NCBI GenBank assembly: GCA_035529395.1
Contig: DATKWT010000136.1
Coordinates: forward strand, 1-52,205
Direction of reading: 5' to 3'
Length of the DNA stretch: 52,205 nucleotides
From: Dehalococcoidales bacterium
Lineage (GTDB): Bacteria > Chloroflexota > Dehalococcoidia > Dehalococcoidales > Fen-1064
The notes under the pieces are model-generated. The model was not told where the DNA came from, ran no database searches, and saw only the letters and a program-made list of their open reading frames with translations. This document shows positions 1-52,205 of the stretch, piece after piece (position 1 is the first letter of the stretch; each line of letters starts with the position of its first letter). A program made the position numbers and the translations under genes.

Positions 1-885
1 TCCATCAGCACCGGCGGCCACTGCCGCCCTGGCTATTGCCGGTACCAGCGAGTAGTGACCGGCGGCGTGGCTGGGGTCGACAATTACCGGCAGGTGACTG
101 GCCTTTTTAATCACCGGTATCGCCGAGATGTCCAGCGAGAAGCGCGTGCTGTCCTCAAAAGTCCTTATTCCCCGCTCGCACAGGATGACCTGCTCGTTTC
201 CTTCTGCCAGCAGGTAGTCGGCAGCGGTAAGCCACTCGGTTATGGTGCAGGAAAAACCTCGCTTCAGAACGACGGGACGCTTGCTCTTACCGACGTTGGT
301 CAGCAGGGCAAAGTTCTGCATGTTGCGAGAACCGACCTGAAGGATACTGGCGGACCTGGCCACCATATCGACGGCCTGCGGGTCGACTACTTCGGTTACC
401 ACGGGCATTCCGAAAGTCTCACTCACTTTCGCCAGCAGCTCCAGACCTTTTTCCTCCAGACCGTGAAAACTAAAAGGTGATGTCCTCGGCTTGAAGGCGC
501 CACCGCGCAGAATACTTGCCCCGGACGCCTTCACTGCACGGGCCGCCTCCATGAGTTGTTCCTCACTCTCCACAGCACAGGGCCCGGCCATAACGACTAT
601 GCGCTTGCCACCGACCTCCACACCATCAACCGATACCAGGCTGTCCCTGCCCTTGAACTCCCGAGCCGCCAGCTTGTAAGGCTTCATGATGCGGGTGACA
701 CTTTCGACCTCGGGAAGCACGGCGAAAACATCCGTGGAAATCTGCCCGGTGGTGCTCCCCAGAATGGCAACCACCGTCCTGTCCGTACCGAGATTCAACT
801 GGACTTCCAGACCCAACGACTCAGCCCTCTTAACAACGTTATCCACCGCTTCCCGGCTGGCACCCTTTTCCATTCCAATTATCAT
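1..885 (-). CDS. aroF: 3-deoxy-7-phosphoheptulonate (DAHP) synthase, 3' end cut by window edge
   Basis: Open from an ATG at 885 for 295 codons to the window edge with no stop, so the C-terminus is missing. DAHP synthase condenses phosphoenolpyruvate and erythrose-4-phosphate, the first step of the shikimate pathway. About 80 N-terminal residues form the small regulatory-type domain of the single-chain (Thermotoga-type) enzymes. They are followed by the catalytic barrel with the family motifs AGPCAVES, LRGGAFKPRTSPFSF, QVGSRNMQNF, LKRGFSCT and VDPSHAAGH. The motif spacing leaves no doubt about the family. It lies 77 bp downstream of the flavin-reductase-like gene on the same strand. Frame and identity are read directly; allosteric behaviour is unknown. 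Confidence 0.95.
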   Translation of the reverse strand, partial: MIIGMEKGASREAVDNVVKRAESLGLEVQLNLGTDRTVVAILGSTTGQISTDVFAVLPEVESVTRIMKPYKLAAREFKGRDSLVSVDGVEVGGKRIVVMAGPCAVESEEQLMEAARAVKASGASILRGGAFKPRTSPFSFHGLEEKGLELLAKVSETFGMPVVTEVVDPQAVDMVARSASILQVGSRNMQNFALLTNVGKSKRPVVLKRGFSCTITEWLTAADYLLAEGNEQVILCERGIRTFEDSTRFSLDISAIPVIKKASHLPVIVDPSHAAGHYSLVPAIARAAVAAGADG

Positions 886-962
886 CGAACCCTATCCCGT
901 CTCCTTCTCCATTACACAATCAAGATTATGCCAGACTGCGTTCCCTTTCTCAACCTCAGCAC

Positions 963-1541
963 CTATATCTTCTCCCCGAGCCCACGACCAACACTGAACG
1001 CATCCGCAATTATGTCGCCAAGAGCCTGGTACTGCTGTGCTGGCGACGTAACGTAGGCAAACGGCCGAATCCTGGTCACATCCGGTTTACCATCGGTAAG
1101 GCAGTCCTCGGAAACGTGGGTCTCTTCGATTCTGCCGACAACCAGCAAATTGCTTCCCATGTCCATAATGTGCACCACACGGCACTCCAGGTTAACGGGG
1201 CATTGCTCGATGAGCGGGGCGGCTTCCAGCTTGCCGTAGAACACACGAAAGCCGCAGACAGAGACCTTATCAACCCTGGAACCGGAGACAGTACCGCAGT
1301 AATCCACCTCCTTTACCATGTCGACCGATGGTATGTTCACCGAAAACACCATGTTCTCACGGATACCCTTGAAGGTGTACCTCTTAGAGACTATCGCCAC
1401 GGAAACCATCGGCGGTGAACCGTTGACAATTCCACCCCAGGCAACTGCCATGAAGTTCGGTTTCCCGCCGACATTTGCTCCTACCAGAAACACCGGCATG
1501 GGATAGACCAGCGTCTCCGGGCCAAGCTGCACCTTTGCCAT
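963..1541 (-). CDS. Flavin reductase-like (FMN-binding split-barrel) protein
   Basis: 192 residues from the ATG at 1541, which has an AGGAGG-type ribosome site a few bases upstream; the frame continues upstream but without family similarity. The sequence resembles the flavin reductase-like split barrels (flavoredoxin group): an N-terminal YPMPVFLVGANVGGKPN segment, then VNGSPPMVSVAI, MVFSVNIPS and the Cys-containing VDYCGTVSGSRVDK typical of these anaerobe proteins. Such proteins bind FMN and use NAD(P)H or act as small electron carriers. The substrate is unknown. It precedes the DAHP synthase gene, but a shared function is not evident. Confidence 0.85.
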   Translation of the reverse strand: MAKVQLGPETLVYPMPVFLVGANVGGKPNFMAVAWGGIVNGSPPMVSVAIVSKRYTFKGIRENMVFSVNIPSVDMVKEVDYCGTVSGSRVDKVSVCGFRVFYGKLEAAPLIEQCPVNLECRVVHIMDMGSNLLVVGRIEETHVSEDCLTDGKPDVTRIRPFAYVTSPAQQYQALGDIIADAFSVGRGLGEKI

Positions 1542-1619
1542 AGTATCCCTCCTCTTATCCGGGCAAAGTATCAGTGCTTCACCCCGGTAGAATTGTAGCC
1601 TTTTACCGGAGAGGATAGC

Positions 1620-1646
1620 AAAGAAAGCGCCTCTCAGAAGAGGCGC
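1620..1646 (-). terminator. Hairpin with T-rich tail upstream of the flavin-reductase gene
   Basis: GCGCCTCT and AGAGGCGC form a perfect 8-bp stem (1627-1646) with a 4-nt loop. Read on the minus strand it is followed by TTTCTTT, as in an intrinsic terminator. It sits 80 bp before the gene at 1541, so it either ends a now-lost upstream transcript or acts in the leader. Confidence 0.4.
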
Positions 1647-2070
1647 CGCTTCTGGAGAAGGTGCGCCCCTGTTTTTGTGATATATAATATGGTGTCCTGC
1701 GCCTGATGGTGTGTCAGACCCCAACTCTGACAGGCTGTACCCCCCAATGGCAAATGGTATCACGCCGTGCCTGACACCATGTCTGGAAACAGCCACCTAT
1801 GCCGCCGATTACCATCCGGTGTCACGTGGTCTGTTAGCACCGGTGTTAGCAACCGCCGAGTTCTCTCCTGGTGCAAGCTGCCCTGCACCAGGGGAATGTC
1901 CCTCGGGCCCGCGCAAAGAGCTGGCGGCAGTCCAGTCCAGTAGCAAAGTTGAGGGCCAGGTCGTGAAGTCCGCACAGGAGTTTCTAGAGCTACTGCCTGG
2001 CGGGAGTAAACTTTCCGGCAGCAACAGGTGGCAGGGAAGTCATTCTACCGGGCGTATATCGAGTGGTGCG

Positions 2071-2229
2071 ATGACCAGAAGCTCAGGGAAAGGGAACGGC
2101 TTTGATAATGCACCGATGGAGAGTTTCTGGGGGACACTCAAGCAGGAGCTTGCCCATCGTCGCCGGTACAAGACCAGGCAGGAGGCGATACGGGATATTA
2201 CCGAGTATCTGGTGATTCTCGGTTGCTAG
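2071..2229 (+). pseudogene. IS3-family transposase fragment (OrfB C-terminal part)
   Basis: About 50 residues match the end of the IS3/IS150 DDE integrase core: GNGFDNAPMESFWGTLK is the conserved block containing the last acidic catalytic residue, followed by HRRRYKTRQEAIRDITEYL. The usual continuation (FYN..R.H..L..) is missing because the frame stops. The 350 bp upstream in the same frame do not look like transposase. It is therefore a scrap without its ends and cannot be active. The rest of 1542-2600 shows no gene that I can support. Confidence 0.75.
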
Positions 2230-2603
2230 GGCCGAGGATTAACCACCAATCATCAGCCATTCTGGCAGGGGGGATTTCACCCTACCTTCTGCCGACCCTG
2301 GTACCTCACAATAACCAACCAATGAGAAGCCGAAGTCATCTCTCACAACTACATCCACCGCTGTTTCCGTGGCCAAGTTTGCTTTCAAATGTTAATCTTG
2401 ATTAATCATAAATGATTACCGAATGACAAGACAGGGTGTTTCCAGTCTTGGGCTTTCTTGCTTAACAAGTGATACAATGCCTGTTAATGTATCCCGGATG
2501 TTGATTCGAGAAGTAAGAATATCCGTGGCATAATTCCAGTTATAAACGTGTATTACTTACGCTTGCGAACGTAAAGAAAGAAAAGGTCCGCTCTGCGAAA
2601 AGC

Positions 2604-3956
2604 ATGACGATGATAACAAAAGACTGGACACAGGGCAGTATCCTTAAAAACCTGTTTGGGCTGTCATGGCCGATGGCGCTAACCGAAGGCTTCGGTTCGC
2701 TGGTGATGACGGTTGACCTGATATGGGTGGGCAGACTGGGTTCGGCTGCTATCGCCAGTGCCGGTGTCGGTGGTATGGTTTCCATGCTGGTAATGGGTGC
2801 CAATGTCGGTCTGATAATGGGGGTACGGGCGATAGTAGCCCGTTTTGTCGGGGCGCGAGACATTAGTAGCGCCAACCACGCGGCCACGCAGGCTCTCGTA
2901 ATCGCAGTCGTTTTTGGTTTAGTGGCGGTATTGGCAGGAGTAACGCTTGCCGAGTCTGTCATGAACCTGTTCGGATTAGAACCTCAGGTTGTCTCTGAAG
3001 GCGTGACATACGTCAGGATAACGTTAGCCGGTGCTTTGGCGTTCTCATTGAGGGTAGCAGCCGATAATATCATGCAAGCTTCCGGTGATACGTTAACGCC
3101 AATGAAAATAACTATCCTGACAAGGTCAATCCACCTGCTACTTGCCCCTGCTATTATCCTTGGTTGGTGGGTATTCCCCCAGATGGGAGTTACTGGCGCT
3201 GCTCTAATCAATGTGTTTACGCACACTTTCGCCATGGCTATTGGACTCTGGGTCCTTATTACGGGTCGTTCGCGCCTCAGGCTGAACTTGAAGAACTTCC
3301 GGATTGACATGAATATCATCCGGCGCATGGTAAAGATCGGTATGCCGGCAAGCATTATGAATATTCAGAGGTCACTGGGATACCTGGTGCTCGCCTGGCT
3401 CATGGTCCCCTTCGGTACCTTTGCCGTAGCTGGACATAGTCTCATTCAACGGATTGATATGCTCATTATTCTGCCTACGTGGGCGATTGGATCCAGTGCC
3501 GGAGTACTGGTGGGGCAAAATCTAGGCGCCCAACAGGTACAGCGGGCGGTGAGGAGCGTGTGGCTGGCAAGCGCTGCCATTTCTGTAGTGATGATTGCAG
3601 TAACAACGGTAATACTGCTATGGGCAGAGGGTATTGTCGGCATCTTCAACAATGAACCCGGTCTTATGGATATTGCCAGCACTTTTCTAAGAATAGCCGC
3701 TGCCGGATACCTTCTGATGGCGCTTACGGTAGTATTGCAGCAGGCACTGTCCGGTGCCGGTGACACCATGCCGGCAATGCTGATAAGCCTGATGATGATA
3801 TGGGTTGTGCAGTTACCGCTGGCTTACTTTTTACCCCGGCTGACGGATTTTGGTGTCTACGGGGTCCGTTGGGCACTGGTGATTGGTATATTCGCGGGTG
3901 CGGTTGCTTACATCGTCTACTTTCACATCGGCAGATGGAAACGGAAGATGGTCTAG
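2604..3956 (+). CDS. MATE family multidrug/cation antiporter
   Basis: 450 residues, the normal MATE length, with about twelve hydrophobic segments in two six-helix halves. Family features include the opening WTQGSILKNLFGLSWPM, IWVGRLG in the first helices, QASGDTLTPM in the middle of the first half, and the second-half echo QQALSGAGDTMPAM. These proteins export drugs or organic cations in exchange for Na+ or H+ across the cytoplasmic membrane. The ATG at 2604 is followed by another at 2610, and the ribosome site is weak. It converges with the CoA-transferase gene. The substrate cannot be read from the sequence. Confidence 0.92.
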   Translation: MTMITKDWTQGSILKNLFGLSWPMALTEGFGSLVMTVDLIWVGRLGSAAIASAGVGGMVSMLVMGANVGLIMGVRAIVARFVGARDISSANHAATQALVIAVVFGLVAVLAGVTLAESVMNLFGLEPQVVSEGVTYVRITLAGALAFSLRVAADNIMQASGDTLTPMKITILTRSIHLLLAPAIILGWWVFPQMGVTGAALINVFTHTFAMAIGLWVLITGRSRLRLNLKNFRIDMNIIRRMVKIGMPASIMNIQRSLGYLVLAWLMVPFGTFAVAGHSLIQRIDMLIILPTWAIGSSAGVLVGQNLGAQQVQRAVRSVWLASAAISVVMIAVTTVILLWAEGIVGIFNNEPGLMDIASTFLRIAAAGYLLMALTVVLQQALSGAGDTMPAMLISLMMIWVVQLPLAYFLPRLTDFGVYGVRWALVIGIFAGAVAYIVYFHIGRWKRKMV

Positions 3957-4041
3957 CTGGCTGTCACCAGGATTGAGTGTATGTGATTGGTAGAATCGAG
4001 GTAACTCTAACTTAACAGGTGGTATTCCTTTTGAGGGCAGG

Positions 4042-5385
4042 TCAGCACAGAGTCCTAGTATCCAGTGTGGTCCAAGGCCAGAACAGCTTCCTTGCTTCTC
4101 TCTCAAGTTCGGCACGAAAGGCAGGATGCGCTATAGCAATGAGCTCCTGCGTCCTTTCTCGCTGAGACTTCCCTAGAAGACTGGCAATGCCATATTCGGT
4201 GACGATGTAATCGACGAAATTCCTAGGTACGGTGATAATTGTCCCAGGCTCAAAGAAGGGCGTTATCCGTGAAATCTTTCCATCAGCTGCAGTTGAACGT
4301 AGCATTGTAATGGAGCGACCTCCTTTCGAGAGCATAGCACCGATAGCAAAAGAGGGCTGCCCCCCTGAGCCAGAATACATGCGAGGCCCTATTGACTCCG
4401 ATGCAATCTGGCCAGTGAGGTCAACGGAGAGGGCAGCATTAATAGCCACCATGTTGTCATTGGCGGCGACGTTCCTGATGTTGACGACGTAGTCCTGAGG
4501 ATAGAGTTCAAACATGGGATTATTGTCAATGAAGGCAAGTTCCTCTGGGGCCACTGCACCGAAGTTATTGCTGACTACCTTGCCAGGGTGAAATGTCTTG
4601 CACTTCCCTGTGACCACTCCGTCCTTTACCAGTTGCACAACTCCCGGAACAAGATTCTCGGCATAGTAACCAAGATCATGCCTGTCGTTGAAGATCCCCT
4701 GAGAGCACAGGGTGCGGCCAATTGAACCAGCGCCGATACCAAGGGTATCACAATCCTTGACTAAGGTCCCAACGTATTGTCCAATAACCTTCATATACTC
4801 TTCAGGTTCCGGCAGTACAAATTCCCGCGGCTCGCGAGTATACTCCACGAAGTAGTCTATCTCGGAAATATGCACAAGGTTATCGCCATAAGTTCTAATA
4901 TGGTTCTCGTTTACCTCGGCAAGAACCTTCTTGGCACTTTTGACATACCATTTCTTGGCCCATATCGCGGGACCGAAGCTGCAAAAACCATGCTCATCCG
5001 GGGGGGACACTTCTGTTATGAAAACATCTGTTCCTCTTATCCCCGGTCTTCCCTCAGTCTCGGCCTTTCCCTGGATGGAGTACAGGACAGGTGAGTAATC
5101 TGCTCTTTTTTCATTCACCATTGGACGCGCCAGTGACCCCATGTAGCTTATAACAGTTATCCTAAGAGATTCCTCCCAGCCAGGCTGGTACCAGCCATAG
5201 TCTACTATAGGGTTACCTATTTGGATTTCCACGTCTTTTAGGTCGACTAACCTGGCAGTTAGCGCCTCTGAGAGGGCCTCTGACTGGTCGTTCGTAGTGA
5301 ACACAACCCGGTCCCCAGACTTAACAATACTGACCGCTTCTTCTGCGGTAACCAGCTTCTTTCTGTACTCTTCTCGCCAACCCAC
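4042..5385 (-). CDS. Acetyl-CoA hydrolase/4-hydroxybutyrate CoA-transferase family protein
   Basis: 447 residues from a GTG at 5385, preceded by AAGAGGTGAG. This start fits the family N-terminus (WREEYRKKLVTAEEAV) better than the upstream extension. The protein matches class I CoA-transferases of the AcH/4-hydroxybutyrate group along its length: GIGAGSIGRTL, NNFGAVAPEELAF, ASESIGPRMYSGSGGQPSF and the C-terminal FVDYIVTEYGIASLLGKS. It would move CoA between acyl groups such as acetyl-CoA and a short carboxylic acid. Upstream on the same strand is a recD2 scrap, and beyond it are the divergent badH/badI genes. A role in activating an acid for that pathway is possible but unproven. Confidence 0.9.
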   Translation of the reverse strand: MGWREEYRKKLVTAEEAVSIVKSGDRVVFTTNDQSEALSEALTARLVDLKDVEIQIGNPIVDYGWYQPGWEESLRITVISYMGSLARPMVNEKRADYSPVLYSIQGKAETEGRPGIRGTDVFITEVSPPDEHGFCSFGPAIWAKKWYVKSAKKVLAEVNENHIRTYGDNLVHISEIDYFVEYTREPREFVLPEPEEYMKVIGQYVGTLVKDCDTLGIGAGSIGRTLCSQGIFNDRHDLGYYAENLVPGVVQLVKDGVVTGKCKTFHPGKVVSNNFGAVAPEELAFIDNNPMFELYPQDYVVNIRNVAANDNMVAINAALSVDLTGQIASESIGPRMYSGSGGQPSFAIGAMLSKGGRSITMLRSTAADGKISRITPFFEPGTIITVPRNFVDYIVTEYGIASLLGKSQRERTQELIAIAHPAFRAELEREARKLFWPWTTLDTRTLC

Positions 5386-5449
5386 TAATCTCACCTCTTG
5401 ATGTTTTCTGCAGTGATCTACCCCCAAATAGTGTACCACCAAAATGAGC

Positions 5450-5805
5450 CAGATACACGGCTGTCCACGAGTCTCCTAGCCATGGCCGGTCCGATGCCCT
5501 TCACCAACCCGGAGCCAAGGTACTTCTGAATACCGGTGATCGTAGAAGGGAGCACGGAAAGGCAGGTCTCTACTCTCGGGACTGCTCACCGAACTTGGCA
5601 CCCATCACCCATTCGTCTTTGAGTCTCAAGGTCTCCCAGGCGTAGGTGATGGCAGAGCACCAATGATTGTGACAAGGTCACGGCGCCGGGCGACCTGGAA
5701 CCGGGCGACGGTGAAACCGCTTTCCTCGTTAAGGAAAACTATACGCTCTAGAACACCCTCAGGCGTTGCGTGTCTTCTTGTACGATTCCTGGTTACTTCC
5801 ACCAT
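5450..5805 (-). pseudogene. recD2: recD2 (RecD-like helicase) N-terminal fragment, frameshifted
   Basis: Starting at an ATG at 5805, the minus strand reads ERIVFLNEESGFTVARF and RRDLVTIIGALPS, the start of RecD2/exodeoxyribonuclease V alpha-like helicases. A frame change then gives GETLRLKDEWVMGAKFGEQ, and another gives ITGIQKYLGSGLVKGIGPAMA, the conserved helix-hairpin-helix entry. Similarity ends at about 5450, where the CoA-transferase region begins, so the helicase domains are absent. The gene is a relic with at least two frameshifts. The remaining 5806-6143 stretch holds no gene that I can support. Confidence 0.8.
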
Positions 5806-6143
5806 AGCTACCCTCGGTCAAGGTCAACTATGGCAAATGACAGGTCACCTTGAAAGCGAATCGGTCATGGAGCGATGGTCTGGATACCACTGTACCAATC
5901 CTGGAGCCTCTCGCATCCGATATGCCCATTACACGAAACAACGAAATGGTTAATGCCTTGCACAATCAGATGAAGAGTGTCTTCCGGGTCGAGAACCCTT
6001 GACAAAGATGGCCCACGTACCTAGAGTGTTAATTAGCGGCCGGCCCAAGACAGCGATGGAACACCTGGTCTGCGCCCTATCAGTCGCGTTTGGCCTTCTC
6101 GGGATATGGTCGGCCAGCCATTCACGTCTGGAGGACAATCATC

Positions 6144-6899
6144 ATGGAGCGTTTTCAAGATAGAGTTGCCATCGTGACAGGCGGAGCTCAGGGAATAGGC
6201 GAGGCCATCGCTCGTAAGCTTGCGGCTGAGTCTGCAAAGGTCGCCATTCTTGACATTCAACACGAGAAAGCGCAAGCGGTCGCGGACGATATATCCTCGA
6301 GCGGGGGCAGGGCTATAGGCGTGAAGACGGACGTCACCGATAGCCGGGATGTTTGGCGAGCGGTCCAAGACGTTGAAGCTATGTTCGGTAAGGTTGATGT
6401 CCTGATAAACAACGCCGGGTGGGATAAGACCGGGCCTTTCGTTGAACTCGGCGAGGAGATATGGGACAGAGTGATTGCCGTCAATCTCCGGGGGCCCATG
6501 ACCGTGACGAGGGCAGTTCTGGACGGCATGATAGCCAGGGGCTATGGGAGGATAGTGAATATCGCCTCCGATGCGGGGAGAGTCGGCTCTTCAGGAGAGT
6601 CCGTTTACTCAGCGTGCAAAGGTGGGATCATTGCCTTCACCAAGACACTCGCACGCGAACTCGTCAGGAGCAACGTGCTGGTTAACTGCGTTAGCCCTGG
6701 GCCTACTGACACCCCCTTCCTGGCCGGAGTGACCTCAGACAACCCCAGGCTGGCTGAGGCCCTGGAGCGAGCGATACCGATGCGGCGTCTGGGTAGGTCC
6801 GAGGAGGTGGCAAATGCAGTGGTGTTCCTCGCCTCTGACGAGGCAAGCTACATTACCGGTCAGACCCTCAGTGTCAGTGGCGGGCTTACGATGGCATAG
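6144..6899 (+). CDS. badH: BadH-like 2-hydroxycyclohexanecarboxyl-CoA dehydrogenase (SDR)
   Basis: 251 residues from the ATG at 6144, with GGAGG 10 bp upstream. It is a classical short-chain dehydrogenase: TGGAQGIG (residues 12-19) for NAD binding, NNAG (89-92), and the catalytic Ser142, Tyr155 and Lys159 (YSACK). The surroundings of the active site (INNAGWD, VNIASDAGRVGSSGE, ACKGGIIAFTKTLARE, CVSPGPTDTPFLAGVTS, TGQTLSVSGGLTM) match BadH of Rhodopseudomonas palustris, which oxidises 2-hydroxycyclohexanecarboxyl-CoA to the 2-keto compound. The next gene, 23 bp on, is BadI-like, catalysing the following step. This pairing makes the specific name much more likely than a generic SDR. Confidence 0.85.
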   Translation: MERFQDRVAIVTGGAQGIGEAIARKLAAESAKVAILDIQHEKAQAVADDISSSGGRAIGVKTDVTDSRDVWRAVQDVEAMFGKVDVLINNAGWDKTGPFVELGEEIWDRVIAVNLRGPMTVTRAVLDGMIARGYGRIVNIASDAGRVGSSGESVYSACKGGIIAFTKTLARELVRSNVLVNCVSPGPTDTPFLAGVTSDNPRLAEALERAIPMRRLGRSEEVANAVVFLASDEASYITGQTLSVSGGLTMA

Positions 6900-6922
6900 G
6901 ACAATCATGGAGGAAAAGGCAG

Positions 6923-7717
6923 ATGGACTTCACTGAGATCATCTACGAAAAGAGGGACGGCGTCGCGCGGATCACAATCAACCGTCCGGAGAAGCTCAAC
7001 GCAGCCACGACAACAACAATGACGGAAATGGTACAGGCTCTCTCCGATGCCTGGGTGGACAGCTCCATAGGAGTAGTCGTCCTCACAGGGGTGGGGGATA
7101 GGGCATTCTGCACCGGGGGAGACCAGTCCATAAGGGAATCAGGAGGCTATGCCACAGGCGCGATGACATTACCGCTCGAAGTCATCTGGCAGCAGGCTAC
7201 TCAACTTATAAGGAGTCTACCCAAGCCGGTCATCGCCAGGGTAAACGGATATGCTATCGGCGGCGGACACGTGCTGCAAGTAGCCTGCGACCTGTCTATA
7301 GCCTCGGAGACAGCTCAGTTCGGGCAGGCTGGCCCCAGAGTCGGCAGTTTCGACCCCGGCGTGGGTACGGGCGACCTGGTAAGGTGTGTCGGCATGAAAC
7401 GGGCGAAAGAAATCTGGTACCTGTGCCGGCGCTACACCGCGAAGGAGGCTCTTGACATGGGACTGGTGAACTGCGTCGTGCCGCCGGACAAGCTTGACGA
7501 AGAAGTGGACAAGTGGTGCAGTGAGCTCCTGGCGAAAAGCCCACTAGCCCTCAAGATGCTCAAGTACGCCTTTCATGCTGAGTGGGACGGCATTGTCGGC
7601 ATTACCAATCTTGGCGTCGGTGGTCTGTCCCTTTACTACCGGACTGAGGAAGCGCAAGAAGGACGCGATGCTTTCATGGAGAAACGACAGCCGGACTTCG
7701 GCAAGTTCCGAAAGTGA
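6923..7717 (+). CDS. badI: BadI-like 2-ketocyclohexanecarboxyl-CoA hydrolase
   Basis: 264 residues, with a GGAGGA ribosome site before the ATG. A crotonase-fold protein of the MenB/BadI branch: GVARITINRPEKLNA, the oxyanion segment GDRAFCTGGDQS, PKPVIARVNGYAIGGGHVL and the branch-specific GSFDPGVG in place of the usual QPE-type glutamate motif. BadI cleaves the ring of 2-ketocyclohexanecarboxyl-CoA by hydrolysis, giving pimeloyl-CoA. IWYLCRRYTAKEALDMGLVN is also very close to BadI. MenB (naphthoate synthase) is the main alternative, but no menaquinone genes adjoin, whereas a BadH-like gene directly precedes it. The two probably form one transcript. Confidence 0.85.
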   Translation: MDFTEIIYEKRDGVARITINRPEKLNAATTTTMTEMVQALSDAWVDSSIGVVVLTGVGDRAFCTGGDQSIRESGGYATGAMTLPLEVIWQQATQLIRSLPKPVIARVNGYAIGGGHVLQVACDLSIASETAQFGQAGPRVGSFDPGVGTGDLVRCVGMKRAKEIWYLCRRYTAKEALDMGLVNCVVPPDKLDEEVDKWCSELLAKSPLALKMLKYAFHAEWDGIVGITNLGVGGLSLYYRTEEAQEGRDAFMEKRQPDFGKFRK

Positions 7718-7965
7718 CTTCTTTGGGCGGCAGGTGTACGACTGGCCCTTAGGCGTGGAAGCCGATGGACCCTATTCCGCGCTGGCGTGACCACTGATCA
7801 CACAGAATGGATTCGTGTTTAACTGCATGGCTCCGAAATGGAGATTGACAACCAAGTGTCATGGATATATTGTCGGGACAAGAGCAATGAGGTATTCATA
7901 CCCTCATTGCAAATTCAAATGGGAAATCCCAACTAGTGTTAAGGAAAGCAAGAAGGAGGTCCTGT

Positions 7966-8733
7966 ATGTCTCTATTTGAACTTAAAGACAAGATCGCCAT
8001 CGTTACTGGTGGCGCTGGTGGTATCGGTACATGTATCGCTCTACAGTATGCGAAAGCTGGCGCCAATGTCGTTGCCGTCAGCCGTAACCAGGAGAATCTG
8101 GATAAGGTTGCCGCAGAAATCAAGGCTCTCGGCAGGGAATCCCTTGCCATCGCCACAGATGTCTGCATCCCGGAGCAGGTAGACAACATGGTCAAACAGA
8201 CGGTGGATAGGTTTGGCCGGATTGACATTATGGTCAACAACGCCGGTCGCGGCAGCCTCCCCGTCATGCCGGAGGAGCTCTCTTTTGAGGACTGGAATAC
8301 CATTATTGCCCTCAATCTTACCGGCCCCTTCCTCTGCAGCATCGCCGCCGGTAAGGTAATGATTGAGCAGAAGAGTGGCAAGATAATCAATATCTCCTCG
8401 ACTGCTGGCATTAAGGGCTCCCCGGGTATGGCTCATTACGGGGCGGCCAAAGCTGGTGTTATCAACCTGACCAAGTCCCTGGCTAATGCGTGGGCGCAAC
8501 ACAACATCAATGTCAACTGTATTGCCCCCGGTCTGACTGCGACTCCAGGGCTTAAAAGTGCGGGGTGGATGCCACCCGATAAAACCGAGGACGGCACGCC
8601 GGTACCGCCGCTGCAATTTCCCCATGGTCCTGAAGAGGTTGCCAATCTGGCCCTCTTCCTTGCTTCTGCATTGTCTGACCATATCAGCGGTGAACTCATA
8701 CCAATAAGAGGGTCAGTTGCACTGGATCATTGA
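7966..8733 (+). CDS. Short-chain dehydrogenase/reductase
   Basis: 255 residues from an ATG at 7966 with a strong GAAGGAGGT ribosome site 5 bp upstream. SDR signatures: TGGAGGIG (14-21), NNAG (91-94), the catalytic serine in INISSTAG and YGAAK (Tyr158, Lys162). It is FabG-like, but the C-terminal third (GLKSAGWMPPDKTEDG) is atypical of FabG. It lies 250 bp beyond badI on the same strand, with a possible promoter between them (TTGACA at 7845-7850 and a poor -10). Within this block it may oxidise a hydroxyacyl-CoA, but the substrate is unknown. Confidence 0.85.
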   Translation: MSLFELKDKIAIVTGGAGGIGTCIALQYAKAGANVVAVSRNQENLDKVAAEIKALGRESLAIATDVCIPEQVDNMVKQTVDRFGRIDIMVNNAGRGSLPVMPEELSFEDWNTIIALNLTGPFLCSIAAGKVMIEQKSGKIINISSTAGIKGSPGMAHYGAAKAGVINLTKSLANAWAQHNINVNCIAPGLTATPGLKSAGWMPPDKTEDGTPVPPLQFPHGPEEVANLALFLASALSDHISGELIPIRGSVALDH

Positions 8734-8858
8734 CGCATGGGGACGTGGCACTTACCGTTTGCCTTTGCCCTGGCATGCCCCCACAAAGGATACCTCTCCC
8801 TATGTTAGAGTTGAAGATAGTGGACTTGCCCCCATTACTGTACCACCTGCAATGTTAG

Positions 8859-9144
8859 TTTTACGGGTTCTGCGGCCATCTTAACCGCAGCGAACTCCAG
8901 AGGGGGTTTCAGAAAGCAACTAAGGCCGCCGGCCTACCCCACCGGTCGTTTCACGAGATCCGACATACGTGTGCAAGCCTGCTGATCAGGCAAGGCGTAG
9001 ACCCCAGGACCCTCACCATGTGGCTCGGACATCACAGTGTCAAGACAACCCTGGACATCTACGGACACCTGCTCAAAGGGCCAGCGGGGGTCGGCCGCGG
9101 AGCGCCTCAGTGCCGTATTCGATGAGATTCCTTCACCCGAGTAG
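8859..9144 (+). pseudogene. Tyrosine recombinase (phage-type integrase) C-terminal fragment
   Basis: The plus strand reads FHEIRHTCASLL, then LGHHSVKTTLDIYGHLL. These are the conserved HxxR, LGH and Tyr-nucleophile boxes of a phage-type integrase. After the tyrosine box a one-base shift is needed to continue into AAERLSAVFDE, the usual tail. An in-frame stop at 8856 and the absence of any N-terminal domain show a truncated relic. It closes the badH/badI/SDR block, consistent with past mobility. Confidence 0.8.
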
Positions 9145-9291
9145 TCAATGGAGTGTCAGCAAAGTGTTAGCAGCGAGGTTAGAAACCAGAGTGTTTACAC
9201 AGGGAATACGGGCCATGGCGTACTATGGTGTATAATATGTCTCAGTAATCGCCCGGAAACCCTCGGGGAACACCGGGTCGGAGAGTGTAGG

Positions 9292-9693
9292 ATGTACTAC
9301 TTTGCCTATGCCAGCAATCTGAGCCGAAAACAGATGACGGAGCGCTGTCCTGACAACCAGCCCAGGTTTCGCGCCGTACTGCCCAACTACAAGCTGATAT
9401 TCACCGGCTGGTCAAGGCAGTGGCGGAGTGGGACCGCCAGTATCAAACCTTTCCAGGGAGAAAAGGTCCCGGGGGCGGTCTACGAGATATCAGAGCTGTG
9501 CCTGAAACGACTGGACAAACACGAAGGTTACCCCACCGTCTATGACCATATAAACGTGAGGGTAATCGACGAGGACGGTGAGGCCGTCCGGGCAGTCACA
9601 TATATCAAGCGGGAGCAGTCGGAAGAAACACAACCCTCGCGGGAGTACCTGGCAGTAATCCAGCAGGGCTATCACGACTGGGAGATTACCTGA
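9292..9693 (+). CDS. Gamma-glutamylcyclotransferase-like (AIG2/GGCT fold) protein
   Basis: 133 residues from the ATG at 9292. The start YYFAYASNLS is the substrate-binding loop of the GGCT fold (YGSNL-like), and DKHEGYP contains the conserved acid expected for catalysis. PGAVYEIS and the Y..V.V segment complete the fold. Family members release 5-oxoproline from gamma-glutamyl peptides or act on related amide substrates. The ribosome site is weak. It is 36 bp before the glycerophosphodiesterase gene and probably cotranscribed. The true substrate is unknown. Confidence 0.8.
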   Translation: MYYFAYASNLSRKQMTERCPDNQPRFRAVLPNYKLIFTGWSRQWRSGTASIKPFQGEKVPGAVYEISELCLKRLDKHEGYPTVYDHINVRVIDEDGEAVRAVTYIKREQSEETQPSREYLAVIQQGYHDWEIT

Positions 9694-9729
9694 CCGACGG
9701 GGCCGCGACGCCAGGAGAAGTGTAAACTC

Positions 9730-10422
9730 ATGAAGCACGTCCTCAACATAGCCCACCGGGGCTTCACCAGGGATTTCCCGGACAATACCCTGGAGTCTTT
9801 TGAAGCCGCCATCCGGATACCGGTCGATGCCATAGAATGTGACGTTCGGGAGACCGCCGACGGCCATTTTGTTATATACCACGACGCCGAGTTGTCCGGC
9901 AGGGACATAGGCCATCTGTCACTATCCGAAATCAAGGATACCCGGCTTCGTGGCCGATTCCGAATACCGACCCTCGAAGAAACCCTGGACCTGTGCCACG
10001 AACGGGTCAGGTTGAACGTCGAAGTCAAGCGGGTAGACTCTCTGGCCCGTTTCCTTGATATCCTGCGGGCGGGTATCCAACCGGACGAGGTGTTCCTGAC
10101 CTCATTCAACAGGGACCTTGTGATGGAACTGGCCAGTCTGGCTCCCGATATACGGCGGGGCGTCATCACCGCCACCCCGATGGAAGACCACGTCACCCTG
10201 GTCCGGGAGACAGGGGCGGATATGATCATCGTGATGTTCCCCAGTGTGAACACCGACCTCGTCCGCGAGGCCGATGAGGCCGGCCTACCCGTCTTCGTGT
10301 GGGGTTTTGCCGACATGACCCAGGTCCGCATAGCCCTTGACCTGGGCGTGGACGGCATAATCACCGACTTCCCGGACCAGGCCAGAGCAGAGCTTGAGCG
10401 AATGGGCAAGAACTCGTCATAG
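9730..10422 (+). CDS. ugpQ: Glycerophosphodiester phosphodiesterase
   Basis: 230 residues, compact cytoplasmic type without signal peptide. GDPD signatures: NIAHRGFTRDFPDNTLESF at the N-terminus (His-Arg-Gly and the Asn/Thr/Glu set), DAIECDVRETADG with the metal-binding Glu/Asp, VIYHDAEL, LNVEVKR, and VDGIITDFPD at the end of the barrel. It hydrolyses deacylated phospholipids to glycerol-3-phosphate and an alcohol. AGGAG precedes the ATG. Neighbours on the same strand are a GGCT-like gene and an enoyl-CoA hydratase. Confidence 0.92.
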   Translation: MKHVLNIAHRGFTRDFPDNTLESFEAAIRIPVDAIECDVRETADGHFVIYHDAELSGRDIGHLSLSEIKDTRLRGRFRIPTLEETLDLCHERVRLNVEVKRVDSLARFLDILRAGIQPDEVFLTSFNRDLVMELASLAPDIRRGVITATPMEDHVTLVRETGADMIIVMFPSVNTDLVREADEAGLPVFVWGFADMTQVRIALDLGVDGIITDFPDQARAELERMGKNSS

Positions 10423-10457
10423 CCCGCTCAAGCAGAACGGACCCGAGGAGGCAGGAA

Positions 10458-11240
10458 ATGACCGGTAAGACCGTTCTGGTCGCCCGGGAGAATGGTATAG
10501 CCACCATTACTCTCAACCGTCCTGAGGTGCTCAATGCAATGAACACCCGGCTGAACCAGGAACTCAGGACCGTAATGGAGGAATTGAAGAGTGACAGGAC
10601 GGTCCGGGTAGTGATTATCACCGGTGCCGGAGACAGGGCATTCTCCGCCGGCAGAGACCTCAAGGAGTACAGCGAGTACAAGTCCACGCCCATTGAAGAC
10701 TGGGAGAGGCGTGTGCAATCAGGCGAGAACTCCGGTGTGGCCGGAATGCCCCAGCCGACCATCGCCGCCATAAACGGCTTCGCTATCGCCGGTGGCCTGG
10801 AGCTTGCCCTTGCCTGCGATATCCGCATTTCCTCGGAGAAGGCCACTTTCGGACTCTTCGAGATACGACGTGGTTTCTTTCCCGGCGGCGGGGCCACCTG
10901 GCGGCTGGCTCCACTTGTCGGCAAGGGTTGGGCAATGGAGATGCTCCTTGGCGGAGATACCATCACGGCGGATGTTGCCGAGCGTATCGGGCTGGTGAAC
11001 CGGGTCGTCCCCCACGACCAGCTAATGCCTGCCGCCCGCGAGTTGGCCCGAAAGATAGCTGACAAGAGCCCGGCGGCAGTGAGGCTGGCAAAGGCAGCCA
11101 TCAATCAGGCCACGGCCGCTTACGAACGCACAGGTTTCGATATCACCGTTGCCCTGCGTTCCCTGGCCGAAACCAACGAGGATATCAGGGAAGGCACCAG
11201 AGCCTTCGTTGAGAAGCGGAAGGCCGATTTCAAGGACTAG
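10458..11240 (+). CDS. Enoyl-CoA hydratase/isomerase (crotonase)
   Basis: 260 residues with GAGGAGG before the ATG. Typical crotonase: ITLNRPEVLNAMN, GDRAFSAGRDLKE (oxyanion hole), PTIAAINGFAIAGGLELALACDIR and FGLFEIRRGFFPGGG. Both positions that carry the catalytic glutamates of enoyl-CoA hydratase are acidic here (GGLE and LFEI), so hydratase activity is plausible. It would hydrate a 2-enoyl-CoA in beta-oxidation-like breakdown and could supply a BadK-like step to the nearby badH/badI block, though that is only inference. It converges with the penicillin acylase gene; the two stop codons are 3 bp apart. Confidence 0.9.
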   Translation: MTGKTVLVARENGIATITLNRPEVLNAMNTRLNQELRTVMEELKSDRTVRVVIITGAGDRAFSAGRDLKEYSEYKSTPIEDWERRVQSGENSGVAGMPQPTIAAINGFAIAGGLELALACDIRISSEKATFGLFEIRRGFFPGGGATWRLAPLVGKGWAMEMLLGGDTITADVAERIGLVNRVVPHDQLMPAARELARKIADKSPAAVRLAKAAINQATAAYERTGFDITVALRSLAETNEDIREGTRAFVEKRKADFKD

Positions 11241-11243
11241 CCT

Positions 11244-13583
11244 CTAGCTTTCGTTATCCTCCCTTTTTACCGGTAGGAGCCACAATGTGCCCTCCTGGTT
11301 CTCCCTGATGCGGTCCCAGTTCCAGAACATCGGGCGGTACTCAAGATTGAGCCAGGGCTGGATGTTATCGTTGTAGTGCGGACTACCAGGATGCCCGGAC
11401 TGCCCCGGTGGCAGTATCCACACCGCGCTGTCGACGTCGGCGAAATCCACTATCATCCGGAACGAGACACCCATATTAGTGGCAAAGCCCGTCCGGTAGC
11501 CCGGTGCGGCATTGAACACCGTAGTGCCATCGCCACCGATACCAACCGGCGGGATGTTGAAGGCTTCATCGTATGGCGGTGTCCGCCCCAGGTTGTGAAT
11601 GAATGTCTGCCGGTGCAGCCTGCCCCAGTTCCATTTTGCAGAATCGGCTCCCTGGTTCTCAGTGAGGAAGTCCTGCGCCTCCTTGAGCGATTTCTGCATC
11701 ACCTGCTGCCATGTCATCCCCCGTGTGGCCTCGTTCAGTTCCAGGATGGAATGGTCGTCTTCTTCCATCTGACGGAGGAGTCGGGGCAGGTAACAGCTTT
11801 GCCAGCGGTCAAGTGCGGTAGCCGCACCCGGAAGTCCGGTGAGACAAGAGAAGACGCTCGCCAGGAGCTTCTGCATGAAGACCTCATACATGGCCGCTGC
11901 TGGTGCATCCGGCGACAGTACGCAGTCCCATGATTGCAGCAGTTCCACAGCAGCCCGAAGCTCTTTCGCTGGTTCTATTTTCCCCAGCATCCGGACAATG
12001 TCTGCCGCCGGTCGACAATAGCGGTCGCCCTGGATGGCCATGAAATCCTCTATTCCGAAGCTAGCTTTGCCACGCAGCATATCTTCGACACGCCATGCCC
12101 GATAGGTAATGGTGGGCACATTCACGTGATACTTGTACCCGGCAGGAACTACCCGGTTATTGGCACTGGCAATGAAATGACGGTCCGGGTTCTTCGCCCG
12201 GGGCAGTTCCTCAAATGGTATGAATCCAGTCCAGTCATACTCTCCGGTCCACCCCGGCGCAGGCACGGCGTTAGCCCCGCCGTGAGCACGTACCGGAATA
12301 TCACCAAGGAGCTGGTAGGCGATATTGCCGGAATCGTCAGCCGTTATCCGGTTCATGGGTGGGCCGGCCCAGTTACGCTGGGACTCGCGGAACTCGTCGA
12401 CATCCTTTGCCCGGGCCATTCCCGGTATACACTCGAAGGTGCTGACCACTCCGTGAGCCGTCCACTGCCAGGCGAGCGGTACTCCGGGTTCAAGAGGCCC
12501 TCCGCTTACCAGCGGGCCGTGCACCGTGACCGGGATATCCTCGACCACCGGTTCGCTACGCCCTTTGACCCGGATTTCTTCGTGCCGCATCTCTGCTTCG
12601 AGCCACCGGTCCCGGTACAGGTATTTCCGTCCGCTCTCGTCAAAACGCTCCACGAACAAGTCGGCGATATCCGCCAGTGCATTGGTTACCGTCCAACCGA
12701 CATGGCCGTTGTGCCCGTAGAGAAACATGCCGGGCACGCCGGGGGTACTCACGCCGGTCATCTCCCACTCCGGCGTCCTCAGGTGGCTGATGTACCACAC
12801 GGGTGCGGTCTGAATAACGGCGTGCGGGTCACCGGCAAGCAGCGGTTTTCCCGAAGCACTCAGGTTGCCATCTACCGCCCAGTTGTTAGAGCCGCCTTCC
12901 GGTGAAGAAATCGGTGCCAGATTCGCGGCCAGGGCACTCATCTCAGCCAGTTCTGCCCCCAATCCCTTTCCAGTACTGCCGGGAGGGCATACCACCGGTG
13001 ACTCCCCTGGTACGTCCGGTTCGAGAAGGACTGCCGCTTCCGGGCCCAGTTCACGCGCAATCGCGGCACGGAGGAGTTTAATATTGAAATCGGCAGTCTG
13101 GGTGAGGAAGATGACTTTCCAGAGGGCAATGCTGTCAGTGGGAGACCAGGGTTCCGGCTCCAGGTCCAGGACGGCAAACTCCGGCGGCAACTGGTGTATC
13201 GCGCCCATTGCCGCGTTGACACCATCGCTGAACGCCTGGAGAATATCCTGCGCTTCCTGATTTAGCTGGGGATAATCGCGCTCAGCGACACGCTGTATAC
13301 CAAGTCGACGGTAGTACCGGTCGACTCGTATCAGAGGTTCACCAAGTATCTCCGAAAGCGTCCCCCGGGCAAAACGCCGTGTCCGCTCCATCTGCCATAG
13401 CCTGTCCTGGGCATGGCAGAAGCCCTGGGCAAACCAGATATCATGCTCATTGCTCGCCGTGATATGAGGGCACCCCCAGAGGTCACGAATCACGGACACG
13501 GACTTGTGAAGGCCGTCTGCCCATATCCTTCCCTTAATTTTAGGCAGTCCACGCTTCTTAAGCCGTTCCGGCGTTAACGCCAT
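11244..13583 (-). CDS. Penicillin acylase (Ntn-hydrolase) family protein
   Basis: 779 residues from the ATG at 13583, which has GGGAGGT 7 bp upstream; an upstream in-frame start lacks a site. The N-terminal DLWGCPHITASNEHDIWFAQGFCHAQDRLWQME is the family alpha-chain opening, and EGGSNNWAVDG gives the autocatalytic serine (about residue 232) that becomes the beta-chain N-terminus. Members cleave amide bonds of acylated amines such as penicillins or acyl-homoserine lactones. No signal peptide is visible, so a cytoplasmic enzyme is likely. It follows the RarA-hydrolase gene by 53 bp on the same strand. The substrate is unknown. Confidence 0.92.
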   Translation of the reverse strand: MALTPERLKKRGLPKIKGRIWADGLHKSVSVIRDLWGCPHITASNEHDIWFAQGFCHAQDRLWQMERTRRFARGTLSEILGEPLIRVDRYYRRLGIQRVAERDYPQLNQEAQDILQAFSDGVNAAMGAIHQLPPEFAVLDLEPEPWSPTDSIALWKVIFLTQTADFNIKLLRAAIARELGPEAAVLLEPDVPGESPVVCPPGSTGKGLGAELAEMSALAANLAPISSPEGGSNNWAVDGNLSASGKPLLAGDPHAVIQTAPVWYISHLRTPEWEMTGVSTPGVPGMFLYGHNGHVGWTVTNALADIADLFVERFDESGRKYLYRDRWLEAEMRHEEIRVKGRSEPVVEDIPVTVHGPLVSGGPLEPGVPLAWQWTAHGVVSTFECIPGMARAKDVDEFRESQRNWAGPPMNRITADDSGNIAYQLLGDIPVRAHGGANAVPAPGWTGEYDWTGFIPFEELPRAKNPDRHFIASANNRVVPAGYKYHVNVPTITYRAWRVEDMLRGKASFGIEDFMAIQGDRYCRPAADIVRMLGKIEPAKELRAAVELLQSWDCVLSPDAPAAAMYEVFMQKLLASVFSCLTGLPGAATALDRWQSCYLPRLLRQMEEDDHSILELNEATRGMTWQQVMQKSLKEAQDFLTENQGADSAKWNWGRLHRQTFIHNLGRTPPYDEAFNIPPVGIGGDGTTVFNAAPGYRTGFATNMGVSFRMIVDFADVDSAVWILPPGQSGHPGSPHYNDNIQPWLNLEYRPMFWNWDRIRENQEGTLWLLPVKREDNES

Positions 13584-13636
13584 GTCAGGACCTCCCAAAT
13601 TTAACACTGACACACGTCCACCGCGAAACAGACCCT

Positions 13637-15670
13637 TCAGTTCTCCTCTGGAACGTCTGCGGTGAATCTAGCAGTAAAGAAGGCGATCACTTCTCCGACC
13701 ATCTCGTCTTCATGTGCGCTCCAGAAATGGTCTGCCCCCGGTACGACATGGTACTCGGTGGGGTGACGAGCCGCCTTGAGATACTGCTGGAAATGGTCCA
13801 TCTGGATTACCGAGTCGATACCACCCACGATAATCAGCTTTGGCCTGGTGAGTTTCTCCAGTTCTACCCACCCGCTGTCAGTCAGTGCCGGTGACACCAG
13901 GACAAGACAGGCGACACGCTCCTCCTCAAGTGCAACCGGTAGAGCAACACCACCACCGAAGGAGTACCCGGCCAGCCCGATTCTCTCCTGGTCCACATCG
14001 GCTGCGCTGGAGAGAAACTCCAGGGCTGCCCGGACATCTTCCCTCTCATTGACTCCACCACCGAACTGACCGCCACTGTTACCCACTCCACGGAAGTTGA
14101 AACGGAGGGCGGCTATCCCCTGCTGGCTCAATGCTTCACAGATGGTAACGACCACGTTATTGTACATGTTACCACCATAGAGCGAGTGTGGATGGCAGAC
14201 CACTACCGCAGGGGACAGGGCCTGTCGTCCGGACAGGCTCTCCCTTTCAGGCAAGTGCCATTCGCCTTCAAGAGTGATTTCTCCACAGGGAAACTCCACA
14301 TGGATGGACTTCACTTTCTCACCCCTTTCGCCTTCCTGCTCCTGCTCTTTCACCTCAGCCCACCACTCCTTGAGTCGGGCAGCCACCTCTTGCTCATAGC
14401 CCTGGTCACCAGGGGTGTAGAAGCGCTTTCCCTGAAGCGAGTCCGGCAGATTCTGTTGTTTAACGAAGTGCTCCGGGTGGTCATGGGCATACTTGTATCC
14501 CTTACCGTAGCCGACCTCCCTCATCAGCGACGTCACCGCGTTCCGCAGGTGAAGCGGCACAGGGTCGTTGGGTCCCTGCTGAATCTGCGCCTGTACGGCA
14601 CCGTAAGCCCGATAGAGAGAGTTGCTCTTGGGGGCAGTAGCCAGGTAGACTACCGCCTCAGCAAGGGCAAGACTACCTTCCGGCATACCGATGAAGTGCA
14701 CTGCCTGCTGGGCGGCCATGGCGACCACCAGCGCCTGCGGGTCTGCCATGCCAACATCCTCCGAGGCAAACCGTACCAGACGACGGGCAATGTATAGCGG
14801 TCCCTCTCCTCCTTCAAGCATCCTGCCCAGCCAGTAGAGAGAAGCATCCGGGTCGGAACCACGCATCGACTTATGCAGCGCCGAAATAATATCGTAGTGC
14901 TGTTCGCCGGACTTGTCGTAGACCAGTGCCCTCTGCTGCACGGCATCCTCAACCACCGGCAGAGTAATATGACGCCTCCCGTCAGCATCCGGAGGTGTCG
15001 TCATAACGGCCAGTTCCAGGGCATTGAGAGCAATTCGGGCGTCGTGGTCCGACATCATCACCAGGTGGAGCATGGCCTCGTCTTCAAGCTCGATGTCTAT
15101 ATGGCCTAGCCCATTTAGCCGGTCCTTCAATGCCCTAAGGATAATAATACGGATTTCGTCTTCGCTGAGAGGGTTGAGCGTCAGCAACTGGCACCGCGAT
15201 AGCAGTGGCGCAATGACCTCGAATGAGGGGTTCTCAGTGGTAGCGCCTATCAGGGTGACGGTACCATCCTCCACGTAGGGCAGCACGGTATCCTGCTGCG
15301 CCTTATTGAAACGATGAATCTCATCGATGAACAGGATGGTCTTTCGCTGGTAGAGCTTGCGGCGCTCCCTGGCCTCTTCAATGATGCGGCGCAGGTCGGC
15401 AACACCGGCACTGACAGCACTCACCGAGCTGAAATGGGAATCGGTGGAGTTGGCAATGATACTGGCCAGGGTGGTCTTGCCACTGCCGGGCGGACCCCAG
15501 AGAATGATGGAGGGAATCCGGCCGGACTCGATAGCGGTTCTGAGCACGTGCCCCTTGCCTACCAGGTGCTCCTGCCCGACAAATACGTGGAGACTGGACG
15601 GCCTCATCCGGGCGGCGAGGGGTGCCTCCTTCTTCTTCTGCTCCTCAGACTTCTGCTCGAACATGTCCAT
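13637..15670 (-). CDS. rarA: RarA/MgsA replication-associated ATPase fused to an alpha/beta hydrolase
   Basis: 677 residues in one uninterrupted frame. Residues 1-440 are a full-length RarA (MgsA) clamp-loader-like AAA+ ATPase: Walker A GPPGSGKTT (59-67), Walker B ILFIDEIHRF (112-121), sensor 1 IGATTENPSF and the C-terminal tetramerisation domain ending near YTPGDQG. A Glu/Lys-rich linker (441-455) leads to an alpha/beta hydrolase (456-677) with CHPHSLYGGNMYNN, RFNFRGVGNSGG, nucleophile elbow GYSFGG (Ser570), Asp619 and His648 (GADHFW). RarA acts at stalled replication forks; the hydrolase substrate is unknown. AAAGGAAG precedes the ATG. Both halves keep their catalytic residues, so this looks like a functional fusion. 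Confidence 0.93.
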   Translation of the reverse strand: MDMFEQKSEEQKKKEAPLAARMRPSSLHVFVGQEHLVGKGHVLRTAIESGRIPSIILWGPPGSGKTTLASIIANSTDSHFSSVSAVSAGVADLRRIIEEARERRKLYQRKTILFIDEIHRFNKAQQDTVLPYVEDGTVTLIGATTENPSFEVIAPLLSRCQLLTLNPLSEDEIRIIILRALKDRLNGLGHIDIELEDEAMLHLVMMSDHDARIALNALELAVMTTPPDADGRRHITLPVVEDAVQQRALVYDKSGEQHYDIISALHKSMRGSDPDASLYWLGRMLEGGEGPLYIARRLVRFASEDVGMADPQALVVAMAAQQAVHFIGMPEGSLALAEAVVYLATAPKSNSLYRAYGAVQAQIQQGPNDPVPLHLRNAVTSLMREVGYGKGYKYAHDHPEHFVKQQNLPDSLQGKRFYTPGDQGYEQEVAARLKEWWAEVKEQEQEGERGEKVKSIHVEFPCGEITLEGEWHLPERESLSGRQALSPAVVVCHPHSLYGGNMYNNVVVTICEALSQQGIAALRFNFRGVGNSGGQFGGGVNEREDVRAALEFLSSAADVDQERIGLAGYSFGGGVALPVALEEERVACLVLVSPALTDSGWVELEKLTRPKLIIVGGIDSVIQMDHFQQYLKAARHPTEYHVVPGADHFWSAHEDEMVGEVIAFFTARFTADVPEEN

Positions 15671-15682
15671 GAAGGGCTTCCT

Positions 15683-15958
15683 TTAAGGGGAGAATAGGTT
15701 TCCTATTCCCTGGTAGGTATTCTTTGAACGTCTGGCTATCTTGCCAACAATTATTAGATTGTCCTTATCAAAAACAGCGTATATTATGCGCCAATTCCCC
15801 ACACGGATTCTGTATATAGAAGCTCTTAGTTTCTTACTCCCGAAAGGTCCAGGGTCACCGCCAAGCTGTTGTAAGGCAGCTACTATACGTGCCAGGTCTT
15901 GAGCAGGAAGATTATCCAGCTCGCGCTGCGCACGGGAGGTTAACTTAAGTTGATACAC
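15683..15958 (-). CDS. RelE/ParE-type toxin
   Basis: 91 residues from a GTG at 15958 with GAGGAA upstream. The pattern LTSRAQRELDNLPAQDLARIVAALQQL, then the GPFGSKKLRASIYRIRVGNWRIIYAV core and VGKIARRSKNTY, is that of RelE-fold mRNA interferases (RelE/YoeB branch). The basic residues in RIRVGNWRI and the C-terminal RR...Y fit ribosome-dependent mRNA cleavage. It overlaps the upstream antitoxin gene by 14 bp, as usual for such pairs. Confidence 0.88.
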   Translation of the reverse strand: MYQLKLTSRAQRELDNLPAQDLARIVAALQQLGGDPGPFGSKKLRASIYRIRVGNWRIIYAVFDKDNLIIVGKIARRSKNTYQGIGNLFSP

Positions 15959-16184
15959 GCGTATTCCTCTGGCGCAGATATTCCTCCAAATCTATTGCCA
16001 ACTCAGGGTGAGCACGGTACTTAGCCAATTCCTCTTCCATGTCCTGAATATCAGCAATATCTTCACCGTATACGGTATCAATAGCTCGCCGGATTAGCTC
16101 GGCGAGAGAGGTATCTGCCTCAAAAGCGAGCCTTCTGAGCCATTGGTGGGTTGCTTCAGGTAGATAGACCATAGTTCTTTTCAT
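15945..16184 (-). CDS. Ribbon-helix-helix antitoxin
   Basis: 79 residues from the ATG at 16184 (MKRTMVYLPEATHQWLRRLA). A short beta strand is followed by two helices (DTSLAELIRRAIDTVYG), as in CopG/MetJ-type DNA-binding dimers. The acidic C-terminal tail (DIQDMEEELAKYR) is expected to wrap the toxin. As the first gene of the pair, its product probably represses the operon. An AT-rich stretch with repeated ATATAT lies just upstream (16210-16235). Confidence 0.85.
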   Translation of the reverse strand: MKRTMVYLPEATHQWLRRLAFEADTSLAELIRRAIDTVYGEDIADIQDMEEELAKYRAHPELAIDLEEYLRQRNTRVST

Positions 16185-16339
16185 TGGTGACTCCCTCAAC
16201 AGTAATAGACACATATATATTATAGCATATATATGCCGTGGTGTTCAGTATGTCCATGATGGGTCTTACCTCGTCACCGCAGAGCGATAAGTTACTACCA
16301 TCTACACCTTCTTCATCCCCTCTCTTTCATCCTCTATCT

Positions 16340-16455
16340 GTCATTGCGAGCCGAAGGCGAAGCAATCTCAAAGGTACTACCGTTATCTCCCTTTCTCACT
16401 GTCCAGATTGCGCCCACTGAAGTCAGCGAGGCGTCGCTACACTCCTCGCAATGAC
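16340..16455. repeat. Nested inverted repeat (GTCATTGCGAG...CTCGCAATGAC)
   Basis: Perfect 11-bp inverted ends GTCATTGCGAG (16340-16350) and CTCGCAATGAC (16445-16455) enclose a second inverted pair, GCAATCT (16362-16368) and AGATTGC (16405-16411). This form resembles small non-autonomous dispersed elements that occur between genes in many bacteria. It lies between the toxin-antitoxin pair and the DUF2779 gene. Confidence 0.7.
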
Positions 16456-16468
16456 GTAATGCTCAGGG

Positions 16469-17923
16469 TTATAGGGGCTTCACCACGTCCGTCAGCTTCT
16501 CGTGGAGCTTCACCATGGCGAGGGTGTCCTGTTTGCAGTATTTAAGCAGATTCTGCTTGACCGTATCAACCTCATCCGGCTTCCAGTAGGTGCCCATAGC
16601 CAGGTAGGCAAAAGCTGCCGATGCGGAATCGCCCTCACCGATTTCCATACCCTTATACGACATTCCCGAAACAAGTGCCGGCAAGGTGGCCTTTATCGAG
16701 GTGCTGCCGTGAAAGTCGGGGTGATAGTAGTTCCGCCTGATTATGGCTTCCAGGTCCACGATGCGCTCTCGCAGGGCACCCAGTGCATCCGACAGGTCAG
16801 GGAACAACTGCGCCAGGCCGTTAATGACCGCATTCTCAAAGCTGGAATAGGCGATGATGCTGCCCTGCTCCCCCAGGTCTCGGAGCAGACGCTCAGCAAG
16901 CTCCCGGCGGCAGTCTCCGGCAGGGTCCGCCAGGTACTCACGGTGCTCAATAACCCTGCCGACATCAGAACACACGTGTACAGAGTATTGTGTTGGGATC
17001 TGAGTATACGGAGCAATATCGGGATACAGTGGTATCGCCGTCATCATCGTTTCAAAATCCAGGTAGTACGCCGGCCACTCGATGGTCTCCAACTCCGTTC
17101 TTAACTCTTCACCAACGTACGACTCACCACGTTGAACGCAGTCCTTTACGTGGGTCTGGTTCTCCGTCAGGTCAAACCAGTTGGGGATGTCCTCGATACG
17201 TACAATACCATGCGCCACCAGTTCGCCAAACCTGGTCTGACTCAGCCTCGGAAGGTCGAAGATATGGTTCTTTATCCCTCTACCCACACAGATACGGAAG
17301 AGGTCACAGTGACGACATTCCATGATGAGTTGCGGTTCCGGTTTCTCCTCTGCCCTGGTTATCTCCTCGATTTCCCGCCGGATGGTTTCAAGCTCCTCGA
17401 CGCGTGCAAGGACTTCGTCAGTGTGGTCTATTCGCGTGAAGAGCGCATCATCCGCCATTCCCAGGCGGAAATCGCGGGACACCAGAAACAAGGAGACCCC
17501 GCCTATTTTCAGCCCACAGAAATCCGCCACCATGTAGGTATGGGCCATGTCGTCAATATATTCCATCCTGTCATTTGTGCCGGACTTCACCTCTATCAGG
17601 TGCCAGCCTTCGGCTTCCTGTTCCAGTACATCTGCCCTGGTGACAAAGCCGTCCGCCAGGAAGGCACCCTCAAAAATGGCTGGAACCGACGAGTGGAGAG
17701 CGTCGGTAGTCTTCCTGGCAGCAGAAGACAGGTTTACATCCGCTACCATCAGGCCGTCCGGATAGAGCGTCCTGGCCCTCCGGCCTATCTCCCGGCCCTG
17801 CGCAAACCGGAACCTGTCTCCCAGGGTCAGGCGCGGCTTCGGCGCTTCTCCGGTACGCAGCATCCATCCCAGCACGGGACATGTCAGCGCATTCAGGAAC
17901 ACATTCTTTGATACGTTTCTCAT
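16469..17923 (-). CDS. DUF2779 protein: Cas4-like nuclease domain plus DEDD exonuclease-like domain
   Basis: 484 residues. The N-terminal half looks like a Cas4/RecB-type PD-(D/E)XK nuclease: Asp98 (TRADVLE), Glu111 and Lys113 (IEVKSG), with Cys15 and a later triplet Cys203, Cys206, Cys212 placed like the four ligands of a Cas4 iron-sulphur cluster. The C-terminal half (DUF2779) has DEDD/RNase-H-like motifs: YYLDFET (Asp289, Glu291), SSFENAVI and YCKQDTLAMVKLH. A two-nuclease enzyme acting on DNA or RNA ends is inferred. No CRISPR array or helicase adjoins. It is the last gene of a minus-strand run that begins at 20918. Confidence 0.85.
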   Translation of the reverse strand: MRNVSKNVFLNALTCPVLGWMLRTGEAPKPRLTLGDRFRFAQGREIGRRARTLYPDGLMVADVNLSSAARKTTDALHSSVPAIFEGAFLADGFVTRADVLEQEAEGWHLIEVKSGTNDRMEYIDDMAHTYMVADFCGLKIGGVSLFLVSRDFRLGMADDALFTRIDHTDEVLARVEELETIRREIEEITRAEEKPEPQLIMECRHCDLFRICVGRGIKNHIFDLPRLSQTRFGELVAHGIVRIEDIPNWFDLTENQTHVKDCVQRGESYVGEELRTELETIEWPAYYLDFETMMTAIPLYPDIAPYTQIPTQYSVHVCSDVGRVIEHREYLADPAGDCRRELAERLLRDLGEQGSIIAYSSFENAVINGLAQLFPDLSDALGALRERIVDLEAIIRRNYYHPDFHGSTSIKATLPALVSGMSYKGMEIGEGDSASAAFAYLAMGTYWKPDEVDTVKQNLLKYCKQDTLAMVKLHEKLTDVVKPL

Positions 17924-17965
17924 GGTCTCAGTACATCCACCATCCGGCGCAGCGTTCTGAAAACG

Positions 17966-18535
17966 TTAGCCCACAATTATATCGTCCAGCCGCCGCTTGG
18001 GTACATGGTGCACCTGGTCTTCATCGCGCCAGTAGCGGGCATCGCCGCCCGGCTCCAGGGTCTCCATTACTACACGCTCCTTGGGTTTGCCCAGGGCCAG
18101 CACAAGGAGAATCTCGAATTGCTCCGGGATTTCCATAAGCTTACGCAGTTCGTCACGTTTTACCGAAGCCAGCATACACCCGCCCAGACCTTTGTCCACG
18201 GCACCGAGGAGAATACTCTGCGCGGCTATACCGTGGTCGACGCCGGCGTTCTTACTTATCTCCGTGTCTCCCAGGATGATGATGTAGCCTGAGGGTCGTT
18301 CCCCCTCCGGCGGGCCGGACCAGTCCGGAAGTGCCGCCGCCCATGCCAGAGTGGAGAACACCCGGGCATTTCTCTCCGGAGTGCAGGAAAGGACGTATTT
18401 CAGGGGCTGCCGGTTGGCTCCTGATGCAGAGCACCTCGCCAGGTCGACCAGCTCCTTCAGTGTCTCCTGCTCAATGGGGACATCCTGATAGAAACGCCTG
18501 TAGCTCCGGTTCTTCATTACCAGGTCTCTTATCAT
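17966..18535 (-). CDS. Nitroreductase family protein
   Basis: 189 residues with AAGGAAGGA before the ATG. Nitroreductase/FMN fold: NRSYRRFYQDVPIEQETLKELVDLARCSASGANRQP carries the FMN-phosphate-binding Arg/Ser residues, followed by GIAAQSILLGAVDKGLGGC and LGKPKE near the end. It is the short form common in anaerobes, and would use FMN and NAD(P)H to reduce nitro, quinone or other electrophilic compounds. It sits between the Memo-AMMECR1 gene and the DUF2779 gene on the same strand. Confidence 0.9.
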   Translation of the reverse strand: MIRDLVMKNRSYRRFYQDVPIEQETLKELVDLARCSASGANRQPLKYVLSCTPERNARVFSTLAWAAALPDWSGPPEGERPSGYIIILGDTEISKNAGVDHGIAAQSILLGAVDKGLGGCMLASVKRDELRKLMEIPEQFEILLVLALGKPKERVVMETLEPGGDARYWRDEDQVHHVPKRRLDDIIVG

Positions 18536-18568
18536 ATCAACGTCCTTCCTTATTATTATTAGTGAGAA

Positions 18569-19882
18569 TTACTTGTACCTCTTCACCTCAAAACGGTACA
18601 GATTGACCGCTTCTGCGGGGCCTATGCCCGCCTTCATGCGGCAAATCTCAATCTGCCTCTCCACGCTATCCACTCCTTCAAGGTCGGGTAGCAGCAGGCC
18701 CCGTCGCCAACCGGCCTCAACAATGGCCCCGTAACGTTTCGGGTCAAGCTGGTCGGCCCTGTCGATACCTTCCGGTGTCGTCAGAACATCAACGCTGTAC
18801 TCAAGGCTGTCGAGTTCATCTATGCTGACCGGAAGGAAGCGCGGGTCCCTGGTGGCGGAACTGATGGCGTTGGTGACAACCTCTTCGGCGATATTGTTCT
18901 CCGCCGGTTCAAATGTCCCGATACAGCCACGCAGTTCGTGGTGCATGTGAAGGGACACAAAGACACCGGCCTTCTGCTCCATATCCTGCGTCAGGTTCTC
19001 CGGTCGGAGCCTCTTTCCTTCACGGACATACGTCTCGACGGTCTGTTTGGCCAGTCGCACCAGTGGCGACATTCCGCCGGCTTTGATAATTATCCCGGCG
19101 TATCCAACGACGGCTGAGTAGTCCCCGGTGGTGTCGCCGCTTGTCTGGTATCTGACCAGTTCCGTATCTCCGGCACCCAGTTCTTTAGCAGCGGCAATCA
19201 TGGTGGCCGCCGGTGCGTAAGCACACATCGATATGTTCAGTTCCCGCACCCGCTTCAGCAGTTTCTCTTCGTCCAGCTCCAGTATCGCCTCTATCCCCTC
19301 CCTGTCCTTCCGCTCTGCCGATTGCTGCGGTTCGTAGTGGGTCATGTCACCGGAGGCTATTATAACCACGCCCCTTTCCAGCTCTTTGACTGCCCCGGCC
19401 AGGGCCTGCCCGATTTCCCGGTACGTGTCAACATCAGCGGAAGCAAGAACGATAGGCACAATCCTGACATTCGGCTTGAAATACTGCAGGAAAGGCAACT
19501 GTACTTCAACAGCATGCTCCTGCAGGTGGGCCAGATAGTCCTCCTTCAAAATGCCGGACAGGTTCAGGACTTTTTTACCTAGCTCGGTATCGAGATCGAC
19601 ATCCCCCAGCGGAGTTCTCCATGTCCCCTCCGTCATGATGCTGAAAGGCTCCCCCATCCCGGTGTGACTCGGCCCCATGATAATAAAGGTATCCTTGAAC
19701 CTGACCCGTGATATGGTTGCCCCGGCTACCGTTCCGGAGTACTCGTAACCGGCATGAGGCATCACCACACCGATAACGTCTTCTTTGTCCGCCCTCTCAT
19801 CGACCATACCGCCGATAATCTTCCGCAGCCGGTCAGGGCTGCCGGGATAGAACCGTCCCGCGACCACCGGTTCCCTAATCAT
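18569..19882 (-). CDS. amrB: AmmeMemoRadiSam system protein: Memo (AmrB) fused to AMMECR1 (AmrA)
   Basis: 437 residues from the ATG at 19882 with GAGGAGGTGG upstream. The N-terminal half is Memo: REPVVAGRFYPG, MPHAGYEYSG and GPSHTGMG (the metal-binding-type histidines), ASGDMTHYEP and YAPAATMIAA. The C-terminal half is AMMECR1: VFVSLHMHHELRGCIGTF with the LRGCIGT signature, ATRDPRFLPV and WRRGLLLPDLEGV. In many genomes Memo, AMMECR1 and a radical SAM protein are encoded side by side; here the first two are one chain. The start overlaps the end of the radical SAM gene by 8 bp, so the two are translationally coupled. The reaction is unknown. Confidence 0.92.
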   Translation of the reverse strand: MIREPVVAGRFYPGSPDRLRKIIGGMVDERADKEDVIGVVMPHAGYEYSGTVAGATISRVRFKDTFIIMGPSHTGMGEPFSIMTEGTWRTPLGDVDLDTELGKKVLNLSGILKEDYLAHLQEHAVEVQLPFLQYFKPNVRIVPIVLASADVDTYREIGQALAGAVKELERGVVIIASGDMTHYEPQQSAERKDREGIEAILELDEEKLLKRVRELNISMCAYAPAATMIAAAKELGAGDTELVRYQTSGDTTGDYSAVVGYAGIIIKAGGMSPLVRLAKQTVETYVREGKRLRPENLTQDMEQKAGVFVSLHMHHELRGCIGTFEPAENNIAEEVVTNAISSATRDPRFLPVSIDELDSLEYSVDVLTTPEGIDRADQLDPKRYGAIVEAGWRRGLLLPDLEGVDSVERQIEICRMKAGIGPAEAVNLYRFEVKRYK

Positions 19883-20918
19883 TATGTCCACCTCCTCTAC
19901 CGGGCATCCTGAAGCCAAGCTCCGCCCCGCAGTATCCACACTTCGAGCCGTTCAAGGCTACCACATTGGTCTGGTAACCGGACCTGGCCACAACCAACTT
20001 TCCGCAGGAGTAGCATACCGTGTTCTCACTCTCGTGGCCGGGAACGTTTCCCAGGTAGACAAACCGTAGTCCGGCAGCCCGCCCGATATCACAGGCATGT
20101 TCCAGGGTTGCGATTGGTGTTGAAGGAAGTTCTGTCATCTGGTACTGGGGGTGGAATCTGGTCACATGCCACGGCGTCAGTTCACCCAGGCTATCATATA
20201 TCCACCGGGCGATACCCTGAAGCTGCTCGTCATCGTCATTCAACGTGGGTATGATATTGGTGATAACCTCAACGTGCATGTTCCACTTTGTTTTAGCCCG
20301 CTCGGCGACCTCCAGTATCTCCCGCCAGTGGGTTATCCTGGCCAGTCGGTGGTAGACGGAGTCGGTGAAGCCCTTGACATCCACTCGCCAGGCGTCCAGA
20401 TACGGCCCGATGATGTCCAGCGCTTCCGGTGTAAGGTAGCCATTGGTCACGTAGACCGTATACAGGCCCTTTTCTTTAGCCAGCCGGGCCCCGTCAAGGG
20501 TGTACTCGAACCAGATACTCGGTTCGTTGTAAGTCCAGGTAATACCCTGGCATTTACTACGCTCGGTTAGCTCTATTAGTTGCTCCGGCAGGATTTCCCG
20601 CGCGCCGTATGTTTGGTTATGGTCACGGACGGAAGAAATCTGCCAGTTCTGGCAGCCCCGGCACTGGAAATTACACCCCCAGCCGCCTACCGAGAAAGCA
20701 AGGGTACCGGGGAAGAAGTGAAACAGGGGTTTCTTCTCGATCGGGTCGGCAGCCATGGAAGAGACCCGGGCGTAACTGAGATTCTGCAGGGTGCCGTCCA
20801 CGTTCTGGTACATCCGGCAGACCCCGAACTTACCCGGGTTAATGCTGCAGCGCCACTGGCAGGTACCGCACTTCACCCTGGAACCCGGAAGCTTCTCAAA
20901 GAGCATCGCCTCTGGCAT
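19875..20918 (-). CDS. amrS: AmmeMemoRadiSam system radical SAM enzyme
   Basis: 347 residues from the ATG at 20918 with GGAGGTAGG directly upstream. The radical SAM cluster motif is CNFQCRGC within SVGGWGCNFQCRGCQNW. Before it a Cys-rich segment (CGTCQWRC...GVCRMY) and after the barrel two CxxC pairs (CYSCG, CGYCG) suggest further metal sites. ITWTYNEPSIWFEY and YVTNGYLTPEAL are typical of the AmrS (PflA-like) branch. It would make a 5'-deoxyadenosyl radical. Its usual partners, Memo and AMMECR1, are the next gene as one fusion. Confidence 0.92.
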   Translation of the reverse strand: MPEAMLFEKLPGSRVKCGTCQWRCSINPGKFGVCRMYQNVDGTLQNLSYARVSSMAADPIEKKPLFHFFPGTLAFSVGGWGCNFQCRGCQNWQISSVRDHNQTYGAREILPEQLIELTERSKCQGITWTYNEPSIWFEYTLDGARLAKEKGLYTVYVTNGYLTPEALDIIGPYLDAWRVDVKGFTDSVYHRLARITHWREILEVAERAKTKWNMHVEVITNIIPTLNDDDEQLQGIARWIYDSLGELTPWHVTRFHPQYQMTELPSTPIATLEHACDIGRAAGLRFVYLGNVPGHESENTVCYSCGKLVVARSGYQTNVVALNGSKCGYCGAELGFRMPGRGGGHND

Positions 20919-21045
20919 TCCTACCTCCAGCCACCGACTCGGCACAATTATACCACTAGAATGTTGCTAATAATACTCCGCACGGGCCCACCTTTGGGAG
21001 CGCGCACAACGCTGCAATCCGAGACGCAGCGTCGGCTCGATTCGA

Positions 21046-21796
21046 TCATGGTCGCCAACTGTCATGTGGATGAGGCTCAAAGCGGAATATACCGTTGTTC
21101 AGTTCCCTGTCAGCATCCCTGAGTTCTTCGATCAGATTCTTCCTGGCCTCGGCCATGAAGGGGTTCAGGAGTTGTGTCTCGCGATACGTAACCGGAGAGT
21201 TGCACTTGAGGTGCTCAATCAGCTGCAGCAGGAATGAACCAGCCCGTGATTCTCCCAACAGGATACGCTGCGCGGGTTCCAGGGCCAGTTCGAGAGCGAT
21301 CCCCAAAGTGAGCGGTACCAACGACGGCACCACGCCTATCGTAATCCTCCGGGGTAACAGGCCAGAGTGTGTATCCCTGCTGGTTCAGGTACCCAGAGAT
21401 TCGCTTGTCCGGCTCTCCGATAACGGGGATTTCCCCTTCGTGAAGTTCCGGGAGGCCGAATCGCTGTCTGCGGACTAACGACAATTCACTTTCTGCAGCG
21501 ATTCTAGCAGTGCAGCAATCCATGACAACACAGTGCTCCCGCGAGGACTCATTGATCTGGTCGACCCATAACCGGATCACTTCAACAGGCACCGCCAAGA
21601 AAAGGAAGTCGGCCTCTGAAATGGCTCTGCCAGGGTCGTCTGCTGATGCAGCACCCGCAGTCCTGGCTTCCTCCTCCACATTCCTGGCTGAGAGAACCGC
21701 CACGTCGAAGCCACGCGAGAAGAGTTGGGCAGCACGTTTTCCCATCCGGCCAAAACCGATGATGCACATTTTCTCATTACCAGGCAACCGTACCAC
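21046..21796 (-). pseudogene. tyrA: Prephenate dehydrogenase-like protein, frameshifted
   Basis: One frame from 21796 reads MCIIGFGRMGKRAAQLFSRG (Rossmann fold), ISEADFLFLAVPVEV, VVMDCCTAR and VTPEDYDR. The sense continuation, GVVPSLVPLTLGIALELAL then FLLQLIEHLKCNSPVTYRE, sits in another frame starting near 21333. Together they form a TyrA-like arogenate/prephenate dehydrogenase for tyrosine synthesis. A single-base indel near 21330 explains the break. It may be a recent mutation or a sequencing error, since both halves are otherwise well preserved. A GTG at 21796 and an ATG at 21769 are both possible starts. Confidence 0.8.
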
Positions 21797-21915
21797 CCCC
21801 TTTCACACAATTACCCCTGAACTTGATGGACAGACATGACCTATTATAGTGCATGGCTCGCCAACAGATAAACTATTACGAATGCAAAAAGCATGCCTTT
21901 ATAACCATAAATCTA

Positions 21916-21945
21916 TTGACAAACAGATACCCCCCTTGTTAAAAT
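21916..21945 (+). promoter_or_regulatory. Promoter of the pantothenate operon
   Basis: TTGACA (21916-21921), an 18-bp spacer and TAAAAT (21940-21945) preceded by TG one base away (extended -10). It precedes the leader RNA and the DUF2520-panDBC genes, with a predicted transcription start near 21952. Confidence 0.75.
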
Positions 21946-21951
21946 CCAATT

Positions 21952-22104
21952 GCTGGGGGGATGCGGGCCATCGACAATGCGGTGAGTCCACTAATAAGAA
22001 TCCCCGGTAATGTAGCTGGTCGCTTGGATCGGATACGACCGAGACGGCAGGAATATCGGTGATACACGAATGCCTTCTCTGGTTGTACCGGAGAGGGCAT
22101 TTTT
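21952..22104 (+). ncRNA. Structured 5' leader of the pantothenate operon (candidate pan-type cis-regulatory RNA)
   Basis: About 150 nt lie between the promoter and a terminator hairpin that precedes the first gene. GGGGAT near 21957-21961 can pair with ATCCCC near 22000, and GGTCG/CGACC forms a second helix around 22018-22040. Chloroflexota are among the groups in which the pan RNA motif is known upstream of panB/panC/panD genes, and this leader is in that position. I cannot confirm the motif without a covariance-model search. Confidence 0.55.
22070..22104 (+). terminator. Intrinsic terminator in the pan leader
   Basis: ATGCCTTCTCTGG (22070-22082) pairs with CCGGAGAGGGCAT (22088-22100) over 13 bp including two G-U pairs, loop TTGTA, followed by TTTT. 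It stands 29 bp before the ATG of the first gene, so it must be bypassed for expression. This placement indicates transcription attenuation. Confidence 0.8.
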
Positions 22105-22132
22105 ACTGGGAACGGAGCGGAGGAAGACAGCC

Positions 22133-23008
22133 ATGCTGAAGCTGGGTTTCATCGGGGCGGGAACTGTGGGCACGGCACTGGCGAGAAGATTGAGCGAGAG
22201 GCAATATCCCGTTGTCGCTGTCTTCAGCCGCACCCCGGACTCCACAAACAGGCTTGCCCGGGCAGTAGACGGTTGTCAGGTAGTTGAGAGTGGTCAGGCG
22301 GTGGCTGACGTCGCTGAGCTTATCTTCATCACCACGCCCGATGATGCCGTCGGTCCGGTGGTAGCCGGAATAGAGTGGCATCCCGGCCAGAGCGTGGTCC
22401 ACTGCAGCGGCGCTGACTCTGTGGACACGCTGGAGACGGCCAGGAAACAGGGTGCCGGTGTCGGTGCTTTTCACCCCTTGCAGACCTTTGCCAGCGTGGA
22501 GCAGGCCATCAGTAATATAGCCGGTTCTACTTTTGCCCTCGAAGCTGGGGAACCCCTGCTGAGCACGCTCAAGGAACTGGCCCATGCCCTGGACGGACAT
22601 CCCATAGAGCTAAGACCGGGAGCCAAAGTGCTCTATCACGCCGCCGCCGTTATTGCCTGCAACTACATGGTGACCCTGGTCAAGCTGGCTACCGACCTGT
22701 GGCAGACCTTCGACGTAGCACCGGATGAGGCTACACAGGCGCTGCTCCCACTGTTGCGGGGGACCATTGCCAATATCGACCGCGTAGGGATACCGCAGGG
22801 CCTGACCGGACCTATTGCCCGTGGCGATACCGGTACTATCAGGAAACACCTGGAGGCCCTGGAGAAAGCGGCTCCCGCCGTGCTTTCCACATACTGCGAC
22901 CTCGGCCGCCAGACCGTTCCTATCGCCCTGGCTAAAGGTAAAATAGACAATAAACAAGCTGAAGAGCTACTGGCTCTTCTCAAGGACAATCCTTCGGGAA
23001 AAGATTAG
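22133..23008 (+). CDS. Rossmann-fold/DUF2520 oxidoreductase, candidate ketopantoate reductase
   Basis: 291 residues from the ATG at 22133 with GGAGGAAG upstream. The N-terminal Rossmann fold carries GAGTVG (8-13), then IFITTPDDAV. The second domain is DUF2520 with HCSGADSVDTL, GAGVGAFHPLQTFA, YHAAAVIACNYMVTLV and GLTGPIARGDTGTI. DUF2520 proteins resemble ketopantoate reductases in overall fold. Its place as first gene of an operon with panD, panB and panC, without a recognisable panE, suggests that it reduces 2-dehydropantoate to pantoate with NAD(P)H. The role is inferred from context; the fold assignment is firm. Confidence 0.85.
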   Translation: MLKLGFIGAGTVGTALARRLSERQYPVVAVFSRTPDSTNRLARAVDGCQVVESGQAVADVAELIFITTPDDAVGPVVAGIEWHPGQSVVHCSGADSVDTLETARKQGAGVGAFHPLQTFASVEQAISNIAGSTFALEAGEPLLSTLKELAHALDGHPIELRPGAKVLYHAAAVIACNYMVTLVKLATDLWQTFDVAPDEATQALLPLLRGTIANIDRVGIPQGLTGPIARGDTGTIRKHLEALEKAAPAVLSTYCDLGRQTVPIALAKGKIDNKQAEELLALLKDNPSGKD

Positions 23009-23016
23009 AAGACCGG

Positions 23017-23478
23017 ATGAAGGAGGCAAATAGAACATTGAAATACAGGACATTACTTCCCCTGGTTGTACTGTCAATTGTCGGAACGCTGCTGACAGGA
23101 TGCGGTGGGACACCCAGTCCACCGGTGGGCAGCATAAAACACCTTCAGGAACTGACACAGGTTGGTCAGACTTTCGACCAGTTCCAGGAGTTAATGACAG
23201 ACGCACTGAAGGACAGAATGACAATATATCCGGCGCAGGATATCGCGAAACAGGAGAGTGGCAACTGGACATTCAAGGCCAAGGAGGGTGGTAGCCCCGG
23301 GGACACCGATGCACCCTGCCTGGCCATCGTAATCGAGCCGGACCCCGGTGACAACATGTACTTCGCGGTCTTTCTCAAGGACAGACAGATTATTGCCGTG
23401 GAATGGTTCGATTATGCAGGGGCATTCGTAATAAATACGGTGCTTGGTAATCTGCTGGACCTGGGGGGAACTGAATAG
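23017..23478 (+). CDS. Hypothetical lipoprotein within the pantothenate operon
   Basis: 153 residues. The N-terminus has a basic start, a hydrophobic stretch ([11 protein letters not shown]) and a lipobox LLTGC, so it is an exported, lipid-anchored protein. The mature part (EQ-rich helix near [16 protein letters not shown], then [21 protein letters not shown]) matches no family I recognise. AAGGAGG falls just after the ATG at 23017, so a TTG at 23038 (MKYRTLLP) may be the real start. It is 8 bp after the DUF2520 gene and 58 bp before panD, and thus cotranscribed. Confidence 0.7.
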
Positions 23479-23536
23479 TCTGACTGGCCGTTTTAGACCA
23501 GGCCGGTTCACACTATCCACAAGGAGTATAAGCCTG

Positions 23537-23908
23537 ATGCGCTTCATGCTTAAGAGCAAGATTCACCGGGCCCGGGTAACCGGTGCCGACATCAACTACG
23601 AAGGCAGTATCACCATTGACCGCAAGCTCATGCAAGAGACGGATATCCTGCCTTATGAGCAGGTCCATGTGCTGGATATCAATAACGGTTCTCGCCTGGT
23701 AACCTACGCTATCGAGGGTGGTGAAGGTGAAATATGCCTTAATGGAGCAGCGGCCAGACTGGTCTCAATCGGAGACCTGGTTATCATCCTCTCCTACTGC
23801 CAGGTCAGTGATGAAGATATCCCGGACTTCGAGCCCAGGCTGGTTTTTGTTAATGCTGATAACGTCAGTATGTCAGTTGGACGCCTCGCCGAGACTGCGC
23901 CCGTCTAA
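23537..23908 (+). CDS. panD: Aspartate 1-decarboxylase
   Basis: 123 residues from the ATG at 23537 with AAGGAG upstream. Pyruvoyl-dependent Pan[26 protein letters not shown] contains the Gly23-Ser24 self-cleavage site that yields the pyruvoyl group, Tyr and Lys residues of the active site, and [14 protein letters not shown] and [19 protein letters not shown]. It makes beta-alanine from aspartate for condensation with pantoate. It precedes panB by 11 bp. Confidence 0.95.
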
Positions 23909-23919
23909 GGAGGAGGACA

Positions 23920-24753
23920 ATGCGTATAACAATCAATGACATCAGGGAACTGAAGGAAAAGGGTGAGATAATCACCATGGTCACGGCCTACGACTACTCG
24001 ACCGCCAAGATTGTAGACCAGGTGGGAATACCACTCATCCTGGTAGGAGACAGTCTTGGCATGGTGGTGCTGGGCTACGAGTCTACCATCCCGGTGACGC
24101 TGGACGTTATGCTGCATCACACCAAGGCGGTAGTCAGGGGCACCGAGCGGGCACTGGTGGTTGGTGACATGCCCTTCATGACCTATCACACCAGCCCCGA
24201 GGACGCAATGAGGAATGCGGCACGCTTCATACAGGAGGCTGGTGCCCAGGCAGTCAAGCTGGAAGGTGGAGTTACCGTCGCCGATAAAGTGAAGCGCATC
24301 GTGGAGTGCGGTATCCCGGTGATGGGCCACATCGGGCTTACGCCACAGTCCATCAATCAGTTCGGCGGGCACAAGGCCCAGGGGAAGACCCCGGAAGCCG
24401 CGGTAAAGATACTCGAAGACGCCAGGGCCCTTGAAGAAGCCGGTGCATTTGCCGTGGTACTGGAGACAGTCCCGGCCCAGCTGGCAAGCCTGATAACGGA
24501 GAAAATCAGCATCCCTACCATCGGCATCGGCGCCGGGCCTGGCTGCAGTGGCCAGGTGCAGGTCATCAACGACCTGCTGGGTTCGTACACGGACTTCGTC
24601 CCGCGGCACGCCAAGCAGTATGCCAAGCTGGCTGATATAATCTCCGGTGCGCTCACCGAATATTACAACGAGGTGCGCGCCGGCACTTTTCCCACGAAAA
24701 AGCACGGCTCCTCCATAGACGAAAGTGTACTGGCAGAGCTCAAGGCAAAGTAG
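23920..24753 (+). CDS. panB: 3-methyl-2-oxobutanoate hydroxymethyltransferase
   Basis: 277 residues, AAGGAGGAGG before the ATG. PanB features: MVTAYDYSTAKIVDQVGIP, LVGDSLGMVVLGYESTIPVT (metal-binding Asp and neighbouring substrate residues), ARFIQEAGAQAVKLEGG, PVMGHIGLTPQS and VVLETVPAQLASLIT. It transfers a hydroxymethyl group from methylene-tetrahydrofolate to 2-oxoisovalerate, giving ketopantoate. It is in one operon with the candidate ketopantoate reductase, panD and panC. Confidence 0.97.
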   Translation: MRITINDIRELKEKGEIITMVTAYDYSTAKIVDQVGIPLILVGDSLGMVVLGYESTIPVTLDVMLHHTKAVVRGTERALVVGDMPFMTYHTSPEDAMRNAARFIQEAGAQAVKLEGGVTVADKVKRIVECGIPVMGHIGLTPQSINQFGGHKAQGKTPEAAVKILEDARALEEAGAFAVVLETVPAQLASLITEKISIPTIGIGAGPGCSGQVQVINDLLGSYTDFVPRHAKQYAKLADIISGALTEYYNEVRAGTFPTKKHGSSIDESVLAELKAK

Positions 24754-24892
24754 GAAGACCAATCGGTATCCTTTGACCAAAGGCCTTAACCGGAGGGTGG
24801 TTATGAGCATCGTACAGGGGAAACAGACTGGTGCGTCGACACTATGGTCTGGTCACGCTTCCAGAGATAATAGCGAGAAGAAGGGTCCTGAC

Positions 24893-25732
24893 ATGAAGGT
24901 CATCGAGACGGTGGACGAAATGAGAAGGTTACGCCGTACCCTGGCCGAGCCAGTCGGCTTTGTACCGACCATGGGCTATCTTCACGAAGGTCACCTTTCC
25001 CTGGTGAAACGGGCCCGTGAGGTCAATGCAACCGTTGTGGTCAGCATATTCGTGAATCCCACCCAGTTCGGTCCCTGCGAAGACCTTGAAGATTACCCGC
25101 GTGACATCCAGCGTGACCTGGCAATGCTGGAGGAACTGGATACGGATGTTGTCTTCATGCCGTCGCCGGACGAGGTCTACCCACCGCAGTTCAACACATG
25201 GGTAGAGGTTACCAGGCTGACGGAACGACTCGAAGGAGCCGCCCGACCGACCCACTTCCGGGGTGTCACCACCGTAGTCGCCAAGCTGTTCAACATCGTA
25301 CAGCCAACCCGTGCCTACTTCGGGCAGAAGGACGCCCAGCAGGCTATCGTTATCCAGAAAATGGCAACTGACCTCAATATGGACCTTGATGTCATTGTCT
25401 GCCCTACAATCCGGGAACACGATGGCCTGGCAATGAGCAGTCGGAATATTTATCTCACCCCGGAACAGCGCCGGTCGGCGGTAGTACTATCGCAATCGCT
25501 CAAGCTGGCCGAGCGACTATGGGCAGACGGCGATCGTAATGCCGAGCGTATCCGCGGCGAGATGCGGCAACTAATTGAGCAGCAGCCGGAGGGGCAGATC
25601 GACTACCTCAGTGTAGCTGACACACTGACACTTGAAGAACTGGACACAATCACATCTACAGCCCTGGTGTCACTGGCGGTCAGATTCGGCAAGACCCGGC
25701 TGCTTGACAACGTGGTGCTGAGACCCGACTAG
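24893..25732 (+). CDS. panC: Pantothenate synthetase
   Basis: 279 residues from the ATG at 24893. Signatures: FVPTMGYLHEGHLSLV (nucleotide-binding HIGH-like), SIFVNPTQFGP, GVTTVVAKLFNIVQP, YFGQKDAQQ and DGLAMSSRNIYLT. It joins pantoate and beta-alanine with ATP. A second in-frame ATG at 24803 has a good GGAGGG site and would add 30 residues without family similarity. The chosen start matches the family N-terminus (MKVIETVDEM) and has a weaker AGAAGGG site. It is the last gene of the pan operon. Confidence 0.96.
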   Translation: MKVIETVDEMRRLRRTLAEPVGFVPTMGYLHEGHLSLVKRAREVNATVVVSIFVNPTQFGPCEDLEDYPRDIQRDLAMLEELDTDVVFMPSPDEVYPPQFNTWVEVTRLTERLEGAARPTHFRGVTTVVAKLFNIVQPTRAYFGQKDAQQAIVIQKMATDLNMDLDVIVCPTIREHDGLAMSSRNIYLTPEQRRSAVVLSQSLKLAERLWADGDRNAERIRGEMRQLIEQQPEGQIDYLSVADTLTLEELDTITSTALVSLAVRFGKTRLLDNVVLRPD

Positions 25733-25792
25733 TGCCCAGTTACCGAAATACCAGCTAGTATGTTCCATGGGGTGAGACCCTTAGGCTTCGGC

Positions 25793-25867
25793 CTGCTGGC
25801 TTTGCCAGCAGATAATCTCAGGGTGACACGCCGTTGATATGTCATTCTTGAGCGAAGCGAAGAATCT
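25793..25867. repeat. Hairpin and dispersed-repeat fragment after panC
   Basis: CTGCTGGC (25793-25800) and GCCAGCAG (25804-25811) form a perfect 8-bp hairpin without a T tract. At 25841-25867 GTCATTCTTGAGCGAAGCGA and AGAATCT resemble a dispersed repeat family that is common between bacterial genes and is related in form to the element at 16340. The 190-bp gap between panC and miaA holds no gene. Confidence 0.5.
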
Positions 25868-25926
25868 AAATGTTGCGCGTATTTCTGCAACTGAGTACTA
25901 TTGTAATGGTATCCTGTCCCTAATAT

Positions 25927-26847
25927 TCAGCCAGTACCAATGAATTTGCTGACCAGTCCCCGAATCTCTGCCTCCGGCTCTATCTTCACATCAAACCAGT
26001 GGATGTGTTCATCCTTCAGTCGGAACCAGCTATACTGGTGGCGTACCAGCCGGTGCGTCTCAGTCTTCATTTGCTGAACAGCCTCGGTTAGACTCAGTTC
26101 ACCACGCAGGTACATGGTAATCTGCCGGTAGCCGATACCGGAGACGACCGGAGGAGCGGAGCCGTAGCCCATTTCTACCAGCTTCTTCACCTCATCAACC
26201 AGTCCTCGCTCAATCATGGTGTCAACCCTGGAATCAATCCGACGATACAATTCACCTCTATCTGTGGTCAGACCGATGATGAGCGTCTCATAAGACGGCA
26301 CCTGTTTACCACGTAGCTCCGATATAGGTGCCGAGGTACTGCGACTGACTTCGAGCGCCCTGATAACACGGCGGACGTTGCGCGGGTCAATCCTGTGAGC
26401 AGCCACAGGGTCAATCCTGACCAGTTCCTCGTACAGGCGGTGACCACCTGATTCGGCAGCCCGCTTTTCCATTTCCTGACGGAACCCGGCATCCGGCGGG
26501 ACACGCGGAATTCGCCAGCCTTCCACTACTGCCCGGACATAGAGACCGCTCCCACCGACGAGAAATGGCAATTGTCCGCGCCGGTGAATATTATCGATTG
26601 CTTCGCAGGCAATTTGCTGGTACCGGGCAAGGCTGAAATCCTCGTCGGGATTGATTATGTCAAGAACATGATGCCGCACCAGGGATTGCTCTTCCGGGCT
26701 GGGCCTGGCGGTGCCGATATCCATGTACCGGTATACCTGGCGGCTATCGGCACTGACTATCTCCCCGCTGAACTCCCCGGCCAGTTCGAGTCCCAGTCGG
26801 CTCTTGCCGACTCCGGTGGGGCCGACTATGACTACGAGACGCATCAT
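25927..26847 (-). CDS. miaA: tRNA dimethylallyltransferase
   Basis: 306 residues from an ATG at 26847. MiaA features: VVIVGPTGVGKSRLGLELA (P-loop), VSADSRQVYRYMDIGTARPS, DEDFSLARYQQIA, FLVGGSGLYVRAVVEGW and DPRNVRRVIRALEV. The C-terminal region has TETHRLVRHQYSWFR. It adds a dimethylallyl group to A37 of tRNAs reading UNN codons. It is the last gene of the dxs-pgk-apgM-tpiA-miaA run, so the isoprenoid precursor pathway (dxs) and the dimethylallyl consumer share a transcript. Confidence 0.96.
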   Translation of the reverse strand: MMRLVVIVGPTGVGKSRLGLELAGEFSGEIVSADSRQVYRYMDIGTARPSPEEQSLVRHHVLDIINPDEDFSLARYQQIACEAIDNIHRRGQLPFLVGGSGLYVRAVVEGWRIPRVPPDAGFRQEMEKRAAESGGHRLYEELVRIDPVAAHRIDPRNVRRVIRALEVSRSTSAPISELRGKQVPSYETLIIGLTTDRGELYRRIDSRVDTMIERGLVDEVKKLVEMGYGSAPPVVSGIGYRQITMYLRGELSLTEAVQQMKTETHRLVRHQYSWFRLKDEHIHWFDVKIEPEAEIRGLVSKFIGTG

Positions 26848-26908
26848 TCTCTGTCCCGGCAATACGTCACCGCTCGCCTGATACATACTCCTGCCGGTTG
26901 CCTGCCGA

Positions 26909-27703
26909 CTACCAGGGTATGAGGTCTTTGGTTGGCGGGTTGTTGGGGAAGAATATCTCTTCCGTCTGCCGGATAATGCTGGTGAACTGGTCCGCTTTCA
27001 GACTGGCCCCACCAACCAGGGCACCATCGATTTCAGACTGCTCCATGAACTCGGCGATGTTGTCTGCAGTAACGCTGCCACCGTAGAGAACGCGGGCGTC
27101 ATCGGCCATCTGCTGACCGTACAACTCGGCCAGCGTACTCCGGATAATCCGGACAGTATCATTGACCTGCTTACCATGGGCTGCCCTGCCCGTCCCTATC
27201 GCCCAGATAGGTTCGTAAGCGACAACCAGTTCGCCGGAGCAGTCCAGTCCGGCCAGCGCAGACCTCAGTTGTCCGGTAACGATATCATTGGTCTTGCCAG
27301 CCTCGTTCTCCTCCAGTTTCTCTCCAACGCACAGAATGGGCTTCAGACCGGCCTTCAATGCCGTACCCATCTTCTTGTTCACAACATCATCCGAATCACC
27401 AAAGTACTGCCGGCGCTCCGAGTGCCCGATGATGACATGCTCACAGAGGCCGACCAGCATCATTGGAGAGATTTCGCCGGTATAGGCCCCTTTTTCCTCG
27501 AAGTATATATTCTGCGCACCCAGCTTAATCGAAGTCCCCTTGAGCGCCTCCTTCACAGGCACCAGAGAGATAAACGGCGGGCAGACCACCACCTCTACGT
27601 CATACGCCCCACTGAGCCCCTTGCGTACCTGATTGACCAGTTCGACGCCCTCGCTCACCGTGGTATTCATCTTCCAGTTGCCGGCAATCATCGGCAAGCG
27701 CAT
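26909..27703 (-). CDS. tpiA: Triosephosphate isomerase
   Basis: 264 residues. MIAGNWKMNTT (substrate Asn and Lys), HVIIGHSERRQYFGD (catalytic His), VVAYEPIWAIGTGRAA (catalytic Glu) and LYGGSV with GALVGGASL for phosphate binding. It interconverts dihydroxyacetone phosphate and glyceraldehyde-3-phosphate. GGGGGTGA precedes the ATG. It lies between apgM and miaA on the same strand. Confidence 0.97.
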   Translation of the reverse strand: MRLPMIAGNWKMNTTVSEGVELVNQVRKGLSGAYDVEVVVCPPFISLVPVKEALKGTSIKLGAQNIYFEEKGAYTGEISPMMLVGLCEHVIIGHSERRQYFGDSDDVVNKKMGTALKAGLKPILCVGEKLEENEAGKTNDIVTGQLRSALAGLDCSGELVVAYEPIWAIGTGRAAHGKQVNDTVRIIRSTLAELYGQQMADDARVLYGGSVTADNIAEFMEQSEIDGALVGGASLKADQFTSIIRQTEEIFFPNNPPTKDLIPW

Positions 27704-27780
27704 TCTGTCACCCCCGAATAAGTTTACTGTCCCGGTCAGTTACACATAACGTCAGGCAATTACTGACAGGGAAAATACCT

Positions 27781-28998
27781 TCATGCCCCGAACTTGGCCA
27801 GCTTGAGAGCGTGGGCCATCGCCAGGGGCATTGTCTGTGTGGCCGGAAACCTCCCCAGCCCACCAACTACACAGGCCGACTCCGAGAACTCGGTGGCACG
27901 GTCCGGTCGACACCACGGTGAGTACAGGAGCACCGGTACCGGATGCCAGCTATGCGCTTTCAGCAGGGCCGGTGTCGAGTGGTCTCCGGTGACCACTATC
28001 ACTTCCGGTTGCAGACCGGTCAACTCAGGTAGAGCCTCATCGACTTGCTCGATGACCTTCACCTTCCGGTCGAAATCGCCATCTTCTCCGGCGGAATCGG
28101 TGGCCTTCACGTGGAGAAAGAAGAAGTCATAGGCAGCATATCTCTGCTTCAGGGTGCTGAACTCGTCCTCAATCGTAGGCCCGGTATCGAGAACGTCCAT
28201 GCCCACCAGCCTGGCCAGCCCGCGATACATGGGATAAGCGGCAATCGCTGCCGGCTTCAACTTGTATATCTCGGTCATAGTCTCAAAGTGAGGTTTCTCA
28301 GAGAAACCGCGCATGAGGACCATATTGGCGGGATGATGACTGGCAAGGACTTCCCCTGCCCGAATGACAAACTGGCTGGCGACTGCCGCCATCTTCCCAG
28401 CTGCCGGTGATAGAGCGGTGATAGCCACCGGAGCAAGTCCCACCTGCTGAGGGTCGGATTCTGTCACCTGAGGAGTAAGACCCTCCCCACGAAATACGGC
28501 TATAAAGCGGTGCTCTCTCACCGGACGTACAATTACAGTCACACCCTCAACTGTCAGGCCATCCAGTTGTTGGCACAGCTCAGTACACTTCTCGGTGGAT
28601 ATGCGGCCGGCACGGCGGTCTGTAACCAGCCCGGAACTGTCCACGGTGCAGAAGTTCCCCCGGGCGGCCACATCCTGTGGTTGCAGGTCAAAGTCTATCC
28701 CCACCGCCTCAAGTACCCCACGCCCGATGTCGGCAGTAAGCGGGTCATAGCCGAACAGAGCCGTGTGACCCGGGGCACTGCCCGGGGTTATACCGCGACC
28801 AACCGGGTCTGCCAACCCACATACACCCCTGGCTGCCAATGCATCAAGATTCGGTGTCCGCGCTGTCTCCAGTTCTGTCCTGCCGGTCTCCGGTCGGGGC
28901 AACCCGCCGATACCGTCCACGACCAGCAGCACAATCTTGCCGGGCGAAGATCTGGAAAGTTGTTTCATCAACTCCAGACTATCAACTCTGGTGCCCAC
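27781..28998 (-). CDS. apgM: 2,3-bisphosphoglycerate-independent phosphoglycerate mutase, archaeal type
   Basis: 405 residues from a GTG at 28998 preceded by AGGGGGTGAG; an ATG ten codons later (28968) is also possible. ApgM is of the alkaline phosphatase superfamily: KIVLLVVDGIGGLPRPETG and the nucleophile-containing GSAPGHTALFGYDP, then FFFLHVKATDSAGEDGD and VVTGDHSTPALLKAHSWHPVPV with the metal-binding Asp/His set. It interconverts 3- and 2-phosphoglycerate in glycolysis or gluconeogenesis. It follows pgk by 47 bp, and the two encode consecutive reactions. Confidence 0.95.
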   Translation of the reverse strand: MGTRVDSLELMKQLSRSSPGKIVLLVVDGIGGLPRPETGRTELETARTPNLDALAARGVCGLADPVGRGITPGSAPGHTALFGYDPLTADIGRGVLEAVGIDFDLQPQDVAARGNFCTVDSSGLVTDRRAGRISTEKCTELCQQLDGLTVEGVTVIVRPVREHRFIAVFRGEGLTPQVTESDPQQVGLAPVAITALSPAAGKMAAVASQFVIRAGEVLASHHPANMVLMRGFSEKPHFETMTEIYKLKPAAIAAYPMYRGLARLVGMDVLDTGPTIEDEFSTLKQRYAAYDFFFLHVKATDSAGEDGDFDRKVKVIEQVDEALPELTGLQPEVIVVTGDHSTPALLKAHSWHPVPVLLYSPWCRPDRATEFSESACVVGGLGRFPATQTMPLAMAHALKLAKFGA

Positions 28999-29045
28999 CT
29001 CACCCCCTTAGCCCCCTCTTTGATACGCGAATACCCCGTTGTAAC

Positions 29046-30242
29046 TCAGGTTTCCTCCCTGTCACGCAGTGCCTCTACTCCCGGCAAGGGCTCACCTCCA
29101 AGGAGTCTCAGTGAAGCCCCGCCGCCGGTGGAAATAAAGGTCATCTTTCCAGCAAGTCCCATGTTTGTCGCTATTTCAGCAGTGGAGCCGCCGCCGAGGA
29201 TTGTCGCCGCCTGGCTGCCAGCAATGAGCTTGGCCATGGCGCGCGTGCCTTCGGCGAACCGTGGTATCTCATAGACTCCCATTGGCCCGTTCCAGAATAT
29301 GGTACGACACCTGCGTAGCTCCTCGTAGAAAGCCTTCGTTGTCTGCGGACCGATATCAGCAATCCGTTGTGTCTTACCGATGTTCTCAACCTGTACTGTC
29401 ACTACACCAGACTCAGCATCAATGTCATCGGCAACAACCACGTCAATCGGCAACAGGAGATGCACTCCGCCATCGGACGCCTTTTGCATCAGGTTGTCTG
29501 CAGTCTCAAGCCGGTCTTCCTCGATGAGGGACTTGCCTACTTCATACCCCCTGGCCTTTAAGAAGGTAGCTGCCATGCCACCACCAATGAGCAAACAGTC
29601 TACTTTGGTCAGGATATTCTCCACCATACCAACCTTGTCGCTAACCTTGGCACCACCAAGAAGAGCGGCGAAGGGATGGGCAGGGTTCTCCAGTAGACCG
29701 CCGAGGGTGTTCAGCTCCTTCTCCAGAAGCATACCGGCAACCGCGGGCAGATGCTCGCTGATACGCACTATCGAGGTATGGCTACGGTGGGAGGTACCGA
29801 AGGCATCATTGACATACAGGTCGGCAAACCTTGCCAGGGCACGGGCGAAGATTGGACTGTCCCTTTCCTCGGAGGAATGGAAACGCAGGTTCTCCAGAAG
29901 GATGACATCCCCGCTCCTGAGAGTCTCTATCGATTTCTCCGTTTCCGCACCGATGCAGTTATTGGTTACTCCTACCTGCTTGCCAAGGAGCTGTGACAGC
30001 CGCTGGGCAACCACGGCAACCCGCAGTTTACTGTCTACCCTTCCCTCGGGTCGCCCCAGGTGAGTGGCCAGAATAACCCTGGCTCCCTGGTCAATGAGGT
30101 ACTGAATAGTGGGAAGTGTTGCCCGGATACGGCTGTCGTCAGTAATCGCCCCGGTCTTATCATCCAGAGGCACGTTGAAGTCAACCCGAACCAGTACCCG
30201 CTTGTCCCTGACTTCAACATCTCTGACCGTCAGCTTGCTCAT
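29046..30242 (-). CDS. pgk: Phosphoglycerate kinase
   Basis: 398 residues. VLVRVDFNVPLD at the N-terminus, ATHLGRPEG, LLENLRFHSSE, NDAFGTSHRSHTS, LGGAKVSDK, the nucleotide-binding GGGMAATFL and the C-terminal TILGGGSTAEIATN/ISTGGGASLRLLGG. It transfers phosphate between 1,3-bisphosphoglycerate and ADP. It stands 75 bp after dxs in the same transcript direction. Confidence 0.97.
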   Translation of the reverse strand: MSKLTVRDVEVRDKRVLVRVDFNVPLDDKTGAITDDSRIRATLPTIQYLIDQGARVILATHLGRPEGRVDSKLRVAVVAQRLSQLLGKQVGVTNNCIGAETEKSIETLRSGDVILLENLRFHSSEERDSPIFARALARFADLYVNDAFGTSHRSHTSIVRISEHLPAVAGMLLEKELNTLGGLLENPAHPFAALLGGAKVSDKVGMVENILTKVDCLLIGGGMAATFLKARGYEVGKSLIEEDRLETADNLMQKASDGGVHLLLPIDVVVADDIDAESGVVTVQVENIGKTQRIADIGPQTTKAFYEELRRCRTIFWNGPMGVYEIPRFAEGTRAMAKLIAGSQAATILGGGSTAEIATNMGLAGKMTFISTGGGASLRLLGGEPLPGVEALRDREET

Positions 30243-30317
30243 CTCTCACCCTGGACAGCAAAATCCCCGATGGTTGTTATCATGTGAACTGTGATTAAGT
30301 TGGCCCGATATTCGTGA

Positions 30318-32219
30318 TTAATGGATAACCTCAATACTACGTGTTGATGCTGCCTTCTGCTGAAGCACCGGGAACAGGTCCAGCACCTGCCGACCTATCC
30401 CTTCGGCATCCAGCCCATACCGTGAGCGAAGCACCGCCTGAGGACCGTGCTCAATAAACTCGTCAGGGAGCCCGATACATCTGACCTGGACATCGTCCAT
30501 ACCGGTCTTCTGAAAGAGGTCGGCCACGCTGCTGCCGAAGCCGCCGCTGAGAACATTCTCTTCAACAGTGATAACTCGCTTGACCCGACCGGCGACATCA
30601 ATCAGAAGCTCGGAGTCCAGGGGCTTGGCAAAGCGGGCATTAATTACGGTAGCCTCAATGCCGCTGGCTTCCAGCTTTTCAGCCGCTTTCATGGCCGGGT
30701 CTACCGTCGACCCGATAGCCACTATGGCAATATCATCTCCGTCTCTCATTACCTCACCCTTGCCGGTGGGGATAATATGCAACTTCTGGTCCATTTCTAC
30801 TCCCAGACCGGCACTTCGCGGGTACCGGACGGCCATCGGATGCGCTGACCTAGTTGCCGTGTAGAGCAGGTGCTGAAGTTCGTTCTCATCCTTGGGAGCA
30901 GCAACAATGAGATTCGGGACCATTGTCAGGTAGGAGATATCAAAGGTACCCTGGTGCGTCTTGCCATCATCGCCAACAATGCCGCCACGGTCAATGGCAA
31001 ACACCACCGGCAGGTCCTGAAGGCAGACATCATGGATTACCTGGTCAAAGGCGCGTTGCAGGAAAGTGGAGTATATGGAGACCACGGGGATGTAGCCCTG
31101 AGTGGCCAGTCCGGCAGCAAAGGTAACTGCATGCTGCTCGCAGATACCAACATCAAACACCCGGTCCGGAAATTCAGTGGCAACAATACTCAGGTGGCTC
31201 CCCTCCGGCATCGCCGGCGTAATCGCCACCAGCCGGGGCTCTTCCCGAGCCAATCGGAGTGTGGTCTGGGCAAATACCTCACTGTATGTCGGTGTCGAGT
31301 GAGCGGTGGTGTTATTAGCCGGTACGCCGTGGAAGTAAACGGCATTACCTTCAGCGGGAAGGTGGCCTTTCCCCTTGGTAGTAACCACATGTACCAAGAT
31401 TGGCCTGCGTCGGTAGTCCCTTGCCCGGGCCAGCACAGCCTCCAACTCTTGGATGTTGTGGCCATCCACCGGCCCCATATAAGTGAAGCCGAATTCCTCC
31501 CAGAGGACCGTTGGCATCATCAGTCCCTTCATGCCGTGCTCAACCTGTTTCCCTGCCCACCAGACCTTCTGGCCCCAGGGCAAATGGTCAAGAAGCCTCT
31601 TGCTTCTCTCCTTGGCACGGTGGTAGCGGTCGTCAAATCGGACCCGGCTGAGCAGTTTGGCCAGGGCTCCAACTGTTGGCGATATGGACATACCGTTATC
31701 ATTAAGGATGACGACCAGCCGTGAGGCCAGGTGCCCCACCTGATTCAGACCCTCAAGTGCCATCCCCCCGGTCACAGCGCCATCACCAATAACGGCGACT
31801 ACATCGTAATCATCGCCGGAGAGGTCGCGAGCAACCGCCATCCCCAGAGCCGCCGAAATCGAGGTACTGGCGTGACCGGCACCAAATGGGTCATGCTCGC
31901 TTTCAGTACGGCAGGTGTAACCGGACAAACCACCGAACTGCCGCAGGGTGGCAAAACTATCCTTCCTGCCGGTGAGCAGCTTGTGGGGATAAGCCTGATG
32001 CCCAACGTCCCAGACAATCTTGTCTCGCGGGCTATTGTATACACGGTGCAGTGCGATGGTCAGTTCGACCACGCCCAGATTGGAAGCGAGGTGGCCTCCA
32101 TTGTCAAAGACAACCGATACCAGCTTCTGGCGAATCTCGGAAGCTAACTCCTTGAGTTCGGGTTCGGTCAGCTTCTTCAGGTCCGTTGGGCTATTGATGC
32201 GGTCCAGATATTCGCTCAT
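30318..32219 (-). CDS. dxs: 1-deoxy-D-xylulose-5-phosphate synthase
   Basis: 633 residues from the ATG at 32219 (MSEYLDRINSPTDLKKL matches the family start). Motifs: VVELTIALHRVYN, WDVGHQAYPHKLLTGR, the thiamine diphosphate motif GDGAVTGGMALEGLN, GHNIQELEAVL, and EQHAVTFAAGLA with the catalytic glutamate of the transketolase fold. It condenses pyruvate and glyceraldehyde-3-phosphate, starting the MEP isoprenoid pathway. Two upstream in-frame ATGs lie in or before the promoter (-10 at 32236-32241), which excludes them as starts. First gene of the run ending in miaA. Confidence 0.97.
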   Translation of the reverse strand: MSEYLDRINSPTDLKKLTEPELKELASEIRQKLVSVVFDNGGHLASNLGVVELTIALHRVYNSPRDKIVWDVGHQAYPHKLLTGRKDSFATLRQFGGLSGYTCRTESEHDPFGAGHASTSISAALGMAVARDLSGDDYDVVAVIGDGAVTGGMALEGLNQVGHLASRLVVILNDNGMSISPTVGALAKLLSRVRFDDRYHRAKERSKRLLDHLPWGQKVWWAGKQVEHGMKGLMMPTVLWEEFGFTYMGPVDGHNIQELEAVLARARDYRRRPILVHVVTTKGKGHLPAEGNAVYFHGVPANNTTAHSTPTYSEVFAQTTLRLAREEPRLVAITPAMPEGSHLSIVATEFPDRVFDVGICEQHAVTFAAGLATQGYIPVVSIYSTFLQRAFDQVIHDVCLQDLPVVFAIDRGGIVGDDGKTHQGTFDISYLTMVPNLIVAAPKDENELQHLLYTATRSAHPMAVRYPRSAGLGVEMDQKLHIIPTGKGEVMRDGDDIAIVAIGSTVDPAMKAAEKLEASGIEATVINARFAKPLDSELLIDVAGRVKRVITVEENVLSGGFGSSVADLFQKTGMDDVQVRCIGLPDEFIEHGPQAVLRSRYGLDAEGIGRQVLDLFPVLQQKAASTRSIEVIH

Positions 32220-32235
32220 GCCTAAACCTGACTCC

Positions 32236-32264
32236 ATACTAGCAACGTCATGTTTTGATGTCAA
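32236..32264 (-). promoter_or_regulatory. Promoter of the dxs-pgk-apgM-tpiA-miaA operon
   Basis: On the minus strand: TTGACA (32264-32259), exactly 17 bp, then TAGTAT (32241-32236). Transcription should start near 32229, only about 10 nt before the dxs ATG at 32219, giving a very short leader. Confidence 0.8.
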
Positions 32265-32658
32265 GATATTGGGGGGATCGGCAAAGACGACAAGACCACA
32301 GACAGAGAATTAAGGGAAACAATTCGAGGCTAGTCAGGCGTGATTTGTTTTTCGAGTTATGGTAAGTAGAGGGAGAGCGTGCTCTACGGCAATTATGGTA
32401 AGTCTAGTGGGTGTTAATTATCCTCAATTATTACTATACCGTTTTTTCTATAGTTACCATACTTATATGCCCAACATTACCACCATGTATTCTTGAATAC
32501 CTTGTTGTATTTCTGCAACTGAGTAGCAGTATACCGAACGAGTACACCGACATAACGAGTACACCGACTTGACTACCCAAACCCCATTTGTTAGACTCCA
32601 CCAAGACCATAACCCTCCTACATAGTAAAATCACCTTTCAGAAACATCAAGGAGAAAC
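32265..32658. other. Intergenic region with short repeats, no gene seen
   Basis: 394 bp between the divergent dxs promoter and the membrane protein gene. AACGAGTACACCGAC occurs twice in tandem (32537-32551 and 32554-32568, 17-bp period). TTATGGTAAGT occurs twice (near 32358 and 32393). A 19-nt string at 32507-32525 also occurs at 25879-25897. No open frame with a ribosome site and protein-like content is visible. Confidence 0.6.
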
Positions 32659-33156
32659 GTGTCCCCGGAAGAGCTTCTCAATCTGGGTTTCGCCAAAGAG
32701 CTGGTAGTCCTCGTCACTTCAGCCCTGCCGATCCTCGAACTCCGCGGTGGTATCCCGGTGGCAATAGGCCTGTTTGACTTCTCATGGTATTACGCTCTGC
32801 TGCTGGCCGTCATCGGCAACCTCCTACCGGTACCCTTCATTCTGCTCTTCCTCAATTCAGCCACCCGGTTCCTCAGCAGAGTGCCCTTCTTCGACCGTAT
32901 CCTGACCTGGCTCTTCGAACGGACGCGCCGACGGGGAAGAATCATCGAAAAGTACAAAAGAATCGGCCTGGTACTTTTCGTTGCCATTCCCCTGCCGGTG
33001 ACCGGAGCCTGGACCGGTTCGCTGGCAGCCGTTCTCTTCGGGCTGCGATTCAGACATGCCATGCTGTCTATTTTCATCGGCGTATTGATTGCCGGAGCGA
33101 TTGTCACCTGCCTGTCCCTGTCCGGGCTTACGTTATATGGCATGTGGCAAGGTTAG
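32659..33156 (+). CDS. Small multi-drug export family membrane protein (COG2426 type)
   Basis: 165 residues from a GTG with AAGGAG 5 bp upstream. Four to five hydrophobic segments, with the family hallmark SALPILELRGGIPVAIG near the N-terminus, GNLLPVPFILLFLN, and after a basic loop (RTRRRGRIIEKYKRIG) the segment LVLFVAIPLPVTGAWTGSLAAVLFGL. The family is annotated as small multidrug export proteins from limited evidence; the transported substrate is uncertain. It is alone between the dxs promoter and the broken tRNA gene. Confidence 0.85.
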   Translation: MSPEELLNLGFAKELVVLVTSALPILELRGGIPVAIGLFDFSWYYALLLAVIGNLLPVPFILLFLNSATRFLSRVPFFDRILTWLFERTRRRGRIIEKYKRIGLVLFVAIPLPVTGAWTGSLAAVLFGLRFRHAMLSIFIGVLIAGAIVTCLSLSGLTLYGMWQG

Positions 33157-33205
33157 AATGAAACGGTAACATACTGTCGCAGGACACAGGATAACGACAA
33201 TTTCC

Positions 33206-33234
33206 TTGACTGCACTTCGTCTCGATGGTACATT
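33206..33234 (+). promoter_or_regulatory. Promoter of the broken tRNA-Arg gene
   Basis: TTGACT (33206-33211), 17-bp spacer, TACATT (33229-33234), 19 bp before the 5' end of the tRNA-like sequence. Spacing and position are those of a tRNA promoter. Confidence 0.6.
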
Positions 33235-33253
33235 AAGACTGACCGATGAGCCT

Positions 33254-33304
33254 GTCCCTGTAGCTCAGCTGGATGGAGCGGCTGCCTTCTAATTCTAGGC
33301 CAGG
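33254..33304 (+). pseudogene. Truncated tRNA-Arg(UCU) gene
   Basis: GTCCCTG-TA-GCTC-AGCTGGATG-GAGC is a complete 5' acceptor strand and D-arm. GCTGC followed by the loop CTTCTAA gives a UCU anticodon. The 3' side of the anticodon stem is altered (TTCT instead of the expected GCAGC), AGGCCAGG then resembles a variable region, and the T-arm and 3' acceptor strand are absent. The gene is cut and cannot make a tRNA. tRNA-Arg genes are common integration targets, so this is probably the left edge of an inserted segment. Confidence 0.75.
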
Positions 33305-33898
33305 TATGCCGATATGGATCGTTAGATACAAACTGGGACTTTTGTGTTAGTTGCCAAAACCTCGTTTTGAGGCTAAAGTGCTTTTTGGTGACATCCTGTC
33401 CTTTTTAGTTCGTCGCCTTTTTGTCGCCAACCATTGGTGCTTTTCACCAACGACTTTCAGTCTCGCTACCTAGTCCACGACCATTTATGTTCGAGGAGTC
33501 CGACGGATTGTCTGCTGGACCCTCGTTGTAGTCTGAAGCCAACAAAACAGTCTAATGTGACTTTGCTGTGCATTATAAGCTCTCGTTCAGTATGTAACGC
33601 TCTTGACATCTGCAGGTCTCAAATGAACGTGCCTCTTACTCTAATCGGGGTGTCGCAGGTTCAGCCTGCGAAGTCCGGCAAGCCACCCCTGCCGAGGTAT
33701 TCCAGGGCGGATCAGGATGTTAGGACATCAGGTCAACCGACGCTTTGATTGTCCCTCTCTTGGTAGGGGCAGCCATGGCAATTGCACTCAGGATTCAGTG
33801 CACTCACTGCGATATTAAGGGCAGCCACTTCACAGAAGGAGGAGAGGATACGAGAGTGACGTCATCGTGATCCGGTGCCATTCGCAGAGGTACCGGGA
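33305..33898. other. Non-coding stretch after the tRNA remnant
   Basis: About 590 bp with no frame that I can support. It has several T-rich runs, a repeated TCGCCTTTTTGTCGCC-like element near 33415-33425, and a hairpin CGCAGGTTCAGCCTGCG near 33655. Base composition is less even than in the flanking housekeeping genes, consistent with foreign or eroded DNA. Confidence 0.5.
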
Positions 33899-34582
33899 CT
33901 ATAATGCAAGACCTACCTGCCTCAGCCTGATGCACACCACCTGGTCTGGGACGTCAAACAGCCGAGCAAGTAGGTGAGAGAAGCCGGCCCCCTGCCATTG
34001 CCTCTTGAGGAGATCGGTGGGCACCAGGACATAGGACGCGAAGAGGTCGGCAAGGACCTCGTTGAAGGAAACTGGAGCACCTATCACTCTTCTGCATGGG
34101 AGGCAACTATAGTCATCCACCAGTACGTGGAATATCTCGTGGAAGAGGATGAACCTCCTTACGTAGAAAAGATCAGCAGCCCTCAGTTGTATTACCCACG
34201 CGTCCTTCAGGCGCCATACAGCGCCACGGCGCCTCATCAGTGGCAGTACACGGACCTCAACCGGGCATTGCTCATCAGCGTACTTCGCGATCAGTGACGA
34301 TACCGGAGCATGCTGGACTCCAGCTGTTTCCAGCAAACTCTCGGCAACTGACTCTACCAACTGAAGCGCCCTGCATCCTGTGACGGGTCCGATGGAAGCG
34401 AACTCTTCTGGTGTGCTCATCAGGATGCTGAGTAATCGCTCTACACACACCTTGCTGCTTTCCAGACACCACCCGCCACCAGCAGCCCATTCGCAGCGTC
34501 CCCACTCAGGGCACCGCATCGCGTCGCCTGTGTGAAGGAAGTTTTGCAGTTCGACTCGTGCTGTTTCAACTATCGTAGACAT
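33899..34582 (-). CDS. ImmA/IrrE-type metallopeptidase
   Basis: 227 residues from the ATG at 34582. The second half has ILFHEIFHVLVDD (HExxH zinc motif) and, 30 residues on, FNEVLADLFASYVLVP, giving the third ligand (Glu) and the family's conserved ADLFA-L-P segment. The N-terminal half is Cys-rich (CPEWGRCEW...GGGWCLE) and unusual. ImmA/IrrE peptidases often cleave phage- or island-encoded repressors; no repressor gene is adjacent, so the target is unknown. Its location beyond a broken tRNA fits a mobile-element origin. The ribosome site (GAAGG) is modest. Confidence 0.75.
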   Translation of the reverse strand: MSTIVETARVELQNFLHTGDAMRCPEWGRCEWAAGGGWCLESSKVCVERLLSILMSTPEEFASIGPVTGCRALQLVESVAESLLETAGVQHAPVSSLIAKYADEQCPVEVRVLPLMRRRGAVWRLKDAWVIQLRAADLFYVRRFILFHEIFHVLVDDYSCLPCRRVIGAPVSFNEVLADLFASYVLVPTDLLKRQWQGAGFSHLLARLFDVPDQVVCIRLRQVGLAL

Positions 34583-34779
34583 GTCTTTGAGACCTTCAGG
34601 GGTGACACATACGCGCAGGCGTACCGCTATCCACTCCCACTGGAATAACTGCTGGGAGTGGCGCGGTCCGAACACTGTCTGTTGGCGTCATCAAATGATG
34701 TCTGTATTTCGTCTGCCAACCTATCCGGCATGCGTATGGCGCATGCCTCGGCCCTACGCCGACCGTACGTGGAGTAGCA

Positions 34780-35070
34780 TCAGGGCGACAAGAGCATACC
34801 GTCTACCATGGGATGCTCCACCGTAGGTTGTCGGGAGTGTGGCTCCACACCACACGCTCGCTGAACGACTACCGCCAGTCCAGAGAAAACCCCGACCAAG
34901 AAAGAGACCGCTGAACCAGATAGGAATGCCTCCAGCGGTCCCTCTTCCTCGTCTGCACCATCAGTTTACGGCCCGATGCCATCGAGGCCTGCCATTGCCG
35001 GCAATGCAGCAGCCACTGTCATCAATGTAACAATAGCGAGTATGAGCAGGGTCTGTAGACTCTTCCTCAT
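34780..35070 (-). pseudogene. Small secreted/membrane protein gene interrupted by an in-frame TAA
   Basis: From an ATG at 35070 with a near-perfect AGGAGGTGACAA ribosome site, 34 codons encode a signal peptide (MRKSLQTLLILAIVTLMTVAA, cleavage near LPAMAG), then TAA at 34968-34966. The same frame continues for 61 codons to TGA at 34780 with protein-like content: GADEEEGPLEA, then a hydrophobic segment (FLSGSAVSFLVGVFSGLAVVV) followed by basic residues. A single point mutation would join them into a 96-residue exported membrane peptide. Alternatively the 34-residue peptide alone is made. No family is recognised. Confidence 0.6.
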
Positions 35071-35178
35071 TTGTCACCTCCTTTCACTGGCGTTAGAAAG
35101 ACTTCGAACTGCTTATGCCAGCATTGTAGGAGATGACTTCTTACCAATCTCTTACCAGGGGAGAGAATAGATAAGAAA

Positions 35179-35204
35179 GGGGTCTACCTGTTCAGGTAGA
35201 CCCC
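35179..35204 (-). terminator. Strong hairpin terminator after the MalT-like regulator
   Basis: GGGGTCTACCTG and CAGGTAGACCCC form a perfect 12-bp stem with a 2-nt centre. On the minus strand it is followed by TTTCTTAT. It lies 37 bp after the stop of the regulator gene and before the small secreted protein gene. Confidence 0.75.
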
Positions 35205-35240
35205 TGCATGGGAATAACCAAATGTGAACCGGACTCGACT

Positions 35241-38200
35241 TCAGACCATCTTTCTACCCACCATTGCGCGTCGATACAAATCCTGCACTCGTTCCGAGGG
35301 CACCACTTCCGCTTCGTTGGCTATAGTATCGAGGTAGCGCCTGTACATACGCAACGCACAGGCGCTGTCTCCTGCCACGAGGTGATATTCCATTACCTGA
35401 CAGTACGCGTCATCATCATATGGGTCGATGGCCATGAATTTCTCAAGCAGTATGATAGCTGCGTCGTATTTCCCCAGTTTGCTGTTAATCCTGGCCAGTG
35501 ATGAAAGGGTCTTCATATACTTGTCTTCATATTGACGGCGTGGTATTTCTACCCACTCACTATAGAATTCGTCCATGAAAGGGCCGTTATACAACCTAAT
35601 AGCACTCTCCAGACTCGTTACCTTAGCACTGATACGAGTATTAGGTAGACTTGTGGCCTCATTTAAATGGCCCTCGAATTCTCTTGCGTCGAACCAGACA
35701 GTTAGATCAGGATTGAATTTGTATCGTCCGTACTCAAGTGTAAAGACCCCCGGGAATATCGCCCTCCGTGCCCGGTATAAGTTGACATGGAAATTGCTGT
35801 TAGCTTTGGCCCGAGGAAGGTCTGGCCACAATGCGGCTGCTACTTGTTCTTTAGTCTGTCCAGTATCGTGACAAAGTAGATAGAAAAACAGCTCTTTAGC
35901 TTTGCTGCTCCTCCATTCTGCTTCACCTGCCGAATGGCCATTCACCAGGACCCGAGTTTCTCCCAACGCGTGGGCTTTAATGTCAGGTTTAGTTACTACG
36001 AAGGAGTGGGCAGGAACCGGAGTATTAACCAGTATCTGTCGGCTATCGCGGTGCCTTCTAATCTTCTCCATGATACGGGTGAAGCGGTCACCACCCACGC
36101 CATTTAAGGCGGCATATTGAATAAGAGGCACCAGATTTCGACCCTCGATGGCCAGAAAGTCATCGTAGCCAAGTTCGTCAGCTAGTCCGGACGTCTTTTC
36201 GAGCCACTCAATAGCTACATCAAATTTCTTTGCCAAGAAAGCTGCCTGGCTAAAATGGAAGCATGCCCTGGCAAGAGCATCCCTGTCTCCTATACCCGTC
36301 AGACGCTCACAGAGATTGAGAAGGATTCCCATTGCATTCTCGTATTGGCCCCGCTCGTATTGAATGATTCCCAGTTGTGTTCCGAACAGCATCGCTTCGT
36401 GGCTCTGCCCATGTTCCTCAGCCTGAGAGATGGCTTCTTTCAGGAGTACCTCTGCCTTGTCAAGATCACCGAGAAGCCGATATGTTTGTCCCATTCCTGC
36501 CTTAGCCCCCGCAACGTAATATGGTTCCATAACCTGTCTCGCAAGCTCGAGCCCATCATTATATGTAGCAAGAGCATCGTCACACAAATCCGAATCGCGT
36601 AGCACTTCGGCAATGTTGATGAGAATAAGGGCCTCAGCTCTCCGATATCCAGTTTCCCGAGCCTTTCCCAGACCAGATCGAAAGGTTTCTAATGCCAGTT
36701 CGTATTGACCTCGACGTTGATATACCAACCCCATGTTGTTCAGTGTCAAAGCCAGAGCACCAAAATTCTTTACCTTCTGCCATCCTTGTCTGGCGTGTTC
36801 AAAATGCATGTTGGCCTTGGTGAGGTCGCCGAGACGCTTGTACATCACACCGAGGGAATTGTGCATATCAGCGATTCGGCCCACATCAAACACGGCAGAG
36901 TAGCACTTCAATGCGCGTCGCATATGTTTCAGTGCCAGAGTGAATCGCCCCTGTTCCATGTGGATGTTCCCCAGGCGCCTGTGTGCATCGCCAAGGATAG
37001 CGGGGGGTCCATTGTGCTGCTCGAGAAGACTGATGGCAATTTTAGCATCGCTTCTGGCTTCTGTAAAATAGCCAGCCAGGCGAAAAGCAGCACTTCGCCA
37101 ACTGAGCGCTTTGGCTCTATATAGCCAGTCTTCACGGCTTGTGACCTTGCACAGGATGTCGGTCAAGGCACGAGCAGCCTCATCCACTTCGCCCAGATGG
37201 ATCAAGCTCTGAGCATGAAGCAAGACTAAATCGGGATCAGACAGACGCATGTCTCTTGGTAGAGCCTCAACCCACTTTGAAACAGTTGTCCATTTCCCCG
37301 AGTTGTGAAAATCCTCGCCGGTATTCTTGATAACTCGGACAGCTTCGTCATACCTCTCTGCTGTAATAAAGTGATTGATTGCCTGATTCCACTGCTCGTC
37401 TTGCTCTAACAGCAAGGCCACGTCGCGGTGCAACAGTGCAAACTGCTCAGGGTCTTCCTGCAGGAGCCTCTTTTGAAGAAACTTGCGGAAGAGGTCATGG
37501 TAACGGTACCAGGCTTTATCGTTGTCAATACAGTGTATGAATAGATTCCGTCTTTCAACCTCACGAAGAAGCGTTCGAGAATTATTAATAGCCAGCAACT
37601 GATTACAGATTTGTGGCTCGATATCATCCAACGTGCTGGATGCCAGAAGGAAATTCTGTATGTCAGACGGCTGTCTCTCGAAGACCTCCGATGTGAGATA
37701 CTGGAAGACATCCCACTGAGATAGTGCTGGCACGCCTGTAGAGAGTCCTTCTTCTTGTAGGCTGCGTGTGCTGAGCAGTATGCTGACTATCCAACCTTCA
37801 GTATCGGTGATCAGTCTATCTGCTTCTTCATCAGACAGATGGACATCATAGCGCGTGGTCACCAACTCCTTGGCTTCCGCAGGGGTGAAAGAAAGGTCCG
37901 ATGCTGTGAGGGTTACCGCTTGCTGCTGCAACGTCAGAGTAGATATAGCCGGAAGTTCCACCGGAGTACGGCTCGAGACTATGATGTGGCAATTATCCGG
38001 AGCACGGTCCACCAGGAGGTTAAGAAGAGTCCTTGCCAAGTCGCTGTCCTCGACAAGATGATAGTCTTCCAGTACGAGAACAAAGTACTCACCGATGGTC
38101 GTATACATCTCCCCGGCTAGTGTTCCGACTAAGTGCATGCCCTCTCTTATTATGTCCTCGGTTACCAGCAAGCGGGACTGCGTGACCTGGCCGAATTCCG

Positions 38201-38387
38201 GGAAATGGTAACGAACGCATGACAAGATACCTTCGAGAAGTACCCGGGGGTCTTGGTCTGCACTGTCCAGGGAATACCAACACACCGGTATTTCCAGGTC
38301 ACCGGCAAAATCTGCTAGCAGTGTTGTTTTACCGTAACCCGCTGTTGCCGATAGAACCTGAACACGCAGATGAATATGATCGTGCAA
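35241..38387 (-). CDS. MalT/LuxR-type ATPase-TPR regulator with C-terminal SARP (BTAD) domain
   Basis: 1048 residues from a TTG at 38387. The N-terminus is a STAND ATPase as in MalT (ATAGYGKTTLL P-loop; VLVLEDYHLVED and IIVSSRTP follow). Next are about ten TPR-like helical repeats (LGNIHMEQGRFTLALKH, NSLGVMYKRLGDLTKANMH). The C-terminus is a winged-helix plus BTAD domain of SARP regulators (WRSSKAKELFFYLL, ALWPD..., then HLVAGDSACALRMYRRY). It should activate transcription on binding an unknown signal. The same frame stays open to 38516 and encodes the expected family start (TKLLVPRRR, ISRQRLVDRL), but with no ATG, GTG or TTG there, so the true start is damaged or unusual. Confidence 0.88.
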   Translation of the reverse strand: MHDHIHLRVQVLSATAGYGKTTLLADFAGDLEIPVCWYSLDSADQDPRVLLEGILSCVRYHFPEFGQVTQSRLLVTEDIIREGMHLVGTLAGEMYTTIGEYFVLVLEDYHLVEDSDLARTLLNLLVDRAPDNCHIIVSSRTPVELPAISTLTLQQQAVTLTASDLSFTPAEAKELVTTRYDVHLSDEEADRLITDTEGWIVSILLSTRSLQEEGLSTGVPALSQWDVFQYLTSEVFERQPSDIQNFLLASSTLDDIEPQICNQLLAINNSRTLLREVERRNLFIHCIDNDKAWYRYHDLFRKFLQKRLLQEDPEQFALLHRDVALLLEQDEQWNQAINHFITAERYDEAVRVIKNTGEDFHNSGKWTTVSKWVEALPRDMRLSDPDLVLLHAQSLIHLGEVDEAARALTDILCKVTSREDWLYRAKALSWRSAAFRLAGYFTEARSDAKIAISLLEQHNGPPAILGDAHRRLGNIHMEQGRFTLALKHMRRALKCYSAVFDVGRIADMHNSLGVMYKRLGDLTKANMHFEHARQGWQKVKNFGALALTLNNMGLVYQRRGQYELALETFRSGLGKARETGYRRAEALILINIAEVLRDSDLCDDALATYNDGLELARQVMEPYYVAGAKAGMGQTYRLLGDLDKAEVLLKEAISQAEEHGQSHEAMLFGTQLGIIQYERGQYENAMGILLNLCERLTGIGDRDALARACFHFSQAAFLAKKFDVAIEWLEKTSGLADELGYDDFLAIEGRNLVPLIQYAALNGVGGDRFTRIMEKIRRHRDSRQILVNTPVPAHSFVVTKPDIKAHALGETRVLVNGHSAGEAEWRSSKAKELFFYLLCHDTGQTKEQVAAALWPDLPRAKANSNFHVNLYRARRAIFPGVFTLEYGRYKFNPDLTVWFDAREFEGHLNEATSLPNTRISAKVTSLESAIRLYNGPFMDEFYSEWVEIPRRQYEDKYMKTLSSLARINSKLGKYDAAIILLEKFMAIDPYDDDAYCQVMEYHLVAGDSACALRMYRRYLDTIANEAEVVPSERVQDLYRRAMVGRKMV

Positions 38388-38585
38388 TCGGTCAACTAGC
38401 CTCTGGCGGGAAATAACACAGTCCCGTCGTCGGGGTACTAGCAGTTTTGTTGTGAATTCGATACCAGAGATGCTCGTATCTACCGCTGCATACCTCCTGC
38501 CCGTTTCCTTGCGCAGTCACGAGGAACCGTGGAGAACTGGATTTGGTGGCTATGTGAAGTATTATAGTACTTCGAAAAGAGGTAG

Positions 38586-39149
38586 GCAAATGCAGAATGG
38601 TGGATACAGTTCTTGGATGCCGTAGAGCCGGAGATTGCCATCTACATGGCTGGGAAAGGCAATAGATATGGTCACCCACACGATGAGACTATCACGGCTC
38701 TTTCCGAAGTTGGGGCTGAGATATACGGTACTGATATCAACGGTACTATCATAGTCACCACGAATGGCGAGTCATATAGCGTAGTACCCGAAGAAGAAGG
38801 CACAATCTCTGCGCCACAGGCTCCGCCGCCTGCAACTACTGACCTGGCAGGTGATGTGACCATAGAGAGCATTGACTTAGAAGTGGAAATCGTAGTCATC
38901 GCAAACAATGGTGATACTCCAGTCAATCTCACTGGCTGGCGCCTGGTGAGTACGGTCGGAAATCAGGAGTTTGTGTTTCCTGCGGTTACTCTTCAGCCTG
39001 GTGCCGGGGTTCAGGTGGTGAGTGGGCGGAATGCTGAGGACGGCCCTCCCCATAAGTTTCTCTGGACAAAGACCTACATCTGGAACAACGATGGTAACCC
39101 TGGAATACTCTATGACTCTGAAGGTAACTCAGTATCAGAGTATCCTTGA
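38586..39149 (+). pseudogene. Truncated metallo-beta-lactamase (ComEC-like)/lamin-tail protein
   Basis: The frame opens after a stop at 38583 and begins in mid-domain: PEIAIYMAGKGNRYGHPHDETI then GAEIYGTDINGTIIVTTNGE is the end of a ComEC-type metallo-beta-lactamase domain. A Pro-rich linker follows, then a lamin-tail (LTD) domain (INNGDTPVNLTGWRLVS-like region at ANNGDTPVNLTGWRL, TLQPGAGVQVVSG, WNNDGNPGILYDSEG). Full-length relatives are secreted nuclease-like or DNA-associated proteins. The catalytic HxHxDH part and signal peptide are missing, so it is a relic. Confidence 0.7.
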
Positions 39150-39150
39150 T

Positions 39151-39318
39151 TCCCAACTGAGTCTTTGTATGCCAAAGTGGTCTACCTTGTCAGCACCACC
39201 TGACAGTGGCAAAGTGGTCCTAGTGGAGGCTAAAGCCCACGTAGGGGTACTGGTCTCTGCAGGAACCAAGGCCTCGAGGGGATCTCGAGAGCGAATCATT
39301 GCCCGCCGGGGTATGTAA
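39151..39318 (+). pseudogene. Fragment of a conserved protein with a VEAK motif
   Basis: About 50 residues (LCMPKWSTLSAPPDSGKVVLVEAKAHVGVLV) resemble the middle of a conserved bacterial protein in which the Glu-x-Lys pair may belong to a PD-(D/E)XK nuclease-like core. There is no start signal and the frame ends soon after. It adjoins other truncated genes in a decayed stretch. Confidence 0.45.
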
Positions 39319-39361
39319 AGCCGGCACCTCAATGCGCTCTGAGAGGACGGCCCTTTGCCAT

Positions 39362-39655
39362 TCATTTGCCACTCCGAATAAGACGCTCCTGGGTTGGAGG
39401 TATCTGCTGGAGCATCGCCAGGGGTAGTGGCAACCCCAGATAGACTGTCGCTCGAAAGAGGGCGTTGGTCCGTTCATCGGGCCGCCCCCAGCCGAAGGAA
39501 TTACTCACCAAGGTGTCCTTTGGTCCGGTCACTACCAGAAACTGATCCTTACCCCGAACCTTCAACTCAATCTTCTGGGGGGGGGTGAGCACGTCACGGT
39601 AGACCTGTAGCAGTCCCAAGCCCACGCTACTTATACCGCTCTTATCGGTAATCAT
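39362..39655 (-). CDS. Hypothetical protein
   Basis: 97 residues from an ATG at 39655, with AGGGGGT 9 bp upstream. The composition is protein-like (KIELKVRGKDQFLVVTGPKD, ATVYLGLPLPLAML), but no family is recognised. The region around it is decayed, so it may itself be a fragment. The rest of 39656-40080 holds nothing that I can support. Confidence 0.35.
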   Translation of the reverse strand: MITDKSGISSVGLGLLQVYRDVLTPPQKIELKVRGKDQFLVVTGPKDTLVSNSFGWGRPDERTNALFRATVYLGLPLPLAMLQQIPPTQERLIRSGK

Positions 39656-40080
39656 ACGTCTTGACCCCCTACGGACCGCATACCAAGAGGACACAGTGTC
39701 CTGGTTGCCGGAGGACCGGGCAACGTAACGTACTGCACAGCTAGACACCCTCTTTCCTGCTGGTGAGCACAACCAGTAAGTTCACTTAAGCGGCAACGCC
39801 TACGATCCTTGGGCTCACCCGATTTGTCGGAAACAAAAAGAGCGCCAGTCACCCCATTTCCTTGGCGATTCTGGTGCCCTTGACCATCTTCCACCACCCA
39901 CCTCCTTACCATTGTCGAAACGTTGGGTTTGAGATGCCAGGCATGTGCCGGGGACGTTCACTTCACCTCAGTTGGTGGTGTGTCAACGGTCTGCAGAAGC
40001 AGGATCGACATACTTCCTAGCTTCACCCCCGTTATATGCCCGAATCCTACAGTACGACGTCTTACCAAACTCTTACCACA

Positions 40081-40316
40081 TTTGCGGCACAGCACAACGA
40101 AAGGATATTTGAGTCACAACTGCGGGATCGCGGGGTCCTGTACTTTGCCATCGCCGAGTTCCGTGACATGAAGATGCAGCAGGACTAGGCGAAGGGGGGG
40201 CACAGGTGACACAGGGAGTCTACCAGATCAAGATCAGAGGGCAACTTGACAGCAGCCGGTCGGAGTGGTTCGCAGGATGGACCATCACCCCTATGGATGA
40301 GGTATCACTGTGCTGA
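40081..40316 (+). pseudogene. Two short gene remnants
   Basis: The first frame, ending at TAG 40186-40188, reads ESQLRDRGVLYFAIAEFRD and has no start signal. The second, GTG 40206 to TGA 40316, encodes 36 residues (VYQIKIRGQLDSSRSEWFAGWTI). It looks like the first half of a small conserved domain whose usual continuation (LTG.V.D) appears one frame away just after the stop. Neither looks functional. I cannot name the families. Confidence 0.4.
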
Positions 40317-40377
40317 CTGGCCTGGTTGTTGTCGGAGTACATTTAAAACAATGATTTGTTTTGTTTGATATTGGATA

Positions 40378-40527
40378 AACACCGGGATGTTCGTCCACTC
40401 ATGTGTATAAATATTTGATACCGTTCGCCTTTTCCATTAAATACAAATCACCGATTTGCGAACATCGGGATGCTTGTCCAGTGAGGCGTACAAATATTTG
40501 ATACCGTTTACTTCCTCTAGTAGATAC
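40378..40527. repeat. Tandem imperfect 67-bp repeat
   Basis: Copy 1 (40378-40444) and copy 2 (40461-40527) share AACA-CGGGATG, TGTCCA-like centres and AAATATTTGATACCGTT, ending in AGATAC/AAATAC. They are separated by 16 bp containing AAATCACCGATTT, itself an inverted repeat. A hairpin CGGGCAAAGCCCG follows at 40531-40543. The block marks the boundary between the decayed region and mntP. Confidence 0.7.
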
Positions 40528-40565
40528 CCACGGGCAAAGCCCGCGGAACTCTGCCCTTCGGGTTA

Positions 40566-41135
40566 TTAGAGGATATGGCTTAATAGAATCCTGAATGCAA
40601 TAGCTAATAGTATTAAAGCCCCTATTGCTTCAGCTCTTTTACCAATTAACTTGCTGGCTCTCTTTCCTAATATGAACCCGATCGTTGTAACTATAAATGC
40701 AATTATTCCAATTGTCGGGCTAGCCAGTGCAATATCTACCTTTAAGAACGCAAAAGATAGACCAACCGCCAAGGCATCAATGCTTGTTGCTATGGATAAC
40801 GTTAGGAGAATGAAACCTCTGCTAACATCTGCCTCTTTTTCTTGGCCGTCTTTCGAGTGAAATGCCTCCCAGAACATCCTGCCACTGACGATTACTAGTA
40901 AGACGAAAGCTACCCAATGGTCATAATCTGCTATGAAATCGACAACAGTTCTTCCAGCCAACCAGCCTAATACTGGCATCAAGGCCTGAAACAACCCGAA
41001 TGAGAATGCTACGCGAAATATTTGCGGCCAAGAATGGTTTTTATTGGAAATTCCGGCGCTTAATGATACAGCAAAACAGTCGGCGGACAGCCCTATAGCT
41101 ATTAATATAATAGAGAGAAAATCGTTACCAAGCAC
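40566..41135 (-). CDS. mntP: Manganese efflux pump MntP
   Basis: 189 residues, six hydrophobic segments. The two-repeat family pattern is clear: IAIGLSADCFAVSLSAGI in the first half and SIATSIDALAVGLSF in the second, with the conserved acidic residues thought to bind Mn2+. LFQALMPVLGWLAG and GFILGKRASKLIGKRAEAIGALILLAIA complete it. It starts with GTG. No manganese-sensing riboswitch is seen upstream. It is a single gene between decayed DNA and the isochorismatase gene. Confidence 0.93.
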   Translation of the reverse strand: MLGNDFLSIILIAIGLSADCFAVSLSAGISNKNHSWPQIFRVAFSFGLFQALMPVLGWLAGRTVVDFIADYDHWVAFVLLVIVSGRMFWEAFHSKDGQEKEADVSRGFILLTLSIATSIDALAVGLSFAFLKVDIALASPTIGIIAFIVTTIGFILGKRASKLIGKRAEAIGALILLAIAFRILLSHIL

Positions 41136-41282
41136 TGCCCAATTATTACATACCAGGTAAGAATGTTAAAGAATGTTGGCAGAAATAACAAGACAGTCTG
41201 ATAATAGTACAACCACGTTTACTTCGGGATGTTCACGTGGGCTAATAACCATGTTTGACAATTAGCCAAATTGTTGTCCCCC

Positions 41283-41813
41283 TCAGAACTGGGTCATCTC
41301 CAAGGCCTGGATAAACTCCCGCGAAGTAACAACGCTTGACTGTCGTGGCAATACCTTTTCCATAAGTACCCGTTGAACCTCATCATCCCGGTCGGCGCAA
41401 CAGTCAGAGAGCACTATTAATCGGTAATCTATGTCAGCAGCCCACCTTACTGTTGAGAGCACGCAACCGCTTGTTGAAATTCCCATCAGGACCAACGTAT
41501 CGATTCCTTGTTTTCTAAGTAGTTCATCCAGGTTCGTAGTTGAGAATGGTCCGAACCGGCGCTTGGTAAGCACCGGCTCTCCAGGCTGAGGAGTTACCGC
41601 AGCGTGAATCTCGGTCTCCGGTGTCCTCTCTCCACGGCGCACTTCCACATAGACGACAGGAATACTGTCGTGACGGGCTTTTGTTAGAACTTCATTTGCT
41701 CTTGCCATGAGTTCGTTCTGGAAATCTTCTGAAAAAGAACTCAGTTGCCGGTTCTGGTAATCCATGATAAGAACCGCTGTCTTATTTCGGTTAAGTGATA
41801 ATTGCTCTGCCAT
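41283..41813 (-). CDS. Isochorismatase-family cysteine hydrolase
   Basis: 176 residues. The catalytic triad is visible: Asp18 (LIMDYQN), Lys84 (VLTKRRFGPF) and Cys117 (GISTSGCVLSTVRWAAD), with the cis-peptide-type segment before the cysteine. Such enzymes hydrolyse amides (nicotinamide, N-carbamoyl compounds) or vinyl ethers. The exact substrate cannot be read. It ends 470 bp before the mntP-related region and appears monocistronic. Confidence 0.9.
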   Translation of the reverse strand: MAEQLSLNRNKTAVLIMDYQNRQLSSFSEDFQNELMARANEVLTKARHDSIPVVYVEVRRGERTPETEIHAAVTPQPGEPVLTKRRFGPFSTTNLDELLRKQGIDTLVLMGISTSGCVLSTVRWAADIDYRLIVLSDCCADRDDEVQRVLMEKVLPRQSSVVTSREFIQALEMTQF

Positions 41814-42000
41814 TTTCCCAGGCCTCCCTGACGCATATTACACAATAGCTGTCGTACTTTGACTTTGCCATTCCATTTCATCTGTATAGTGCTCATTGGC
41901 TTCGAAGATGACATTGTGGAGGTTGTGAAGGGTCTGGTCACCCCTTATCTCAATCTTGCGCCACACCTTGTGAGACTCCTTTGTGAGTTGCCTCATCAGG

Positions 42001-43656
42001 TCAGGGCACTCTTAGAATGGCGCCGCTGCTGGCTGAAGTCACCATGGCCGAGTATCTCTTGAGGTAGCTTTTTACCTCTCTCTTTAACGGAGGCGCTGAC
42101 CACCTGGCCAGACGCCCGGTTATCTCATCATCAGATAGCCTGATATTTAGTATTTTCTTCGGAATATCGATTTCGATAATATCGCCTTCCCGGAGAATAG
42201 CCAACGGCCCACCAGCCATAGCTTCGGGCGAGATATGTCCGATAGCTGCCCCTCTGGTAGCACCTGAGAACCTGCCATCGGTAATAAGGGCAACGTCCTT
42301 ATCCAGACCCATCGATACTATGGCGGCAGTAGTCGATAGCATCTCTCTCATACCGGGCCCGCCTTTGGGACCTTCGTACCTGATAACCACCACGTCCATA
42401 CTCTGAATCTTACCGTCGAGTACAGCCTTTGTCGCCTCCTCCTCGATATCGAAGACCCTGGCCGGCCCCTGGTGGGACAACATCTCCGGGCTCACCGCCG
42501 ACTGCTTAACCACGGCTCCCTCTGGAGCCAGGTTGCCATAGAGAACGGCAATCCCACCCTCAGGGTAATAGGGTCTTTCCACAGGTCTGATGACATCTCC
42601 ATCCGGTTTCTTAGCCCCCTCGATAACCTCGGCCAGAGTATCCCCGCCGAGAGTCAAGCAACCCAGGTGGAGCAGGTCTTTTCTGGCAAGCTCCTTCATC
42701 ACTACCGACAACCCTCCGACCCGGTACAGGTCTTCCATATGGTAGTTGCCCCCCGGGCTGAAGTTGCATAATCTGGGGGTGCGCCGGCTTATCCGGTCAA
42801 AAAGGTCAAGGTCCAACTCAACATTGGCCTCGTGGGCAATGGCCATTAGATGGAGGATGGTATTTGATGAACCGCCTATGGTCATATCGACCGTAATCGC
42901 ATTCTCAAAGGCTTCCCTGGTGAGAATGGCTGAAGGAGTTATCCCTTCCTGCCACAGCTGCATAATCCTCTTACCGGTAAACTTGGCCAGCTCTATTCTC
43001 TTACCATAGACAGCCGGAATAGTGCCGTTACCCGGGAGGGCCAATCCCAACGCTTCAGCCATACAGTTCATGCTATTGGCCGTAAACAGCCCCGCACACG
43101 AGCCGCACCCCGGCGCGGCCGCTTCCATAAACTCCGTCCGCTCCTCTCGGGTCATCTTTCCTCTAGCTACTTCTCCTGCCAGCTCAGCAACCCGGCTAAT
43201 ATCAATAGCTTCATCCCTGAAGATACCGGCCTGCATCGGCCCGCCACTGATTAAAATGGCCGGGATATCCAATCTGGCCATAGCCATCATCATTCCCGGT
43301 GTGATTTTATCGCAATTACTGACCACGACCATGGCATCCAGGGCATGGGCCAACATCATTGCCTCAATACTATCGGCGATAAGTTCCCGGCTGGGCAGAG
43401 GATAGCACATCCCTGCATGACCCTCGGTGATACCATCACAGATAGCGATGCTGGGGAACTCAAAGGGAGTCCCTCCCGCCGCGATAATTCCCTCCCTGAC
43501 CGCTTTAGCAATCTCATCCAGATGGATATGACCGGGCACAAGCTCATTCTGGGAGTTGACCACACCGACCAGCGGCTTGCCTATCTCCTCTTTGGTTCTC
43601 CCCATAGACAGAAATAGAGATCTTCGGTTCTTAACTACATCACTTTGCATGGGCAT
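42001..43656 (-). CDS. ilvD: Dihydroxy-acid dehydratase
   Basis: 551 residues from the ATG at 43656 with AAAGGATG upstream. IlvD features: RRSLFLSMG and [32 protein letters not shown] (cluster Cys), [18 protein letters not shown] (second cluster Cys), [30 protein letters not shown] and [21 protein letters not shown]. It dehydrates dihydroxy acids to the 2-oxo acids of valine and isoleucine, and 2-oxoisovalerate is the substrate of PanB encoded elsewhere in the window. No other ilv gene adjoins. Confidence 0.97.
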
Positions 43657-43677
43657 CACATCCTTTTCTTGACTGTT

Positions 43678-43706
43678 AGTTTACAGTAGGAATAGTACAC
43701 TGTAAA
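43678..43706 (-). promoter_or_regulatory. ilvD promoter with overlapping palindromic operator
   Basis: Minus strand: TTTACA (43706-43701), 17-bp spacer, TAAACT (43683-43678). The palindrome TTTACAGT (43680-43687) / ACTGTAAA (43699-43706), with an 11-bp centre, covers both promoter boxes. A dimeric repressor binding here would block transcription of ilvD. Confidence 0.55.
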
Positions 43707-43731
43707 TCGTTAGCGATTACCTGATTAAAGG

Positions 43732-43754
43732 GGCTGGGTAAATGTCTCCCAGCC
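43732..43754 (-). terminator. Hairpin between the FAD/Fe-S oxidoreductase and ilvD
   Basis: GGCTGGG (43732-43738) pairs with CCCAGCC (43748-43754), loop 9 nt. On the minus strand it is followed by CCTTTAAT, a weak T tract. It probably ends the upstream oxidoreductase transcript. Confidence 0.4.
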
Positions 43755-43810
43755 TCTTCTCGTTTGTATTGTACATTTTAAGCTTTTGTTGCATACTGCT
43801 GTTTTCGTGC

Positions 43811-46800
43811 CTACACCCCCCTGAGGTAGTCAATCATTGGTCCCGTAATCAGCGGCACCACATCACCAATCATGTGGGGCATCAGGTTGTCCATAACTTT
43901 TGGCATCAGTTCCGGCATCTGCTCCCGCATATAGTCAGGCATAGGTATTCGCTCTTCCACGCGCTGGAGCATGACAGCCATGACTTTGGGCATCATCCGG
44001 GGTAGTAACCTGGGGAATAGAACAGGGAACAACGGTTTCATGAGATTCAAAATTCCCGGGACCTTGCCAATAGCCCTCATCATTCCCCCCATGCGCAGTG
44101 GCATGGCATCAATTAGTTCCGGCCACATGCTACCCATCAGGTCAGCAAAACCCTGCGGTGTCATCAAGTATACCATTGCTTCGAAGACCGCCCATTGTCG
44201 CAGCACTTCGGGATTGGAATCGGGGAAATCATAACCCAGGGCTGATGCGCTGAAACGGGCCAGGTCAACGGTCTCAATAGGGATATCCTTCTTGTCGGCA
44301 GTGACCCGGAACTGGAACTCGCAACAGGGACATAAGGCCAGCAATTTCTCGGCACCAACCGCAGTTGCCTCGTCCATTCGCGCCTTACCAATCTCGGCAG
44401 CCACCGGAGGGTCCTTGATGAGGGTGAGAACACTACCACAGCAGTGTGCCCATTCCCGATTATGCTCCATCTCCACCAGTTCCACACCGGGTATAGCCTT
44501 GATAAGCTCGCGGGGAGCATCATAGACACTCGATACGCGACCAATGTGACATGAATCATGAAGAGTTACCCTGGTGTTATAACCACTATCAGGAAAAGTA
44601 AATTCACCAGCTTTTATTTTTTCAGCGACCACTTCACTGTAGTGTTTGGCTTCAATATTGTAGTCAATACCAAGTTTTTCCGCCCATCTCGGATAGGTTT
44701 GCCGCCACATCATGTCACAGGCGGGACATGAACACACCACGGTATCGACACCGATGTCTTTCATATTCCGGATATTCTGCCTCATTGTTTCCTCGAATAC
44801 ATCCCATTTCCCGCAGACCAGCATCGGTGTCCCGCAGCAGTTATCCTTCTCCGCGAGATAGGTAAAGTCAACACCGGCAGCATCAAGTAGACGTACCGTA
44901 GCCATGGCAATATCAGTCTCAACATGGCTGGCCGTACAGCCGGTGAAGTAGGCAATTTTTGCCTTATGCGACGGTCCGTGTTTCTCTTCAAGGTCCTTTG
45001 GGAACCAGAGGGCGCGGTCTTTACGGTACGCTGCCCAGATATCGCCCTCCTTGCGCAACGCCGCCGCCATCATCTCGAAGGGGGGGATGGTCATTTTCTT
45101 ATCCTCGTCAATAAGTTTGCCGCGCAACTTCATCCAGGAGGTCTCGATGGGGAGTGATGCCGAGCAGCGCAGATTACAAAGCTCACAGGTGGTGCAAACG
45201 AGAATGGTATCGACCATAAACTGGTCCCATTCCTCGCGCCCCTCCATGTACTCTCGCAACCAGTACCATTTGCCACGCGGGCTCTGACTCTCCCAGCCAC
45301 GACCGTAGAACTGGTCGCATTCATGCACACAGTAACCGCACTGGGAGCAGCCGTAGGCATACCAGGCGATATCTGCCGGGATGCCCCGCACTGGCTTGGT
45401 TGGTCTCTCCCCCAGATGAGTCATAACAAGATTACCGAACGGGCGAATCAGTGGTTCCATAGCTTGAGCCAGGAGCATGAAGCTACCTATTAGGCCACTG
45501 TTGATGACTTTGCCCGGGTTGAGAATAGACCGCGGGTCATACTTCCTCTTGAAAGCCTTGATGCGGTTAACAGCATCTTTCCCAATTGCCTTTTCTGCTT
45601 TGCCGGTGAAATACATACCGGTAGAATAGGGACGGCCACCATGTTTTTCAGCGATTTTAATTATGGTCAGTGCCAGACCAAAGACAAAATTGTAGTCGAA
45701 GCGGCGCTGGTCACTGGGGATAAAGCCGAGTATTACCACTTCAGGCTGGCCGTTTGCACCTTCCCTGATGACCAGACCTTCTTTAACGACGGGCTGGTCT
45801 ACCTTAGCTTCAATCTCCGCCATGACATTACCCAGTTCGGAGAGGGGGATGACCACTTCCGCCGGCACCAGGCTGGGGCCCAGGCGCTTAACCAGCATAA
45901 TCTTGAAGCGGTTTTTCCATTCGTGCTGAGCAATACGGTCGCTTAAGAGTTCTGCCTGACATGGCTTCATGATTTCGGGCAGACTGTCCATGATGATACC
46001 GCGATCCTTCTTGCGGAAGGTTAAGGTGGCTATGTAGGACGCGGGCAGGAGCACTCTTTCCTCTATGGGATATTCGAAGTGTTCCAGCAACGGAGCCTTG
46101 TTCTTCAGCTCCGCCATGCGCGGGTTTATAAAGAGCAATGACCATATGGGCAGCTTTCGGTCTATCATAGATTGAACCATTTGCTGCAGGTCGCTGGCAT
46201 CTGGACAACCGATGGCAACAACCTCGATTTCTTCCAGGGGCTGGACGAGGAGTGTTACCTCACTAATAAGCCCGGTGGTACCCTCAGCCGCGGATATAAG
46301 GTCGAGGTCATCTCCACTGAATTCCCTGACCTCGCCGCTAAGCATCACTACACGCGCGCTTACGACATTGTCGCGGAACCATCCCGCTTCGAAGGAGCCA
46401 ATGCCAGCACCTCCCTGAGCCAACCAACCACCAACAGTTGCCGCCGGGTAGCTGGATGGATATAGCCTGAGGGTCAACCCCCGCTTTATTAGCTCTTTGT
46501 CTAACGTTTCCCAGACAATACCAGCCTCTACTGTCGCTGTCTTCTTATCCGAGTCGATGTGTTTTATTGCCTGCATGCGGTAGAAGTCAACGACAATGCC
46601 ACGCCTTAGAGGTATCACACCGCCGTAGCCAGATGAAGCCTTGCCGCGCGGGGTAATGGGTATGCTATGCTGTGCTGCCCAGCGAATGAGGTCAACCAGT
46701 TCATCCTCCGTCTGCGGTTGAACTACTGCATCCGGAATAGTCTTACCAATGAGTGGTTTGATTAATCCGGGAATTGCAGCAATATCGTGCCCGTAGAGCT

Positions 46801-46882
46801 TTCTTTCTAACTTACGAAAATTGACGCGGTTACCGAATTTCTTTTCCAGGTCTGTGCGCAACTCATTATTCATTTTACCCAT
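43811..46882 (-). CDS. FAD-linked oxidase/Fe-S/CCG-domain oxidoreductase (GlcD-GlcF-like fusion)
   Basis: 1023 residues from an ATG with GGGAGGG upstream. Residues 50-230 are an FAD-binding-4 domain (ITPRGKASSGYGG), followed by the FAD-oxidase C-terminal domain to about 460 (KRKYDPRSILNPGKV). Then come two Fe-S cysteine sets (CSQCGYCVHECD; CTTCELCNLRC) and two CCG repeats (YFTGC...NCCGTPM; HDSCHIGR...HCCGS), as in heterodisulfide-reductase-type subunits. It would oxidise a 2-hydroxy acid such as lactate or glycolate and pass electrons to a carrier. The last 130 residues form an unusual Met/Pro-rich tail with repeated MP-x-x-M units. Operon with the preceding arsR-type gene. Confidence 0.92.
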   Translation of the reverse strand: MGKMNNELRTDLEKKFGNRVNFRKLERKLYGHDIAAIPGLIKPLIGKTIPDAVVQPQTEDELVDLIRWAAQHSIPITPRGKASSGYGGVIPLRRGIVVDFYRMQAIKHIDSDKKTATVEAGIVWETLDKELIKRGLTLRLYPSSYPAATVGGWLAQGGAGIGSFEAGWFRDNVVSARVVMLSGEVREFSGDDLDLISAAEGTTGLISEVTLLVQPLEEIEVVAIGCPDASDLQQMVQSMIDRKLPIWSLLFINPRMAELKNKAPLLEHFEYPIEERVLLPASYIATLTFRKKDRGIIMDSLPEIMKPCQAELLSDRIAQHEWKNRFKIMLVKRLGPSLVPAEVVIPLSELGNVMAEIEAKVDQPVVKEGLVIREGANGQPEVVILGFIPSDQRRFDYNFVFGLALTIIKIAEKHGGRPYSTGMYFTGKAEKAIGKDAVNRIKAFKRKYDPRSILNPGKVINSGLIGSFMLLAQAMEPLIRPFGNLVMTHLGERPTKPVRGIPADIAWYAYGCSQCGYCVHECDQFYGRGWESQSPRGKWYWLREYMEGREEWDQFMVDTILVCTTCELCNLRCSASLPIETSWMKLRGKLIDEDKKMTIPPFEMMAAALRKEGDIWAAYRKDRALWFPKDLEEKHGPSHKAKIAYFTGCTASHVETDIAMATVRLLDAAGVDFTYLAEKDNCCGTPMLVCGKWDVFEETMRQNIRNMKDIGVDTVVCSCPACDMMWRQTYPRWAEKLGIDYNIEAKHYSEVVAEKIKAGEFTFPDSGYNTRVTLHDSCHIGRVSSVYDAPRELIKAIPGVELVEMEHNREWAHCCGSVLTLIKDPPVAAEIGKARMDEATAVGAEKLLALCPCCEFQFRVTADKKDIPIETVDLARFSASALGYDFPDSNPEVLRQWAVFEAMVYLMTPQGFADLMGSMWPELIDAMPLRMGGMMRAIGKVPGILNLMKPLFPVLFPRLLPRMMPKVMAVMLQRVEERIPMPDYMREQMPELMPKVMDNLMPHMIGDVVPLITGPMIDYLRGV

Positions 46883-46910
46883 AGTTGTTCCCTCCCCTGG
46901 CTATTTACCC

Positions 46911-47270
46911 CTACTGTTGTATCAGGTTGGAGAGTCGCTGGCGGTTTCGTAGCTGCTCGGTGATGACTTCGTGCACTATGTCACATGCCTCGGCTATCTT
47001 TGGACTAACAAGCTTATAATAGACTGTACTACCCTCTTTTCGGGGGGAAATTATGCCTATCCTACGCAGTATGGCGATATGCTGGGAGGTGTTCGATTGC
47101 TTGAGTCCCAGTACTTCGGATAATTCGCTAACGGTCTTTTCGCCTCCCCGCAGTTCCTGGATTATATGGAGGCGTTTTGGGTTTGACAAGGATTTGCACA
47201 GTTCGGCTTGTAGTTCCAGTACCTCGATTTTGCCTTCATCTTCTTTTACGTATAACAAACCTACCTCCAT
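46911..47270 (-). CDS. ArsR-family transcriptional regulator
   Basis: 119 residues. Winged helix of the ArsR type: LCKSLSNPKRLHIIQELRGGEKTVSELSEVLGLKQSNTSQHIAILRRIGIISPRKEGSTVYYKL. The canonical ELCVCDL metal site is not present, so the effector is probably not a metal bound there. An SD-like GGAGGT lies just inside the ATG at 47270, so a TTG at 47258 may be the true start. It precedes the FAD/Fe-S oxidoreductase by 28 bp and probably controls it and itself. Confidence 0.92.
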   Translation of the reverse strand: MEVGLLYVKEDEGKIEVLELQAELCKSLSNPKRLHIIQELRGGEKTVSELSEVLGLKQSNTSQHIAILRRIGIISPRKEGSTVYYKLVSPKIAEACDIVHEVITEQLRNRQRLSNLIQQ

Positions 47271-47288
47271 AAATATTATGACATTACA

Positions 47289-47317
47289 ATATTATAATAT
47301 ACTATATACTTTGTCAA
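47289..47317 (-). promoter_or_regulatory. Promoter and AT-rich palindrome upstream of arsR
   Basis: Minus strand: TTGACA (47317-47312), 17-bp spacer, TAATAT (47294-47289). The palindromic run around ATATTATAATAT overlaps the -10 and resembles ArsR-family operators, suggesting autorepression. Confidence 0.65.
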
Positions 47318-47503
47318 TCTCAATGCTAATCAAGCGGTTGAATGGGCAATCATATCAACATGAGCTGGAAAGTAAGACTTCCGGGTATGTCTGTATTCAC
47401 TGGATTACACGATACTCTAGAGTGTGTGATTTCGCTGAGCTTGCCCGGATTGTTGACAGCTGGACGGAGACTAGTCTATGCTCCAAGACGAAAGGAGACG
47501 GAG

Positions 47504-48049
47504 ATGTACGACAAAGGGACTCATGAGAAGGCAGCCGATGCAGCAATAAGGGTGATGCGTCTGCGCGGTCCCCTTAGACTGGGTGAGCCGGCCGGATACA
47601 TAAACGTAAGGTGCAATGAACCGGTTATAGAAGCACTGCAACCGCTCTGTCCGCTCAAATGGGATAGACTGGCAGATGTGACCATGGGAATTGGAGCTGG
47701 TTTCTCGAACATGGGGGAGGTCTGCGGTGCCCTGTCAGGGGCAATAATCGCCATTGGGCTTGACCTTGCCGCCAGATACCGGGATACCGCCGTGCTAAGG
47801 CTTCTCTCCATCAAGTTCACCCAGGGGATAATGCGCGACTTCACCAGGGAATTCGGAGGCGTGCGTTGCAGGGACCTCGTTGGCCATGATATCTCCGGAT
47901 GTCTGATACCCGGCGACGAGGGTTACGCGGCATTCCTGAAGGACAGGATTGCAGAGGGGCCTGGGAACATGAAATGCCACCAACTGATACGTTACTGCAT
48001 CATGTACCCTCTTCCGTCCGAACAGGAGGAGTTGCACCCTGCTCTCTGA
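47504..48049 (+). CDS. C_GCAxxG_C_C family (redox-active cysteine) protein
   Basis: 181 residues from the ATG at 47504 with AAAGGAGA upstream. The family core is present: VTMGIGAGFSNMGEVCGALSGAIIAIGLDLA (GxxxG..G..CGAL-GA) followed by a Cys cluster FGGVRCRDLVGHDISGC. N-terminal and C-terminal cysteines (VRCNEP, MKCHQLIRYC) bring the number of conserved thiols up. Function in the family is unknown; it is often encoded beside flavin or Fe-S redox proteins, as here. Divergent from the arsR-type gene, and followed by an FMN reductase. Confidence 0.8.
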   Translation: MYDKGTHEKAADAAIRVMRLRGPLRLGEPAGYINVRCNEPVIEALQPLCPLKWDRLADVTMGIGAGFSNMGEVCGALSGAIIAIGLDLAARYRDTAVLRLLSIKFTQGIMRDFTREFGGVRCRDLVGHDISGCLIPGDEGYAAFLKDRIAEGPGNMKCHQLIRYCIMYPLPSEQEELHPAL

Positions 48050-48214
48050 TGAGACCAGGAATATTGCCGGCCAGTCCAACTATGTTGACGGTGGCATGGA
48101 TATGGGTTGGTGACAAGAGCCACGGAGGGCTCTTAAAGACATCGTCTGTCATGACAGGTCCCGGAAGTAATACACGATACCAGGCGGCCAGGACAGCCAG
48201 AAAGGATGGACATT

Positions 48215-48787
48215 ATGAGTAACAGGAAAGTAGTCATAGTCATGGGTAGCCCCAGGAAGAACGGCAACAGCGCAGCGCTGGCGGAGCAGGTCGCGGAGGG
48301 GGCTCGGGCGACAGGGGCAGAAGTACAGATATTCAACCTCCACGAGATGGACATCAAGCCTTGCGATGGCTGCAACGCGTGCCAGAAGGGGAACGGGAGA
48401 GACTGCCACATCAAAGACGACATGCAGGACCTGTACCCGGCTATCCGCCAGGCAGATGCCATGGTGATAGCCGGTCCGGTCTACTGGTACTCCGTAACCG
48501 CCCAGACCAAGCTCTTCATCGACCGATGCTATGCTATCGCTAAACCCGGTGACAACGCTCTGTGGCGGAAGCGGGTCGGGATAGTGCTGGTGTACGGTGG
48601 TGCGGACGCATTCGATTCCGGTGCCGTGAACGCTCTGCGGATGTTTCAGGACGCCTTCAGGGGGACCGGTTCCCGCATTGTCGGGATGGTGCATGGGAGC
48701 GCAACGATGCCGGGCGAGGTCAGGGGGAACGCCGGGTTGATGGAGGGGGCGTACGACCTGGGCAAACGGCTTGTTGCCGAGGCGTAG
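48215..48787 (+). CDS. NADPH-dependent FMN reductase / flavodoxin-like protein
   Basis: 190 residues from the ATG at 48215 with AAGGATGG upstream. VVIVMGSPRKNGNSAALAEQVAEGA is the FMN-phosphate loop, CDGCNACQKGNGRDCHIKDDMQ the Cys-containing segment typical of iron-sulphur flavoproteins of anaerobes, and AGPVYWYSVTAQTKLFIDR the isoalloxazine-binding part. The Cys spacing (CxxCxxC then C) suggests a possible cluster. It probably transfers electrons in the same redox setting as the C_GCAxxG_C_C protein 165 bp upstream. Confidence 0.9.
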   Translation: MSNRKVVIVMGSPRKNGNSAALAEQVAEGARATGAEVQIFNLHEMDIKPCDGCNACQKGNGRDCHIKDDMQDLYPAIRQADAMVIAGPVYWYSVTAQTKLFIDRCYAIAKPGDNALWRKRVGIVLVYGGADAFDSGAVNALRMFQDAFRGTGSRIVGMVHGSATMPGEVRGNAGLMEGAYDLGKRLVAEA

Positions 48788-48831
48788 TCATCTGGTCCCG
48801 TATGCCTACCACACCACCACTTCCCTCCTGG

Positions 48832-48873
48832 TTGTCGTAACTACATTCCGCACACCCAGGAGAGTGGGTACTC
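48832..48873 (+). repeat. Direct repeat A flanking the cyclophilin gene
   Basis: 42 bp beginning TTGTCGTAACTACATTCC and ending TACTC. It aligns without gaps to 49677-49718 with 34 identities. The pair brackets the cyclophilin region. Confidence 0.6.
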
Positions 48874-49012
48874 TTGACTATGTTGACACCTGCTGTCCCC
48901 TGGACTACGATAGACTCCTACATGTGTTATCAGTAGCACTGGACCCGGACGTGTCACAGCATGTGTATGCCGGAAACGAATCGCCCCTGGCCGTATTTGT
49001 AAGGGAATAATT

Positions 49013-49108
49013 ATGAGAAAGGAGATAGTTGGCGTTATCCAGGGTCTGGCAGCGCTTCTCCCGATATCTTGCGGTGCTGCACCCTCGGAGCCAACACCAA
49101 GCCTATGA
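49013..49108 (+). CDS. Lipoprotein signal-peptide ORF directly before cyclophilin
   Basis: ATG at 49013 with AAGGGA upstream encodes 31 residues: [20 protein letters not shown] is a lipoprotein signal with the lipobox Leu-Pro-Ile-Ser-Cys, followed by [11 protein letters not shown] and TGA (49106-49108). The stop overlaps the ATG of the cyclophilin frame (ATGA at 49105-49108). The most likely reading is that this was, or by frameshifting still is, the N-terminus of a secreted cyclophilin lipoprotein. Translational coupling of two separate products is the alternative. Confidence 0.6.
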
Positions 49109-49575
49109 GTTACTCAGCACCACCACCCATGACAATTGATTCCGGCAAGCAGTACGTTGCCACCATTGAAACAGAGAAGGGGAACATAGGGCTTGAGTTG
49201 TTCGCCGGCGATGTTCCGGAAACGGTGAATAACTTCGTGTTTCTCGCGCGTGAGGGATTCTACGATGGCACGACATTCCACCGTGTCATCCCTGGCTTTA
49301 TGGCCCAGGGTGGGGACCCTACCGGTACCGGAAGTGGCGGCCCTGGTTACAGATTCGCTGATGAATTCACCAAGCACACCCATGTCACCGGGGCTCTATC
49401 GATGGCCAATGCCGGCCCCAATACCAATGGTTCCCAGTTCTTCATTACCTATGCCCCTCAAAACCACCTTGATGGCAAACACTCGGTATTCGGCCAGCTA
49501 ACGGACGGAACGGATGTTCTGGAAGCCGTTAAGCAGGGTGATACCATCATAAGGATAGTCATAGAAGAGAGATAG
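49105..49575 (+). CDS. Cyclophilin-type peptidyl-prolyl cis-trans isomerase
   Basis: 156 residues from the ATG at 49105. Cyclophilin core: [60 protein letters not shown] (catalytic Arg in FHR, then Phe and Gln), [30 protein letters not shown]. It speeds proline isomerisation in protein folding. No ribosome site directly precedes this ATG; the upstream 31-codon lipoprotein signal ORF ends on it, so translation is probably coupled or the gene has a frameshift. Residues 1-20 look like the linker of an exported protein. Confidence 0.92.
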
Positions 49576-50015
49576 ACGTGACCAGCTCCTGAAAACCCTT
49601 CACAGCTTGCACGGCAATCATCGACAAGACGAATTGGCAGGCAGGTACCTGCCAGGCAGCACCATACTCTTCTCGATTGTCGTGACTACATTCCACGCGC
49701 CCAGGTGGGCGAGTACTCAAGTCCAACACGCTGGAATCGAAGATAGGAAATGGCTACGGAGACCAAGGTATGTCAGGTAGAGATGTCAGGTAGAGAATGA
49801 AGTCCTGACGCCAATAGACACTACGCTCTGTCAATGGGAGAGGCGACCAGGAAATCCTGCCTGAAATAAAAGAGGTGTACGAGGGTCAAACCATCAACAC
49901 GCCAGAATAAGCTACATTGCATGAATCAGCTTTTACTGATACAACACACTCCACTGCTTCAAATTTATATATTGCTCCGATAATGTCAGAAATTCCACTA
50001 TAGTGATTACTGACC
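49576..50015. other. Intergenic region with repeats, no gene seen
   Basis: 440 bp. It contains a perfect 14-bp palindrome GGCAGGTACCTGCC (49640-49653), direct repeat B (49677-49718, partner of 48832-48873) and a perfect tandem 13-bp duplication ATGTCAGGTAGAG (49770-49795). No coding frame that I can support. Confidence 0.6.
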
Positions 50016-50585
50016 TTACTCTGTTCCGGGTAATACCGGCTCTTCCAAAGTTTCCAGTGATACCCATCCTTCTCCAGTTGCAACAGTACCGTGACACTGT
50101 GAACAAAAATCCTCTGACGGCTTATGCATCTTGTGGCAGAGGTTGCAGTCCATCTCGTCGAAGTGTGAATCGTGAGGGTTTCTACCTACCTCCTCTATCA
50201 TCTCTTCGGTGAGCTTGATAATTTCTTCATAATTACTGCCGTTTTCGTGGCACTGAAAACACCACTCTTGAGGATATTTTCGTTCCATCAAAGGTTCCTC
50301 ATAATCGTGTCGAACGAATGAGACTACCTCGCCTACCGATTGTCCTATATCAAATGGATGGCAGTCCAGACAGGCAAGGCCCTGCTCTTCATGGGCATTG
50401 GCAAGGAGTGGCGGTGATTCCCATGATTCCAGGTAGGGCTGCATTAAGTGACACGTAGCACAGAATTGGGGGTTATCGTGATAACTCCATAAAGCCCCAC
50501 TGCCTGCGATAATAATAATCAGTACAGCAATCAGAGGTATCCATATCCTCTTCTTTCTCATGAAGCGGAGGTTTGGTTTCCTCAA
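50016..50585 (-). CDS. Membrane-anchored five-haem cytochrome c (NapC/NrfH-like)
   Basis: 189 residues from a TTG at 50585 with GGAAGG 8 bp upstream (an ATG at 50561 lacks a site). One N-terminal membrane helix (residues 14-34) is followed by five CxxCH haem-binding motifs at 42-46, 72-76, 109-113, 147-151 and 161-165. The first, FCATCHLMQPYLESW, resembles the NapC/NirT/NrfH quinol-oxidising module, but a fifth haem is present. It should carry electrons from the quinone pool to an extracytoplasmic reductase. The flavoprotein gene 90 bp upstream on the same strand is the obvious partner. Confidence 0.92.
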   Translation of the reverse strand: MRKPNLRFMRKKRIWIPLIAVLIIIIAGSGALWSYHDNPQFCATCHLMQPYLESWESPPLLANAHEEQGLACLDCHPFDIGQSVGEVVSFVRHDYEEPLMERKYPQEWCFQCHENGSNYEEIIKLTEEMIEEVGRNPHDSHFDEMDCNLCHKMHKPSEDFCSQCHGTVATGEGWVSLETLEEPVLPGTE

Positions 50586-50674
50586 TAACTGTACCTTCCT
50601 TCGCTATGATTATTCACAGACGGTCGGCGGCCCGAGTTTCCCCGGACTACCTGATTTTGACCACAGCTATGCCT

Positions 50675-52198
50675 CTATTCCCAGGGTTCCTCTTTTGCTG
50701 CGTTTTGGCCAGCAACCAACCCCAGGGCGCCGCCTGCCCCGGTAGCTTCACCATATATATAGTGATTACCGCAGACATTTCTCAACATTATCTCGCCGGC
50801 AAGGTACAGGCGAGAAATAGCTTCGTTGAATACTGTAACAGGATGCAGGTCTTTGTTTACAATAATGGAGACAGTGGGGTTATACGCCAGCCAGGCAGTG
50901 TTCCTGAAAGCATAGAAAGGCGGGGTATCCAACTTCTCAACGTTGGGTGTACCAGTGCCTACCATTGTCTTTCTACCGAGGACCGTATCATAACCTTCGA
51001 CCTCAATATCATGGTTGTAACGATCAACTGTGTTCTTCAGGTCTATAGCTCCGATTTTGTCGCCCAGTTCCCCGATGGTAGCGGCCTCTGCAAGCAATGC
51101 TATAGTGTCCGGTCCCAGCCCAATAGGAGGACCTGCAGCTACGGCCTTGTCATAGGCTCTCTTATCAATAACCTGGTACAGGATTGGTATACCGCCTTCT
51201 TTCGGCTGTTCCAGTGTAAGTCGTGTACGTTTGTTCGACCAGTAAATATCCTCACTGATATAACGCTGACCATCCTTGTTGACATCTATTGCCCCATACA
51301 GGAACAACTCTGCGTATCCCTTCATAGTAGTAGATTGCGGCTCCATACCCTGAACTGAGTAGATTGTGGGGCGCCCTCTCATGAAGCATCCCAAGTCAAA
51401 AGTCATATTATGGCCATCTCCTGTATGGCCTGGACTGGAAAGTGCCATGACATTGCCAAGACCGGGAACACATTCATTAAGCAGATTCTCACTGTGGGTA
51501 AAACCACCCGTAGCCAGAATAACCGCTTTCCTTGCCTTGATATTGGTCTCTTTCCCCTGGGACTCCACAATGGCACCCAGAACTTCCCTGTTACTATTAA
51601 CAATGAGCCGCTTCATAGAAGTTCTAAACAGAATCTCTGCTCCCTTTTCACGGGCAGTGCTTTCCAGCAATTGCACATGCTTAGCCGGATCCACTGTGTG
51701 GGTTCTAGGGATACTACAACCGGGCGATGCACTAATCGCATCAACAAATGGAACGCCGATCTTTTTAACTAGATCGTAGTATGCCATATTACTATCTGCG
51801 TACAGGCGGACAACCTCAGGAGTAGTCTCTTCGCCATACTCGATCATATCCTTGTAGAAATCATCGGGGGTATCTGTGATTCCGTGTTTCTGCTGAATAT
51901 CCGTCCCTGAAAAAGTTATAAAACCCCCACAAATAGCTGTTGAAGAAGCCAGGCTGCTGGACGTTTTCTCCAGTACTATAACTTTCGCTCCTTCTTCTAC
52001 AGCAGCAATCGCTGCAGCCAACCCAGCTCCTCCGGCTCCGGCAATGAGTACATCTGTCTCATCATCCCACTTTTCCGGGAGCCCGGTTTCGACAGCGGAG
52101 CCTGACGTGCAGCTTGCCAGAATACCTGAACTAGCCACCACGACAGCCCCAGCCGCAGCTCCTTTAACAAAATCTCTTCTGGTTACTTCCTTGTTCAT
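50675..52198 (-). CDS. Tat-exported lipoprotein FAD reductase (fumarate reductase/FAD-binding-2 family)
   Basis: 507 residues. The N-terminus has a twin-arginine signal (TRRDFVKGAAAGA) ending in a lipobox (LASC, Cys30), so the protein is anchored outside the cell membrane. VLIAGAGGAGLAAA (52-64) binds FAD, and CGGFITFSGTD, RTHTVDPAKHVQLLES and GHTGDGHNM follow the family layout. The C-terminal part (AYNPTVSIIVN, LYLAGEIMLRNVCGN) lacks the usual HHTMGG and HGANRLGGN motifs of fumarate reductases, so the substrate is probably another unsaturated or oxidised compound. With the adjacent five-haem cytochrome it forms a predicted anaerobic respiratory reductase. Confidence 0.92.
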   Translation of the reverse strand: MNKEVTRRDFVKGAAAGAVVVASSGILASCTSGSAVETGLPEKWDDETDVLIAGAGGAGLAAAIAAVEEGAKVIVLEKTSSSLASSTAICGGFITFSGTDIQQKHGITDTPDDFYKDMIEYGEETTPEVVRLYADSNMAYYDLVKKIGVPFVDAISASPGCSIPRTHTVDPAKHVQLLESTAREKGAEILFRTSMKRLIVNSNREVLGAIVESQGKETNIKARKAVILATGGFTHSENLLNECVPGLGNVMALSSPGHTGDGHNMTFDLGCFMRGRPTIYSVQGMEPQSTTMKGYAELFLYGAIDVNKDGQRYISEDIYWSNKRTRLTLEQPKEGGIPILYQVIDKRAYDKAVAAGPPIGLGPDTIALLAEAATIGELGDKIGAIDLKNTVDRYNHDIEVEGYDTVLGRKTMVGTGTPNVEKLDTPPFYAFRNTAWLAYNPTVSIIVNKDLHPVTVFNEAISRLYLAGEIMLRNVCGNHYIYGEATGAGGALGLVAGQNAAKEEPWE

Positions 52199-52205
52199 TA
52201 CATTT

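Follow-up and report, generated by a model that had tools for sequence, protein, structure and literature searches.

A RarA ATPase fused to an alpha/beta serine hydrolase in two genera of environmental Chloroflexota

The DNA analysed here (the window) comprises 52,205 nucleotides of a Dehalococcoidales genome, contig DATKWT010000136.1. It contains one long reading frame that begins as the fork-remodelling ATPase RarA and ends as an alpha/beta hydrolase, raising the question of whether this is an accident of sequencing or read-through or a genuine two-enzyme protein and, if genuine, how and why the two were joined. RarA is among the most widespread of genome-maintenance proteins, and its molecular function is still undefined; the E. 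coli protein is a homotetramer that separates strands at gaps and duplex ends in an ATP-dependent manner (PMC8735627). In E. coli, the final 15 nt of rarA influence serS expression (PMC9012371). A conserved partner fused to RarA in one clade is a genomic clue to that function, and here the partner is, unexpectedly, a serine hydrolase. Our search of the literature on this hydrolase group and on RarA-enzyme fusions turned up no previous account of RarA joined to an esterase.

Two complete enzymes in one reading frame

The frame runs from an ATG start through 677 codons with no internal stop, and encodes a complete RarA followed by a complete hydrolase, bearing out the preliminary description of this locus as a single-frame fusion. 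The two parts meet at residues 452/453. The features of the gene, with the basis for each, are:

13637..15670, minus strand: fused rarA-hydrolase gene, 677 aa (single open frame; fusion also in five other genomes)
14351..15670, minus strand: RarA/MgsA AAA+ ATPase part, residues 1-440 (Pfam, match to 3pvs, structure match)
14315..14359, minus strand: charged linker, residues 438-452 (dN/dS, pLDDT)
14315..14332, minus strand: putative relict ribosome-binding site AAAGGGGTGAG ahead of the old GTG start (anti-SD duplex energy)
14311..14314, minus strand: NTGA tetranucleotide (here GTGA), the former hydrolase start (present codon 453) overlying the old rarA stop (junction compared with separate gene pairs)
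13640..14314, minus strand: alpha/beta serine hydrolase part, residues 453-677, with Ser570, Asp619 and His648 (triad conservation, AlphaFold, PDB matches)

The N-terminal part belongs to the RarA/MgsA family: it combines an AAA+ core carrying Walker A (GPPGSGKT) and Walker B (ILFIDEIH) motifs with a full-length MgsA C-terminal domain. Pfam AAA, AAA_assoc_2 and MgsA_C match at residues 55-437, with MgsA_C covered over 167 of 167 positions. Among solved RarA structures the nearest is that of E. coli MgsA (3pvs), which phmmer matches at E 2e-124 across residues 16-441. Superposition on that structure gave a Z of 28.7 over 323 aligned residues; the rmsd of 11.5 is high because the domains are shifted relative to each other.

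Pfam alpha/beta hydrolase families match at residues 483-669. Ser570 of the GYSFGG elbow, Asp619 and His648 are located exactly where the preliminary description placed them (domain positions 118, 167 and 196, plus 452) and are invariant across 29 orthologues, so that both catalytic sets are preserved, as had been proposed; CHPH and RFNFRG-type motifs are likewise invariant or nearly so. Modelled alone, the hydrolase part reached an AlphaFold pLDDT of 92.7 and a pTM of 0.90, and serine hydrolases and esterases in the PDB, several of the esterases lidless, match the model at Z 27-30. Feruloyl esterases and a Thermoanaerobacter lipase are among its structural neighbours, with Z reaching 29.9. 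The closest hydrolases by sequence are 3trd, 2i3d and 2fuk (27-32% identity), with structural matches of Z 27.2 over 212 residues for 2fuk, which is described as lidless, and Z 27.2 over 204 residues for 3trd. With its GxSxG triad, its fold and the absence of a lid insertion, the domain belongs with these lidless alpha/beta serine hydrolases. The earlier label, dienelactone-hydrolase-like, fits at the superfamily level only (there is a Pfam DLH match), because the classical dienelactone hydrolase nucleophile is cysteine, whereas here it is serine, in the window and in all 29 orthologues; lidless serine esterase is the closer label. Within this domain we also observed a loop insertion after HLPERE (residues ~26-38 of the L116 hydrolase domain, ~478-484 of the window protein). 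It consists of a repeated-looking motif, SGRQALSSGQAL, in genome G295, is about half that length in the window and is lacking in G294; it looks like a recent small in-frame duplication.

The linker had been described as charged and flexible, and residues 438-452 are indeed charged and fast-evolving, with pLDDT below 50 at residues 446-452. The full-length AlphaFold model (pLDDT 72, pTM 0.44), built from a shallow alignment, is too weak to judge contacts between the domains.

Distribution and origin of the fusion

The fused frame is open in six genomes, representing three species in each of two genera of environmental Chloroflexota: the window, G294 and G295 (95% identical to the window) in one genus, and G297, G301 and G303 (73-74% identical) in a sister genus. 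One of these genomes, G301, is a single contig of 2.30 Mb. The fused copies form one clade in both the RarA tree (support 100/96) and the hydrolase tree (99/94), so the two genera did not acquire the fusion independently. Nor was the hydrolase a recent foreign acquisition, as the hydrolase tree groups the fused copies inside the order with unfused orthologues.

We next estimated dN/dS from Nei-Gojobori counts; synonymous change is saturated between the two genera. Values were 0.04-0.11 for the RarA part and 0.09-0.26 for the hydrolase part. By contrast, the linker (taken here as residues 438-455) gave ~0.5-1.0 between genera, compared with 0.08-0.11 for RarA. Purifying selection thus acts on both enzymes but leaves the linker free to change. 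Because the frame is open in five other genomes despite saturated synonymous divergence between the genera, chance can be excluded. The fusion is real and is preserved by selection; it is not an accidental read-through.

The two genes are separate in many relatives. Judged by coordinates, at least 43 sampled Dehalococcoidia genomes from 21 families have them directly in tandem, the hydrolase lying on the same strand and no more than 160 nt from where the RarA match ends. In many of these pairs the rarA stop lies over the hydrolase start in a 4-nt overlap, TTGA, ATGA or GTGA, which puts the hydrolase in the -1 frame; this NTGA arrangement occurs in L087, L092, L095, L097, L125, L126, L129, L142 and L144, among others. 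Short stop-start (-4) overlaps couple the translation of the two genes and are over-represented among subunits of complexes (PMC10666635, PMC6728339), and the ancestral pair would, judging from its overlap, have been translationally coupled. It had been suggested that relatives with separate genes meeting near residue 450 would point to an assembly error in the window. Such relatives are numerous, but with six genomes in two genera carrying the fusion they reveal an ancestral overlapping rarA-hydrolase pair rather than an assembly error. We found no conserved slippery heptamer in the overlap (X-XXY-YYZ occurs in only 4 of 17 pairs, at different places), so a programmed -1 frameshift in the unfused relatives is not supported.

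The pairing is not obligatory, since the hydrolase has been lost in many lineages. Orthologues were detected at E<=1e-30 in 124 of 294 genomes of the class, with no match at this threshold in the other 170; the hydrolase was not found in sampled members of family f2, in the same order; and in other relatives it is encoded away from rarA. RarA evidently does not need the hydrolase, given how often the latter is absent. Where the hydrolase does not adjoin rarA, its neighbours vary from genome to genome and offered no functional lead. Outside Dehalococcoidia, relatives of the hydrolase exist, and none was found within ~1.5 kb of rarA among the phylum-level loci inspected.

The junction itself retains a trace of the separate genes. 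In each of the six fused genes, codon 453 reads GTG or ATG with an A directly after it; the NTGA tetranucleotide has thus been kept and is now read in-frame. The nearest unfused hydrolase, at locus L162, overlaps a rarA tail that ends GRKD-stop; the junction reads AAAGATTGAAGTCCATCCA there and AAAGTGAAGTCCATCCA in the window. Comparison of AAAGATTGAAGTCC from L162 with AAAGTGAAGTCC from the window suggests that a two-base loss at the overlap removed the rarA stop and joined the frames, leaving GTGA, although this is one comparison. The survival of the old start codon as codon 453, together with the neighbouring separate pair elsewhere, indicates that the fusion, which arose once, probably did so through a small indel at the stop/start overlap. 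Note that L162 is a contig of 3079 bases (G362:C28). It is possibly misbinned, from an unknown sister lineage, because the main rarA of G362 lies elsewhere, at a second, different locus without the hydrolase.

We also inspected the genes around the fusion. A DUF2779 protein (PF11074) and a nitroreductase are encoded upstream in the window (16469-18535, minus strand) and, by eye, at each of the four further fused loci that we inspected; in G297, G301 and G294 they come after a radical-SAM/AMMECR1-like pair. The recurrence of these genes at fused loci suggests a stable neighbourhood upstream of the fused gene. Directly upstream in the window lies a ParE-type toxin gene (PF05016; 15683-16214, minus strand) with a small upstream partner that has no Pfam match and is probably the antitoxin; a different ORF occupies this position in G294 (L167). 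Directly after the fused gene, the window's genus has a penicillin amidase family gene (PF01804, 789 aa; 11244-13613, minus strand), which the sister genus lacks there; the latter has a convergent gene that by eye is glycerophosphodiester phosphodiesterase-like.

Possible roles of the fused protein

The explanation we favour, and consider probable, is that one polypeptide carries RarA and an active lidless serine esterase on a flexible linker, with a single origin, as a permanent tether between operon partners. In the ancestor of the two genera, a small indel, located in the overlap or immediately ahead of it, would have brought an overlapping pair (NTGA) into one frame. The RarA part would do the usual work of a tetrameric, clamp-loader-like ATPase at gaps and stalled forks, and the hydrolase part would use its own Ser-Asp-His triad to cleave a metabolite that is an ester or thioester. 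Fusion would fix a 1:1 supply already set by stop-start coupling, and a RarA tetramer would bear as many as four esterase heads. The two partners would be tethered for good, each keeping its own chemistry, presumably with no direct enzymatic cross-talk. An overlapping gene pair would thus have turned into one protein of two domains, whose gene still displays the old start-stop signal internally.

The closest competitor shares most of this anatomy and differs on benefit: the genes were joined by chance, with no gain, and each domain is kept for separate reasons. One small indel would have been enough, the linker evolves freely and many relatives manage without the hydrolase. Set against this, the frame is still open in both genera despite saturated synonymous divergence, so the single polypeptide is at least harmless. 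We regard a neutral joining as a serious contender that falls somewhat short of being probable; neutrality and a mild benefit cannot be separated here.

A further possibility, compatible with the permanent tether that we favour, is that codon 453 is still used as a start, yielding a free hydrolase alongside the long fusion. The start codon and the A that follows it have been retained in every fused gene, and in the window's genus they are preceded by an SD-like AGGAG or AGGGG. The predicted anti-SD duplex there is -7.9 kcal/mol in the window (among the best 5% of the gene's positions) and -8.2 kcal/mol in G294 and G295, placing these sites among the top 3-5% of in-frame positions. The signal has faded in the sister genus, however, to between -4.1 and -4.4 kcal/mol; in addition, a purine-rich linker favours chance SD-like words, and six related sequences are few. 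A free hydrolase from the internal start is therefore plausible in the window's genus and less so in its sister. In that first genus, start codon and SD-like sequence have both been retained and may allow such a second product, and we hold a two-product gene to be a tentative proposition, a little behind neutral joining.

Functional coupling at forks is a more ambitious proposal, in which RarA brings the esterase to gaps or stalled forks, there to act on a protein or nucleotide-linked substrate by stripping off an acyl or ester group; alternatively, the ATPase cycle of RarA would control the esterase. The pair has been kept adjacent in 21 families of the class, often with an overlap of the type associated with coupling; the fusion has been retained through two genera; and complex subunits are enriched for short overlaps (PMC10666635). 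Class-wide pairing thus leaves room for a shared task at forks. However, many relatives, in family f2 and elsewhere, have RarA without the hydrolase, other relatives have the hydrolase apart from rarA, and the two were not found side by side in the loci inspected outside the class. Furthermore, the linker is unconserved, and the low pTM (0.44) offers no hint of a fixed interface, though the alignment is shallow. Frequent loss of the hydrolase argues against its being essential to RarA, and the link between fork remodelling and esterase activity raised in the preliminary description does not stand as a general claim, since many related genomes keep RarA without the hydrolase. Overall, we consider functional coupling unlikely. 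Its most specific form is more doubtful still: at replication gaps or stalled forks, an esterase dedicated to the task and delivered by RarA would take off an ester- or acyl-linked modification carried by protein or nucleic acid. Were this true, the fusion and the pairing seen across the class would give a first glimpse of a step of this kind in rescuing forks. If the pairing is functional, it offers a testable route into RarA biology; if not, the gene is a clean example of fusion between operon neighbours.

We consider it highly improbable that the hydrolase part is a non-enzymatic chaperone or assembly factor for the ATPase. A precedent comes from Myxococcus, in which SglS and/or SglT have been suggested to assist the hexameric pilus ATPases PilT/PilU (PMC9108774). 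The hydrolase part matches the NCBIfam SglT model (NF058544) at E 4e-17, though its 62.6 bits are far under the 300-bit cut-off and do not make it a member of that family; moreover, a pure scaffold would not need the triad that is invariant in 29 of 29 orthologues. Lastly, although separate genes with a stop and a start around residue 450 are common among relatives, an assembly or sequencing error that deleted a stop codon can be rejected with near certainty, as the same open frame occurs in six genomes of two genera, one of them the single 2.3-Mb contig, and the junction sequences differ between genomes, ruling out a copied error.

Comparison with known systems

Residues 1-440 of the window protein form a full-length RarA like E. 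coli MgsA (3pvs, 447 aa), which has no hydrolase domain; the window protein adds a hydrolase of 225 residues. In NCBIfam, some RarA models run on into a long C-terminal extension (NF009881-9883, 729-736 aa), but the window protein matches these only in its RarA part and below their cut-offs, and none of 14 control genomes scored above the model's cut-off.

The hydrolase part shares its size and triad with XC6422 (2fuk), Atu1826 (2i3d) and a Coxiella hydrolase (3trd), matching them at Z 27.2-27.8 over 204-212 residues with rmsd 2.2-2.7. These are free-standing proteins, whereas the window hydrolase is fused to RarA. A related small esterase, Rhodothermus marinus Rmar_1206 (5cml), is also fused to another complete domain, OsmC; the benefit of that fusion is unknown, and removal of OsmC raised esterase activity (PMC5113044). 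The partner in Rmar_1206 is C-terminal, whereas in the window protein it is an N-terminal DNA-repair ATPase.

The unfused rarA-hydrolase relatives show an NTGA overlap matching that of coupled overlapping gene pairs of the ATGA/TGATG type (PMC6728339, PMC10666635). By contrast, in the fused clade the two frames have been joined, and the tetranucleotide persists within the single frame.
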